Assembly: GCA_007122335.1 (NCBI GenBank)
Contig: SKTZ01000037.1
Location: forward strand, 1-49,376
Reading direction: 5' to 3'
Length of the DNA: 49,376 nucleotides
DNA from: Bacillota bacterium
Lineage (GTDB): Bacteria; Bacillota; Halanaerobiia; B1SED10-174
The notes beneath the pieces were generated by a model. It was not told where the DNA came from, ran no database searches, and worked only from the letters and a program-made list of their open reading frames with translations. The position numbers and the translations under genes are program-made. Below are positions 1 to 49,376 of this stretch, in pieces (within the stretch, counting starts at the first letter, position 1; every line of letters begins with the position of its first letter).

Positions 1-293
1 AAATCTGCTAACCCCTTTCCGAAAAGGCCGTTGGCCAGGCAGAGAACCTTCTCGCCCGGTTCAACCAGGCTGGCAATGGAAGCTTCAAGTCCCAGCATTC
101 CCTCGCCTGCCAGGATAAGAACGGGGTTTTGAGTGCCGATAATTCTTGCTAAATTTGCAGCTGTTTTTCTGTATATTTCGGTAAACCTGGAATCAAAATC
201 AGGGTTCAAACGGCAACCCGCCATTGCTTCTTGAACCCGAGCATCTGTTGCAGTCGGGCCGGGGGTAAAAATTAAATCTTCCTGGTAATGCAT
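1..293 (-). CDS. Class V aminotransferase, N-terminal fragment (alanine-glyoxylate/serine-pyruvate type)
   Basis: The reverse strand reads an ATG at 293 preceded by AAAGGAGG with 7-nt spacing, followed by 97 open codons to the window edge. The fragment begins MHYQEDLIFTPGPTATDARV, then has a segment ending NPVLILAGEGMLGLEASI and a further VEPGEKVLCLANGLFGKG. The TPGPT start, the glycine-rich GEGMLGLEA phosphate-cup segment and the 'NGLFG' loop are typical of the PLP-dependent alanine-glyoxylate / serine-pyruvate / PucG branch of class V aminotransferases. The catalytic Lys lies beyond the window. It starts only 13 nt after the MobB-like gene on the same strand, so it may be the last gene of the riboswitch-controlled operon or the first of another pathway. 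Family assignment is solid; substrate is not determinable. Confidence 0.8.
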   Translation of the reverse strand, partial: MHYQEDLIFTPGPTATDARVQEAMAGCRLNPDFDSRFTEIYRKTAANLARIIGTQNPVLILAGEGMLGLEASIASLVEPGEKVLCLANGLFGKGLAD

Positions 294-306
294 GGCGCTT
301 CCTCCT

Positions 307-1068
307 TTAAGAATCTGGGGATATCTCAATTTTTATTTCCTGGTGAGGTTTAAAACCCTCCAGGGTCTGCAGGTAACCCTTAATAATTCCGGCCAGGGCT
401 TCCTGGACAAATGGAACCATGGCCAGTTCCTTCCCCCCAATACTTACTTTAACCCTACTATTCTGGAGTACACACTCACTGGCCTGTCCCTTACCCTTTA
501 AGATATCTGCGAGGAGTTCACGGCAGGATCTGCCGCAGGCCTCACAGCACTCTGAAGGGAAGTCAGGAAGAAGAGGGGGTGTTTTTTCCAGGATCAGGTC
601 GGTGAGTTCCCGAACTTTTCTCCGGGCATCAAAAAGGGGAGGGTAATCCGAAGGGAAGTGTTTTTCCCCCTGTGAAGTTATCAGGCCTGCAATGGCAAGG
701 GTTTGGGGGGTTTTTAGCTCTTCCACGTCCCCGGAATTGCGAGCACATAAGATCTGGGGAACATTCAAATCCCGATCTCCTTCAATAATAACAATGTCGT
801 GGTGATAAAAGGAAAGGATTTCCTGAAGAGGAACCTGGTAGGGGAAAATAATATTGGTTTCAAAAAGACCCCGGCCGGTAACAAGTTCCGCTCCTGCTTC
901 TCTGTGACGGTGCGTATTCGAACCCGGTGTCTCCATGGAAAAATTTTCATAGTGAATGTCCTTAATGGAGCCCACGCTAAAATTGCGGTGCTTGAATTCC
1001 CGGATTAAATTTTCTACAGTTGTTGTTTTTCCAGAACCGCTTATTCCAATTACAGAAATAACTTTCAT
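307..1068 (-). CDS. mobB: MobB-like molybdopterin-guanine dinucleotide biosynthesis GTPase with Cys-rich C-terminal domain
   Basis: The protein has 253 residues. A P-loop GISGSGKTT lies at residues 8-16, followed by VGSIKDIHYENFSMETPGSNTHRHREAGA-type sequence. In MobB proteins this stretch (K-x-x-H, D-x-x-G-x-D/N-x-x-R/H) contacts nucleotide and metal. 'IIEGDRDLNVPQI' matches the family's GxK/D-rich second motif. After about residue 165 there is an added domain with CCEACGRSC and another Cys (SECVLQ), which could bind a metal or Fe-S cluster. MobB assists MobA in attaching GMP to molybdopterin. The start codon overlaps the ecfT stop (TAATG), so translation is coupled. No moa, moe or mobA gene is visible here, so MobB sits with a transporter rather than with synthesis genes. 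This supports a cofactor-related substrate. Confidence 0.85.
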   Translation of the reverse strand: MKVISVIGISGSGKTTTVENLIREFKHRNFSVGSIKDIHYENFSMETPGSNTHRHREAGAELVTGRGLFETNIIFPYQVPLQEILSFYHHDIVIIEGDRDLNVPQILCARNSGDVEELKTPQTLAIAGLITSQGEKHFPSDYPPLFDARRKVRELTDLILEKTPPLLPDFPSECCEACGRSCRELLADILKGKGQASECVLQNSRVKVSIGGKELAMVPFVQEALAGIIKGYLQTLEGFKPHQEIKIEISPDS

Positions 1069-1808
1069 TAAATCAACCCTTTCAGGTGAAGAGTTACCAG
1101 GATAAGGCCCCCGGTAAGGCTGAGAATAATTGTTGTGTAATCACCTTTTTTGAGTTTAAGAGAGTGAAGAAAAGTCCTCCGGGGATAGGACCGGAAGGCC
1201 CTGGCTTCCATGGCCAGGGCAATTTGTTTGGAGCGGAGGATGGCCATGGTTACAAGGGGTAAAAAAAGGCTTTTATAAATTCTCAACTGCTGGGACCAGG
1301 ACATTCTTTTGAGGTCAACCCCTCTCAGTTGCAGGGCGGTAAAGACATCATTTGCTTCCTCCCGCAAAAGGGGCAGAAACCTGATCCCCAGGGATACCAT
1401 GTAAGCAAGTTCATACGGCAAAGACCAGGCCACCAGGCCCTGGACAAAACGGGCTGGAGGAGAACTGGCCAGAATTAAACCACAGCAGAGGATAATGAAA
1501 AGGCGGAGGACAAGACTGGTCCCCTGGAGAATTCCCTCCAGGGTTACAAGGGGGTATTGGCCAACTGTAATTAATGGGGTCGTCCCGGGATAGAAAACTG
1601 CCTGGATCAGGACAAGCCCCCCCAGGATTATCAGCAAACGGCGCATTCTAGTGACAATTTTCAGGGGGTTGCAGGCAAAGAGGGGAAGGAGAGCAAGGGC
1701 CAGGAAAAGGATTGGAACCAGGTAAATGGGGTGGTTAAAAATTACGGCAAGAGTTGCCAGAACTCCACTTAAAACAAATTTGCTGCGGGGATCCAATTCT
1801 TTCAGCAT
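1068..1808 (-). CDS. ecfT: ECF transporter transmembrane component EcfT
   Basis: The protein has 246 residues and several hydrophobic helices in the N-terminal half (about 15-35, 55-75, 95-115), with a cytoplasmic helical arm following. The two coupling motifs expected in EcfT are visible: LQLRGVDLKRM near residue 155 and AMEARAFRSYPRR near residue 200. These helices contact the two EcfA ATPases. It overlaps ecfA upstream by 7 nt and mobB downstream by 1 nt, so it is in the middle of a tightly coupled operon. EcfT joins the ATPases to a substrate-specific S component. The S component here is the fusion protein encoded at 3678-5549, so this looks like a dedicated (group I) ECF system rather than the shared housekeeping module. 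Confidence 0.9.
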   Translation of the reverse strand: MLKELDPRSKFVLSGVLATLAVIFNHPIYLVPILFLALALLPLFACNPLKIVTRMRRLLIILGGLVLIQAVFYPGTTPLITVGQYPLVTLEGILQGTSLVLRLFIILCCGLILASSPPARFVQGLVAWSLPYELAYMVSLGIRFLPLLREEANDVFTALQLRGVDLKRMSWSQQLRIYKSLFLPLVTMAILRSKQIALAMEARAFRSYPRRTFLHSLKLKKGDYTTIILSLTGGLILVTLHLKGLI

Positions 1809-2470
1809 TGGACCACCCCTTCCACAAGCTGGCCGTTTTTTAATTCTCGTACGCAGCTGGCCAGCTTCCCGGCAAACTGGTGGTCGTGGCTGATAAGCAG
1901 TATTCCCCTGTTTTTTTGCAATAATTTATGAAGGTAAAAATAGAGTTCTTCTTTGCGCCGGGGATCCAGGCCTGTTGTTGGTTCATCGAGGATAAAAAAA
2001 GGTGGATCTAAAGCCATAATTGCTGCTAAAGCAAGGCGCTGTCTTTCCCCCTGGCTCAGGGTGAAGGGGAATTTTTCCCGGAGGCGCTCCAGGTCAAAAA
2101 AATCAAGGAGTTCATTTACTTTATTCCGGTTTTCTTCGAAATTTTTATTCCGGAACTGGAGGGCAAATCCCACTTCTTCTTCAACACTTGAACAGAATAA
2201 CTGACGGTTGGGGTTTTGAAACAAATAACCAACACGCTCCCCGATTTTTGCCAGGGATAGATTTTCAAGGTTTTGCCTGTCAACGGAAAGCTGGCCCTTT
2301 TCGGGCTTGATAATTCCGATCAGTAATTTGCTCAAAGTTGTTTTTCCCGACCCGTTGGCTCCCAGGAGAGCTATGCATTCGCCCCTGCCGAGTTCAAGGT
2401 TAATATTTTCCAGCAAAAAAGGCTGATCTTTTTGATAACGAAAATAAAGGTTTCTGGCAATTAAAGCCAT
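1802..2470 (-). CDS. ecfA2: ECF transporter ATPase (EcfA, second)
   Basis: The chosen start is the ATG at 2470, because GGAG lies 9 nt upstream. A TTG at 2479 would overlap the previous stop and lacks good spacing. About 222 residues. Walker A is GANGSGKTT, the Q-loop region reads YLFQNPNRQLF (typical of EcfA and CbiO), the signature is LSQGERQR, Walker B is FFILDEPTTGLD and the switch His is in LISHDHQF. ATP hydrolysis in the EcfA pair drives toppling of the S component during import. The FQNPxxQ motif separates ECF ATPases from classical importer ATPases. The end overlaps ecfT. Confidence 0.92.
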   Translation of the reverse strand: MALIARNLYFRYQKDQPFLLENINLELGRGECIALLGANGSGKTTLSKLLIGIIKPEKGQLSVDRQNLENLSLAKIGERVGYLFQNPNRQLFCSSVEEEVGFALQFRNKNFEENRNKVNELLDFFDLERLREKFPFTLSQGERQRLALAAIMALDPPFFILDEPTTGLDPRRKEELYFYLHKLLQKNRGILLISHDHQFAGKLASCVRELKNGQLVEGVVQC

Positions 2471-2475
2471 GGCAT

Positions 2476-3153
2476 TCAACTCCAGCAGGCCTTTCCGTTT
2501 TCCAGGTGCAACAAACGGTCAGAGGCTACGAGATTTTCCAGTTGATGATCAACCAGGATTAAGCTTTTTCCAGCTTTTTTAAGGGGCAAGATAATTTCCT
2601 GGACTCTTTGTCGTCCCGCCCGGTCCAATTGGGAAAGGGCTTCATCAAGAATGAGGGTGTGGGGTCGCAAAGCAAGGACTGATCCCAGGGCCAGGAGTTG
2701 TTTTTCACCCCCGGAAAGTCGGCCAGGGTTTGTATAACGGTACTGGGTCATTCCTGTAAGTTCAAGAACTTCTTTAATTCTTTGTTCAATTTCTTCGGGA
2801 GGTAAACACAGGTTTTCCGGGCCAAAAGCGATTTCTTCTTCCACTGTTGTGCAGAATAACTGGGTTTCCGGATCCTGGAAAACCATCCCTATTTTTTGGG
2901 AAAGCCTGGGGAGGGGAATGGAAGAGAGGGGTTGTTCATCTACCAGAATTTCACCAATGATATTTCCGGGAAGGTGGCGGGGAATAATTCCGCTTAAACA
3001 ATAACAGAGGGTGCTCTTACCACAACCACTGGGTCCTGTAATTCCAAGTACTTCTCCCGGGTTAAGGTTGAAATTTAGGTTTGTCCAGAGGGGAAGATTT
3101 TCATCGGGGAAAGAGAAGGTAAAATTTTTAACGACCAGCCTGTTTCCACTCAT
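2476..3153 (-). CDS. ecfA1: ECF transporter ATPase (EcfA, first)
   Basis: 225 residues. Walker A GPSGCGKST occupies residues 40-48. The Q-loop region reads MVFQDPETQLFC, the ECF-specific FQDPxxQ pattern. The signature is LSGGEKQ, Walker B is LILDEALSQLD and the H-loop is LVDHQL. The D-loop/Walker B sequence 'ALSQLD' replaces the more common 'PTSALD', a modest divergence. It overlaps the sulfite-oxidase-like gene at 3150-3674 by 4 nt. With the second EcfA it would form the heterodimeric motor of this transporter. Confidence 0.92.
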   Translation of the reverse strand: MSGNRLVVKNFTFSFPDENLPLWTNLNFNLNPGEVLGITGPSGCGKSTLCYCLSGIIPRHLPGNIIGEILVDEQPLSSIPLPRLSQKIGMVFQDPETQLFCTTVEEEIAFGPENLCLPPEEIEQRIKEVLELTGMTQYRYTNPGRLSGGEKQLLALGSVLALRPHTLILDEALSQLDRAGRQRVQEIILPLKKAGKSLILVDHQLENLVASDRLLHLENGKACWS

Positions 3154-3674
3154 TCTACCGTCACCCGGGTCAGATATTTACACCAGCGCATGGCAAATTC
3201 ATCCTGGAGGACAACTGTCATGAAGGGACCGTCTCCTCCTTCTTCCCTTGGTTCAAGCCATTCTCCTTCCCGGGCGTAGACCAGGTAAATATTATTTTCT
3301 TCCAGTACCTCATCGGAAGTGTAGGCAATGGTATAACCATCTGCAGCCCGGGCAGTTACCCGTTCAGCTTCTGCAAGCGCTTCGGGGAATACATGGTTAA
3401 GGACTTCATAAAGAGGGACTCCGGTGAAAAAGATTTCGGTATCCTCTGCGGTGCTGCTGCGCCTGATGGTCCTGATATTTGTTGCTTTCAGGTCAAGGAT
3501 TTCATCAAGAGTTAAATCAACTGCTTCACCAGCAAAACTTACACGCAGAATTCTTTCTCTTAATAATTCTCTTTCTTCCTCTATCCCGCCGATATTGGTT
3601 ATGACCAGTGAAATAATAATGATAGCAAAAAGGCCCATAATCCAGTAAATCTGCTTTGATTTCAATTCTTTCAT
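3150..3674 (-). CDS. Membrane-anchored sulfite-oxidase-like (molybdopterin-binding-like) small domain protein
   Basis: 174 residues. One N-terminal transmembrane segment (about residues 10-27, WIMGLFAIIIISLVITNIGG) would anchor an extracytoplasmic domain. The domain follows the pattern of oxidoreductase molybdopterin-binding (SUOX) folds. It has a leading beta segment, FFTGVPLYEVL, then VTARAADGYTIAYTSDEV, NNIYLVYAREGEWL, GPFMTVVLQDEFAMRWCKYLTRVTVE. In sulfite oxidase-type proteins this region forms the dithiolene-cofactor pocket. I do not see the catalytic Cys of sulfite oxidase in its usual context, so a binding rather than a redox role is likely. Start ATG at 3674 follows AAGGAGG. It lies between the S-component fusion and the ATPases, so it may be a substrate-capture accessory. 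Fold call is by pattern and would need structure prediction. Confidence 0.62.
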   Translation of the reverse strand: MKELKSKQIYWIMGLFAIIIISLVITNIGGIEEERELLRERILRVSFAGEAVDLTLDEILDLKATNIRTIRRSSTAEDTEIFFTGVPLYEVLNHVFPEALAEAERVTARAADGYTIAYTSDEVLEENNIYLVYAREGEWLEPREEGGDGPFMTVVLQDEFAMRWCKYLTRVTVE

Positions 3675-3677
3675 TTT

Positions 3678-5549
3678 TTAATTACCTCCTTGCAGGTGAA
3701 AAAAAGGAACAATCAAATCCTGGTAATAAAAACGGCCGTGGTTACCTCCGTCAGAGGTTTTTCTCATTCCGTGATCCGGAATTATTAAAATGTCTCCAGG
3801 CCAGGTGGAAGAAAGTTCCTGGAGATATCCGTTCAAAATGGATAGAGTTTCCATGGTCCGCTGATGGAAAGGACCGTATTCGTGGCCGGCAATATCCAGG
3901 GATTTGAAGTGGATAAACAATATGTCGTAATCTTCATTAGCCATATCCCGGGCCGTGATAATTATTTCTTCATCACCTCCGGGGTGGAGAATTGGCTCAA
4001 ATTCCGAATAAAGGGGATTAATTGCTCCCTGCAGACTGGCGACCTTCAAACCCTGTTCTATAGAAAAATCGAGGATATTTTGAACTCGGGGTTCTCGGTC
4101 CCTTCGCTGGTGAATACCTGTCCTGGGGGGAAGTTCACCGGTTAAAAGTGAAGCAGTATTCACATTGGTAATCGGTGGGTAGGCCACCCTGGCCATCTTG
4201 GTTCCCTCCCGGGAACCGAGAAAGGGAATAATGCCATTTTCCCGGGCATAAAGGTACTGGTCATAACCAAAACCATCCAGCAATATTAAAAGCACACTCT
4301 GGTTATCTTCAAGCAGGGTTTTAATTCTGGGGACAATGGAGATGATGGAAATTTGGGGAGGCTCAAACATTAAACCGGCCAGGTTTTCCAGAAGTTCTTT
4401 TCCTTCTTGATCAACAAGGGTAAAGGAGTTGTTCTCAAAAGAAATGTACTGGCCCCTGTTATCATAGAAAACCTCTTCTCCCGCCAGGCTTACGGCGAGG
4501 AAAGGACCGGTATATTCTGCAAAATATTTTTCAAGTTTAATTAAAGGCTCGGCCCGGTTTTGAACCAGGAATTCTCCAGGCGTCATTTGGAAAAGATTTT
4601 TCGCGGGAGTAATGATGCCCAGGGGAGCGGCATCTCCCAGGACAATTATCTCCTTAATTCCCGGTAGTCTATTTTCTTTTGCCACTCCACCCAGTTTCCA
4701 GGTGTTGTTTTCGCCATCGATTTCCAGGAAAATTTCACCTGAGGCGGGGGATGAAATTGTTACTGTTTCGTTATTTTCTCCCCGCAGGAAAACCTCCTGC
4801 AGACCAAGTGGTTCCGCTTTTTCCAGAACTTCTTTTAGGGAGGTTCGCTCCCCTGAAAAAAAAGAGATAGTATAGGGATTTTCTACATCTCCCTTTATTT
4901 CAAGCGGGGGGATCGTGGTTTTTATATTTCCGGCATCAGAACAACCGGTTAAAAATATTGAGAAGATTATCAGGGCAAAGACCCCTGGTTTTAAAACGTT
5001 TTTGAAGAGAGGAGTTTTTTCCAGCTGGCGAAGCAATTGAAAACAGATAATTCCCCCACCTCCCCCGGAAAAAGCGCCCAGGAAAAGAGACAGGAGCAGA
5101 GGTATAAGGGGCAGGCGGAAAAAAACCACATTAACCAGGAAGGTTCCGCTCAGGTTAGCGAGAATTCCGGCGATAAAACAATGAAAAATTGTTGCTTTCC
5201 GGGGCTGGCCCAGGAGAAAAAGTCCTAAATCTACAGTTAAACCGGGGAGGATATAGGTCATAAGGCTCAAAACTCCGTGGGAACCAACTACTCCCAGGGC
5301 CATTACAAGGATAGCCTGGATTAAACAGGTGATGGTGGCAGCCCCATTTTTATTAACCAGAAACCGGGCCAGGACAATCCACATCATATAAAGTCCACCG
5401 GCCAGTGCTCCTCCGGGAATAAACAGGGGAGCGGTTATCATATGCACAAGAGGAGTAATTATTGGTTTTGTTGCTATACCTAAAACAGCCATCATGGCCA
5501 TCAGGGTCAGGTCGAACATGGAAAACCTTAAAAGGTAGCGATGCAGCAT
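3678..5549 (-). CDS. ECF S component fused to extracytoplasmic SUOX-like and alkaline-phosphatase/NPP-fold domains
   Basis: 623 residues in one frame. Residues 1-175 contain about six hydrophobic helices resembling an ECF substrate-binding S component: compact, with a Pro/Gly-rich PLFIPGGALAGG, and a multi-Gly stretch at 161-166. Residues 186-203 look like a lipoprotein signal (VFALIIFSIFLTGC, Cys203 in an LTGC lipobox) but internal, so probably a seventh membrane segment. Residues 210-410 look extracytoplasmic, starting PPLEIKGDVENPYTI, which resembles a SUOX-fold entry. Residues 415-623 are an alkaline-phosphatase superfamily hydrolase. Metal ligands can be placed at D425 (LLDGFG), D552/H556 (SLDIAGHEYG), D592/H593 (PDHGM) and H604 (GNHGRF), with the nucleophile region YPPITNVNTASLLTG. 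Such hydrolases cleave phosphodiesters or phosphomonoesters. Inference: the enzyme trims a phosphorylated or nucleotide-bearing ligand before uptake. Start ATG follows GGGAGGT. Confidence 0.75.
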   Translation of the reverse strand: MLHRYLLRFSMFDLTLMAMMAVLGIATKPIITPLVHMITAPLFIPGGALAGGLYMMWIVLARFLVNKNGAATITCLIQAILVMALGVVGSHGVLSLMTYILPGLTVDLGLFLLGQPRKATIFHCFIAGILANLSGTFLVNVVFFRLPLIPLLLSLFLGAFSGGGGGIICFQLLRQLEKTPLFKNVLKPGVFALIIFSIFLTGCSDAGNIKTTIPPLEIKGDVENPYTISFFSGERTSLKEVLEKAEPLGLQEVFLRGENNETVTISSPASGEIFLEIDGENNTWKLGGVAKENRLPGIKEIIVLGDAAPLGIITPAKNLFQMTPGEFLVQNRAEPLIKLEKYFAEYTGPFLAVSLAGEEVFYDNRGQYISFENNSFTLVDQEGKELLENLAGLMFEPPQISIISIVPRIKTLLEDNQSVLLILLDGFGYDQYLYARENGIIPFLGSREGTKMARVAYPPITNVNTASLLTGELPPRTGIHQRRDREPRVQNILDFSIEQGLKVASLQGAINPLYSEFEPILHPGGDEEIIITARDMANEDYDILFIHFKSLDIAGHEYGPFHQRTMETLSILNGYLQELSSTWPGDILIIPDHGMRKTSDGGNHGRFYYQDLIVPFFHLQGGN

Positions 5550-5552
5550 TAT

Positions 5553-6605
5553 TTATACCTCCCCATCAACAGCCTTTATCAATAAAATTTCCCGGATGTG
5601 AAAATTGCGAGGCAGGTGGGAAAAATGAACTCGAAAACTGCCGTCATCAAGCAGTCTTATTATCCCCTGTCGGGTGTCTTCTAGAGAAATTTCAATTGAA
5701 AAACCATCAACAGCCTCTATTATCAGGTCATTGCTCCAGCCCAGGCCGGCTTTTTCAATAAATTTATCCAGGGCAGTTCCCTGCTCGCCGTTAACTTCCA
5801 TCTGCAGCAGGTCATTAACCCAGTTAGACCAGAAAACAACTTTTTCTTTATCCAGTTGAATTGAACTCAGATGTTTTACCTGGCGCCCGGAATGCAGATT
5901 TTCTCCAGAAAAAGTTGGGCCTTTAGGATCTTCCGTATCAATATAGGTGCCGGCAATATCTGATAAACGCTCGGTCTTGGTCTTGCCATCATCGGCGGTG
6001 AGTACAATGAAATCGCTTGAGGCCTGGAGTTCTTCGACGATAGCAGATATATTTATTTGGGGATCAAATAATTCCATTTTGGAGACCAGGGATGAGAAAA
6101 GGTAAACTGTATTGACTTGTTTCTCGAAAAGGACCCCCTCCAGTTCTGCCCGGATGCAGTTGCGAACCCAGTACATCATTTCCTCTCCCGGAATGATAAT
6201 CCGAACCGGTTGTTCGTTATCCGCAAGCCTTTGTCCATTGTCCCGGAAAAGAGCCAGCAAAATTTCCCTGTTCTGGAATATTTCCGGGGGAATCTGGACA
6301 ACGTAGCCGTCACCAGCTATGAAACGAAGTCCTTCCAGGCCTTCCTGGGAGTGGCCTTTGCTTTCCAGAATGGTCTGTAATAGAACGCCCTGATAGTGTC
6401 GTTTTTGGTCTTCCACCTGGACCGTTATTTCCTTTTGTTCCAGGGATTTGAGAAAAACAGGAGTTAAACTGAGTTTTTCTCCGTTGGGAAGAATTATTTC
6501 GAAAACCCATTCCACCCGCCCGCAGGGTCCTGCTTCGGCGGGTTGTAAAAAGGAAGTTGTTAGCAGCAGAAAAACCAAACTAATTAGAAACAGAATTTTT
6601 TTCAC
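5553..6605 (-). CDS. Secreted tandem sulfite-oxidase-like (molybdopterin-binding-like) protein
   Basis: 350 residues, GTG start at 6605 after GAGGAGG. The signal peptide covers residues 1-25, ending LQPAEA, with no lipobox. Domain 1 (about 30-160) has GVLLQTILES, GLRFIAGDGYVVQIPPE, ALFRDNGQRLADNEQPVRI and GEEMMYWVRNCIRAEL, the order of strands and helices seen in SUOX-fold molybdopterin-binding domains. Domain 2 (about 180-350) repeats the layout: TALDKFIEKAGL, LIIEAVDGFSIEISLED, GIIRLLDDGSFRV. No catalytic Cys context is apparent. It is the first gene after the riboswitch and terminator, so it is the most directly regulated member of the operon. A role as a periplasmic or surface cofactor-binding protein is inferred; it could instead be a degenerate-fold structural protein. 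Confidence 0.65.
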   Translation of the reverse strand: MKKILFLISLVFLLLTTSFLQPAEAGPCGRVEWVFEIILPNGEKLSLTPVFLKSLEQKEITVQVEDQKRHYQGVLLQTILESKGHSQEGLEGLRFIAGDGYVVQIPPEIFQNREILLALFRDNGQRLADNEQPVRIIIPGEEMMYWVRNCIRAELEGVLFEKQVNTVYLFSSLVSKMELFDPQINISAIVEELQASSDFIVLTADDGKTKTERLSDIAGTYIDTEDPKGPTFSGENLHSGRQVKHLSSIQLDKEKVVFWSNWVNDLLQMEVNGEQGTALDKFIEKAGLGWSNDLIIEAVDGFSIEISLEDTRQGIIRLLDDGSFRVHFSHLPRNFHIREILLIKAVDGEV

Positions 6606-6684
6606 AAAAAATTTCCTCCTCGGATTATTTATTTTGGTTGGTGTAATTATTATTAAATAATTTATTGTCTCTCCCGAAAGCTAC

Positions 6685-6710
6685 ATAAAAAAACCTCCGG
6701 GAAGGAGGTC
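6685..6710 (-). terminator. Intrinsic terminator of the riboswitch expression platform
   Basis: On the minus strand ACCTCC-TTCCC-GGAGGT is followed by seven or more T residues, a compact rho-independent terminator. It lies between the aptamer (6728-6823) and the first gene (start 6605), so it would stop transcription before the ECF operon. The sequence CTCCTTCC in its 5' arm and loop can alternatively pair with GGAAAGGAG, the 3' side of the aptamer's closing stem. That gives mutually exclusive antiterminator and terminator states. Confidence 0.85.
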
Positions 6711-6727
6711 AGGTCCAGACTAAAGCA

Positions 6728-6823
6728 CCACTCCTTTCCACACCGGGAGGCACAGCCGTTTCCAGCGGCACCCTATCGGCTTGAGGCCAGCCCAAAAGGG
6801 GTAAGGCATTCAAGCTCGGAGTC
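6728..6823 (-). ncRNA. Moco-family (molybdenum/tungsten cofactor) riboswitch aptamer
   Basis: The minus-strand RNA starts ACUCCGAGC, contains CCGCUGGAAACGG and UGCCUCCCGG, and ends GGAAAGGAGUGGU. I recognise these blocks as the conserved core of the Moco RNA motif. Visible pairing: P1 ACUCC (6822-6818) with GGAGU (6734-6730); a stem GCUUGA/UCAAGC enclosing a CCC-UUUU-GGG hairpin; and a hairpin GCCG-CUGGAAA-CGGC. The class is known upstream of Mo/W cofactor synthesis and Mo/W transport genes, with variants (Tuco) assigned to tungsten cofactor. Ligand-stabilised P1 would free the terminator arm at 6685-6710, giving an OFF switch. I cannot tell Moco from Tuco by eye. The downstream genes (SUOX-like folds, ECF transporter, MobB) fit the assignment. 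Confidence 0.8.
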
Positions 6824-6932
6824 AATTTTCTTTTCCTAATCTTTATTCGTGAATACCCCGGGAACCCCTTTATTTTTTGCAGGAAATTTTATAATAAAAG
6901 GAGAAATTGTTAGAAAATGTACAAGGCGAGGG

Positions 6933-8681
6933 GTGGTTTTCCTGGAAAGAAAAATTATTTTTTATTTTTTCCTTTTATTACTTTTCCTTTATTGCCCGGT
7001 TGTAGATGCATTGGATATCCCCGAAGTAACCATTGAGGATGGAGTTTTACGGGCTGGCTCGGGGTGGAGAATTGACCTGGAAGGACTGCGGGTAGGTTTT
7101 TTGAGTGGGAGCCCGGAGGAGATTGGTATGCAGCACGGCCTTTTAATGACCGATGACCCGGAAGAACTCAGGCAGAAAATGCTGGATAAGCAGCCCTTTG
7201 CTCATCCTGAAACTCTGGGGGAGAGGCTCACAGGGTTTTTCCTCAATACCTATGCCCGTTTTCAGTTTTACCCCGCTTTTTTAAGGCATACATCCGAGGA
7301 ATATATTCGGGAAATGCGCGGCTTTGTCCTGGGAGCCTCCGGGGGAGAGGAAGAAGACATTTACGATGTTATGATGGGCAATGCTGCTCAAGATCTTGAA
7401 ATTGCTGCATGTTCGGCTTTCGCTGCCTGGGGCGAGGCAACCCAGGATGGGGAAATTTACGTTGGTAGAAACCTGGACCACGGGGGAATGCTGGATCTGG
7501 CGGGCTACCAGGTCCTGGCCATTTATAATCCTGAAAAGGGTTACCGCTTTGCTGTTCATAATTACCCGGCTTTTGTGGGAACAATGAGTGGAATGAATGA
7601 AAAAGGGCTGGTTATTAGCTCCAATTATTCAATGGCCCGCAGGGAGGAAATAACAATCAATGGACTTCCCTACATGTTTATGTTACGCAATGTTCTCCAG
7701 AACGCAGCTACAATCAATGAAGCACTGGAAATAATCAAAAATACACCCCGAACAATTGGGTTAACCCTGCTTTTAGCTGATGGGAAAACTCCAGAAGCTG
7801 TTGTAGTGGAAATAACCGCTAATAGGATGCAGGTAAGAACTGGAGAAGATTATATCTTCGCTGCCAACCGCTATTTACATCCCGAGATGAAAGAATTTCA
7901 GGCGGGAGGCTGGCTGGCTTCAGCCCTGCGCGAGAAGCGCTTACAGGAGCTGATTACCGATAAATTCTGGGGTGAGATTGACGTCCCCATCACCCGTGAT
8001 ATCATGCGGGACCGATTGCCTCCGGAAGGTTTTAACCAGGAGAACTTTGGGCAGGGTATCAACCATGAAGTGAATATGGCTTCAATGGTTATGGTTCCCT
8101 CCCGGGGGGAATTCTGGGTGGGAGCAGTAGATGATTCTGAAATCCCTTTTGCCGCTGATGCCCACTTTGTTGGGGTTGATGTCCGGAAAATCTGGGAAAC
8201 AGGGGAACCACCCCGGGAACCAATTGGAATTTTGCAGGCAACCCCCCGGGAAGGATACGAGGGTTACTGGTTTAAGGCCAGGGAAGCTAACCTTCTTTTA
8301 GGCCAGGGCAAAAGAGAAGAAGCCCTAGAGCTCCTGGAAGAAGTTTTATCTGCTTACCCCCGGGCGGAAATGCCCCTGCTCATGGTAGGAAGGGCCCTGA
8401 TAAGACAGGGGGAAATAGAGAAGGGGACTGCATACCTGGAGCGCTTTGCAGCCCTTGAGAATCATAGCGAACCATTCCATCAGATGGAAGGTTATTTCTG
8501 GCTGGCTGTGGTTTACGATCAGGTTGGAGAGAGGGAGAAGGCAGTAGAGTATTACAGAAGAAGTTTGCAGGTCCAGATTGAGGATATGCCTCCTGTCGAA
8601 GGCGGTTACCATTATTTCGCCGAAAAGGGACTTGAAACTCCGCTAAAGTTAACTCCCGAGGGGAGGGTTTATATCCCGTGA
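6933..8681 (+). CDS. Secreted C45-family autoproteolytic acyltransferase/amidohydrolase with TPR tail
   Basis: From the GTG at 6933 the protein has 582 residues and begins with a signal or anchor segment (basic ERK, then about 13 hydrophobic residues, then PVVDA). An upstream in-frame GTG at 6849 would add 28 residues with no signal character, so 6933 is preferred, although its ribosome binding site is weak. Residues about 50-430 match acyl-CoA:6-aminopenicillanate acyltransferase-like Ntn hydrolases. There is GSPEEIGMQHG, then Cys160 in AACSAFAAWG, which would become the N-terminal nucleophile after self-cleavage, GRNLDH, VGTMSGMNEKGLVISSN and HEVNMASMVMVPS. Residues about 450-560 form TPR-like helices (EALELLEEVL, KAVEYYRRSL). 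Its stop overlaps the GTG of the Omp85 gene (GTGA). Substrate unknown; amide hydrolysis of an acylated amine at the cell surface is plausible. Confidence 0.78.
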   Translation: MVFLERKIIFYFFLLLLFLYCPVVDALDIPEVTIEDGVLRAGSGWRIDLEGLRVGFLSGSPEEIGMQHGLLMTDDPEELRQKMLDKQPFAHPETLGERLTGFFLNTYARFQFYPAFLRHTSEEYIREMRGFVLGASGGEEEDIYDVMMGNAAQDLEIAACSAFAAWGEATQDGEIYVGRNLDHGGMLDLAGYQVLAIYNPEKGYRFAVHNYPAFVGTMSGMNEKGLVISSNYSMARREEITINGLPYMFMLRNVLQNAATINEALEIIKNTPRTIGLTLLLADGKTPEAVVVEITANRMQVRTGEDYIFAANRYLHPEMKEFQAGGWLASALREKRLQELITDKFWGEIDVPITRDIMRDRLPPEGFNQENFGQGINHEVNMASMVMVPSRGEFWVGAVDDSEIPFAADAHFVGVDVRKIWETGEPPREPIGILQATPREGYEGYWFKAREANLLLGQGKREEALELLEEVLSAYPRAEMPLLMVGRALIRQGEIEKGTAYLERFAALENHSEPFHQMEGYFWLAVVYDQVGEREKAVEYYRRSLQVQIEDMPPVEGGYHYFAEKGLETPLKLTPEGRVYIP

Positions 8682-9814
8682 AAAACTTAACCCTGGCGAT
8701 TTTAATTTTCAGCCTTTTGTGTGTTTCGGCAAGCGAAGTAGAAGCTTCGGGAAATTGTAAAATAGAAGAAATTATCGTGCTGGGCCTAACCCGGACCGAG
8801 GAAAGAATTGTCCTGGCTCAGCTGCCTTTTTCTGAAGGAGATCAGTGGAAAGAAGAGTACCGGATATGGACCCTGCGCAGATTGCAGCTTTTGGATTTCT
8901 TTGCTTATGACCCGCTGCGGGTAATAGTTGAACCCCTGGGGAATGAAAAATGTCGGATCATTGTTCGAGCTGCAGACCCGGCAGTATTGTACAAAGAACC
9001 AATGGAATTTGTTATTACTAAAGCAGTGGACCTTCTATTCAGGCAATTTAACCTCTCTTTATTTAATCCCGGGGGGATTGGAAGCAGTTTAAAATTTTAT
9101 GGAGGCTGGGGAAATTACAGGAACCTGGGAATGACAGTTTCCAGTCCACTTGGAGCAGGCCTTGGTTCTGCTGGTGGACAAATTTATTCGAATTCCACAG
9201 GATTCTATAAGGAAAGTGGGCTGGTTTTCAAGGGTGACTACAGCAGTTGGGTTAACCCTTCAACTCGTTTAACGGGTGGAATTGATTACCGGACCGGGGA
9301 ACTTAACGAACAAAAGCAGATAATTTTGCTGCCCCGGGGAGAATTATATTATAATAATGAGTTTAGGGGAGAGATAAAGGCTGCGGCAGGATTTTCTTTT
9401 ACCGGGGAAAAACCTTTTTACCGACTCCAGGGGCAGGCCCTGGGAGAGCTGGGCTCATTTGTTGGTTTGATCAGAGGGGGCTTTATGGCAGGAGAACCCC
9501 CCCCCTTAAATTATCATTTCCGCCTGGGAGGGTTTGGCCTTATTCCCCTGCGAGGCCAACCAGTTGAACTGGCCCAAAATTACCTTTTAGGAACTTTAGA
9601 ATATCATTTTCAGACTCCCCAGTTTATACCCATCCTTTTTGCTGACTGGGGCTGGTATAGCCCCGGGGGAACAGGTGGAAATATTAATATCGGGGCGGGA
9701 CTGGCAATGGAAATTCCTCTCGGGGTAATCAGGGCTGATTTTGCCTGGAGCCCTGTTCGGGGAACTACTGGTTTTAATATTGGTTTTGGTCACAGCTACC
9801 GCCCCCCATTTTAA
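8678..9814 (+). CDS. Omp85/BamA-like outer-membrane protein with POTRA domain
   Basis: 378 residues. The signal peptide is about 1-23 (LTLAILIFSLLCVSASEVEA). One POTRA domain follows at about 26-105: CKIEEIIVLGLTRTEERIVL, then WTLRRLQLLDFF and a closing strand CRIIVRA. From about 120 the sequence alternates Gly/aromatic beta strands (FYGGWGNYRNLGMTVSS). It contains the Omp85 loop-6 pattern GGFGLIPLRGQ (RG core) and ends in a short strand with terminal Phe (GFGHSYRPPF), the usual outer-membrane sorting signal. BamA homologues usually carry more POTRA domains, so this is a short, specialised member. It is coupled by overlap to the C45 hydrolase gene, which it may help to place at the surface. 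Its presence implies a diderm envelope. Confidence 0.8.
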   Translation: MKNLTLAILIFSLLCVSASEVEASGNCKIEEIIVLGLTRTEERIVLAQLPFSEGDQWKEEYRIWTLRRLQLLDFFAYDPLRVIVEPLGNEKCRIIVRAADPAVLYKEPMEFVITKAVDLLFRQFNLSLFNPGGIGSSLKFYGGWGNYRNLGMTVSSPLGAGLGSAGGQIYSNSTGFYKESGLVFKGDYSSWVNPSTRLTGGIDYRTGELNEQKQIILLPRGELYYNNEFRGEIKAAAGFSFTGEKPFYRLQGQALGELGSFVGLIRGGFMAGEPPPLNYHFRLGGFGLIPLRGQPVELAQNYLLGTLEYHFQTPQFIPILFADWGWYSPGGTGGNINIGAGLAMEIPLGVIRADFAWSPVRGTTGFNIGFGHSYRPPF

Positions 9815-9833
9815 ACAGGGGATTTGAGAAAGG

Positions 9834-9861
9834 AAAGGGGCTCTTAAAGGGCCCTTTTTTT
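9834..9861 (+). terminator. Rho-independent terminator after the Omp85 gene
   Basis: AAAGGGGC pairs with GCCCTTTT around a nine-base loop and is followed by a T run. It ends the C45-Omp85 transcription unit just before the copper operon promoter. Confidence 0.85.
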
Positions 9862-9863
9862 AT

Positions 9864-9892
9864 TTGCAAAAATCAGGAGAATGTGTTATTAT
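9864..9892 (+). promoter_or_regulatory. Sigma-A promoter of the copper operon
   Basis: TTGCAA (9864-9869) and TATTAT (9887-9892) are separated by exactly 17 bp. The predicted transcription start near 9899 lies just before the CsoR palindrome, so a bound repressor would overlap the start site. Confidence 0.75.
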
Positions 9893-9902
9893 ATTAATAG
9901 CC

Positions 9903-9919
9903 ATACCCCGTAGGGGTAT
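9903..9919 (+). promoter_or_regulatory. CsoR operator
   Basis: Perfect inverted repeat ATACCCC-GTA-GGGGTAT, matching the known CsoR box (TACCCC...GGGGTA). It lies between the -10 element and the csoR ribosome binding site (GGAGGTGAT). Copper(I)-free CsoR should repress here, and copper binding should release it. Confidence 0.9.
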
Positions 9920-9933
9920 ATGGAGGTGATTGC

Positions 9934-10218
9934 ATGAAGCACCGGGAAAGGCCGGATCAGTTTAAAAAAAAATTAATGGACCGGATGGAAAGAATAAACG
10001 GGCAGACCCGAGGCATTTTGAAGATGATCGAAGAAGACCGCTACTGCATTGATATCCTTGTTCAGATAGGCGCTGTAAAAGGCGCTCTTAACCAGGTTGC
10101 CCTGCAGCTTTTCGAAGATCACAGCCAGCATTGTCTGGCAGATTCGATGGCAGGCGGGGGCCAAAAACAGGAAGAAGCAGTCGAAGAACTGCTTACTGCA
10201 CTGAAAAGAATGATTTAG
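9934..10218 (+). CDS. csoR: Copper-sensing repressor CsoR
   Basis: 94 residues, all-helical CsoR/RcnR family. The copper(I) triad is placed by counting: Cys38 (RYCIDIL), His63 and Cys67 (EDHSQHC), the C-H-C pattern of true copper sensors. The N-terminal RINGQTRGILKMIEEDR is the family's conserved helix. The gene sits directly downstream of its own predicted operator and heads csoR-copZ-copA-rseC, so autoregulation is expected. ATG start follows GGAGGTGAT. Confidence 0.95.
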   Translation: MKHRERPDQFKKKLMDRMERINGQTRGILKMIEEDRYCIDILVQIGAVKGALNQVALQLFEDHSQHCLADSMAGGGQKQEEAVEELLTALKRMI

Positions 10219-10230
10219 GAGGTGGAAATA

Positions 10231-10443
10231 ATGAAGAAAATTATTAATATAGAAGGTATGAGCTGCGGTGGTTGTGTTGCCCGGGTCAAAAAAGCCCTGG
10301 AGGGTATTCCCGGAGTAGAATCGGTTAATGTTGAACTGGAAGCGAAACGGGCAGAGATTACCGGTTCTGAACAGGCTCTCCGGGAAGAACAACTGAAGGA
10401 AGCAATAAGCAAACTGGGTTATACGGTTAAGGGAGTTGATTGA
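10231..10443 (+). CDS. copZ: Copper chaperone CopZ (HMA domain)
   Basis: 70 residues from the ATG at 10231, chosen because AGGAGGTGG lies at the right distance; an in-frame GTG at 10222 falls inside that site. The single heavy-metal-associated domain has the copper(I)-binding motif GMSCGGC at about residues 9-15 and the typical beta-alpha-beta pattern (VKKALEGIPGVESVNVELEAKRAEI). It hands Cu(I) to the ATPase encoded next and to CsoR. The gene overlaps the start of copA. Confidence 0.93.
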   Translation: MKKIINIEGMSCGGCVARVKKALEGIPGVESVNVELEAKRAEITGSEQALREEQLKEAISKLGYTVKGVD

Positions 10444-12913
10444 ATTGACTGTTACTGCTCCTGGACAGATAGTTTTTAATATTGAAGGTATGTCCTGTAC
10501 TGCCTGTGCGCAGAGCCTGGAAAAAGCATTCCAAAAAGAAGAGGGTGTTCAAAAAGCCAGGGTCAATTTTGCAGCTGAAAAAGCCTATGTGGATTATGAT
10601 CCTGAAAAAGTTTCCATTGAACGCCTGCAGGAAGTTATTTCTGAAGCCGGTTACAAGGGCAGGGTCGGCGGTGACCGGGAAGAGCTTAACCAGAAAATTG
10701 AAGGGATGACCTGTACCGCCTGTGCTCAGGCTGTAGAAAAAAGCCTGCAGGGAAAGCCCGGAATTGATAGCGCCCGGGTTAATTTTGCGAGTGAAACGGC
10801 CCGGGTTGTTTTTGATTCCGGCCGGATTGGCCGGGAAGAAATAATTAAGACCATTAGAGAAGCAGGTTATGAAGTTCCTGAAGAAGATAAACAGCCGGAC
10901 AGTGATCCCGATCTAAAAAATATGGCCAGGGCAGCCAGGAAAATGTGGCTTTCTGCAGGATTTGCCATTCCAATTATGATTCTGATGATGATCCACATGT
11001 TTGTAACCCCAATCCCCTATTATTTCCCCATTATTTTCACCCTTGGCTTTGTTCCGGTGTTTGTAGCCGGATGGGAAACCCATCTCCATACCATCAGGGC
11101 GGTTCGTAATTTGAGACCCAATATGGATACCCTTGTTTCCCTGGGTTCAGTTGTTCCCTACTCGCTTAATGTGCTGGCTTTCTGGTTGCCGCTTTCTTCT
11201 TTTGTCGAAATGGCTGCGAGCATTATGACCTTCCACCTGGTAGGCCGTTTCCTGGAAGCAAAGGCCAAGGGCAGGGCTTCCCAGGCAATAAAGAAATTAT
11301 TGCAGATGGGTGCAAGGACGGCCCGGATTATTACAGAGAAAGGAGAGCGGGAAGTTCCCATAGAAGAATTGAGTATTGGAGATATTATGGTCATTAGACC
11401 GGGAGAGAAGATTCCCACTGATGGCTTGGTTCACAAGGGGTCGAGTACAGTTGATGAATCCATGGCAACGGGTGAATCTCTTCCGGTAGAACGTGGCGAA
11501 GGGCAGGAAGTAATAGGAGGAACCATTAACAAGCAGGGAATTCTGCAGGTAAAGGCCACTAAAATCGGAAAAGACACGTTCCTTTCCCAGGTAATTAAAA
11601 TGGTGCAAGAAGCCCAGGGTTCCCGCGTTCCAATCCAGGAATTTGCGGACCGGGTTACCGGTTTTTTTGTCCCGGCAGTTCTGGTACTTGCTATTGGAGC
11701 ATTTATTTCCTGGAATCTATTCCCCGAATTTCACGTTGCTATTGTCCAATTCTTTAATTTCCCCTGGAGCAACACCCAGCTGCCTGCTTTTTCCCTCGCT
11801 CTTTTAGCCATGATTGCAGTCTTTGTTATATCCTGTCCATGTGCTCTGGGTCTTGCTACTCCTACTGCAATTATGGTTGGTAGCGGGATTGGAGCGGAAA
11901 AAGGAGTTTTAATCCGCCGGGGAGAAGCAATTCAGACGATTAAAGAAGCCCGGATGATTGCTTTTGATAAGACCGGGACTTTAACCAAGGGGCAACCGAC
12001 AGTTACTGATGTTCTGAATTCTAAGAATTATTCTCCAGAGGAACTCCTCATGTTTGCGGGAAGCCTGGAAAATGCTTCTGAGCATCCTCTAGGGCAGGCC
12101 ATTGTTGAAAAAGCGAGAGAAGAAGGGGTTGAGTTACAGGAAACGGAAAGCTTTGAAGCCCTTACGGGCCGGGGAGTTATTGGAAAAGTTTCGGGAAAAG
12201 AAATACTTGTTGGCAACCCCCTTCTGTTAAAGAATTATGAAGTTCCGTTTGCGGTAGAAGAAGATAAGATTGCCCGGCTGGAAGACGAGGGAAAAACAGC
12301 CATGCTGATTGCCATTGAAAGAAAGTTTGCGGGAATTGTAGCGGTTGCAGATACCCTGAAAGAAGAAGCAGTTCAGGCCATTTCCGAACTGGAGAAAATG
12401 GGACTTTCTACTGCACTCATCTCAGGAGACAACAGGCGAACTGCAGATGCTATTGCCAGCCAACTTGGAATCAGTAGAGTTTTGGCTGAAGTTTTACCGG
12501 AAGGAAAGGTTGAGGAAATAAAAAGATTGCAGGAAGAATATGGGACGGTAGTAATGGTTGGAGATGGCATCAACGACGCTCCAGCTTTAAAACAGGCCAA
12601 TGTGGGTATTGCCATTGGAACGGGAACGGATATTGCCATTGAGGCTGCTGATATTACACTGGTTCGGGGAGATCTCGACGGAGTTATTCGGGCAATTAAG
12701 CTGGCCCGGGCAACCTTTAACAAGATCAGGCAAAACTATTTCTGGGCCTGGTTTTACAACGGGGTTGCTATTCCCGCCGCCTTCTTTGGTTTGATCCACC
12801 CGATTATTGGGGCGGCAGCCATGGCTGCGAGTTCTCTCAATGTTGTTCTGAATTCGCTTCGCCTCCGCCGGGTTCCGATTGACCCCGCTTACAGGCGAAA
12901 TAGGGAGGTATAG
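10436..12913 (+). CDS. copA: Copper-exporting P1B-type ATPase CopA
   Basis: About 825 residues. Two N-terminal HMA domains carry GMSCTAC and GMTCTAC. Eight transmembrane helices are expected. The ion-binding helix has CPC at about residues 467-469 (SCPCALGLATPT), phosphorylation motif DKTGT starts near residue 511, the actuator has ATGES, the nucleotide domain has SEHPLG and GRGV, and the hinge has GDGIND. These mark a Cu(I) exporter. The start is either TTG 10436, inside copZ, or TTG 10445; neither is ATG, and the second has the better distance to AAGGGAG. Co-transcribed with csoR-copZ. Confidence 0.95.
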   Translation: MIELTVTAPGQIVFNIEGMSCTACAQSLEKAFQKEEGVQKARVNFAAEKAYVDYDPEKVSIERLQEVISEAGYKGRVGGDREELNQKIEGMTCTACAQAVEKSLQGKPGIDSARVNFASETARVVFDSGRIGREEIIKTIREAGYEVPEEDKQPDSDPDLKNMARAARKMWLSAGFAIPIMILMMIHMFVTPIPYYFPIIFTLGFVPVFVAGWETHLHTIRAVRNLRPNMDTLVSLGSVVPYSLNVLAFWLPLSSFVEMAASIMTFHLVGRFLEAKAKGRASQAIKKLLQMGARTARIITEKGEREVPIEELSIGDIMVIRPGEKIPTDGLVHKGSSTVDESMATGESLPVERGEGQEVIGGTINKQGILQVKATKIGKDTFLSQVIKMVQEAQGSRVPIQEFADRVTGFFVPAVLVLAIGAFISWNLFPEFHVAIVQFFNFPWSNTQLPAFSLALLAMIAVFVISCPCALGLATPTAIMVGSGIGAEKGVLIRRGEAIQTIKEARMIAFDKTGTLTKGQPTVTDVLNSKNYSPEELLMFAGSLENASEHPLGQAIVEKAREEGVELQETESFEALTGRGVIGKVSGKEILVGNPLLLKNYEVPFAVEEDKIARLEDEGKTAMLIAIERKFAGIVAVADTLKEEAVQAISELEKMGLSTALISGDNRRTADAIASQLGISRVLAEVLPEGKVEEIKRLQEEYGTVVMVGDGINDAPALKQANVGIAIGTGTDIAIEAADITLVRGDLDGVIRAIKLARATFNKIRQNYFWAWFYNGVAIPAAFFGLIHPIIGAAAMAASSLNVVLNSLRLRRVPIDPAYRRNREV

Positions 12914-12915
12914 TT

Positions 12916-13350
12916 TTGGAAAGATTGGGTATAGTTGTTGGCAGGGGAACAAAGGAAGGTTCGGCCATTATCCAGTTCCGCCGGCATTCCATGTGCGGAA
13001 AATGTGGGCAGTGTTTTGGCCCCAATGAAGAACAGCTGGAGGTAAAAAATCCCATTGGGGCCAAAGAAGGAGATTGGGTTTTGGTAACAACTGGGGAGAA
13101 AAATATTTTCGCCCTTGCTTTTGGTTTATACGGGGTCCCGCTGGTCACCTTTGTTGGGGGATTTGCTCTTGGCTATCTCCTCTGGTCCGAGATGGTTGGT
13201 GCAATTTTGGCCCTTACCTTTACCGGGCTTTTTTTCCTCGGGTTACGGTTGAAAGAGAAAAAAATTAAGAATAAAGAAGAATTTATGCCCAGGATCAAGA
13301 GAATGGCTATAGCCAGGGAGATTGATGAGTGGCAGAAGTCCTCCTGTTAA
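12916..13350 (+). CDS. RseC/MucC-family membrane protein
   Basis: 144 residues from TTG 12916, two nucleotides after copA stops. The N-terminal part has a Cys cluster MCGKCGQC (Cys27, Cys30, Cys33), followed by a small beta domain (LEVKNPIGAKEGDWVLV). Two transmembrane helices (about 73-92 and 95-113) and a basic tail follow. This is the arrangement of RseC/MucC positive-regulator family proteins, which also occur in Rnf-linked SoxR-reducing systems and in anaerobic Firmicutes. Its place as last gene of a CsoR-controlled operon suggests a role in copper or thiol redox homeostasis; this is inference. Confidence 0.75.
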   Translation: MERLGIVVGRGTKEGSAIIQFRRHSMCGKCGQCFGPNEEQLEVKNPIGAKEGDWVLVTTGEKNIFALAFGLYGVPLVTFVGGFALGYLLWSEMVGAILALTFTGLFFLGLRLKEKKIKNKEEFMPRIKRMAIAREIDEWQKSSC

Positions 13351-13367
13351 AGGGAGGACTTTTTTTC
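13337..13367 (+). terminator. Terminator of the copper operon
   Basis: AGTCCTCC-TGTTAAAG-GGAGGACT followed by a run of T. The left arm overlaps the last codons (Ser-Ser-Cys) and stop of the RseC-like gene. Confidence 0.92.
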
Positions 13368-13436
13368 CATTAGAAGAGGATTTTAGGGAATAATAAGGAA
13401 TTTTTTAAAGAGAATAATAATTGAGGAGGGAAAATT

Positions 13437-14669
13437 GTGGAACATCTACAAAACTTTGATTCGGAAATATTCGAACTTATCGGTGAAGAAAAAGCGAGAC
13501 AGAAGCGAAATCTGGAATTGATTGCTTCAGAAAATTTTGTTTCCCCGGCGATTTTAGAAGCTACAGGGTCCTGTTTAACCAATAAATACGCTGAAGGCTA
13601 TCCGGGACGGAGGTATTACGGGGGTTGTGAGGTTGTAGATAAGGTTGAAATGCTGGCTATTAAAAGGCTAAAAGAGCTTTATGGTGCTGAACACGCCAAT
13701 GTTCAGCCTCATTCCGGTTCTCAGGCCAACCAGGCTGTTTATTTTGCCAAGATTCCCGTAGGAGGAGCAATGCTGGCCATGGATCTCTCCCATGGGGGCC
13801 ATCTGACCCACGGGAGTCCGGTAAACCTTTCCGGAACCTATTACAAGGTGGGGCACTACGGGGTAACCAAGCATAAAGAAATTATTGATTATGATCTGGT
13901 AGAAAAAATGGCCCAGGATTTGAGACCCAGGATGATAATTGCCGGAGCAAGTGCCTATCCCCGAATTATTAACTTCCAAAGATTCCGGGAGATAGCCGAT
14001 AATGTTGGGGCCCTGTTTATGGTTGATATGGCCCATATCGCGGGACTCGTAGCGGCAGGACTCCATCCCAACCCTGTACCTTATGCTGATTTTGTAACTT
14101 CTACCACTCACAAAACCCTGCGGGGAATTCGCGGGGGTTTTGTCCTCTGCAAGGAAGAGCACGCAAAAGCAGTTGACAAGGCTTTATTCCCCGGGATTCA
14201 AGGGGGACCATTGATGCATATAATTGCCGCCAAGGCTGTTGGCTTTAAGGAAGCCGCAACTGAAGAATTTAATAAATATCAGCAGAGGATAATTGATAAT
14301 GCCCAGGCCCTTGCCAAAGCACTGCAGGGTTATGGTTTGCGCCTGGTATCTGATGGGACTGACACCCACCTTATTCTTGTTGACCTGAACAATGTTAAGA
14401 TTACCGGGAAAGAAGCCGAGGAACTCCTCGACCGGATTGGTATTACGGTTAATAAAAATACCATTCCTTTTGAGACCAAAAGTCCATTCGTTACCAGCGG
14501 GATCAGGATTGGAACTCCTGCTGTAACAACCCGGGGAATGGGTCCCGATGACATGCAGGAAATAGCCCGGTTTATTTTTGAGGCCCTGTCCCATAAAGAT
14601 GACGAATCGTACCTGGATAAACTTGAGGAGGAAACTCGGGAATTTTCCGAGCAGTTTGATGAAGTTTAA
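13437..14669 (+). CDS. glyA: Serine hydroxymethyltransferase
   Basis: 410 residues, the normal bacterial length. GTG start at 13437 follows GAGGAGGG. The enzyme interconverts serine plus tetrahydrofolate and glycine plus methylene-tetrahydrofolate. Visible motifs: [12 protein letters not shown] and [17 protein letters not shown] near the N-terminus, the Asp of [13 protein letters not shown] that binds the PLP ring nitrogen, and the PLP Lys226 in [12 protein letters not shown]. The 3' end overlaps bshC by 11 nt, so one-carbon/serine metabolism and bacillithiol synthesis are coupled here. Serine is the precursor of the cysteine that BshC adds, which gives a metabolic reason. Confidence 0.97.
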
Positions 14670-16272
14670 TTTCTTCCACAGCGAACTGCATAAAGACTAT
14701 ACCCTTAACTTTCAACGGGTTGACGGATTTTATCAGTACCCTCCCCGGGTGGAATCATTAACCCACCGTTGCGGAAAAATGCCTGAGAATTCACATCGGG
14801 ACCTTCTGGCAAAAATTTTAAGGGAGTATAATGTCCGGCTTGGGGCGCCGGAGGATGTTCTGGAAAATATCGACCTGCTGGCCGAACCAGGAACGGCGGT
14901 AATAATTGGCGGCCAGCAGGCCGGACTTTTTACCGGTCCCCTGATGACCCTTTACAAAGCAATGGATATTATTAACAGGGCTCAGGAGGCTTCTCAGAAA
15001 ACTGGCCGCCCTGTTGTTCCTGTTTTCTGGGTTCCGGGAGATGACCATGATTTCAGGGAGGTTAACCACCTCTGGATAACAGATTCGGAAAATAAAAACC
15101 AGAAAATAAGCCTGAATTCTCCTTTCCAGACCCGACCCATTAGTTTTATTCCAAGGAAAGAATCCTTTTTGGAAGCAGTTAATGCACTGGAAAAGAAAAC
15201 CCCCCGGGGAAGGTTCAAGAATAACTACCTGGATTTGCTCCGGGAAACAGGACAGAAATCGGGGTCTCTGGGAGAATGGTTTGCAAGGATTATGATTTCC
15301 CTCCTGGGTCATCAGGGCCTAATCCTTTTTGATCCCATGGCCAGTGGTGTGGCTGAATTGAAGAAGGAATTTATTTCTCTTTTTAAACCTGCTGCCTCTG
15401 ATTTTTACCAGGCAGTTTCGAAAAAAGAAAAAGAACTGGAAGAGGCAGGGTACCACGTCCAGGTCCAAAAAGATAACCGCCACACCAACTTTTTTGTCAT
15501 CCTTGGGGGAGAAAGACGGCCTGTTTTTAAGCAGGGGAACCGCTTTCAGAGCAGGGGAGGAGATCTGGATTTGACCGAGGATGAATTCTGGGATTTAATG
15601 GAAAAAGAACCCGCGAGCTTCAGTCCAGACGCTCTTTTAAGGCCAATTTTCCAGGATTTTGTTTTCCCGGTTCTGGCTTCAATAAACGGCCCCGGAGAGC
15701 TTGCCTACCAGGGACAGCTCCGCTTGGGATATCGAACCATGGGCCTTGAACAACCCCCGCTTTTTCCTCGGAAGAGTTTAACCCTGGTTGAGGAAAGGCT
15801 TTTACGCCACATGGAAAAATGGGAGGTAGCTCCCCGGGAGTTTTTAGAAGAAGGAGAAAAACTATGGGATAAAATTGTTTTCCGGCATACGGGAGTAGAT
15901 TTGGAAAATATTTTTAATCCTAGCCGCAGAGAAATCAGGGAGATTTACGAACAATTAATGGCTGAATTAAAAAACGTTCACCCCAACTTAGAGGATCTGG
16001 CCTGTAAAAACCTTAAAAGGATTTTAAAGGAAGTGGATTACCTGGAGGGAAGAAGCCGGGAATTCCAGGTTGAAAAAGAGAAAACCCTTTCCCGGCAGTT
16101 TGATAAAATATTAAACAGCCTTTATCCCGGAGAAAAGCTCCAGGAAAGGGTTTTAAATGTTTTTCCTTTTTTAATGAGATATGGCCCTGAATTACTGGGA
16201 ATAATTCAGAAGGGCCTGAAAGAGCTAAAAGAAGAACACGGTTTTTTAACAACGGATGGACGGTGGAAATAA
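14659..16272 (+). CDS. bshC: Bacillithiol biosynthesis cysteine-adding enzyme BshC
   Basis: 537 residues from the ATG at 14659, close to the usual length of about 540. BshC joins cysteine to glucosamine-malate in the last step of bacillithiol synthesis. The N-terminal nucleotide-binding region has [21 protein letters not shown], and [13 protein letters not shown] matches the family's 'DHD' motif. [10 protein letters not shown] lies before the coiled-coil C-terminal domain (about 390-500, charged helical). Identification is strengthened by the two adjacent bsh genes. Translation is probably coupled to glyA, because no strong ribosome binding site precedes this start. Confidence 0.93.
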
Positions 16273-16288
16273 CAGGAGGTTGAAGTTT

Positions 16289-16999
16289 ATGATTGATATT
16301 GCTGCATACGGGGCTCACCCGGATGATCTTGAACTGGCAATTGGTGGAACGATAGCAGCTCACGTGGATAAGGGTTTTCGGGTTGTTGGGATTGACCTGA
16401 CCCGGGGAGAAAAGGGAAGTAATGGGACCCCCCAGTTAAGGGCAAAGGAAGCAGCAGAAGCCGCAGAAGTTCTAGGGCTCTGGCAGAGGCATAACCTGGG
16501 GCTTCCCGACCTGGGAGTTAAGTTGGATGATGATCAGCTTGCTGTTGTTGTGGAATCCATTCGCCAGCTTCGACCAAAGCTGATTCTTTCTCCATATTGG
16601 TTTTCCCATCATCCCGATCATGAAAATGCTGGCAGTTTATTGCGTAAGGCATTTTTTGTTTCCGGACTGAAAAATTTTGTGACAAAAAGCCCTCCCTACC
16701 GGGCTGAAAGGATATTTTACTTTGCCCTACCCCAGCACGTAAACCCGACCCTGATTGTTGATATTTCAGATTATTTCCAGAAGAAACTGGAGGCTATTGA
16801 AAAATATGAATCCCAGTTCAGCAGGGAAGGGAAGGCTTTTCCTACCAATATTAACGCCCCCGGCTTCTGGAAGAGAATTGAGAGCGGCAATCTTTACTGG
16901 GGCAGGCAGGCTGGAGCCATTTATGGCGAGCCTTTTTATTCTCCCAGGGCCCCTCTGGTTCCAGATCTTTTCTGGGGAGAAAAGGAGAATAACCAATGA
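16289..16999 (+). CDS. bshB: Bacillithiol biosynthesis deacetylase BshB
   Basis: 236 residues. The ATG at 16289 follows AGGAGG; an in-frame ATG at 16256 lies within bshC and lacks this site. This is a zinc LmbE/PIG-L deacetylase with AYGAHPDDLELAIGGT near the N-terminus (zinc ligands His and Asp of HPDD), and HHPDHENAG with the third ligand. It removes acetate from GlcNAc-malate. Order bshC-bshB-bshA gives all three pathway enzymes in one operon. The stop overlaps the bshA start (ATGA). Confidence 0.95.
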   Translation: MIDIAAYGAHPDDLELAIGGTIAAHVDKGFRVVGIDLTRGEKGSNGTPQLRAKEAAEAAEVLGLWQRHNLGLPDLGVKLDDDQLAVVVESIRQLRPKLILSPYWFSHHPDHENAGSLLRKAFFVSGLKNFVTKSPPYRAERIFYFALPQHVNPTLIVDISDYFQKKLEAIEKYESQFSREGKAFPTNINAPGFWKRIESGNLYWGRQAGAIYGEPFYSPRAPLVPDLFWGEKENNQ

Positions 17000-18126
17000 A
17001 AATAGGTATAGTGTGTTTTCCTTCATATGGGGGCAGCGGGGTTCTGGCAACTGAACTGGGCTGGCACCTGGCCAATTTAGGTCATCAGGTCCACTTTATT
17101 AGCTACGACCAGCCCTTTCGTCTCAAGTTTCACGAAAATATTTTTTACCATCCTGTTAACACCCCCCACTATGACCTCTTCCCCTTTCCTCCCTATTACC
17201 TGGCCCTGGTTAATAAAATAGCCCAGGTGGTTGAAGAAGAGGAGTTGGATCTCATCCATGCCCATTACGCTGTCCCCCACGCCCTCGCTTGCCAGCAGGC
17301 TCTGGCAATGGTTGTTGGTAAGGAAGTAGGGCTTGTTACTACTCTGCACGGGACAGATATTACCCTTGTGGGGAATAATGAGTCCTTTTTCAGGACTACC
17401 CGTTATGCAATTATTAACAGCCCCGGTTTGACTGCAGTTTCCAGGGATCTGGCTAAACTAACCCGGGAGGTTTTTAATATTGAACGCCCAATCCCCTGTA
17501 TCCACAATTTTGTTGATACGAGGGAGTACCAGAGGATGAAGCCAGAAAATATCCCCTGCCGCCTGCGGTACAGGTCCAAAGAAGAAAAGTTGATTATCCA
17601 TATTTCTAATTTCCGGGGTGTGAAAAGAGTTGAGGATTTGATTGAAGTTTTTGACCGGGTTCAAAAGAAAGTTCTGGCGCGCCTGCTTTTAGTCGGGGAT
17701 GGCCCGACCAGGGATAGCGTTGCGGCAAGGGTTCGGGAAAAAGGGCTGGAGAATAGAGTGGTGTTTTTAGGAGCCCAGGACAACGTAGTCCCCCTGCTAT
17801 CAATTGCTGACCTCTTAATTTTACCCTCGGAAAAGGAAGCTTTTGGTCTGGTTAATATTGAAGCCATGGCCTGTGAGGTTCCAGTTCTGGCTACAGAAGT
17901 AGGGGGCATTCCGGAAGTGGTTGTTCACGGGGAGACGGGCTTTCTGGCTCCTGTGGGAGACATTAAAAAAATGACCGAACTGGCTACTCAAATTTTAGAA
18001 AATCCTGATCTGCAGAAAAAAATGGGCCTGGCGGGGCGCCAGCGGGTAATTGACAATTTTTCCAGTGACAGAATTGTTCCCCTGTACCTGGATTATTACC
18101 AGGAGATCAAGGGTGGGAAAAACTGA
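16996..18126 (+). CDS. bshA: N-acetyl-alpha-D-glucosaminyl L-malate synthase BshA
   Basis: 376 residues, a GT-B glycosyltransferase of family GT4. The N-terminal signature CFPSYGGSGVLATELG, HAHYAVPHA and the LHGTDITLVG block are characteristic of BshA, which transfers GlcNAc from UDP-GlcNAc to L-malate. The C-terminal nucleotide-sugar site has LLLVGDGP and the E-x7-E segment PSEKEAFGLVNIEAMAC, followed by EVGGIPEVV. It starts inside the bshB stop and overlaps the following MATE gene. Confidence 0.96.
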   Translation: MKIGIVCFPSYGGSGVLATELGWHLANLGHQVHFISYDQPFRLKFHENIFYHPVNTPHYDLFPFPPYYLALVNKIAQVVEEEELDLIHAHYAVPHALACQQALAMVVGKEVGLVTTLHGTDITLVGNNESFFRTTRYAIINSPGLTAVSRDLAKLTREVFNIERPIPCIHNFVDTREYQRMKPENIPCRLRYRSKEEKLIIHISNFRGVKRVEDLIEVFDRVQKKVLARLLLVGDGPTRDSVAARVREKGLENRVVFLGAQDNVVPLLSIADLLILPSEKEAFGLVNIEAMACEVPVLATEVGGIPEVVVHGETGFLAPVGDIKKMTELATQILENPDLQKKMGLAGRQRVIDNFSSDRIVPLYLDYYQEIKGGKN

Positions 18127-19451
18127 AAAGCAAAGAAGAACATTAATAATTAACATGGCCTGGCCGGTTATGCTGGAAATGGCCTCCCTTACTGTAACTC
18201 AGGTTGTGGACATGATGATGGTTGGGCGACTGGGTCCTGTTGCTATTGCCGCGGTAGGTTTGAGCAATATTCCCATTCAGTATACTATACAGCTTTTTAA
18301 TGCCCTGAGTGTTGGAACCACGGCCCTGGTCTCCAGAGCAGTTGGGGGCGGAAAAATCCAGGAAGGTCGGGAAATTTTGCAGCAGTCCTTTTTTCTGAGT
18401 GCCGCTGCTGCTATCAGTATGGGTCTTGTATTTTTGCGCTGGGCTCCAGCAATTCTTGGCTTTTTTGGCCCCGAGGCAGGAGTTTTGGAACTTGGTTCAG
18501 GGTATATGAGGTTGATGGTCCCCGGTTTTATCGCCATATTCATTTCCCTGGTGATTGCGGCCGGACTTAGAGGGGCAGGAGATACACGGACACCCATGAA
18601 AATCAACCTCGGTGTTAATATGCTGAATGTCCTGGGAAATTACCTTCTAATTTTTGGTCCGGGACCTTTCCCCGCTATGGGTGTTGCAGGAGCGGGGCTG
18701 GCAACTTCCCTTTCCCGCACAATTGGAGCAGGATTTCTTGTTTATCTAATAATTTATAAACATCCCCTCCTCAGGATGGAGGGTTTAGGGCTTAAATTGC
18801 GGTTCGACCTGATTGGAAAAGTCTTGAATATTGGCCTGCCTGCTTCTGGGGAACAGCTGGTAATGCGGCTGGGACAGCTCTTTTATGAGCGGATGGTGGC
18901 ATCGCTGGGAACTGCTGCTTACGCTGCTCATCAGGTTGCTCTTAAAGCTGAGGCCTTTTCCTATATGCCCGGTTTTGGTCTGGCTGTTGCAACGGCAACT
19001 GTTGTTGGGAAAAACCTGGGTGCCGGCCAGCCCGAAGAAGCAAGCGCGGGGGCGCATGAGTCCTGGAAAATGGGCCTGGTAATTATGGGTTCCATGGGAC
19101 TTATATTCTTTTTCTTCCCCCATAATCTGATGCGGCTTTTTGTGGATGACCCGGAAATAATTGAACTTGGAGCAGGGTGTTTGCGCATTGTTGCTTTTGC
19201 TCAACTCCCCATGGCCACCCATTTCATTTATTCCTGGGGTTTGCGAGGGGCAGGAGAAACCAAAAGCGTTTTTTACAGCACCGCGGTTGCAACCTGGGGG
19301 GGGACGCCTCCTTTTCGGTTACATATTCATCCGGATTTTTGAACTGGGCCTTTATGGTGCCTGGCTGGCGATGATCGTTGACTGGCTTTTGCGCGGAACA
19401 TATGTCCGCTTGAGATTTAATCGCGGCCACTGGAAGAAAATCCAAATCTGA
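18113..19451 (+). pseudogene. MATE-family efflux transporter, frameshifted near its 3' end
   Basis: A GTG at 18113, 7 nt after AGGAG, starts a Na+- or H+-coupled MATE exporter with about 12 helices. Family features include MLEMASLTVTQVVDMMMVG and the mid-protein internal repeat (GLPASGEQLVMRLGQLFY). The first frame ends at 19342 with the alien sequence TPPFRLHIHPDF. A +1 change at an eight-G run (19296-19303) would continue as GGRLLFGYIFIRIFELGLYG to KKIQI at 19451, an ordinary MATE C-terminus. Seven Gs would restore the full protein of about 445 residues. It may be a sequencing or assembly error, a phase-variable tract or a true lesion. Overlaps bshA by 14 nt; ligand unknown. Confidence 0.85.
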
Positions 19452-19471
19452 GGGATAAAGAGGTGAATTGA

Positions 19472-20797
19472 GTGCCGTTCCTAAACCGGTTTTTTTACGC
19501 TGCTGGAGGAGCAGGCTTTAATCTCCTGGAAAGAGTTTTAACAACCTGGCTGATGTTTTTTTATGTTCCTCCGGGAGATGCGGCACGAAGTCCGCTTGTG
19601 GCTGCGGGGATTTTTGGGTCGATAATGTTTTTCGGCAGGGTTGTTGATGCCCTGGCTGATCCTATTGTTAGTAACTGGTCGGATAATTCCCGTTCATCCC
19701 GGGGAAGACGCTGGCCCTTTTTATTCTGGGGAGCGGTTCCCCTTGTTGTTGTAACCATTGCCATGTTTTACCCTCCCATAGCAGAAGAGAGCATGTTAAA
19801 TGTTTTTTTCCTGGCGCTCCTGCTCGGAATGTTTTTCTTCTTTTTTACCTTTTACGTTGTTCCCTACCTTGCTCTTCTGCCAGAAATTGCTCGCAGTAAA
19901 GGGGAAAGAGTTGACCTGACTACTCTCCAGGCGGTTTTTATGCTCCTGGGGACTGCTCTGGCCATGGTTGCTTCGGGGCCCCTGGTGGAAAGGTTTGGCT
20001 TTGTGGCCATGGTCTGGATCATGGGGTTTTTTGCTCTAATTTTTCTTTACATGCCTGTTTTTGCAATAGACGAGAGGAAGTTTTCCCGGGCTAAACCAGC
20101 CGATTTAAAACTGGGTGCAGCTCTGAAAATGACTTTCCAGAATAAGGCCTTTTTAATTTATCTTGTTGGAAATGCCCTATACTGGTTTGGCTTTAATATA
20201 ATTACCATGGGGGTTCCTTATTATGTTACTGTCCTGATTGGAGTGGGCGAGGGGCAGACCAGTATTTTTCTGGGGGCTGTTTTCGGAGTTGCTCTTTTAT
20301 GTTTCCCCCTGGTTAATCTGGCTGCAAAAAAATGGGGTAAAAAGGTGATTATGTTGTTTAGCCTGGGGGCCTTAATAATCCTCCTGCCGATGATTTTCTT
20401 TTTTAATGATCCCCTTCTCCCCATGACATCCTATAATTTTGGGCTTTTAATAATGGCCCTCCTGGGATTACCCCTGGCTTCTCTATTTATTATCCCCAAT
20501 GCGATTGTGGCTGATGTGACTGATATTGACGAAATGGTTACGGGAAAGAGGAGAGAATCGATGTATTTCGGAGCCCAGGGAATTGTTTTAAAATCGGTTA
20601 TAGCTCTTTCGTCTCTGACCATGGGATTATTGTTTCAGTTTTTTGGTAACAGCGCAGCCGAGCCTCTCGGGATCCAGTTAACGGGACCGGTTGCTGCCTT
20701 TTTTATCCTGATCGGGTTTTTGGTGTTTACCCGGTACCCGGAAAAAGAGGAGGTTGTAAAGGGAGCAATAGATCCCGAGGATTTAATAATTAGTTGA
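19472..20797 (+). CDS. GPH/MFS sugar:cation symporter-like transporter
   Basis: 441 residues, GTG start at 19472 with GAGGTGA upstream. Twelve predicted transmembrane helices. The loop after helix 2 reads DALADPIVSNWSDNSRSSRG, the characteristic D-A-x-x-D-P...D-x-x-x-S-R-x-G-R pattern of the glycoside-pentoside-hexuronide:cation symporters (MelB-like). The helix 8-9 region (IPNAIVADVTDIDE) also fits the family. It lies between a MATE gene and a phosphohexomutase, which might link sugar import to sugar-phosphate conversion, but substrate cannot be read from sequence. Confidence 0.82.
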   Translation: MPFLNRFFYAAGGAGFNLLERVLTTWLMFFYVPPGDAARSPLVAAGIFGSIMFFGRVVDALADPIVSNWSDNSRSSRGRRWPFLFWGAVPLVVVTIAMFYPPIAEESMLNVFFLALLLGMFFFFFTFYVVPYLALLPEIARSKGERVDLTTLQAVFMLLGTALAMVASGPLVERFGFVAMVWIMGFFALIFLYMPVFAIDERKFSRAKPADLKLGAALKMTFQNKAFLIYLVGNALYWFGFNIITMGVPYYVTVLIGVGEGQTSIFLGAVFGVALLCFPLVNLAAKKWGKKVIMLFSLGALIILLPMIFFFNDPLLPMTSYNFGLLIMALLGLPLASLFIIPNAIVADVTDIDEMVTGKRRESMYFGAQGIVLKSVIALSSLTMGLLFQFFGNSAAEPLGIQLTGPVAAFFILIGFLVFTRYPEKEEVVKGAIDPEDLIIS

Positions 20798-20813
20798 TTG
20801 AAGGAGGGGTTCC

Positions 20814-22216
20814 GTGGAAATCCGCTTTGGAACCGATGGATGGAGAGGTTTGATTGCCCAGGATTTTACTTTTTCCAACCTGGAAAAAGTGGTTTCTGCC
20901 ATCGCCCATCACCTTGAAAAAACAAGTAAAAATCCTGAAGTTATAATCGGTTATGATACTCGTTTTTTGGCCCGAGAATTCGCTTCCCGGGCTGCAGGGG
21001 TATTGAACAGAAAAGGGATTAAGGTTTACCTGGGGACCCGTCCCCAGCCCACTCCTGCAGTTGCTGCCGGGATACTGGATTTAAAAGCAGATGGAGCCCT
21101 CATGTTCACCGCTTCTCACAACCCTCCCCAGTACAGCGGATTAAAATTTATTCCCCGGGATGCTGCCCCAGCCCTTCCGGAGGTAACAGAAGATATTGAA
21201 AAGGAACTGGCAGAACTTCAGGGGGAAGAGATTTCCATAATGGACAGGGAGGAAGCAATAAAGCAGGGTTTGCTTGCAGACTGGGATGGTAAAAAAAATT
21301 ACCTGCAGCGTCTGCGGAAAACCATTGATTGTAATTTAATTGAAAAAACCCCCACCCGGGTAATTATTAGCCCCCTGTTTGGAGCGGGCCAGGGGTACCT
21401 GGAAGAATTCCTGGGTGAATTCGGGTGGCGAGTTGAAGTAAGGGAGAGCGGTCTTGATCCCTATTTTGGTGGGAGCATGCCGGACCCCTCTGAGGACAGG
21501 CTTAAAGAAATGGCTGGAGAAGTAAAAAATACCTCGGCTAAACTTGGCCTTGCCCTGGATGGAGACGGGGATAGGTTTGGCATTATTGACGAAGAAGGTT
21601 TTTATTTAACCCCCAATCAGTTTTTATTTCTCGCAGCCTATTATTTGTTCGAAGGAAAAAAAATGAAGGGGAACCTGGGCAGGACGGTAGCCACTACTCA
21701 CCTCCTGGACCGTATTGCCAAAGAAAAGGGTTTGGAGATTATTGAAACTCCAGTTGGCTTTAAGTATATTGGTGATCTTTTAAAGCAGGGAAAAATCCTC
21801 CTCGGAGGGGAAGAAAGTGGCGGCATGAGTATTTCTTCCCACCTTCCGGAAAAAGACGGTCTTTTGGCCTGTGAGATGATTTCTTTTTATGGAAAAAGTC
21901 TGGGGGAGATACTTTACCAGGCTTATGATAAATTCGGATTTTTAGCCAGCCGCCGTTTTGATCTTGCTTTTGAGAGAAAAAGCAGGGAACCGGTTCTGGA
22001 AGGACTGAAAAACCTTGGGCCCGGTCATCTGGATGGGGAGGAAGTAGTTCAGCGGAATACGACTGAGATGGTGTCAAATTAATCCTTACAGGCGGGGACT
22101 GGGTTCTCCTCAGACCATCGGGGACAGAACCACTGGTTCGTTTATATGTTGAGTCCAGAGAAGAACAAAGAATTCCCCGACTGGCCGGAGAAATCTGGGG
22201 AATTTTGGGGATTTAA
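20814..22216 (+). pseudogene. Phosphohexomutase (phosphoglucomutase/phosphomannomutase family), frameshifted before domain 4
   Basis: GTG start at 20814 after AAGGAGG. Domains 1-3 are intact: sugar-phosphate entry FGTDGWRGLIA, catalytic Ser in TASHNPPQYSGLKF, metal loop DGDGDRFGI, and sugar-specificity loop GGEESGGMS. The frame then stops at 22082 after NTTEMVSN. In another frame, from 22067, the sequence continues DGVKLILTGGDWVLLRPSG, then TEPLVRLYVESREE, ending at a TAA at 22216. RPSGTEPL is the phosphate-binding loop of domain 4. Reading ACT-GAT instead of ACT-GAGAT (removing a duplicated GA near 22065-22068) would restore one protein of about 466 residues. Either a lesion or a data error. 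Confidence 0.88.
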
Positions 22217-22335
22217 GGAGATTATTTCCCCGGGGCCGTAATGGCGTTCCTTTTGATGTGTTTTTCTTTTAATCTGTCCTGGTTGGATTTTGGCAGTTAA
22301 GGGCGGATCAATTTTGTTCGGGAAGGAGGCAGGTT
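22217..22335 (+). other. Intergenic stretch without a recognised element
   Basis: About 120 nt between the mutase remnant and the next gene. I see only a strong ribosome binding site (GGAAGGAGG) before the next ATG. There is no convincing terminator or promoter pair. Confidence 0.4.
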
Positions 22336-23205
22336 ATGAAATTATTTTTCTTAATCCTGGTTATTATTTTAATTCCTTTTGCTTCTGTCCTGGCAGAAGA
22401 AGTGATTTTTATTCACGAGGATGAAACAGGCGATGATTACGGCCCAGGAAATTATGTTTATCCCCTTCATCCCCACTTTGAGCCTTATGAGGGGCTTTTT
22501 GACCTGCAAAAATTCAGGGTTCGGGCAGGTGAAGGAATTTATTATTTTGATTTTACCTTTGGCAGGATAACCGATCCCTGGGACGGTTTTTTCGGTTTCA
22601 CCCACCCCCTGGTGCACCTGTATATTGATAACGGGGAGGGAGGGAGCACAGAACCAGTTAAACCAGTTCTTGAGGTTAAGATGAACCCCGAATTTCCCTG
22701 GAACAGAGCCATTGTTTTTTCTGGTTGGTGGATACAGGGCCTAAAAGAAGGGGAAGAGTGGCGTTCCCCGGAAGAAGATGTTTCCTGGGAAAGCCCTCGG
22801 CCGACAAGCCTGGAGGGTTCAGATCTCTCAGTTGACGGAAATACCATAACCCTTGAAGTTCCCTCTGAGTGGACGGGGCCCCTTGAAGAGGCCCGCTATT
22901 ATGTCCTGGTCGGAGCCTATGACCCCCTTGACCCTTATTATTTCCGAGAAATCAGCGAACAGGCCTCCCTGTGGAGCTTTGGAGGTGCTGAGGGTGAAGA
23001 AGGGAATCATCCCATAATCGATATTCTGGTTCCGGAAAATTTTAACCAGGCAGAACTCCTGGCCCAGCGAGATCCCGTTTTGAAACCAATTGGTCCTATA
23101 CCTCCGGAAAAAGTAAATTACCATGCCCTTATTTTAATCTCCTTATTTTTCCTGATTCTTATCTGGGGGGGTTATTTTTCAGCCCGGCAAAAAAAGGCCT
23201 CATAA
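22336..23205 (+). CDS. Secreted membrane-anchored protein with glucodextranase C-terminal-like (DOMON-like) domain
   Basis: 289 residues with a signal peptide (1-20, ending SVLA) and a C-terminal transmembrane helix (about 262-281) followed by a basic tail (RQKKAS), so the bulk is outside the membrane. The body contains DETGDDYGPGNYVYP and FDLQKFRVRAGEGIYYFDFTF near the N-terminus, a HLYID segment in the middle, and YYVLVGAYDPLDPYYFREI and FGGAEGEEGNHPIIDILVP near the end. This arrangement is the C-terminal binding module first described in glucodextranase and in archaeal and bacterial S-layer or pullulanase-like proteins. No catalytic domain is present. Its function is unknown; carbohydrate binding or calcium binding via acidic loops is plausible. 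Confidence 0.65.
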   Translation: MKLFFLILVIILIPFASVLAEEVIFIHEDETGDDYGPGNYVYPLHPHFEPYEGLFDLQKFRVRAGEGIYYFDFTFGRITDPWDGFFGFTHPLVHLYIDNGEGGSTEPVKPVLEVKMNPEFPWNRAIVFSGWWIQGLKEGEEWRSPEEDVSWESPRPTSLEGSDLSVDGNTITLEVPSEWTGPLEEARYYVLVGAYDPLDPYYFREISEQASLWSFGGAEGEEGNHPIIDILVPENFNQAELLAQRDPVLKPIGPIPPEKVNYHALILISLFFLILIWGGYFSARQKKAS

Positions 23206-23283
23206 GGGGGAAGGAATTTTTTTAAGTCCGTCGAAGTCATAAATATAGAAAGTAGGCATATTTTTTGCATACGGAGGCCAGGG

Positions 23284-24156
23284 ATGAAAGACATTCAGTT
23301 TGTAATTATTACGGGGATGTCCGGTGCAGGTAAAACCCTTGCCCTGAAAATTTTTGAGGACCAGGGTTTTTTTTGTATAGATAACCTGCCGCCAACTTTT
23401 TTAACCAAATTATATGAGCTCTGCCTGCATGGAGCCGGTCAGGTAGAAAGACTGGCCGTTGTTATTGATATCCGCGGAGGCGATTTTTTTGATGCGCTAT
23501 TCCAGGAACTGCAGGAGATGGAGAGCAAGGGCTTCCGGTTTGAAATACTCTTTTTGGAAGCAGGTGACGAAACCCTGGTCCGGCGCTACAAGGAAAGCCG
23601 CCGCAGACATCCCCTCGCTCCTGAAGGAAGAATCCTTGATGGAATTGCTCAGGAGAGGAAAAAACTTGAAGAGTTGAGGGGTAAAGCCCACCGGGTAATA
23701 GATACTTCTGATATGTCAAGAGATCGTTTTTCCGGGGTTCTGGGCAGCTACTTTTTTACTGAAGAAAAACAGAAAAAAATGAGCATAAACATAACTACTT
23801 TTGGCTACAAACATGGAGTTCCTCTTGATGCCGACCTTGTAATGGACGTTCGCTTTTTACCGAATCCTCACTATGTTCCCTCGCTCCAGCCTTTTACAGG
23901 CCAGGACCAGGAAGTTCAGGACTACGTTTGCAAATGGCCCCTGACCCGTCGTTTTATGGAAAAGTTTTTTAACCTGGTTCTATTTTTGCTCCCCCAGTTT
24001 ATTAACGAAGGGAAATCAAGCCTGGTTATCGCTCTGGGCTGCACCGGGGGCAGGCACAGGTCGGTCGCTATTGGAGAAAGGTTGAAAAAATTCCTCGCTG
24101 AAAGAGGTTATAACGTCCTATTAGAACACCGTGATAAGTTGAAGGGTGAGGTCTAG
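23284..24156 (+). CDS. rapZ: RNase adapter / nucleotide-binding protein RapZ (YvcJ)
   Basis: 290 residues. Walker A GMSGAGKT at residues 11-18, Walker B-like VVIDIRGG, and the C-terminal GCTGGRHRSV loop that binds small phosphorylated ligands. In Gram-negatives RapZ senses glucosamine-6-phosphate; in Firmicutes (YvcJ) it hydrolyses GTP and affects competence and cell-wall precursor metabolism. It begins the conserved Firmicute cluster rapZ-yvcK-whiA. Confidence 0.95.
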   Translation: MKDIQFVIITGMSGAGKTLALKIFEDQGFFCIDNLPPTFLTKLYELCLHGAGQVERLAVVIDIRGGDFFDALFQELQEMESKGFRFEILFLEAGDETLVRRYKESRRRHPLAPEGRILDGIAQERKKLEELRGKAHRVIDTSDMSRDRFSGVLGSYFFTEEKQKKMSINITTFGYKHGVPLDADLVMDVRFLPNPHYVPSLQPFTGQDQEVQDYVCKWPLTRRFMEKFFNLVLFLLPQFINEGKSSLVIALGCTGGRHRSVAIGERLKKFLAERGYNVLLEHRDKLKGEV

Positions 24157-24167
24157 GAGGGAATTTT

Positions 24168-25481
24168 ATGCTGCGATGGCTTTTGCCGGGAATGAAGGTC
24201 AAGCGCTGGCTGGCTATTGCCCTGAGCGGTTTGATTTTAATTCTGATTAGCCTTTTGTTTCTTTTAGATATAGAAATTTTCAATGAATTATCCCAGCTTG
24301 TGGCCACTCTGGAGGAAGAGCTGGTTCCTGCAGCGGGTATTTTAATTGGCCTGATGATCCTGGGAGGGGGGCTGCTCTTTTTGACCCTTGGGTTGCGGGG
24401 GATGGTGAATTCCCTCTTTAAGACTCTGCAGCCGGATCCCAATGATGATCTGGCTACGGTTGTTTACCATCGGCGCATGCAGGAAAGGGGCCCCCGGGTT
24501 GTGGTCCTGGGCGGAGGAACCGGCTTGGCTACTTTGCTCCGCGGGATCAAGGAATATACAAGCAATATAACGGCGATTGTTACTGTTACTGATGACGGCG
24601 GGAGCTCGGGAAAGATCAGGAATGAAATGGGAATTTTGCCTCCAGGGGATATACGCAACTGTCTGGTGGCCCTTGCTGAAGCGGAGCCCCTGATGCAGAA
24701 ACTTTTTCAATATCGTTTTTACGGTAACGCCGATCTTGAGGGGCATAGCTTTGGTAACCTTTTTATCGCGGCCATGTCCAAAATTTCTGGGGATTTTGAA
24801 ACTGCGATCCGCCAGTCCAGCAGGGTCCTGGCGGTTCGGGGTCGGGTTTTACCTTCCACCCTGACCAACTGTCTACTCTGTGCCCGATATACCGATGGAA
24901 CAGAGACCTGCGGGGAAACGAACATCCCCCGTCCCGATCGAAAGATAGAAAAGGTTTATCTTAATCCCCTGAACTGTAAACCCCACCCGGATACTATTAA
25001 GGCATTAAGGGAAGCAGAAATAATAATCCTGGGGCCGGGAAGTCTTTATACAAGTATTATCCCCAACCTCCTGGTTAAAGGTATCCCCGAAGCGCTGCGT
25101 TCTTCAGAGGCCATGAAAATATACGTTTGTAATGTTATGACCCAGGCAGGAGAAACGCAGAGCTATGATGCGGGGGATCACCTGGAAGCGATTGAAAGAC
25201 ACAGCGGGGGTCGAATCGCGGACTATATAATTGTTAATAACAAAAAGGTAAATCCCCGCTCTGCATCCCGCTATGAAGAAGAAGGGGCATTTCCTGTAAC
25301 CTTTGATCTGGATGGCTTGAACAAAAAAGGAATCAATGTAATTGAAAGTCCCCTTCTGGATGAGGAAGATTATGTCCGGCACAACCCCCAGGCTCTCGCC
25401 AGGGAAATTATGGAACTGGCCGGTTATCTCCGAAATGGGCGGGAGAACACCCTTTTAAAACTCTGGAACTGGGGGTGGTAG
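24168..25481 (+). CDS. yvcK: Gluconeogenesis factor YvcK/GlmR (membrane-anchored form)
   Basis: 437 residues. Two transmembrane helices precede the enzyme-like domain (about residues 14-34 and 55-77). The domain starts RVVVLGGGTGLATLLRGIKEYT, followed by VTVTDDGGSSGKIRNE and GILPPGDIRNCLVALAE. These are the UDP-sugar binding motifs of the YvcK/CofD-like family. YvcK binds UDP-GlcNAc and steers carbon to the cell wall. The added N-terminal membrane anchor is longer than in Bacillus YvcK (about 317 residues) but occurs in other clostridial forms. Confidence 0.95.
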   Translation: MLRWLLPGMKVKRWLAIALSGLILILISLLFLLDIEIFNELSQLVATLEEELVPAAGILIGLMILGGGLLFLTLGLRGMVNSLFKTLQPDPNDDLATVVYHRRMQERGPRVVVLGGGTGLATLLRGIKEYTSNITAIVTVTDDGGSSGKIRNEMGILPPGDIRNCLVALAEAEPLMQKLFQYRFYGNADLEGHSFGNLFIAAMSKISGDFETAIRQSSRVLAVRGRVLPSTLTNCLLCARYTDGTETCGETNIPRPDRKIEKVYLNPLNCKPHPDTIKALREAEIIILGPGSLYTSIIPNLLVKGIPEALRSSEAMKIYVCNVMTQAGETQSYDAGDHLEAIERHSGGRIADYIIVNNKKVNPRSASRYEEEGAFPVTFDLDGLNKKGINVIESPLLDEEDYVRHNPQALAREIMELAGYLRNGRENTLLKLWNWGW

Positions 25482-25482
25482 T

Positions 25483-26427
25483 ATGTCCTTCAGTAACAGG
25501 GTTAAAGACGAGTTAGTTCGCCTTCCCCTGGGAACAGAGGCGGAGATAAAGGCTGAACTGGCGGGTTTACTCCTGAGCAGCGGAAATTTAACAATTGACA
25601 ACAGGGGAGTGGGCTTGAGCTGGGAAACCGAAGGGGCCCAGGTGGCCCGCCGCCTTTATGCACTTTTACGGAAGATCCAGGATGATCTCCAGATCCAGAT
25701 CAGGGTGGGAGACAGGGGGCAGGTGGGCAGCACCCAGCGCTATCACTTTGCAATTACTCCCCAGGAAAGTTTAGGCTGTCTCCTGGAAGAACTGGGACTG
25801 GTTGGAAAAAACCGTTTCCCTGCAGGGCGAGTTCCCTTTAACCTGATCCAGGGAGAAAGGGGCAGGCGGGCCTTTCTCCGGGGTTATTTTCTGGGCAGGG
25901 GATCGATAAACAATCCGGAATCTGGTTATTACCTGGAAGTCCTCTGCGAACGAGAGGAAGTCGCAAAGGATGTTCAGGAATTGGAAAATCGATTGGGTCT
26001 TGCCCCTGGAATTAGGAACCGGAGAAAGTTTTGGCTGGTTTATTTAAACCGGGTTGAAGATATTCTTACCTTTCTGAACCTTGCCGGAGCTCACCGCGTT
26101 CTGCTTGATGTAGAGAGCAACCGGATATTTAAAGAAATGCGGGGGACAGTTAATCGCAAAGTTAATTGGGAAACTGCCAACCTTGAAAAAACAATCCAGG
26201 CTGGCTTAAAACAGTTGGAAGATATCAGACTAATTGCAATGAATATAGGTTTGAACAATCTTTCAACAGGACTTCAGGATATTGCAAGGCTTCGGGTCCG
26301 CTATCCCCATCTGAGCCTTAAAGAACTGGGGGAACGCTGCAAACCTCCGGTGGGGAAATCGGGTGCAAATCACCGCATGCGCCGTATTGGCCGGATAGCT
26401 GATGAAATTCGTAGAGAGGGGAAGTGA
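25483..26427 (+). CDS. whiA: Sporulation/division regulator WhiA
   Basis: 314 residues. It begins SFSNRVKDELVRLP, the WhiA N-terminal signature, has a degenerate LAGLIDADG homing-endonuclease-like domain (GRRAFLRGYFLGRGSINNPESGYYLEV) and a C-terminal helix-turn-helix (SLKELGERCKPPVGKSGANHRMRRI). One nucleotide separates it from yvcK. WhiA is a DNA-binding protein affecting division and chromosome segregation in Firmicutes. Confidence 0.96.
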   Translation: MSFSNRVKDELVRLPLGTEAEIKAELAGLLLSSGNLTIDNRGVGLSWETEGAQVARRLYALLRKIQDDLQIQIRVGDRGQVGSTQRYHFAITPQESLGCLLEELGLVGKNRFPAGRVPFNLIQGERGRRAFLRGYFLGRGSINNPESGYYLEVLCEREEVAKDVQELENRLGLAPGIRNRRKFWLVYLNRVEDILTFLNLAGAHRVLLDVESNRIFKEMRGTVNRKVNWETANLEKTIQAGLKQLEDIRLIAMNIGLNNLSTGLQDIARLRVRYPHLSLKELGERCKPPVGKSGANHRMRRIGRIADEIRREGK

Positions 26428-26433
26428 ACCAGC

Positions 26434-27792
26434 ATGCAGATGAACCTGAATCTGCGTTTAGAACAGAAACAAACCTTAATAATGACGCCCCGTTTACAGC
26501 AGGCTTTAAATATTTTACAGCTTTCAACCTTGGAGCTAAAAGAACTGTTGCAAAAAGAGGCCCAGGAAAATCCCCTCCTTGAAGTCGGCGAACAGGAGGA
26601 AACAATAAGCCTCGATGACCATAGTTCCGAAGAATGGGAAGAAATTTTTGCCAACACCGATTATGCCTTTAACCAGGAAATTAGGAATGACGGCCAGGAA
26701 AGAATTGAAGAAAAAGTCCTTGCTCAGCCCATTAGTAGAGATGAGTACCTGACCAGGCAAATGCACCTGCTACTTCCGGATAAGGTAAAACGACGAATTG
26801 CATCATTTTTGGTTGGCTCACTGGATGAGAAAGGGTACCTGGCTATTTCCATTCACCAGGTTTCAAGATTGCTGGAGGTATCAACTGAAGAGGTAGAAGA
26901 GGTCCGGGAATTACTTCTGGAACAGGACCCACCCGGGCACGGAGCTGTTAATATCCAGGAAGCCCTGGCCCATCAGCTTGCAGCCCTGGAAGCTCCTGAA
27001 CAGCAAAAGGAATGGGCGCGAAAAATTGTTGGCTGTCACTGGGCGGAGCTGACCCGGGGCAAGTGGCCTTCTATCCGCCGCAAGTTCAAGCCGGGTCCAG
27101 AAGCTTTTGACAGTGGGGTAAACCTCCTGCGCTCTCTTTATCCCTATCCCTCAGCAGCCTATGAACAACAGCAAATTCGCTACCTGGAACCGGATATTAT
27201 TCTGGTTCGGGCTGATAACGAATGGCGGATTATTATGAATGATGCCGTCTATCCCCGCCTGCGCCTGGGAGGAAATTATAAAACTCTCTGGCAGAAAAGA
27301 GATAACCCGGAAGTAAGGGAGTTTCTGGAGAGAAAGCTGAAAGGTGCTCGCTGGCTTCTTCGTTGTATTGAACAGCGCCGGGTTACCCTTTACCGAATAA
27401 CAGAGGCCCTTCTGGAACTTCAGGAAGAGTTTTTCTCCACCGGGAAAAAAGCCCTGAAACCACTTGCCCTCAGAGATGTTGCGGAAAAGCTGGGTCTGCA
27501 TATTTCCACAATATGCCGGGCTACAACGGGAAAATATATCCAGACTCCTTACGGAATTTATGAGTTAAAATATTTTTTCAATAGCGGCGTTGAAACCCAC
27601 TCGTCGGTAAGTATAAAAGAGTTGATCCGGGAATTGGTAGACCGGGAAAACAGACAAAAACCCCTGAGCGACCAGGATATTGCAAGTGAACTGGAAGAAA
27701 AACAGGGGATAGGTATTTCCAGGAGAACTGTTGCCAAATACCGCAAACAGCTCCGGATTCCATCTTCAACAGAAAGAAAAAGGTTGCTGTAA
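26434..27792 (+). CDS. rpoN: RNA polymerase sigma-54 factor
   Basis: 452 residues. Region I is Gln/Leu-rich (LRLEQKQTLIMTPRLQQAL and LNILQLSTLELKELL), the activator-interacting domain. A core-binding domain is followed by a helix-turn-helix (LRDVAEKLGLHISTICRAT) and the RpoN box as ISRRTVAKYRKQL near the C-terminus. It follows whiA by six nucleotides. In several clostridia rpoN directly precedes cggR; here a seven-gene accessory block intervenes. Confidence 0.96.
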   Translation: MQMNLNLRLEQKQTLIMTPRLQQALNILQLSTLELKELLQKEAQENPLLEVGEQEETISLDDHSSEEWEEIFANTDYAFNQEIRNDGQERIEEKVLAQPISRDEYLTRQMHLLLPDKVKRRIASFLVGSLDEKGYLAISIHQVSRLLEVSTEEVEEVRELLLEQDPPGHGAVNIQEALAHQLAALEAPEQQKEWARKIVGCHWAELTRGKWPSIRRKFKPGPEAFDSGVNLLRSLYPYPSAAYEQQQIRYLEPDIILVRADNEWRIIMNDAVYPRLRLGGNYKTLWQKRDNPEVREFLERKLKGARWLLRCIEQRRVTLYRITEALLELQEEFFSTGKKALKPLALRDVAEKLGLHISTICRATTGKYIQTPYGIYELKYFFNSGVETHSSVSIKELIRELVDRENRQKPLSDQDIASELEEKQGIGISRRTVAKYRKQLRIPSSTERKRLL

Positions 27793-27800
27793 AAAAGGGG

Positions 27801-27829
27801 TGGACAAATTAAAAGATTAGAGGTAAAAT
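27801..27829 (+). promoter_or_regulatory. Promoter of the accessory PLP/B12 block
   Basis: TGGACA (27801-27806), a 17-bp spacer, and TAAAAT (27824-27829) lie just after the rpoN stop codon, giving a predicted start near 27836. Confidence 0.65.
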
Positions 27830-27842
27830 ATAAGTATAGTCA

Positions 27843-27857
27843 CTCATCAATGATGAG
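27843..27857 (+). promoter_or_regulatory. Possible operator palindrome
   Basis: CTCATC-AAT-GATGAG is a perfect inverted repeat just after the predicted transcription start and before the ribosome binding site GGGAGGAG. It could be the site of the FCD-domain regulator encoded at 30445-31173, but no second copy was found near that gene. Confidence 0.4.
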
Positions 27858-27871
27858 GGGAGGAGCCGAAT

Positions 27872-28312
27872 TTGAGCCATGATCCTTATAAGCGGGGTGC
27901 CTTTAAGTCCAACCCCTATTATGCTAAAAATGAAATTACAGGAAATCTGGTAGTTGTCCTGCAGGGATATTTTCCCGATCGCAATCTGGAACTTATTAAA
28001 CCAATTTCCCGCGCACTTTTATCTGGTGAAATCCATGAAATAATTTTAACTGACGAAAACGCGGGACCTGGGGATACGGTAAACAATATTACTTACCTGG
28101 GTTTTGTGGAAATTGCCGGAGCTGGAGTTGCAGTCGCTGGAGACATTGTTTCAGTTGACGGTAGGGAAATCGGGCGCCTTGCTGGGTTTGATATAACCCA
28201 CATGCCCAATCACCTTAATATTGTTATAAAGACTGATTTACTTAAGAGTGGAGCTGACCAGGGCTTCTGCCTTGGACAAACTTTAGAATTTCGTGCCGGA
28301 GGAGGTGAATAA
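27872..28312 (+). CDS. Uncharacterised small protein, first gene of the accessory block
   Basis: 146 residues from a TTG at 27872 with GGGAGGAG six nt upstream. I do not recognise the family with certainty. It has no signal peptide or membrane helix. The sequence is rich in beta-forming segments (GNLVVVLQGYFPD, EIHEIILTD, NNITYLGFVEI, DIVSVDGREIGRLAGFD, HLNIVIKTDLL) with conserved-looking Asp/His residues and no Cys cluster, suggesting a small beta-barrel-like domain. The gene overlaps neither neighbour; the RidA gene begins two nt after its stop. Its position as first gene of the operon suggests an auxiliary or subunit role with the downstream enzymes. Confidence 0.7.
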   Translation: MSHDPYKRGAFKSNPYYAKNEITGNLVVVLQGYFPDRNLELIKPISRALLSGEIHEIILTDENAGPGDTVNNITYLGFVEIAGAGVAVAGDIVSVDGREIGRLAGFDITHMPNHLNIVIKTDLLKSGADQGFCLGQTLEFRAGGGE

Positions 28313-28313
28313 T

Positions 28314-28775
28314 ATGAAGATCGAGCAAAGAATTGAGGAAATGGGTTTAACCCTGCCCGAAGTTCCTGCCCCACTTGCTGCTTATGTCCCCGGCCAAAAA
28401 ACCGGACGCTTCATTTTCACCGCGGGACAGCTCCCCATTCAGTATGGAGAGCTCAAGTACAGGGGGAAACTGGGACAGGACTATTCAGTTGAGGAAGGGT
28501 ATGAGGCCGCAAAAATCTGCCTCCTTAACTGCCTTGGAGTTATCAAAAAGATCGCCGGTGACCTGGACCGGGTCAAGCAGGTTGTGAAAATTAACGGATT
28601 TGTTAATAGTGACCCTAATTTTACTGACCAGCCCAAGGTCTTGAATGGTGCTTCTGAACTCTGTGTTGAATTATTTGGAAAGAAAGGCGAACATGCTCGG
28701 GCTGCTGTCGGTTCGGTAAGCCTGCCAATGGGAGCGGCTGTTGAAGTTGAAATGATCGTTGAACTGGAAGAGTAG
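28314..28775 (+). CDS. RidA-family (YjgF-like) protein
   Basis: 153 residues from the ATG at 28314, chosen because GGAGGTGAAT precedes it. RidA-fold features: FIFTAGQLPI, GYEAAKICLLNCLGVIKKIAGDL, and HARAAVGSVSLPMGAAVEVEMIVELEE, which contains the Arg that in active RidA members holds the substrate carboxylate. RidA enzymes hydrolyse reactive enamine/imine products released by PLP enzymes. The next gene encodes a PLP enzyme, so clearing a 2-aminoacrylate-like or imine intermediate fits. The protein is longer than canonical RidA (about 128) and belongs to the 150-residue subgroup. Confidence 0.9.
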   Translation: MKIEQRIEEMGLTLPEVPAPLAAYVPGQKTGRFIFTAGQLPIQYGELKYRGKLGQDYSVEEGYEAAKICLLNCLGVIKKIAGDLDRVKQVVKINGFVNSDPNFTDQPKVLNGASELCVELFGKKGEHARAAVGSVSLPMGAAVEVEMIVELEE

Positions 28776-28825
28776 GAGAATTTAACGAGTCTTGGTAAAT
28801 GAAAAATTCAGGGGAGAGTGAAAAA

Positions 28826-30277
28826 ATGTTTAAATTTGAAATGTATAAAAAATTACTGGCAGAGAAAGGCGAAATCTTTGCCAAAGCAAAAAAAGCTGCA
28901 GATGAAATTGGAATAGGACCAGATCTTGCTGGAAAATTTGGCCTGACCGGTGCTATCTCCGGTATGCCGGCCCCTCTCCGGGACGATATTATGGCAGCTA
29001 CCGAAAAGGGAGCAAAAGAGGTAATGCCTCTTGCGGGCCTGGTTGATGAAATCCGGACCCTGGTCAAGCATCATTACGGTGATGAATTTGATGCAGTTTC
29101 CACCCCGACCTGTGAAGCAGGACTCTGGCTGGCCTTCGATGTCCTTGTTAGCCCACCTTATACCGGTCGTGGTGATAATTATCGTTCTCGTTATATTGCC
29201 CTCTATGAAAAGCACCTCCACCACCAGGGAAGCTATGGTCGCCCCTTCCCCGCCCACTACAAGGATGTACTGGCTGAGCGGGGATCAACTCCAGGCGAAC
29301 TAGGCTTCAATGGAAAGAGGCAGTACAATACAGATGTTATTTTGGCCAAGCTGGAAGGGGCCAATTATGAGCCACATGGCATCAAGTACCACCCGTCTCT
29401 GCAGTTGACCAACGTTGACGTCGATGCTTCCATGAAGAAAATTGGTAAAATTGCCGAAAGGCATGCTGCCTATCTTAATGGCTTTACCTCACTGGGTTAT
29501 GATACCCCTGGTTATGGCTATGGAGATTTAGATAACGAGGGAACACCCCGCCTGCAGAAGCTGATGGGAGAACTTGCCAGAGACTATGATGTCCCTTACA
29601 TTGTAGATAATGCCTGGGGCCTGCCCTTTATCGGCGTTGATATTCGTAAAAACAATGCTGACCTCATGATTTACAGCATGGATAAAGCAACTGGAGCCCC
29701 GACTTCCGGCCTGATTATTGGACGGGAAGAATACATTATACCCCTGCGCCGGGCTCTCGGTGTTCACGGCGAACGCTGGGGAACAACTGGTTCCTATGGA
29801 AAAGCTTCCCACGTAATTTTTGATCCCGGAAAAGAAGCCCTATTGGGTCAGGTAGCTGCCCTTAAGGCCCTGGAAGACAATCCTGAACTTTACAAAAAGC
29901 CCATTGAGCAGACCTATGATATAGTTATGGAAGAACTTAAGGTCCTGCCCGAAAAGATCCGGAAGAACCTGGTTGTATCCAAATCCTTCAACTCCGGTAC
30001 TGTTGAAATTAACTATGAGGCAACCTGGAATGGAGAAGAACCCGGGTTCCCCATTTTCACCATCGAAGACATGTATGGATCCAGTAACCTCCTGCAATCT
30101 GGTCTGAAAGAGATGGGTATTATTCCCACCATTGCTTATGATGGAAATATCTTTATTTCTCCCGGCCAGAATACCACTGACGATAAAGGCAACCTGATCG
30201 AAGAGCGGATGCGCATGGCAATAAAAGGCCTGGTCCGCCTGATGGAAATTATCGGTCAGCACGCTGGCATTATGTAG
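28826..30277 (+). CDS. Fold-type-I PLP-dependent enzyme of unknown specificity
   Basis: 483 residues from the ATG at 28826 (good AGGGGAGAG site); an ATG at 28799 would add nine residues. The fold-type-I landmarks are PTCEAGLWLAFDVLV (cofactor phosphate cup), the Asp of PYIVDNAWGLPFIG that binds the pyridine nitrogen, and the Schiff-base Lys287 in YSMDKATGAPTSG. The large domain also shows YEPHGIKYHPSLQLTNVDVD. It resembles aminotransferase class V/SelA-SepCysS or lyase families, but I cannot place it with a known activity. It is paired with RidA and lies in the same block as a B12-dependent mutase-like protein, so an elimination, cleavage or transfer reaction on an unusual amino acid is inferred. 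Confidence 0.75.
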   Translation: MFKFEMYKKLLAEKGEIFAKAKKAADEIGIGPDLAGKFGLTGAISGMPAPLRDDIMAATEKGAKEVMPLAGLVDEIRTLVKHHYGDEFDAVSTPTCEAGLWLAFDVLVSPPYTGRGDNYRSRYIALYEKHLHHQGSYGRPFPAHYKDVLAERGSTPGELGFNGKRQYNTDVILAKLEGANYEPHGIKYHPSLQLTNVDVDASMKKIGKIAERHAAYLNGFTSLGYDTPGYGYGDLDNEGTPRLQKLMGELARDYDVPYIVDNAWGLPFIGVDIRKNNADLMIYSMDKATGAPTSGLIIGREEYIIPLRRALGVHGERWGTTGSYGKASHVIFDPGKEALLGQVAALKALEDNPELYKKPIEQTYDIVMEELKVLPEKIRKNLVVSKSFNSGTVEINYEATWNGEEPGFPIFTIEDMYGSSNLLQSGLKEMGIIPTIAYDGNIFISPGQNTTDDKGNLIEERMRMAIKGLVRLMEIIGQHAGIM

Positions 30278-30298
30278 GAAGCTTTTAAACACCACGAG

Positions 30299-30330
30299 GC
30301 GGAGAAAAATCGTAACCCGGTTTTCTCCGC
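30299..30330 (+). terminator. Strong hairpin after the PLP enzyme gene
   Basis: GCGGAGAAAA and TTTTCTCCGC form a perfect 10-bp stem with a 12-nt loop, 22 nt past the stop codon. No T run follows, so it may be a weak or bidirectional terminator or an mRNA-stabilising structure. Confidence 0.6.
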
Positions 30331-30396
30331 TTCAATCTATATATTGAAGTGGGGGCTTTGTTCCGGTGGGGACCGATATGCCCCGGGCAAAGCTCC
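30331..30396 (+). other. Further folded segment upstream of the regulator gene
   Basis: A small inverted repeat TTCAAT/ATTGAA (30331-30348) is followed by a larger one, GGGGCTTTG (30352-30360) with CAAAGCTCC (30388-30396), containing an inner GGGG/CCCC pairing. It could be a leader RNA for 30445-31173. No known riboswitch consensus was recognised. Confidence 0.4.
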
Positions 30397-30444
30397 TTAT
30401 TCTAATTAAAACTAAAAATTGTTTGTATTAAGGGAGGTGGTTTT

Positions 30445-31173
30445 TTGCAGCAAAATGGAGATAAGGAACATTATATCCTGGAAATAATCGCGAATTACTC
30501 GGAACCCGTAGGATCGGGAACAATAAGTAATGATTTAAGGCGAAAGGTTGGCGAAGTTAGCGAGGCCACAGTTGGCCGGGTCCTCAGGCGCCTGGATGAA
30601 CGAGGCTGGACCCAAAAGGATGGTTTTAAAGGTCGGGTTTTAACCTCCGAGGGAAAAATTGCATTGCAGAAATTTTGGGATGACAAAAGAAGGAGACTCG
30701 ATACTAACAGATTTCTGGAATTAACCCGGGGGGAGGAAAAAGAACAACTGGTAAACATCCTGATAGCCCGCAGGGCTATTGAAAGGGAAATTGCCCGCCT
30801 GGCTGCAGAGAAAGCCACAGAGGAAGATGTTCGCCAATTGAATGAAATAATTTCCAGGAACCTGCAAAAGCTGGAGTCCTCTCAGCCAGGGGCCGATGAA
30901 GATGTGGCTTTCCATAAGCTTCTAGCAGAAATTGCTGGGAATAAAATTCTGGAAGCAGCCCTGGATTTGATTCGGGAGGAAGGTCAGTTATCTCCCATTC
31001 TGGAATATGTCCGGCAAAAAGTTGGTAGCGACATTGTTTCCGATCACAAGAAGGTGCTCGAAGCAATTGCCCGGAGAGACTCCGAAGGAGCCGAAAAGGC
31101 GATGGTTAGGCATATTGAAGGAATTATTGCCGACGTAAATAAATACTGGGAAAAATTCGGGGGTAAGGAGTGA
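30445..31173 (+). CDS. FCD-domain transcriptional regulator with atypical winged-helix
   Basis: 242 residues from TTG 30445, five nt after GGGAGGTGG. The N-terminal winged helix (HYILEIIANYSEPVGSGTIS, then EVSEATVGRVLRRLDERGW) looks more like the NrpR/RNase R-type helix-turn-helix than the usual GntR domain. The C-terminal half is an FCD ligand domain with metal-ligand positions Asp and His in DEDVAFHKLL, His in SDHKKVLEAI and His in VRHIEGI. Such regulators bind small carboxylates or amino-acid derivatives. It is the first gene of the second half of the block and likely controls it. Target sites are unproven. Confidence 0.82.
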   Translation: MQQNGDKEHYILEIIANYSEPVGSGTISNDLRRKVGEVSEATVGRVLRRLDERGWTQKDGFKGRVLTSEGKIALQKFWDDKRRRLDTNRFLELTRGEEKEQLVNILIARRAIEREIARLAAEKATEEDVRQLNEIISRNLQKLESSQPGADEDVAFHKLLAEIAGNKILEAALDLIREEGQLSPILEYVRQKVGSDIVSDHKKVLEAIARRDSEGAEKAMVRHIEGIIADVNKYWEKFGGKE

Positions 31174-31180
31174 GAAGAAA

Positions 31181-31417
31181 TTGGACGCAAAGACAAGAGT
31201 TGTTGATGCGCTTGATATTGAAACCTTTCTTATCTGCAAGAATGAGGAAGAAGGAAGAAGAATTTCTGCTGGTTTAATGGAAAGCATGGGTTGCAGTGAT
31301 TTTGATCTTGTTTATATTCATCATGAAGGGATCGGGGCCCGGGTCCGCATCAGGGCATATGTTAACCGACCTGGAGACCGCTACACCTGGCTGGAGGGAG
31401 GAGAAAAGGATGCGTAA
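31181..31417 (+). CDS. Small 78-residue protein coupled to the B12-dependent protein
   Basis: TTG start at 31181 (MDAKTRVVDALDIETFLICK), seven nt after the regulator gene. The last codons overlap the next gene's start by 8 nt, so translation is coupled. No membrane helix or signal. It has an alpha-beta pattern (EEGRRISAGLMESMG, DLVYIHHEGIGARVRIRAYV). I recognise no family. It might be a small subunit, comparable in position to OraS next to OraE, but it does not resemble the OraS sequence I know. Confidence 0.65.
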   Translation: MDAKTRVVDALDIETFLICKNEEEGRRISAGLMESMGCSDFDLVYIHHEGIGARVRIRAYVNRPGDRYTWLEGGEKDA

Positions 31418-33194
31418 AAAAAGAGTTCTATTATCTCCCCTGGATCCAGTTCACGATATCGGGCTTAAAATGATAAAAAATGCCCTCGATGAAGCGGGAC
31501 ACACAACCTTCCTTTTACCCCCCGATGTTACCCCCGGAGAAATTGTCGAGGAAGCCCTGGACAAAAAAGCCGAGGTAATTTTGCTTTCCCGAACTCTTGG
31601 GTACGGGGTGGCAGAGCTACTTGGTCGTTTCGTGGACCTAATTGAAGGAGCGGGAATCCGTCACCAGGTTCAGCTAGGTATTGGAGGCATGGCTATCAAA
31701 CCGGAACTGGCTGCAGAACTGGGCTTTGACCAGGGTTTTGGGCCCAAAACCCCGGTTGAAGAGGCAGTGGCTTTTGTCGAGGGAAGGAATTATGTTCCCA
31801 CACAGGAAGCCAGTACGAAAAAGAAAGGTAATCTGCTCAGAGAGCGGACTTATGATTATCACCACGAGGAAATTAATAGTTTGCTGGAAGAAATCTCGGA
31901 GAAAACCCTCGAGTGGTACCGGGAAGTTGATAGTCCCGGGGTCAGGCGGGCAGAACTCCGGGAAGCAGGTTCAGCAGGAGGGCAGGACTATCTGGAACTG
32001 AGTTCTGATAGTATCAGGGATTTTTTTAAGGAGGGCATCCTTCCTTCTGGTCTCCGCCTTATTGGGGAGGAAGAGCAAAAATCTCTGGAAAACGTGATTG
32101 CAACCGGCCGCGTAGAAAACCCACGAATCCTGCAGCGGCAGCCCCATCAACCACTGGTTTTTATTCAGTATGGAACAGGTTGTCCCTTCATGGATATCGC
32201 CCATATAAAGGGAACTGAGGCCTGGGGTGCAGATGGAGTGGTTCATTTTGACCCTTCCTGGGGAGCGAAAACTGAAGGACTTCTGGCAGGCCTTTTGAGT
32301 CACGAGGAAAATGGCTCGGTTCTTTCGGAAAAAAACCTGGAATTAATCAAGAAAGCCCTGGAAAAATCAACCCTGTGGCAGGTTCGGGCTCACCGGGGTT
32401 TAAATACTCCGGAAACTGTTCTGCTGGCAGGAGAAGCCGGGGCGGACCTGACCAAGATTAACCCGGTCTATGGTTCCCTCGGTGGAGGAACTGACCCCGA
32501 AAGGTTACTGGCCGACGGCTTAAAAGCCATGGAATATGCTGCTCGATATAATATGCCATTTGATATGCCAACAAATGAAGAGCTCTGTGGTGTTCCTGCC
32601 TTTAAAGCTTTTGCAGGGATGTTGATTGTAACGCAGCTGGGACTGGCTCTCGGGGCTAAACCCGTACTTCAACCCCTTTTCTGCTATTCTCCTGAGATGA
32701 TGCTCGGAGGGCAGATGGAAGATAATTATATCGATTATAACGCCGCCAAGGTGATGGCCCTAAGGGGAATTATTGACGCACCTATCTGGGCAGGCGCCCC
32801 TATTGGATTTTTAACTCATACTGAAGAGAGGGTTCAATCAGCAGTTTCAACCTCATTCCACGCCGGAATGGCAGCATCCCTGGATATTGAAGGGATTTCA
32901 ATCGCCTCCACTGATGAAGCCTATTCCGGAGGGCCGATAACTCTCCCCGCCAGGATAGATACCCTGCAGGGAACGGGAGAAGCCTTCAGATTTTTGGGAA
33001 GTGCCGGGATGCAGCCCACCTCAAGGGCAGAAGAATGGGCCGAAGAGCTGACCAGTAATATCCTCAGGGTTTTAAAAGAAGTCGCCAAAAATGGTTCGTT
33101 TTTGGACAGCCTTTATCAGGGTATTCTGGGTAGTAAAGAGGAAGGTGCGTATCCCGGGCGAAATGGCCGGAGGACGGTGCAAAAAAGAAGATGA
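31410..33194 (+). CDS. Cobalamin-dependent mutase-like protein (B12-binding domain plus TIM barrel)
   Basis: 594 residues from the ATG at 31410, after GGGAGGAG. Residues 1-130 form a B12-binding Rossmann domain: SPLDPVHDIG with axial-ligand candidate His15, then LLSRTLGYGVAELLG and LGIGGMAI. After a linker (about 140-250) comes a barrel-like region with LVFIQYGTGCPFMDIAHIKG, ADLTKINPVYGSLGGGTDP, MPFDMPTNEELCGVPAFKA, FCYSPEMMLGGQMEDNYID and a GISIASTDEAYSGGPI segment. This resembles the aminomutase/glutamate-mutase barrel group (OraE/KamD, MutE) but with the B12 domain at the N-terminus. A radical rearrangement of an amino-acid-like substrate is inferred. Its stop overlaps the NTPase start (ATGA). 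Confidence 0.75.
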   Translation: MRKKRVLLSPLDPVHDIGLKMIKNALDEAGHTTFLLPPDVTPGEIVEEALDKKAEVILLSRTLGYGVAELLGRFVDLIEGAGIRHQVQLGIGGMAIKPELAAELGFDQGFGPKTPVEEAVAFVEGRNYVPTQEASTKKKGNLLRERTYDYHHEEINSLLEEISEKTLEWYREVDSPGVRRAELREAGSAGGQDYLELSSDSIRDFFKEGILPSGLRLIGEEEQKSLENVIATGRVENPRILQRQPHQPLVFIQYGTGCPFMDIAHIKGTEAWGADGVVHFDPSWGAKTEGLLAGLLSHEENGSVLSEKNLELIKKALEKSTLWQVRAHRGLNTPETVLLAGEAGADLTKINPVYGSLGGGTDPERLLADGLKAMEYAARYNMPFDMPTNEELCGVPAFKAFAGMLIVTQLGLALGAKPVLQPLFCYSPEMMLGGQMEDNYIDYNAAKVMALRGIIDAPIWAGAPIGFLTHTEERVQSAVSTSFHAGMAASLDIEGISIASTDEAYSGGPITLPARIDTLQGTGEAFRFLGSAGMQPTSRAEEWAEELTSNILRVLKEVAKNGSFLDSLYQGILGSKEEGAYPGRNGRRTVQKRR

Positions 33195-34234
33195 AAGTTC
33201 TTGGAATAGCAGGGACAGCCAAAAATACAGGTAAAACCACTACAACAATGGCTTTGATTGAAACCGCGGGGATTAAGTCTATTCCCCTCGCGGTTACTTC
33301 TATTGGTCTGGATGGAGAAGAATTTGACCAGGTGACCGGTTTACCCAAACCCCGGCTCAGTTTACCCGAGGGAGCCTACCTGGTAACTGCGGAACGCTGT
33401 GTCCATGGTGGAACTGCAAAACTGGAAGTTTTACAAGAACTCAGGGCCAAAACACCCCTGGGGAACTTACAGTTAACAAGGGTAAATCAGGGAGGAAGAG
33501 TTTTAATGGCCGGTCCGAATAACAGGCGGGATTTGAATGAAGCCGTCCAAAACCTTGAGGGTAAAGGGGCCGAATTCTTGATTGTCGACGGGGCCTTAAA
33601 TCGGATGGCGCCTCTTGCTGGAACGGATGTTTTTGTTCTGGCAACTGGAGCAGCCCGCAGCAGCAATCTTGCTACCCTCCGGCGGGAAACCGAAGTTCTG
33701 GTTAGGGTTTTGCAACTTCCCCGGGGGATCCCTGGAGAAAAATCAGCCCATTCCTACCTCCTTACCGAGGACGGAAAAAGGGCTCTGGGGACAGATTCTC
33801 TTCTGAGTAGGGAGCGGATCAAGAAAATTTTTAAAAACACAGGGGAAGCAAAGAAAATCTATATTAAGGGAGTCCTTACCGGGGAAGCATTTTCTGAGTT
33901 AAACCGTTCTCTAACCCCCGCAGGTTGTCAATTGATAGTTTCCAATCCGATTAACCTCCTGCTGGGTGAAGACCTGCAGGAACTGGCCAAGGCACTTGAT
34001 AACTGGGAAAACCGGGGGGGAAAAATTGGTGTTAAGTTTGACCTTCCCCTGAGGGCAATAACTATTAACCCCTTTTTTCCAGACTGGCAGGAGCGTGGTC
34101 GTTTCTATCAACCCCGCTACGTGGAGGAGGATGAATTAAAAAACGCTTTTCAATCCCTTGGAGTTCCTGTGATCAATGTCGTCAGGGAGGGTGGGGAAAG
34201 GCTCTGGGAAACTGTTATTTCTCGAGAAAACTAG
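33191..34234 (+). CDS. P-loop NTPase coupled to the B12-dependent protein
   Basis: 347 residues. Walker A in GIAGTAKNTGKTTTT (residues 5-19), a MobB/dethiobiotin-synthetase-like loop. A Walker B-like strand FLIVDGALNRMAP follows, and later FVLATGAARSSN. The C-terminal half has no recognised domain. Because it overlaps the mutase gene, a role as activating or reactivating chaperone, cobalamin adenosylation partner or metallochaperone is plausible. It lacks the MeaB and MutL/ActA (Hsp70-like) signatures used by known mutase chaperones. Last gene before cggR. Confidence 0.7.
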   Translation: MKVLGIAGTAKNTGKTTTTMALIETAGIKSIPLAVTSIGLDGEEFDQVTGLPKPRLSLPEGAYLVTAERCVHGGTAKLEVLQELRAKTPLGNLQLTRVNQGGRVLMAGPNNRRDLNEAVQNLEGKGAEFLIVDGALNRMAPLAGTDVFVLATGAARSSNLATLRRETEVLVRVLQLPRGIPGEKSAHSYLLTEDGKRALGTDSLLSRERIKKIFKNTGEAKKIYIKGVLTGEAFSELNRSLTPAGCQLIVSNPINLLLGEDLQELAKALDNWENRGGKIGVKFDLPLRAITINPFFPDWQERGRFYQPRYVEEDELKNAFQSLGVPVINVVREGGERLWETVISREN

Positions 34235-34300
34235 CAGGATTTTTCAGGCAACTCACGAATAGGTAAAATGAGAGGAAGAAAATAAATTTTTTACCGCGAC

Positions 34301-34338
34301 TGGGACAGAATACAACCGGCGGGTGAAAAATGACCCGG
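34301..34338 (+). promoter_or_regulatory. Candidate CggR operator upstream of cggR
   Basis: TGGGACAG is followed by an inverted repeat CGGGT-GAAAAATG-ACCCG (34320-34337). B. subtilis CggR binds two repeats of the form CGGGAC-N6-TGTC; spacing and GC core are similar but the match is partial. Lies right before the GGAGGTGAAA ribosome binding site of cggR. Confidence 0.45.
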
Positions 34339-34350
34339 AGGTGAAACCCT

Positions 34351-35433
34351 GTGCCTAACCTGTGGGAACTGCAGAAAAGGATTGTTCCCGATTTGACCGC
34401 ACAGGTCCTGAAGAGATACCATATCCTTAGAACAATATATCACTTTCAACCCATGGGGAGGAGACTTCTGGCCAAAAGGCTCGATTTTAGCGAGAGAGAG
34501 GTCAGGGGTGACCTGGAATTTTTAGCGCGGCAGGGATTGGTCCATAATACTTCCGCGGGTGCTATGCTGACCCCCGAGGGGGAGAAACTTCTCGCCTCCC
34601 TGGTAAAAATGGTTAGAACTATCCAGGGAACAAGGGATCAGGAAAATATCCTTAAAAGGTTCTTTGGTCTGGATGAAGTAATAATTGTTCCAGGGCAGGG
34701 TGACAGGGTGCTGCAAAGGGAGGAACTTGCCCGGCAGGTTGGAAATTACCTCCACGAAAAAACCGGAGAAGAGGGAGTTCTTGCAGTAACAGGAGGCACT
34801 ACCCTGGCTGCGGTAGCTCGTGTTATGAAAAAAAGGCGGAAAAAAAGGTCCAGGCTCACTGTAGTTCCTGGAAGAGGCGGACTGGGCGAGAAAATGGAAC
34901 TGGAAGCAAATACAATTGCTGCAGAAATCGCCCAGGCTTTAGGGGCTCAATACCGACTGCTCTATCTTCCTGAAACCAGTAATCCCAGGACTCTTGCTGC
35001 TCTAAAAGAAGAACCCGCGGTTGCGGAGGTCCTCGATCTTTTGAAAAAAACTGATATTTTACTGCACGGGATCGGGGCATCTCTTGAAATGGCCAGGAGG
35101 AGAAGGCTCCCCTCTGAAGAAATTGAAGTGATCCGGAACCGGGGAGCTGTGGGTGAAGCTTTTGGTTATTATTTTAATTCAAAGAAAGAGGTTGTTTACA
35201 TTACCCCAAGTGTGGGGATCAGGCTTGAAGATTTGGAAAGGATAGAAAGAGTAATTGCTGTTGCAGGAGGGGTTGAAAAAACAGAAGCAATAATGTCCGC
35301 GGTTAACCCCCTTTTCCAGGATGTTTTAATTACTGATTCGGATGCCGCAACGGCAATTGTTAATAAAATCAAAGAGGAGGGTTCGATTGATGACAGTAAA
35401 AATCGGAATCAATGGGTTTGGAGCGATTGGTAG
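34351..35433 (+). CDS. cggR: Central glycolytic genes regulator CggR (SorC family)
   Basis: 360 residues, GTG start. N-terminal helix-turn-helix (MGRRLLAKRLDFSEREVRGDLEFLARQGL) followed by a sugar-phosphate-binding SorC effector domain with AVTGGTTLAAVA and HGIGASLEMA, the phosphate-contact region. In Bacillus it represses gapA-pgk-tpiA-pgm-eno and is released by fructose-1,6-bisphosphate; the same genes follow here. The frame overlaps gapA by 44 nt, because its last codons (EGSIDDSKNRNQWVWSDW) run into the next gene; shorter C-termini are usual. This is probably real coupling rather than error. Confidence 0.93.
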   Translation: MPNLWELQKRIVPDLTAQVLKRYHILRTIYHFQPMGRRLLAKRLDFSEREVRGDLEFLARQGLVHNTSAGAMLTPEGEKLLASLVKMVRTIQGTRDQENILKRFFGLDEVIIVPGQGDRVLQREELARQVGNYLHEKTGEEGVLAVTGGTTLAAVARVMKKRRKKRSRLTVVPGRGGLGEKMELEANTIAAEIAQALGAQYRLLYLPETSNPRTLAALKEEPAVAEVLDLLKKTDILLHGIGASLEMARRRRLPSEEIEVIRNRGAVGEAFGYYFNSKKEVVYITPSVGIRLEDLERIERVIAVAGGVEKTEAIMSAVNPLFQDVLITDSDAATAIVNKIKEEGSIDDSKNRNQWVWSDW

Positions 35434-36394
35434 AAGGGCACTACGTTACGGCTGGGATAATCCCAATATTGAGTTTGTTGCCTGTAATGACCTGGCCGAT
35501 CCCAAGACACTGGCCTATTTACTCCAGTACGACTCCCATTACGGTCGCTTCCCGGGCAGGGTTGAGGTAAGAGATGACCGACTGGTTATTGACGGGAAAG
35601 AACTCAGGGTATTTGAAGAAAAGGATCCTGCAAAAATTCCCTGGGGGGAACTGGGAGTAGACGTGGTCCTGGAAGCAACAGGAGTATTTACCGATGCGGA
35701 AAAAGCACGTGCTCACCTGGAGGCCGGGGCCAAGAAAGTACTTATTGCCGCGCCTGCTAAGAACGAAGATGTTACACTTGTAATGGGAGTAAACGAAGAA
35801 TGGTATGATCCCGAAAAGCATCACATAATTTCTATGGCTTCCTGCACGACCAATTGTCTGGCGCCGGTAGCCAAGGTTCTCCACGAAGAATTTGGGATCA
35901 AAAGGGGCTTAATGACCACTGTTCACGCCTATACCGCCGGGCAGAAAATTCTTGACGCACCTGCTGGAAAGCTTTCCCGGGGAAGGGCCGCAGCCCAGAA
36001 TATCGTTCCCACGACAACTGGTGCTGCCAAGGCGGTTACCCTGGTAATGCCTGAACTCGAAGGAAAGATGAACGGAATGGCAATGCGGGTTCCGACTCCT
36101 GTTGTTTCTATTGTCGACCTTGTTGCTGAATTGGATAAGGAGGCAAGTGTTGAAGCGATTAATGCAGCCATGAAGGAAGCAGCAGAGGGCAGGTTAAAGG
36201 GTATACTCGGTTATGAGGAAATGCCGCTGGTGTCCAAGGATTACCAGGGGGATGAAAGGTCCTCTATCTTTGATGCCACCCAGACCATGGTAATTGAAGG
36301 GAAAATGGTAAAAATTCTTGCCTGGTACGATAATGAGTGGGGGTATGCCTGCAGGCTGGTGGACCTGGCTAAATATATTATTAAAAAAGGGTGA
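35390..36394 (+). CDS. gapA: Glyceraldehyde-3-phosphate dehydrogenase, type I
   Basis: 334 residues from the ATG at 35390 (GAGGAGG upstream). Starts VKIGINGFGAIGRR (NAD-binding). Asp in CNDLAD favours NAD over NADP. The catalytic Cys152 lies in SCTTNCLAPV, and the phosphate site is in TGAAKAVTLVMPEL. A catabolic glycolytic enzyme, given its place after cggR. Overlaps the end of cggR. Confidence 0.97.
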   Translation: MTVKIGINGFGAIGRRALRYGWDNPNIEFVACNDLADPKTLAYLLQYDSHYGRFPGRVEVRDDRLVIDGKELRVFEEKDPAKIPWGELGVDVVLEATGVFTDAEKARAHLEAGAKKVLIAAPAKNEDVTLVMGVNEEWYDPEKHHIISMASCTTNCLAPVAKVLHEEFGIKRGLMTTVHAYTAGQKILDAPAGKLSRGRAAAQNIVPTTTGAAKAVTLVMPELEGKMNGMAMRVPTPVVSIVDLVAELDKEASVEAINAAMKEAAEGRLKGILGYEEMPLVSKDYQGDERSSIFDATQTMVIEGKMVKILAWYDNEWGYACRLVDLAKYIIKKG

Positions 36395-36399
36395 TAACA

Positions 36400-37584
36400 T
36401 TGACCCATAAACGCCTGATTGACCTTGATGTAAAAAAGAAAAAAGTAATTGTCCGGGTTGATTTTAATGTTCCTCTCCAGGAAGGCCGGGTTCGGGATGA
36501 TACCCGAATCCGGGCTGCCCTGCCCACCCTGGAGTACCTGCTCCGGGAGCAGGGTTCCCTGATTGTTCTTTCTCACCTGGGAAGACCGAAGGGGAAGATA
36601 AACGATGATTTACGACTGGATCCAGTAGCCCAGAGGTTATCGGATCTGTTGGGGGTCGAGGTCTTAAAAAGCGACCAGGTTTGGGGTCCTGAGGTTAAGA
36701 AGATGGTAGAAAATCTGAAACCGGGTCAGGTCTGCATGCCGGAAAATACGCGATTTGACCCCGGCGAAGAAGAGAATTCTCCTGAACTGGCCCGGGAATG
36801 GGCCTCACTTGCGGATGTATTTGTAAGTGATGCTTTCGGAACCCTACATAGAGCCCACGCTTCCAACGCTGGTCTGGCCAGATATTTACCCTCCGCAGCA
36901 GGGCTGCTTGTGGAAAAAGAACTGGAAGCCCTGGGTTCTCTGCGGGCGGAAAATGTCGATAGGCCTTTTGCGGCAATTTTGGGCGGGGCCAAGGTTTCTG
37001 ATAAACTGGGTGTGATTGAAGCCCTTCTGCCCCGGGTGGACCTTATGGTGTTGGGGGGAGGGATGGCCAATACTTTTCTGGCCGCTGAAGGAAGGGATAT
37101 GGGCGATTCCCTTGTGGAAGAAAGCCAAATCGATAAGGCCAGGGAACTCCTAAAAAAAGCACGGGAAAGCAAAACGGAAATAATCCTACCCACCGACCTA
37201 GTTATTTCCCCTAAAATCGATGCAAGTGATGAGAAATCCATTTCCGAAGATGCTATAACTCCTGGCTGGAAGGCAGTCGATATTGGCCAGAAAAGCATCG
37301 ATGCTTTCCGGGAAAAACTCCAAGCGGCCGGGACCATTTTCTGGAACGGTCCTCTGGGAGTATTTGAAGTGGATGATTTTGCCCGGGGAACAATTGAAAT
37401 CGCCAGAGCTTTAAGCGAATTTTCTGCCTGGACGGTAATAGGTGGAGGAGATTCTGTGGCCGCTGTTGAAGCTGCGGGAGTGGCTGATAAAATGGGGCAC
37501 ATCTGTACCGGCGGTGGAGCGGCGTTGAAGTACCTTGAAGGCAAAGAACTACCCGGTTTAAAAGCTCTGGAGGTGGAAGAATAA
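36400..37584 (+). CDS. pgk: Phosphoglycerate kinase
   Basis: The start is TTG 36400 (MTHKRLIDLD), with AAGGGTGAT upstream; a GTG at 36391 overlaps the gapA stop and has no site. About 394 residues. VIVRVDFNVPL and LSHLGRPKG at the N-terminus, AAILGGAKVSDKL, and the C-terminal GGGDSVAA nucleotide loop define the kinase, which makes ATP from 1,3-bisphosphoglycerate. Followed immediately by tpiA (stop and start adjacent). Confidence 0.96.
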   Translation: MTHKRLIDLDVKKKKVIVRVDFNVPLQEGRVRDDTRIRAALPTLEYLLREQGSLIVLSHLGRPKGKINDDLRLDPVAQRLSDLLGVEVLKSDQVWGPEVKKMVENLKPGQVCMPENTRFDPGEEENSPELAREWASLADVFVSDAFGTLHRAHASNAGLARYLPSAAGLLVEKELEALGSLRAENVDRPFAAILGGAKVSDKLGVIEALLPRVDLMVLGGGMANTFLAAEGRDMGDSLVEESQIDKARELLKKARESKTEIILPTDLVISPKIDASDEKSISEDAITPGWKAVDIGQKSIDAFREKLQAAGTIFWNGPLGVFEVDDFARGTIEIARALSEFSAWTVIGGGDSVAAVEAAGVADKMGHICTGGGAALKYLEGKELPGLKALEVEE

Positions 37585-38313
37585 ATGGACCTGATTGTTG
37601 GTAACTGGAAGATGAACCTCGGGGGACGGGATAGTCTGCAGTTAATTGAGGGGATCCTGGAAAGATTAAAAAAACCCATTCCCGGGGAAGCTGTAATCTG
37701 TCCCCCGGCAACTGCTCTTTTTATGGCGGGGGATAGAGTAAAGGAAACTCCCCTGCAATTGGGCTGTCAGAACGTATTTTATGAAAATAAAGGAGCCTAT
37801 ACCGGGGAAATATCTCCAGAATTTGCCCGGGAGGCAGGGAGCAGGTATGCCATTATCGGTCATTCGGAACGCCGCCAGTTTTTCTCAGAAGGGCCGGAAA
37901 TAAACAGAAAAATAGAAGCGGTGTTAAATTTAGGGATGACTCCAATCCTCTGTGTGGGAGAGAGCCTTGAACAAAGGGATGGGGGCAACGCCTGGTCTGT
38001 CGTTAAAGATCAGTTAAAACAGGGGCTGCAGGGTATTTCCACCGAAAAATTATCCGGTCTGGCTATTGCCTATGAGCCTGTATGGGCAATTGGGACTGGA
38101 AAAACGGCATCACCTGAAGATGCCCGGGAAATGGCTTCCCGAATTATTGAAGAATTGCACCACCTGCAGGGCCTTAGGGTTTTATATGGGGGAAGCGTTA
38201 AGCCGGGAAATATTTCGGATTTTATGTCTCTTGCAGAAATCAATGGGGCCCTGGTTGGGGGAGCAAGTTTAAAAGCCGACTCTTTTGCCAAACTAATTTA
38301 CTGGGAAAAGTAG
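37585..38313 (+). CDS. tpiA: Triosephosphate isomerase
   Basis: 242 residues, the usual length being about 250. Catalytic Lys in GNWKMNL, catalytic His in IGHSERR, catalytic Glu in AYEPVWAIGTGKTAS, and phosphate loop LYGGSVKPGN. ATG follows the pgk TAA with no gap. Confidence 0.97.
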   Translation: MDLIVGNWKMNLGGRDSLQLIEGILERLKKPIPGEAVICPPATALFMAGDRVKETPLQLGCQNVFYENKGAYTGEISPEFAREAGSRYAIIGHSERRQFFSEGPEINRKIEAVLNLGMTPILCVGESLEQRDGGNAWSVVKDQLKQGLQGISTEKLSGLAIAYEPVWAIGTGKTASPEDAREMASRIIEELHHLQGLRVLYGGSVKPGNISDFMSLAEINGALVGGASLKADSFAKLIYWEK

Positions 38314-38321
38314 GGGATATT

Positions 38322-39848
38322 ATGGAGAAAAATAAGCAAGTAGCGCTAATAATTTTAGACGGTTGGGGGATAACAGATGAGGCCCCGGAGAACAACGCTT
38401 TTCTCCAAGCCGAAACCCCTTACCTGGATGAATTGATGGCCAAAAACCCCTGGACCCAGCTAAAAGCTTCCGGTGAGGAAGTGGGGTTACCCCCGGGACA
38501 GATGGGAAATTCGGAAGTTGGGCATATCCACATCGGTGCGGGAAGAGTTGTGGACCAGGAATTAACCAGGATTAATCGTGCGGTTGAAGAGGATCAACTT
38601 CCTGAAAATGAAACCCTCAGCAGGGCATTTTCCCAATTAAAAGAAAGAGGAGGCAAACTCCACCTTTTAGGTTTGCTTTCTGATGGGGGAGTCCATTCGC
38701 ACATAGATCACCTTAAGGGCCTGCTCCGGGCCGCTGATGCAAAACAGGTTAACGATGTTTATGTTCACGCCATCCTTGACGGTCGAGATACCTCGCCCAA
38801 CTCTGGGCCCGGTTTTGTTGAAGAGATCGAGGCTGAAATGGTAAAATTGGGTGTTGGAAAGATTGCCACTATTGGCGGTCGTTATTATTACATGGACCGG
38901 GATCGACGCTGGGACCGGACGGAAAAAGCCTATCAGGCCATGGTTCGGGGCAAGGGTTCCCGGGAAGAAAGTGCAGTTGAGGCAGTAAAAGAGGGCCACA
39001 AAGCAGAAAAAGGGGATGAGTTTGTTTTACCCCGGATAATTGATCCCGGTGGAACGGTTGAAAGTGGAGATCTGATTTTGTTTTTCAATTTCCGGGCGGA
39101 CCGGGCCCGCCAGTTAACCAGGGCTTTTACCGAAAAGGATTTTACGGGATTTGACCGGGGCCAGGATGTGCCTGCAATTGATTTTATTACCATGACTAGT
39201 TATGATGAAGAATTCGATCTGCCAGTTCTTTTCCCACCCCAGGAAATTAAAGATTGTCTTGGTGAATGGTTGAGCAAAAAGGGGAAAACCCAGTTAAGAC
39301 TTGCAGAAACGGAGAAATATGCTCACGTCACTTTCTTTTTCAATGGGGGAGAAGAAAAAGAATATCCAGGGGAAAAGCGTTGCCTCGTTCCCTCACCCAA
39401 GGTGGCTACCTATGATAAAAAACCGGAAATGAGTGCTTTTGAGGTAACCCAAAAAGCCATAGAATACCTGGAACAGGATATTGATGTTTTAATTATAAAC
39501 TATGCCAATTTTGATATGGTTGGCCACACGGGGTACTTTGACGCAGCAGTTCAAGCAGTTGAAGCAATTGACAAATGCATGGCCAGGCTTATCCCGGCGA
39601 TAAAAGCCAGGGGAGGTCGGGCGATAATAACCTCGGATCACGGGAATGTTGAGAAGATGAAAAACATTGATGGTGCCCATACAGCGCATACTTCAAATCC
39701 TGTTCCTTTAATTCTCAGTTCCGAGGGCAATTTTAAATTACGTTCAGGGGGCGGGCTTAAAGACATTGCTCCTACGATGTTAGATTTAATGGAAATGGAA
39801 ATCCCGGCAGCAATGACCGGGGGTTCATTAATTGATAAGGAGGGATAG
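38322..39848 (+). CDS. gpmI: 2,3-bisphosphoglycerate-independent phosphoglycerate mutase
   Basis: 508 residues. Mn-dependent enzyme of the alkaline phosphatase superfamily: LIILDGWG (metal Asp13) and nucleophile Ser64 in MGNSEVGHIHIGAGR. Later come VHAILDGRDTSP, IGGRYYYMDRDRRWDR and the second metal cluster in NYANFDMVGHTG and TSDHGNVEKM. Fifth gene of the cggR operon. Confidence 0.97.
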   Translation: MEKNKQVALIILDGWGITDEAPENNAFLQAETPYLDELMAKNPWTQLKASGEEVGLPPGQMGNSEVGHIHIGAGRVVDQELTRINRAVEEDQLPENETLSRAFSQLKERGGKLHLLGLLSDGGVHSHIDHLKGLLRAADAKQVNDVYVHAILDGRDTSPNSGPGFVEEIEAEMVKLGVGKIATIGGRYYYMDRDRRWDRTEKAYQAMVRGKGSREESAVEAVKEGHKAEKGDEFVLPRIIDPGGTVESGDLILFFNFRADRARQLTRAFTEKDFTGFDRGQDVPAIDFITMTSYDEEFDLPVLFPPQEIKDCLGEWLSKKGKTQLRLAETEKYAHVTFFFNGGEEKEYPGEKRCLVPSPKVATYDKKPEMSAFEVTQKAIEYLEQDIDVLIINYANFDMVGHTGYFDAAVQAVEAIDKCMARLIPAIKARGGRAIITSDHGNVEKMKNIDGAHTAHTSNPVPLILSSEGNFKLRSGGGLKDIAPTMLDLMEMEIPAAMTGGSLIDKEG

Positions 39849-41135
<1,287 letters not shown>

Positions 41136-41141
41136 ACTAAG

Positions 41142-41170
41142 GTCCCCCGCCGCGGCGGGGGACTTTCTTT
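41142..41170 (+). terminator. Terminator of the glycolytic operon
   Basis: A perfect GC-rich inverted repeat (GTCCCCCGCCG with CGGCGGGGGAC) is followed by TTTCTTT, six nt after the eno stop. Confidence 0.9.
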
Positions 41171-41284
41171 GGATTGTTTTTGATAAAAATGAAATTCTAA
41201 CCTGAGGATATGAGAAAATCCAGGGTTTATAATTATATTTGTTAAAAAGTTGCATAAAGGGGTAGTTTTTGCGGGTCGTTTTTG

Positions 41285-41313
41285 TTGTCTTTTTACCCAG
41301 ATTGTGTTACAAT
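41285..41313 (+). promoter_or_regulatory. Promoter of secG-hppA
   Basis: TTGTCT (41285-41290) and TACAAT (41308-41313) are 17 bp apart, 35 nt before the secG start codon. Confidence 0.75.
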
Positions 41314-41348
41314 ATGGAGTGGCAAAGTTTGAAGGAGGTGCACGAAGA

Positions 41349-41570
41349 ATGACCATTTTGAAAGTTTTTCATGTCCTGGTATCCCTCATTTTAATTGCAG
41401 GCGTTTTGCTCCAGTCTGGTAAGAGTGCCGGGCTTTCCGGAGCAATTGATGGAGGGGCAACAGCGGTTTTTGGAAAAAAAAGAAAAGGGATGGATGAACT
41501 CCTGGCTAAAGTAACTACTGTCGCTGCCATTGCTTTTATCGTTCTATCCGTTCTAATAGCTGCGCTGTAG
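41349..41570 (+). CDS. secG: Preprotein translocase subunit SecG
   Basis: 73 residues from the ATG at 41349, after AAGGAGGTG. Two transmembrane helices (about 3-20 and 52-72) flank a loop containing LLQSGKSAGLSGAI and GGATAVFGKK, the SecG signature. Accessory subunit of the SecYEG channel. Placement after eno is common in Firmicutes. Confidence 0.95.
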   Translation: MTILKVFHVLVSLILIAGVLLQSGKSAGLSGAIDGGATAVFGKKRKGMDELLAKVTTVAAIAFIVLSVLIAAL

Positions 41571-41588
41571 AAAGGAGAGAAATAGACC

Positions 41589-43577
41589 TTGACTGAAATT
41601 CTTGCAATTGTCTGTGGAGTGATCGGGGTAGCCGCGGCAATCTTTTTTACTCTCCGGGTCCTAAAAGCCGAAGAGGGTTCGGATCGGATTAAAGAGCTTT
41701 CCCAGGCTATCCAGGAAGGCTCGATGGCTTTTCTCCGCCGCCAGTACTCTGTGCTGGCTATTTTTGTGTTGGTTGTTACCGTTCTTATCGTACTTATTCC
41801 CCAGATGGATTCCCGAATGGCCATTTCATTTATTGTAGGAGCCTTTTTTTCTGGGATGGCAGGTTTTTTCGGAATGAAAATCGCTACAAAGGCCAACGGC
41901 AGAACAACCCATGCTGCTCAGGATAGTCTTAACAATGCTCTGGGAGTAGCATTTTCCGGTGGCTCGGTAATGGGAATGTTTGTGGTAGGCCTGGGACTTT
42001 TAGGAGTCACAATTTTTTACATGATTTTTGGGGAGGACGTCCAGTTAATTCAAGGTTTTGCCTTTGGAGCTTCTTCAATAGCCCTGTTCGGCCGGGTTGG
42101 AGGAGGCATTTATACCAAGGCTGCTGATGTTGGAGCAGATCTGGTAGGGAAGATTGAAGCGGGAATACCCGAGGATGATCCCCGAAATCCAGCAGTTATT
42201 GCCGACAATGTTGGTGACAACGTTGGTGATGTTGCTGGAATGGGTGCTGATCTTTTTGAATCTTATGTAGGTTCGATTATTGCTGCAATAGCCCTTGGGG
42301 CTCTTATTGCTGCGGAATTTATCTTGCTTCCCCTTTCCATAGCAGCAGCCGGGATTATAACTGTAATAATCGCGACCAGTTTTGTAAGTGTAAAAGAAGG
42401 AGCAGATCCTGCTAAAGCATTGGAGAGAGGAACCCTTATTAGCGGCGTCCTTTTAATAGTAGCTGCTTTAATACTGGTTAATGTAGTTGTTGGTCCAGGC
42501 CATTTAGGGCTTTTCTGGGCAATAGTAACAGGGCTTGCAGCGGGGTTGATTATTGGCCGCTCAACTGAGTACTATACTTCCCCGGAAAGGAAACCCACCC
42601 AGAGTATTGCAGATAGCTCACAGACCGGTCCTGCAACCAATATTATCCAGGGCCTGGCAGTAGGGATGAGAAGCACAGCCATTCCAATTATAATCATTGC
42701 CCTGGCCATTATTATTGCTTACGCCCAGGGGCAAAGTGCTCTTGGTGATGCAGCAGGGGGGCTTTACGGAATTGCCCTTGCGGCAGTAGGAATGCTCTCT
42801 ACTGTCGGAATGACAGTCGCCGTAGATGCATATGGGCCGATTGCTGACAACGCCGGGGGAATTGCCGAAATGGCCAATCTTGATCCCAAGGTCCGGGAAA
42901 GAACCGATAAACTGGATGCAGTTGGAAATACAACTGCTGCAATTGGCAAGGGCTTTGCCATAGGGTCCGCAGCTTTAACAGCACTTGCATTATTCTCAGC
43001 CTTTACCCAGGCTGCAGGTTTGGAAATTATTGACCTGATACAGCCACAGGTTATTGCCGGGCTGTTCCTGGGAGCGGGGTTACCTTTCCTTTTCACCTCA
43101 ATTACACTGCAATCAGTAGGTAAAGCGGCATTTGAAATGATAGAAGAGGTTCGGCGGCAGTTTAAGGAAATGCCGGGGATAATGGAAGGGACCACCAAGC
43201 CTGACTATGCGCGCTGCGTGGATATCAGCACCAAGGCTGCTCTCAGGGAAATGGTTATTCCGGGCCTTCTCGCTGTTCTTGCACCAATAATAATTGGGCT
43301 CTGGAGTGTTGAAGCTCTAGGAGGTCTCCTTGCGGGAGCCCTTTCTTCGGGAGTCCTGATGGCAATTATGATGGCTAATTCAGGAGGCGCCTGGGACAAT
43401 GCCAAGAAATATATCGAGTCAGGCCATTACGGCGGTAAGGGAACTGAAACTCATTCTGCTTCCGTAGTTGGCGACACTGTTGGAGATCCATTTAAAGATA
43501 CTTCAGGACCTTCTTTGAACATACTGATCAAGTTAATGACCATTGTTTCACTGGTATTCGTGCCCCTCTTTCTGTAA
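41589..43577 (+). CDS. hppA: Membrane-bound pyrophosphatase, K+-dependent type
   Basis: 662 residues from TTG 41589, about 16 transmembrane helices. Catalytic loops: [23 protein letters not shown] followed by [22 protein letters not shown], and near the end [11 protein letters not shown] and [29 protein letters not shown] has Ala where K+-independent enzymes carry Lys, so K+ dependence is predicted. Hydrolysis of pyrophosphate would pump H+ or Na+; the pumped ion cannot be settled by eye. Useful for an energy-limited anaerobe. Confidence 0.95.
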
Positions 43578-43589
43578 ATAGAAAAGAAA

Positions 43590-43619
43590 AGCCTCTGCCC
43601 AATGGTGGAGGCTTTTTTT
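43590..43619 (+). terminator. Terminator after hppA
   Basis: AGCCTCTGCC-CAAT-GGTGGAGGCT with a seven-T tail, right after the hppA stop codon. Confidence 0.9.
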
Positions 43620-43648
43620 CTGCAAACTTTTTTCTCCTGTGTTATAAT
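43620..43648 (+). promoter_or_regulatory. Probable promoter of the thioesterase-HD-nitroreductase genes
   Basis: A consensus TATAAT (43643-43648) lies 17 bp after a weak -35 (CTGCAA, 43620-43625) and 25 nt before the thioesterase start. Confidence 0.6.
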
Positions 43649-43673
43649 ATGGAGCAGGGAAAGGAGAATTACA

Positions 43674-44108
43674 TTGAAACTGGAAAATCCCCAGCAATGT
43701 TTTGGTTGTGGACAGGAAAACCCAGACGGTTTACAGCTAGATTTTTCCTATAGTATAAACAGGGCCTGGACTGAAACGGTTTTAAAACCCAAATATCAGG
43801 GGTATCCAGGAATCGCTCATGGTGGAATTGTTACAACCCTTCTGGACGAAGCCATGGCACATGTCTTAATGAAAAAAGGTTTATTCGCCGTTACTGCTAA
43901 GCTCGAAGTCAAGTTTAGAGAACCCGTCCCCATCCATGAAGATATAATGGTTGTGGGGGAAATGGATGAAGAAAAATCATCCTCGCGGATCAAATATCTC
44001 TGTGCCTGGATAGAGGATGAAAAGGGAAAAATACTGGCCCGGGGTAAGGCCATGTTTGTTGATCAAACCTCAAAAATTGCCGGGAATAAAACAGAGGAGG
44101 CATCCTGA
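43674..44108 (+). CDS. PaaI/YigI-type hotdog thioesterase
   Basis: 144 residues from TTG 43674, after AAAGGAGAA; an upstream frame extension would run through the hppA terminator. Starts LENPQQCFGCGQENPDGLQL, a zinc-free CxxCG motif common in this group. It has the hotdog helix GYPGIAHGGIVTTLLDEAMA and the strand TAKLEVKFREPVPI. Predicted to hydrolyse an acyl-CoA or acyl-ACP thioester. Its stop overlaps the next start (TGATG). Confidence 0.88.
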   Translation: MKLENPQQCFGCGQENPDGLQLDFSYSINRAWTETVLKPKYQGYPGIAHGGIVTTLLDEAMAHVLMKKGLFAVTAKLEVKFREPVPIHEDIMVVGEMDEEKSSSRIKYLCAWIEDEKGKILARGKAMFVDQTSKIAGNKTEEAS

Positions 44109-44659
44109 TGACTAGAGAAGAAGCCCTTAGCTTGGTAGAAAAAAAGGTAAAACAGAAAAACCTGATTAAACACTGCCTTGCGGTGGAAGCGGTTATGAGA
44201 AAACTGGCAAAAGAATTTGGAGAAGACGAAAAAAAATGGGGATTGACCGGTTTGCTCCACGATATTGATTACGGGGAGACAATGGATAAGCCCGAAGAAC
44301 ACAGTATGCGGGGTGCAGATTACCTTGAAGATATGGGTATGCCTGGAGATATGGTACAGGCAGTTCGTGTTCACAATGAAGCCCATGGGTTGCCCCGGAA
44401 GAGCATGCTGGATAAAGCCCTTTATGCGGCTGACCCTTTAACAGGTTTGATTGTCGCCGGGGCTTTAATCCATCCCGAAAAGAAACTTGCTCCGTTGAAT
44501 ACCGAGTTTTTACTTAACCGTTTCCAGGAGAAGTCTTTTGCCCGGGGAGCGAACAGGGAACAGATTTCTTCCTGCATTGAATTGGGCCTAACTCTGGATG
44601 AGTTCATTGCCCTTGGCCTGGAAGCCATGCAGGAAATAGATAAAGATTTAGGACTTTAG
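44108..44659 (+). CDS. HD-domain (HDIG-type) phosphohydrolase
   Basis: 183 residues. Metal ligands of the HD superfamily are visible: His in IKHCLAVEAVM, His-Asp in GLLHDIDYGE, His in EEHSMRGADYL and His in VRVHNEAHG, with a late Asp in YAADPLTGLI. Likely a soluble nucleotide or phosphate-ester hydrolase; substrate unknown. Translationally coupled to the thioesterase. Confidence 0.88.
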   Translation: MTREEALSLVEKKVKQKNLIKHCLAVEAVMRKLAKEFGEDEKKWGLTGLLHDIDYGETMDKPEEHSMRGADYLEDMGMPGDMVQAVRVHNEAHGLPRKSMLDKALYAADPLTGLIVAGALIHPEKKLAPLNTEFLLNRFQEKSFARGANREQISSCIELGLTLDEFIALGLEAMQEIDKDLGL

Positions 44660-44670
44660 GAGGTGTTAGC

Positions 44671-45189
44671 GTGAATATCTATGAATTAATCAAGAAAAGG
44701 CGCAGCATTAGAAAGTATGAGCCCAAAGAAATTGAGCAGGATAAGCTGGAGAGGGTTCTTGATGCAGCCAGACTGGCCCCTTCGGGGAAAAATGTTCAGG
44801 GCTGGAAGTTTATTGTTGTCCGGGATCCCCAGCGCAAAGAACAGCTGGTGGATGCCTGCAAGGGACAGAAATTCATGGCTGAAGCGGATGCTGCAGTTGC
44901 AGTAGCCGTTAATGAAGAAGAAGTATATCAGGGACACGGCAATTACATGACTTCTTTTGCAGTTGACGGGGCAATCGCCCTCGATCACCTGATTCTTGCG
45001 GCTACCCACGAAGGCCTGGGGACCTGCTGGATCGGGGCATTTGATGAAAATAAAGTTCGGGAAATCTTACAGGTTCCCCAACCATATCGGATTGTTGCTC
45101 TTACCCCTCTGGGGTATCCTGCCCAGGAAGGCAGGGACAGGGGTAGAAAAAGCCTGGATGAAGTAGTAGTTTTTGAAACCTGGAAATAA
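44671..45189 (+). CDS. Nitroreductase-family FMN oxidoreductase
   Basis: 172 residues, GTG start after AGGAGGTG. N-terminal IKKRRSIRKYEPKEIEQDKL (FMN-phosphate Arg residues), ARLAPSGKNVQGWKFIVV, AVDGAIALDHLILAATHEGLGTCWIG, and PLGYPAQEG. Family members reduce flavin, quinone or nitro compounds with NAD(P)H. This small variant is frequent in anaerobes. No specific substrate can be assigned. Confidence 0.92.
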   Translation: MNIYELIKKRRSIRKYEPKEIEQDKLERVLDAARLAPSGKNVQGWKFIVVRDPQRKEQLVDACKGQKFMAEADAAVAVAVNEEEVYQGHGNYMTSFAVDGAIALDHLILAATHEGLGTCWIGAFDENKVREILQVPQPYRIVALTPLGYPAQEGRDRGRKSLDEVVVFETWK

Positions 45190-45196
45190 AGAGGGA

Positions 45197-45218
45197 GGGC
45201 ATCCCCAAGGGGATGCCC
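45197..45218 (+). terminator. Hairpin between the nitroreductase gene and rnr
   Basis: GGGCATCCCC and GGGGATGCCC around AA form a strong stem; the following bases (TTCAGAG) contain few T, so it is a weak terminator or an attenuator ahead of rnr. Confidence 0.65.
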
Positions 45219-45248
45219 TTCAGAGAATTTAAGAGGAGGAAAATTTTG

Positions 45249-47366
45249 ATGAGTGCAAGACAGGAAATACTGGAATTCATGCGGGGCCGAACCTACAGGC
45301 CGATGACTTTCGAAGAACTGGTTGAGGAGTTCGGACTGGCCAGAAAGGATCGAGAACCTTTTGCCCAGCTGCTGGCTGAACTTGAGAAAGACGGTGCAAT
45401 TGTAAAAACCCGCAAGGACCGTTATGGAATACCGGAAAAGATGAATTTAGTGGTCGGAGTTCTCCAGGGCCACAGGAAGGGTTTTGCCTTTCTATTACCC
45501 GAGGATCCCGAACAGCCCGACATCTATATTGGCCTGGAGAACATGAGTGGTGCCATGCACCGGGACAAGGTTATAGTCAGGCGTTTAAAAAAGGGTAAGG
45601 GAGAAAAAGAAGAAGGAGAAGTAATCCGGATCCTGGAAAGGGCCAATGAAAAGATAGTTGGCCGCCTGGAAGTAGTTCGGAATATCGGTTTTGTTGTCCC
45701 CGATGATCCCCGGATTTATTATGACGTGTTTTTACCTCCGGACAGTATCAAAGACGCCGGGGAAGGCGATAAAGTTATTGTGAAAATTGAAAAATGGCCC
45801 CAGGGCCGCCGTAATCCCGAAGGGAAGCTAATCCAGGTTCTCGGTGGAGAAGATGAACCGGGCGTAGATATTGAAAGCCTTATTTACCGCCTGGGATTGC
45901 CTCGGGAGTTTCCGCGGAAAGTTGAAGGAGAAGTTCAAAAAATAAAAGATATAATCCCCGAGGATATAAAAGAGAACCGGTTGGATCTCCGGGATAAATT
46001 GATCTTCACCATTGATGGGGAAGATGCAAAGGATTTTGATGATGCAGTTTCCCTGGAAGTGAAAGGAAAGGGTCAGGCCCAGTTAGGAATCCATATCGCT
46101 GATGTAGCCCACTATGTTCGCGAAGGAAGCGAACTGGATAAGGAAGCCCGGGAAAGGGGTACCAGTATTTACCTTGTAGATCGGGTTATTCCCATGCTGC
46201 CTGAGAAAATTTCCAATGGTGTGTGCAGTTTGCGTCCCAAAGAAGAAAGGCTAACCCTGTCCCTTTTGCTCGATATTAGCATGGAAAATGGAGAGGTGCT
46301 TGATTATAACTTTGCAGAAAGCATTATTGAGAGTAAATACCGACTGACCTATACCGAAGTTAACAGGGCTCTGGAAAACGGGGAATCTCTATGGGAAGAT
46401 GAAGAACTTTTTAAAACCCTGCGCAGAATGGAGCACCTGGCCAAAGTTCGCCGTAAAAATAGAGAAAAAAGAGGAAGTATCGATTTTGATTTTCCCGAAC
46501 CCTACCTGGAACTTGATGATCAAGGAGCTCCTGTGGCCATTCACCGTCGGGAACGAGGGATTGGAGAAATCCTGATTGAAGAATTTATGATTCTCTCTAA
46601 TGAAGTTATCGCAGAACATTTCTACTGGAGAGAACTGCCATTCATTTACCGGATCCACGAGCGACCAGACCTTGGAGATATTAAAGAACTCAACGAGTTT
46701 TTGCACAACTTCGGTTTTCATATCAAGGAAGAGAATGGTGATATCAAACCCAAGGATATTCAAACAGTGCTGGAAAAAATAAAGGGAAGGGAGGAGCAAC
46801 GGCTCATTCAAACTGTTGTGCTGCGTTCCATGAAACAGGCCCGCTACCACTGGATGAATATGGGTCATTTCGGCCTTGCCTCTGAAAACTATACCCACTT
46901 TACTTCGCCAATTCGCCGGTACCCGGATTTAATTGTCCACAGAATCCTAAAAGAAGTCATAACCAAAGGTTCACTAAATCCCAAGAGAATAGAGCAATTG
47001 GAGGAAATACTGCCCAATGTTACAAGGCATAGTTCAGACATGGAACGCCGGGCCATGGAAGGCGAACGGGAGTCTGTTGACATGAAAATGGTTGAGTATA
47101 TGGAACAAGAAGTAGGCGAAGAATTTGATGGAATAATCAGCTCGGTATTGGCCTTCGGGTTTTTTGTAGAGCTGGAAAACCTGGTGGAAGGCCTGGTTCA
47201 CGTTAGCACCCTGACTGATGATTATTACCATTTCCTGGAGAAAGAATTCGCTTTCCAGGGAGAGAGGACCAAAAAAATCTTCCGCCTGGGAGATAAGGTC
47301 AGGGTCAGGGTGGATAAGGTGAACAGGCTGCAGGGAGAAATTGATTTTGCTCTGGTCCGGGAATAA
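45249..47366 (+). CDS. rnr: Ribonuclease R
   Basis: 705 residues from the ATG at 45249 (AGAGGAGG upstream); the frame extends further upstream through the preceding hairpin but that part is unlikely to be coding. N-terminal winged helix, two cold-shock domains (VVGVLQGHRKGFAFLLPED; VGRLEVVRNIGFVVPDD), and the RNB catalytic domain with GEDAKDFDDAVSLEV and the acidic active site. A C-terminal S1 domain begins GEEFDGIISSVLAFGFFVELE. A 3'-5' exonuclease that degrades structured RNA and works with tmRNA/SmpB in ribosome rescue; smpB and ssrA follow directly. Confidence 0.97.
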   Translation: MSARQEILEFMRGRTYRPMTFEELVEEFGLARKDREPFAQLLAELEKDGAIVKTRKDRYGIPEKMNLVVGVLQGHRKGFAFLLPEDPEQPDIYIGLENMSGAMHRDKVIVRRLKKGKGEKEEGEVIRILERANEKIVGRLEVVRNIGFVVPDDPRIYYDVFLPPDSIKDAGEGDKVIVKIEKWPQGRRNPEGKLIQVLGGEDEPGVDIESLIYRLGLPREFPRKVEGEVQKIKDIIPEDIKENRLDLRDKLIFTIDGEDAKDFDDAVSLEVKGKGQAQLGIHIADVAHYVREGSELDKEARERGTSIYLVDRVIPMLPEKISNGVCSLRPKEERLTLSLLLDISMENGEVLDYNFAESIIESKYRLTYTEVNRALENGESLWEDEELFKTLRRMEHLAKVRRKNREKRGSIDFDFPEPYLELDDQGAPVAIHRRERGIGEILIEEFMILSNEVIAEHFYWRELPFIYRIHERPDLGDIKELNEFLHNFGFHIKEENGDIKPKDIQTVLEKIKGREEQRLIQTVVLRSMKQARYHWMNMGHFGLASENYTHFTSPIRRYPDLIVHRILKEVITKGSLNPKRIEQLEEILPNVTRHSSDMERRAMEGERESVDMKMVEYMEQEVGEEFDGIISSVLAFGFFVELENLVEGLVHVSTLTDDYYHFLEKEFAFQGERTKKIFRLGDKVRVRVDKVNRLQGEIDFALVRE

Positions 47367-47373
47367 AGACCTG

Positions 47374-47402
47374 TTGACAGTAATTCCCGAGGTGTTTATA
47401 AT
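47374..47402 (+). promoter_or_regulatory. Consensus sigma-A promoter of smpB-ssrA
   Basis: Perfect TTGACA (47374-47379) and perfect TATAAT (47397-47402) with a 17-bp spacer, just after the rnr stop. High expression is expected, as needed for tmRNA. Confidence 0.93.
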
Positions 47403-47427
47403 ATAGTGACGACAGGAGGGGAGTAAA

Positions 47428-47895
47428 ATGAGTCGCGCAATTAAAGTGGTTGCTCGGAACCGAAAGGCCCGCCATGAATACCATATTGAAGATACAGTTG
47501 AAGCGGGTATCGTATTGCAGGGAACCGAGGTAAAATCAATAAGGGCCGGCAGGGTTAACCTTAAGGACTCCTTTGCCGTGGTTGAAAATGGCGAGGTTTT
47601 CCTGTATAATATGCATATAGGACCCTATGAGAAGGGCAACCGGCAAAATCATGAACCAGAAAGAAAAAGAAAGCTCCTCCTGCACAAGAGAGAAATTAGG
47701 AAGTTGATTGGATATAGTAAAAGTACGGGGTACACCATTGTACCACTGCAACTTTACTTTAATGAGCGCAATCTGGCCAAAGTTGAAATAGCTCTGGCCC
47801 GGGGGAAAAAGATTTATGACAAGAGGCGTGACATTGCTGATCGAACTGCGAAAAGGCAAATGGAAAGAGCGCTCAAAGAAAGGCAGAAACAATAG
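47428..47895 (+). CDS. smpB: SsrA-binding protein SmpB
   Basis: 155 residues. [40 protein letters not shown], the tmRNA-contact strand [20 protein letters not shown], and a basic C-terminal tail ([18 protein letters not shown]) that enters the empty mRNA channel. ssrA begins two nt after its stop. Confidence 0.97.
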
Positions 47896-47896
47896 C

Positions 47897-48252
47897 GGGG
47901 GTGACATGGTTTCGCTCCGCTGGCGTAGGTATTAGTTGCGAGCCGAGGACTCCTTTCACTCGTAAAACACTGGAAACTCAATTTTAATTGCCAACGAAGA
48001 CTACGCATTAGCTGCAGCTTAAGACTGTAGCTCGCCCACCACGGCCGTTCCTGTCGGTTGTGATCCGGGCGTCATAAAAAGCAGGATATGCTATCCGGTC
48101 ACCCGGGCCGGATAAGCTGAAACTTACCGGGGTTACCCGCCGAAATCCTGTCTGTAGGAGTTCGGTAGGGGACATTAAAATACAGACTACGCTCGTAGAA
48201 GCTAATGCTGGCCCCAGTGGATACGCGGGTTCGATTCCCGCCACCTCCACCA
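47897..48252 (+). ncRNA. ssrA: Transfer-messenger RNA (one-piece)
   Basis: The 5' end GGGGGTG pairs with CACCTCC near the 3' end to make a 7-bp acceptor stem; the T arm reads GGTTCGATTCC and CCA is encoded (ends at 48252). The start GGGGGTGACATGGTTTCG is the classic tmRNA 5' sequence. The tag frame at 47990-48022 encodes ANEDYALAAA followed by TAA. The typical hydrophobic ALAA end is recognised by ClpXP-type proteases. Length about 356 nt, normal for bacteria. Confidence 0.97.
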
Positions 48253-48283
48253 AATCAAAAAACAATTTTGATACAATGCAGAG

Positions 48284-48305
48284 GCCCTTATACCAAGGGC
48301 TTTTT
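48284..48305 (+). terminator. Terminator of ssrA
   Basis: GCCCTT-ATACC-AAGGGC followed by five T residues, 31 nt past the tmRNA CCA end. Confidence 0.85.
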
Positions 48306-48523
48306 GTGCTTTTAGGTGTAAATTAGGCAGCAGAAATGACCCGTTTCACCCCTTTGTATACACTTCTGCCAAAAGTATGCACACCCTAGCTATCTAGCTC
48401 CCGAGGAACCTTGGAAAAAATACACTTAGATGTTATCCTATTGTGTTATTCTATCCCCGGGGCGTAGGCCCGGGGCAGAATCAAAACTTTGTCCTCCGTC
48501 CCAGTTTTTGTTATTATATTAAT
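48306..48523. other. Non-coding stretch between ssrA and the IS110 guide-RNA region
   Basis: About 220 nt with no gene. It contains a perfect hairpin CCCCGGG-GCGTAGG-CCCGGGG (48455-48475), a possible relic of another element. It also has a weak promoter-like pair TTTGTC / TATTAT (48488-48493, 48512-48517) that could drive the adjacent folded RNA. The left end of the insertion element must lie in or near this stretch, but no terminal repeat is visible; IS110 elements often lack them. Confidence 0.5.
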
Positions 48524-48715
48524 GCGGGGTGGAGGCACTGCGGCTCCTTTTGGGAGTAACGCTTGAACATGTGTGCTCCATTCCGCTTCTTTTTTGGTTT
48601 CACTGGAGATGGGCAAGACGGTGTTAACCTTGCGGCTCTGTTTTACAGAGAAACGCTTTATTAAAGACTGTCACCCATCTCCATTCCATCATCAGAGACG
48701 GTAAACGGGATGATG
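48524..48715 (+). ncRNA. Candidate bridge (seek) RNA of the IS110 element
   Basis: Three consecutive hairpins. First, GCGG...CCGC with TGGAG/CTCCA and CAC/GTG (48524-48586). Second, TGGAGATGGG/CCCATCTCCA (48604-48683), enclosing a large internal loop plus an inner GCG-CTCTG-TTTTA-CAGAG-CGC hairpin. Third, CATCATC/GATGATG (48687-48715). IS110-family elements transcribe a guide RNA from the non-coding end upstream of the transposase, with internal loops that pair with target and donor DNA. Size (about 190 nt) and position fit. The loops' targets cannot be assigned without the right end. Confidence 0.6.
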
Positions 48716-48784
48716 CGGGTTAACGCTCCGACAATAGGGACCGCCTGATGATGAATATAATAACCTAAAAGGAGCTGAATTGCT

Positions 48785-49376
48785 GTGGACCATTTAAACA
48801 CCTTTTTTGTCGGTATTGACACCCACAAAAACCAACACACTGCCGTGGTCATAAGCTCCTTTCATGAAACTATTAAAACATTTGTAGTCCCAAACAACCC
48901 CCAGGAGTTCTCTTCTTTCCTTGAAGAAATCCAAGCCCTCGACCCCTTTAAATAACTAGTTTTTGGTCTGGAAGATACTCAAGGTTTAGGACGCTCCCTC
49001 GCCCAGTGGCTTTTAATCCAGGGTTATAAGGTTAAAGAGGTTAATCCCTCCCTGACTCGTCGGGAACGTAATCGGAGCACAAGTCCTGATAAGACCGACT
49101 ACATAGATGCCAGGGCTATTGCCAATATACTGCTTCAGGAATGGAAAACTCTGCCCTCTATCCAGGAAGATGCAACTTTTAAGGCCATAAGGCAACTTCT
49201 CAACCGTCGTAATACACTGGTTAAACAAAGAACCCAGTTAAAATAAAGTCTTCACCATCTTCTGCATCAACAGTACCCCAATTACGAAAAATTCTTTAAC
49301 GATCCCTTTGGGAAAACCGCTCTTGCTTTCTGGGAAAAGTTTCCCCACCCTTCCTTGTTAAAAAACTATGGAGAAA
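48785..49376 (+). pseudogene. IS110-family transposase, N-terminal part with two in-frame TAA codons
   Basis: From GTG 48785 (AAAGGAG upstream) the frame reads VDHLNTFFVGIDTHKNQHTAVV, first catalytic Asp in GIDTHK. It continues to a TAA at 48953-48955, then LVFGLEDTQGLGRSLAQWL (catalytic Glu), SPDKTDYIDARAIANILL (two catalytic Asp), a second TAA at 49244-49246, and further open frame to the edge. There is no frameshift: both stops interrupt an otherwise intact, conserved frame. Each TAA could come from a CAA (Gln) codon by one C-to-T change. The DEDD RuvC-like domain identifies the family; the Tnp20/Ser-containing C-terminal domain is outside the window. Confidence 0.82.

Follow-up and report, generated by a model that had tools for sequence, protein, structure and literature searches.

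An operon behind a Moco-type riboswitch that likely encodes a salvage importer for a pyranopterin tungsten or molybdenum cofactor

Among the described systems, Group II ECF transporters of vitamins, such as the ThiT, RibU and CblT systems, combine EcfT and two EcfA ATPases with an S component and lie behind a riboswitch for the presumed substrate. Riboswitches of the RF01055 class control the Moco/Tuco regulons (moa, mod and tup; Regulski 2008), and Tup-type tungstate uptake and the MoeA1-MobB step of tungsten maturation have also been described, without cofactor import (PMC9246946, PMC13197769). PruR (PDB 7kom and 7kos), a pterin-binding protein of the periplasm, is a secreted protein of the SUOX fold that lacks the Mo-ligand Cys and signals to DcpA (c-di-GMP). 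Moco is usually treated as too labile for exchange between bacteria. In the dietary Moco uptake of C. elegans, finished Moco passes from bacteria to another organism, and how it crosses membranes was stated as an open question from that work (PMC9793310). To our knowledge, no system by which bacteria take up molybdopterin, Moco or Wco has been described. Searches for a Moco importer, for ECF together with a Moco riboswitch and for Moco auxotrophy or cross-feeding gave nothing relevant in the open-access full text searched, subscription papers being outside the search.

The window, the whole stretch of 49,376 nucleotides of Bacillota DNA that was analysed, contains an operon that resembles each of these systems in part (Table 1). 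Behind a riboswitch and terminator, the genes follow on one strand in the order SuoxL (secreted SUOX-fold protein), S-component fusion, SuoxS (membrane-anchored SUOX-fold protein), EcfA, EcfA', EcfT and MobB-FeS. The ECF set is complete, its EcfT, two ATPases and S component being encoded together, from which ATP-driven uptake is inferred. Unlike the Group II vitamin transporters, for which no substrate of this kind has been described, the operon has dedicated ATPases alongside extracytoplasmic SUOX-fold proteins and a pyrophosphatase, and its S component is fused to a lipoprotein. The aptamer is the same as in the known RF01055 regulons, is P3-less and tungsten-type, and is followed by a terminator, but it governs a putative cofactor importer, which we did not find described there. 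The animal system of C. elegans differs from a bacterial operon, and its membrane route is unknown (PMC9793310).

Table 1. Features of the operon and of its leader region in the window
Feature	Position	Strand	Support
Moco/Wco riboswitch aptamer, P3-less type	6715-6833	(-)	RF01055, cmscan
Intrinsic terminator	stem 6692-6710, then T5+	(-)	
Operon, MobB to SuoxL	307-6605	(-)	
SuoxL, secreted	5553-6605	(-)	AlphaFold pLDDT 88, Foldseek
Fusion gene	3678-5549	(-)	
S component, fusion residues 1-190	4980-5549	(-)	PF09819, 48.9 bits
Internal lipobox LTGC (residues 200-203, Cys203) and SUOX-like domain (about residues 215-312)	4614-4950	(-)	sequence, profile comparison
NPP/alkaline-phosphatase-fold pyrophosphatase domain	3678-4307	(-)	PF01663 (type I phosphodiesterase/NPP), Foldseek
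SuoxS, membrane-anchored single SUOX-fold domain	3150-3674	(-)	PF00174 (Oxidored_molyb), 29.5 bits, over cutoff
EcfA ATPase	2476-3153	(-)	TIGR04520, E 2e-58
EcfA' ATPase	1802-2479	(-)	TIGR04520, E 4e-52
EcfT transmembrane component	1068-1808	(-)	PF02361 (CbiQ/EcfT) 95 bits, TIGR02454
MobB GTPase with C-terminal Fe-S-type domain	307-1068	(-)	PF03205 81 bits, PRK14494 models

The RF01055 model scored the riboswitch at 62.3 bits (E 1e-12), above the gathering score of 36. A terminator is present, and ligand-dependent control is inferred. The 5' arm of the terminator, CTCCTT (6707-6702), can pair with the 3' P1 strand of the aptamer, AAGGAG (6736-6731); the antiterminator so formed is inferred from sequence alone. 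The P3 positions are deleted in the alignment of the window's aptamer to the model, and room for P3 was found in 0/58 of the RF01055 model matches. On the absence of P3 we assign these riboswitches to the tungsten-cofactor type. RF01055 was found ahead of the same operon in diverse families, at 40/77 loci under a strict same-strand rule, and the loci outside this count are often truncated contigs. The riboswitch was not detectable ahead of the operon in five genomes (G063, G109, G082, G094 and G118), and homologous operons were not found behind a riboswitch of any other class.

The model of SuoxL gave PruR (7kom) as its best Foldseek match (E 7e-8, TM 0.77) and also matched sulfite oxidase and YedY. 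Profile comparison of its repeats resolved one clear SUOX-fold domain and two degenerate SUOX-like repeats; the SUOX profile score was just under the cutoff (23.5 against 24), and an ortholog reached 37.5 bits. SuoxS was matched to the PruR-like 7kom by profile (E 4e-4). Searches of the PDB with single protein sequences gave no match. The position of the D/N-x-Y pterin motif of PruR is matched (DGY in the window system), together with a Trp near the domain end, and an alignment and scan of 42 SuoxL and 80 SuoxS sequences showed no conserved Cys at the Mo-ligand site. Whereas PruR signals to DcpA, the SUOX proteins of the window are tandem or multiple and are linked to a transporter; the pruR-dcpA pair and a c-di-GMP partner are absent at the operon, where the partner genes are ECF, NPP and MobB.

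The S component of the fusion protein has 256 relatives in the genome contigs searched, with 43-85% identity among diverse ones, and no relative in the PDB, even by profile search. The middle domain was of low confidence in structure prediction and was assigned from a separate alignment and profile comparison, in which it matched SuoxL repeat 3 with 96% and SuoxS with 88% probability. The fold of the NPP domain is supported by Foldseek matches to ENPP3 and Xac NPP (E about 1e-8). As in Xac NPP and ENPP1/3, the two-metal site is complete with a Thr nucleophile (D425, T461, D552, H556, D592, H593 and H604), and these residues are conserved in 37-40 of 41 sequences. Cleavage was not measured. In contrast to these known enzymes, the domain forms one protein with an ECF S component and a SUOX-like domain, and its predicted substrate is MGD. 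The nearest family of MobB is PRK14494 MobB/FeS, with invariant P-loop residues and conserved Cys174/175/178/182/199 in the Fe-S-type domain.

About 80 loci, mostly of Bacillota, share this gene order, and the arrangement is kept across them far beyond chance; most of the genomes compared are MAGs. Most operons include MobB, and some have a further gene, for MoeA, a kinase or an FMN-binding protein. The related operon of Alkaliphilus peptidifermentans has the S component, the phosphodiesterase (PDE), SuoxS, EcfA, EcfA', EcfT, MobB and the kinase. MoeA lies between MobB and the kinase at three loci (L084, L093 and L111), supported by Pfam at L084 and L111. Many operons end with an APH-like kinase of which the catalytic residues K50, D151, N156 and D170 are invariant; one search of the window's genome, with the sequence of a single relative as query, gave no kinase.

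The earlier note, made without database searches, had described a Moco-like aptamer with a terminator, two extracytoplasmic SUOX-fold proteins, an S component fused to a phosphodiesterase-type domain, two EcfA, EcfT and MobB. All of this was confirmed, the genes by Pfam/NCBIfam and the folds of SuoxL and the hydrolase by AlphaFold and Foldseek: the aptamer exceeds the gathering score, a stem and T run are present, and the fusion carries both PF09819 and PF01663. The SUOX fold is refined to PruR-like pterin binders without the Mo-ligand Cys, the ligand being inferred, and the SUOX-like domain and internal lipobox of the fusion are additions. The note had named as refuting its reading the lack of an RF01055 hit, another extracytoplasmic fold, or homologous operons under an unrelated riboswitch. 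None of these was met.

Loss of moa and moe genes was assessed by family searches. The call of an auxotroph rests on moaA, moaC and moeA; MoaD, MoaE, MogA and the molybdate/tungstate transporters were outside the search. In the window's genome (G000, 97.8% complete), its five relatives (G001-G005) and genomes of five other families (G014, G048, G049, G067, G082 and G094), MoaA and MoaC were absent and no MoeA was found over the family cut-off, the single MoeA_N match of G000 being sub-threshold (19.9 bits). AFOR and/or MGD-enzyme domains are kept in these genomes, and MobA-like genes are retained. Of 50 further operon carriers, 19 were likewise without MoaA and MoaC; AFOR is present in 18 of these 19, one being the complete chromosome CP118523.1. 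Counting both groups, tungsten AFOR enzymes are encoded in nearly all of these genomes. Clostridiaceae bacterium M8S5 is a cultured carrier without moaA. Among genomes with Mo/W enzymes, to which the test was limited, the operon was associated with loss of MoaC and MoeA (12/24 with the operon against 2/42 without it, Fisher p 3e-5); phylogeny was not corrected for, but at least six families are involved. Two moa-less genomes appeared as counter-examples without an S component (G001 and G005) and were rejected as such, a search with concatenated queries having found operon fragments that run off contig ends. Half of the operon carriers of the first set keep moa genes, and the operon there must therefore serve salvage or something else. 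By gene content, the window's genome meets the criteria of a Moco auxotroph, in that Mo/W enzymes are present and moaA, moaC and moeA absent, and we propose that carriers without moa/moe genes are cofactor auxotrophs dependent on the importer. The co-occurrence with Mo/W enzymes and gene loss that the earlier note had suggested for testing was thus strongly positive, carriers repeatedly lacking moaA, moaC and, where tested, moeA. Its interpretation as cofactor import is supported by riboswitch, fold and gene loss; transport itself is unproven.

The likely function of the operon is import of the pyranopterin Mo/W cofactor for salvage. For the window's organism tungsten cofactor is more probable than molybdenum cofactor, because the riboswitches lack P3. 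Transport, binding and cleavage were not measured. At low intracellular cofactor the riboswitch would permit transcription; aptamer and terminator are shown, and the OFF sense is inferred. Extracellular cofactor would be captured in a PruR-like pterin site by SuoxL, SuoxS and the SUOX-like domain of the lipoprotein, of which the fold is shown and the ligand inferred. The NPP domain, with its active site shown and substrate inferred, would remove the nucleotide from the guanine dinucleotide form (MGD), and the S component with EcfA/A'/T would import the nucleotide-free cofactor so formed, the transporter family being shown and the substrate inferred. Inside, MobB and MobA (encoded elsewhere) may handle or re-guanylylate the cofactor for enzymes of the formate-dehydrogenase type, while nucleotide-free cofactor may be used by AFOR enzymes; the genes are shown and these roles inferred. 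In kinase-bearing, sometimes MoeA-bearing, relatives, the form taken up may be dephosphorylated and perhaps metal-free, with re-phosphorylation and metal insertion to follow. The imported species is thus inferred to be a pyranopterin derived from Moco/Wco, its metal-loaded, phosphorylated or dephosphorylated state being undetermined. According to a review of PruR, its site is probably too small for Moco (PMC13259868), and it is therefore not assured that a PruR-like pocket would capture the full cofactor. Since the window's genome has no moeA, import of the metal-loaded form or an unknown insertase is needed. A bolder reading, towards which we lean by a narrow margin, is that finished W/Mo cofactor is traded among anaerobes, and that many Bacillota, with some Actinomycetota/Dehalococcoidia records, are obligate auxotrophs importing it metal-loaded through SUOX binders, NPP and a dedicated ECF transporter that the cofactor's own riboswitch controls. 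If the importer reading is true, the operon identifies the genes for a first such importer, makes cofactor auxotrophy predictable from genome sequence, explains tungsten enzymes in moa-less genomes, and opens a way of studying or delivering a cofactor relevant to human Moco deficiency.

The alternative that survives best, which we hold to be less likely than not, is that the molecule transported is not the metal-loaded cofactor but a precursor of Moco or a product of its breakdown (metal-free molybdopterin, dephospho-molybdopterin or another pyranopterin), to be phosphorylated by the operon kinase and metallated by MoeA/MobB inside. It is a sub-case of the salvage importer and does not exclude it. 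In its favour are the invariant catalytic residues of the kinase that closes many operons, the MoeA genes inside three operons, and the possibility that an enzyme of the alkaline-phosphatase superfamily could also dephosphorylate. Against it, MoeA is absent from the window's genus, as is the kinase by the one search, and the kept MobA fits import of finished cofactor.

Uptake of molybdate or tungstate only, with unrelated SUOX and NPP proteins and a riboswitch that represses metal uptake at high cofactor, is unlikely. Molybdate/tungstate transporter genes are known to lie behind Moco riboswitches (PMC2408646), and ECF systems for Co and Ni exist. However, at least 12 carriers without MoaA, MoaC and MoeA keep Mo/W enzymes, and metal alone cannot yield the cofactor; the constant linkage to proteins of a pterin-binder fold and to a pyrophosphatase would make no sense for an oxyanion. 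Import of another pterin, either folate-type or a signalling tetrahydropterin, with the PruR-like proteins as receptors, is very improbable. The closest fold matches are indeed PruR proteins, which bind tetrahydromonapterin (PMC13259868), but the riboswitch is Moco-specific, MobB and MoeA occur in the operon, and the operon is associated with Mo/W enzymes and moa loss. That the SUOX-like proteins are Mo enzymes of the sulfite-oxidase type, supplied with metal by the ECF genes, is suggested by the PF00174 annotation and by the listing of such S. wolfei genes as putative sulphite oxidases (PMC2408646), but is all but excluded by the lack of a conserved Mo-ligand Cys in both sets of aligned sequences and by the only partial match to the SUOX family profile. 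The salvage importer, if true, may account for the exceptions labelled 'sulphite oxidase' in the paper that first described the Moco riboswitch.

The operon consists of seven tightly packed genes in the order SuoxL, S-component/lipoprotein-NPP fusion, SuoxS, EcfA, EcfA', EcfT and MobB-FeS. The earlier note had proposed, without database searches, a riboswitch-controlled ECF operon for Mo/W cofactor salvage; its coordinates and gene assignments held, the riboswitch, terminator and seven genes all being recovered. The source assembly is 2.4 Mb and 97.8% complete, and its nearest named relatives are Halobacteroidaceae MAGs, whose sample labels (T1Sed10/B1Sed10) apparently refer to sediment.

Features of the operon and of the fusion protein
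Feature	Position	Strand	Remark
Operon with control region	window 6833 down to 307	-	
Moco/Wco riboswitch RF01055	window, starts 6833	-	62.3 bits against gathering 36
Terminator	window 6710-6692	-	between riboswitch and genes
S component	fusion residues 1-190		
Lipobox LTGC	fusion residues 200-203		
SUOX-like domain	fusion residues 215-312		in profile comparison, 96% match probability to SuoxL repeat 3 and 88% to SuoxS
NPP domain	D425, T461, D552, H556, D592, H593, H604		full metal and nucleophile set

MoaA (PF06463) was searched for in 44 genomes, and MoaC (PF01967), MoeA (PF03453), the tungsten enzymes AFOR (PF02730) and the MGD-binding family (PF01568) in 80 genomes. All three biosynthetic families were missing in 10 of the 22 S-component carriers; these ten belong to six families, and Mo/W enzymes were present in 10/10 of them. 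The window's genome gave only one MoeA_N match, below threshold at 19.9 bits. Neither the pathway nor Mo/W enzymes were present in twelve operon-less genomes, as expected for non-users. Two relatives, G001 and G005, had enzymes with neither pathway nor S component found, but their standing as operon-less users was rejected, since querying with the remaining proteins of the operon turned up EcfA/EcfA'/EcfT/MobB (67-79% identical) in G001, stopping 44 bases short of where the contig ends, and in G005 SuoxL, at the end of a contig. After revision for these fragments, loss of MoaC and MoeA among genomes with Mo/W enzymes stood at 12/24 with the operon versus 2/42 without (Fisher p 3e-5, not corrected for phylogeny), and the two remaining exceptions (G047, G065) have one PF01568 match each and no AFOR.

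Among 50 further operon carriers, MoaA was missing in 20, MoaC also in 19 of these, and AFOR was present in 18 of the 19. For one of the 19 the chromosome is complete (CP118523.1, M8S5), which rules out missing contigs as the reason in that case. Anaerosalibacter, the one without AFOR, carries beside its operon (L083) a gene that, by our reading of the sequence, looks like a molybdopterin oxidoreductase. MobA-like genes were retained in the carriers checked, but under the NCBIfam cutoff (weak in G082).

In 40 of 77 oriented loci, the RF01055 aptamer and S share a strand and the aptamer comes first; in further loci it heads a longer operon. The 26 loci scanned with Rfam showed no riboswitch of any other class ahead of the operon; two of them contain, at other positions, a c-di-GMP riboswitch and a pan motif. 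The operon aptamers lack the P3 stem, a type linked to tungsten cofactor by Regulski et al. (PMC2408646). The published exceptions to this rule are Syntrophomonas wolfei riboswitches ahead of 'sulphite oxidase' genes (PMC2408646), whose products might be capture proteins of the SuoxL type and not Mo enzymes. Genomes G118, G073 and G100 carry 14-18 RF01055 copies each, with several of the copies clustered in tandem (e.g. G118 C21).

SuoxL is secreted, and its AlphaFold model (pLDDT 88) shows the SUOX fold, with PruR pterin-binding proteins as top Foldseek matches, followed by sulfite oxidases and YedY. Profile comparison revealed two extra degenerate SUOX copies within SuoxL. SuoxS consists of one SUOX domain anchored in the membrane. 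Neither has a conserved cysteine at the Mo-ligand site, as in PruR, which without it binds free pterins (PMC13259868), and their DGY motif aligns with NDY in 7kom, a PruR-like protein. The pocket of PruR itself is considered too small for Moco (PMC13259868), which is the chief caution for the proposed mechanism.

The riboswitch and transporter families, the folds, the conserved catalytic site of the NPP domain, the gene order and the gene loss are established, while MGD cleavage by the NPP domain is inferred, as are the ligand, the direction of transport by the ECF components and the form of cofactor imported. Given that moeA is missing while MobA/MobB remain, the simplest reading for the window's organism is that metal-loaded, nucleotide-free cofactor would be imported, followed by optional guanylylation. 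For operons bearing a kinase and MoeA, what is imported may plausibly be a dephospho form, perhaps one free of metal. A 2026 study (PMC13197769) described MobB as a tungsten-specific partner of MoeA, in agreement with the tungsten flavour of this system. No description of bacterial Moco/Wco import was found in the open-access literature searched; the parts are of known kinds, but their combination is new, as are the predictions of substrate and auxotrophy.

The S component has relatives in about 20 genera within the phylum sample. In the genome collection 256 stretches carry one, among them records from Alkaliphilus, Anaerosalibacter, Clostridium ultunense, Pelotomaculum, Syntrophomonas, Desulfoscipio, Dehalococcoidia and Actinomycetota. 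The recurring order is [FMN-binding]-SuoxL-S-PDE-SuoxS-EcfA-EcfA'-EcfT-MobB-[MoeA]-kinase, with S component and lipoprotein (PDE) as separate genes in most relatives, in contrast to the window.

A secreted FMN_bind (PF04205) protein is the first gene after the riboswitch at L038:6737-7237, L042:7542-8072 and about 20 other loci, accompanied in Clostridium/Desulfoscipio by NapH-like membrane proteins; an extracytoplasmic redox step is possible. At L079:6270-9958, L091 and L115, the operon is interrupted by a FecBCD-type ABC transporter, possibly a molybdate/tungstate or metallophore importer, and a protein of about 249 aa. Within the window's genus, stand-alone RF01055-SuoxL-PDE-SuoxS cassettes without ECF genes (L034:2747-6563, L035:2449-6018, L056:2997-6774; two in G002, one in G004) could be extra capture units using the main operon's transporter. 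Two congeners, G002 (L033) and G003 (L032), have lost the main operon's NPP part or carry it broken by stops; the same holds for SuoxL in G002, which nevertheless has intact PDE copies elsewhere.

Beside the operon (window 6849-9814), divergent genes encode a C45 acyltransferase-TPR protein and a weakly BamA/Omp85-like protein, suggesting a diderm; this flank is common to G002 and G004. At window 13437-18126 of this Halanaerobiales-like genome, the full bacillithiol pathway (bshC, bshB1, bshA) comes after glyA. In a Halanaerobiales MAG, pyrrolysine insertion motifs (mttB) lie close to the operon (L048:490-589 and 1934-2033).
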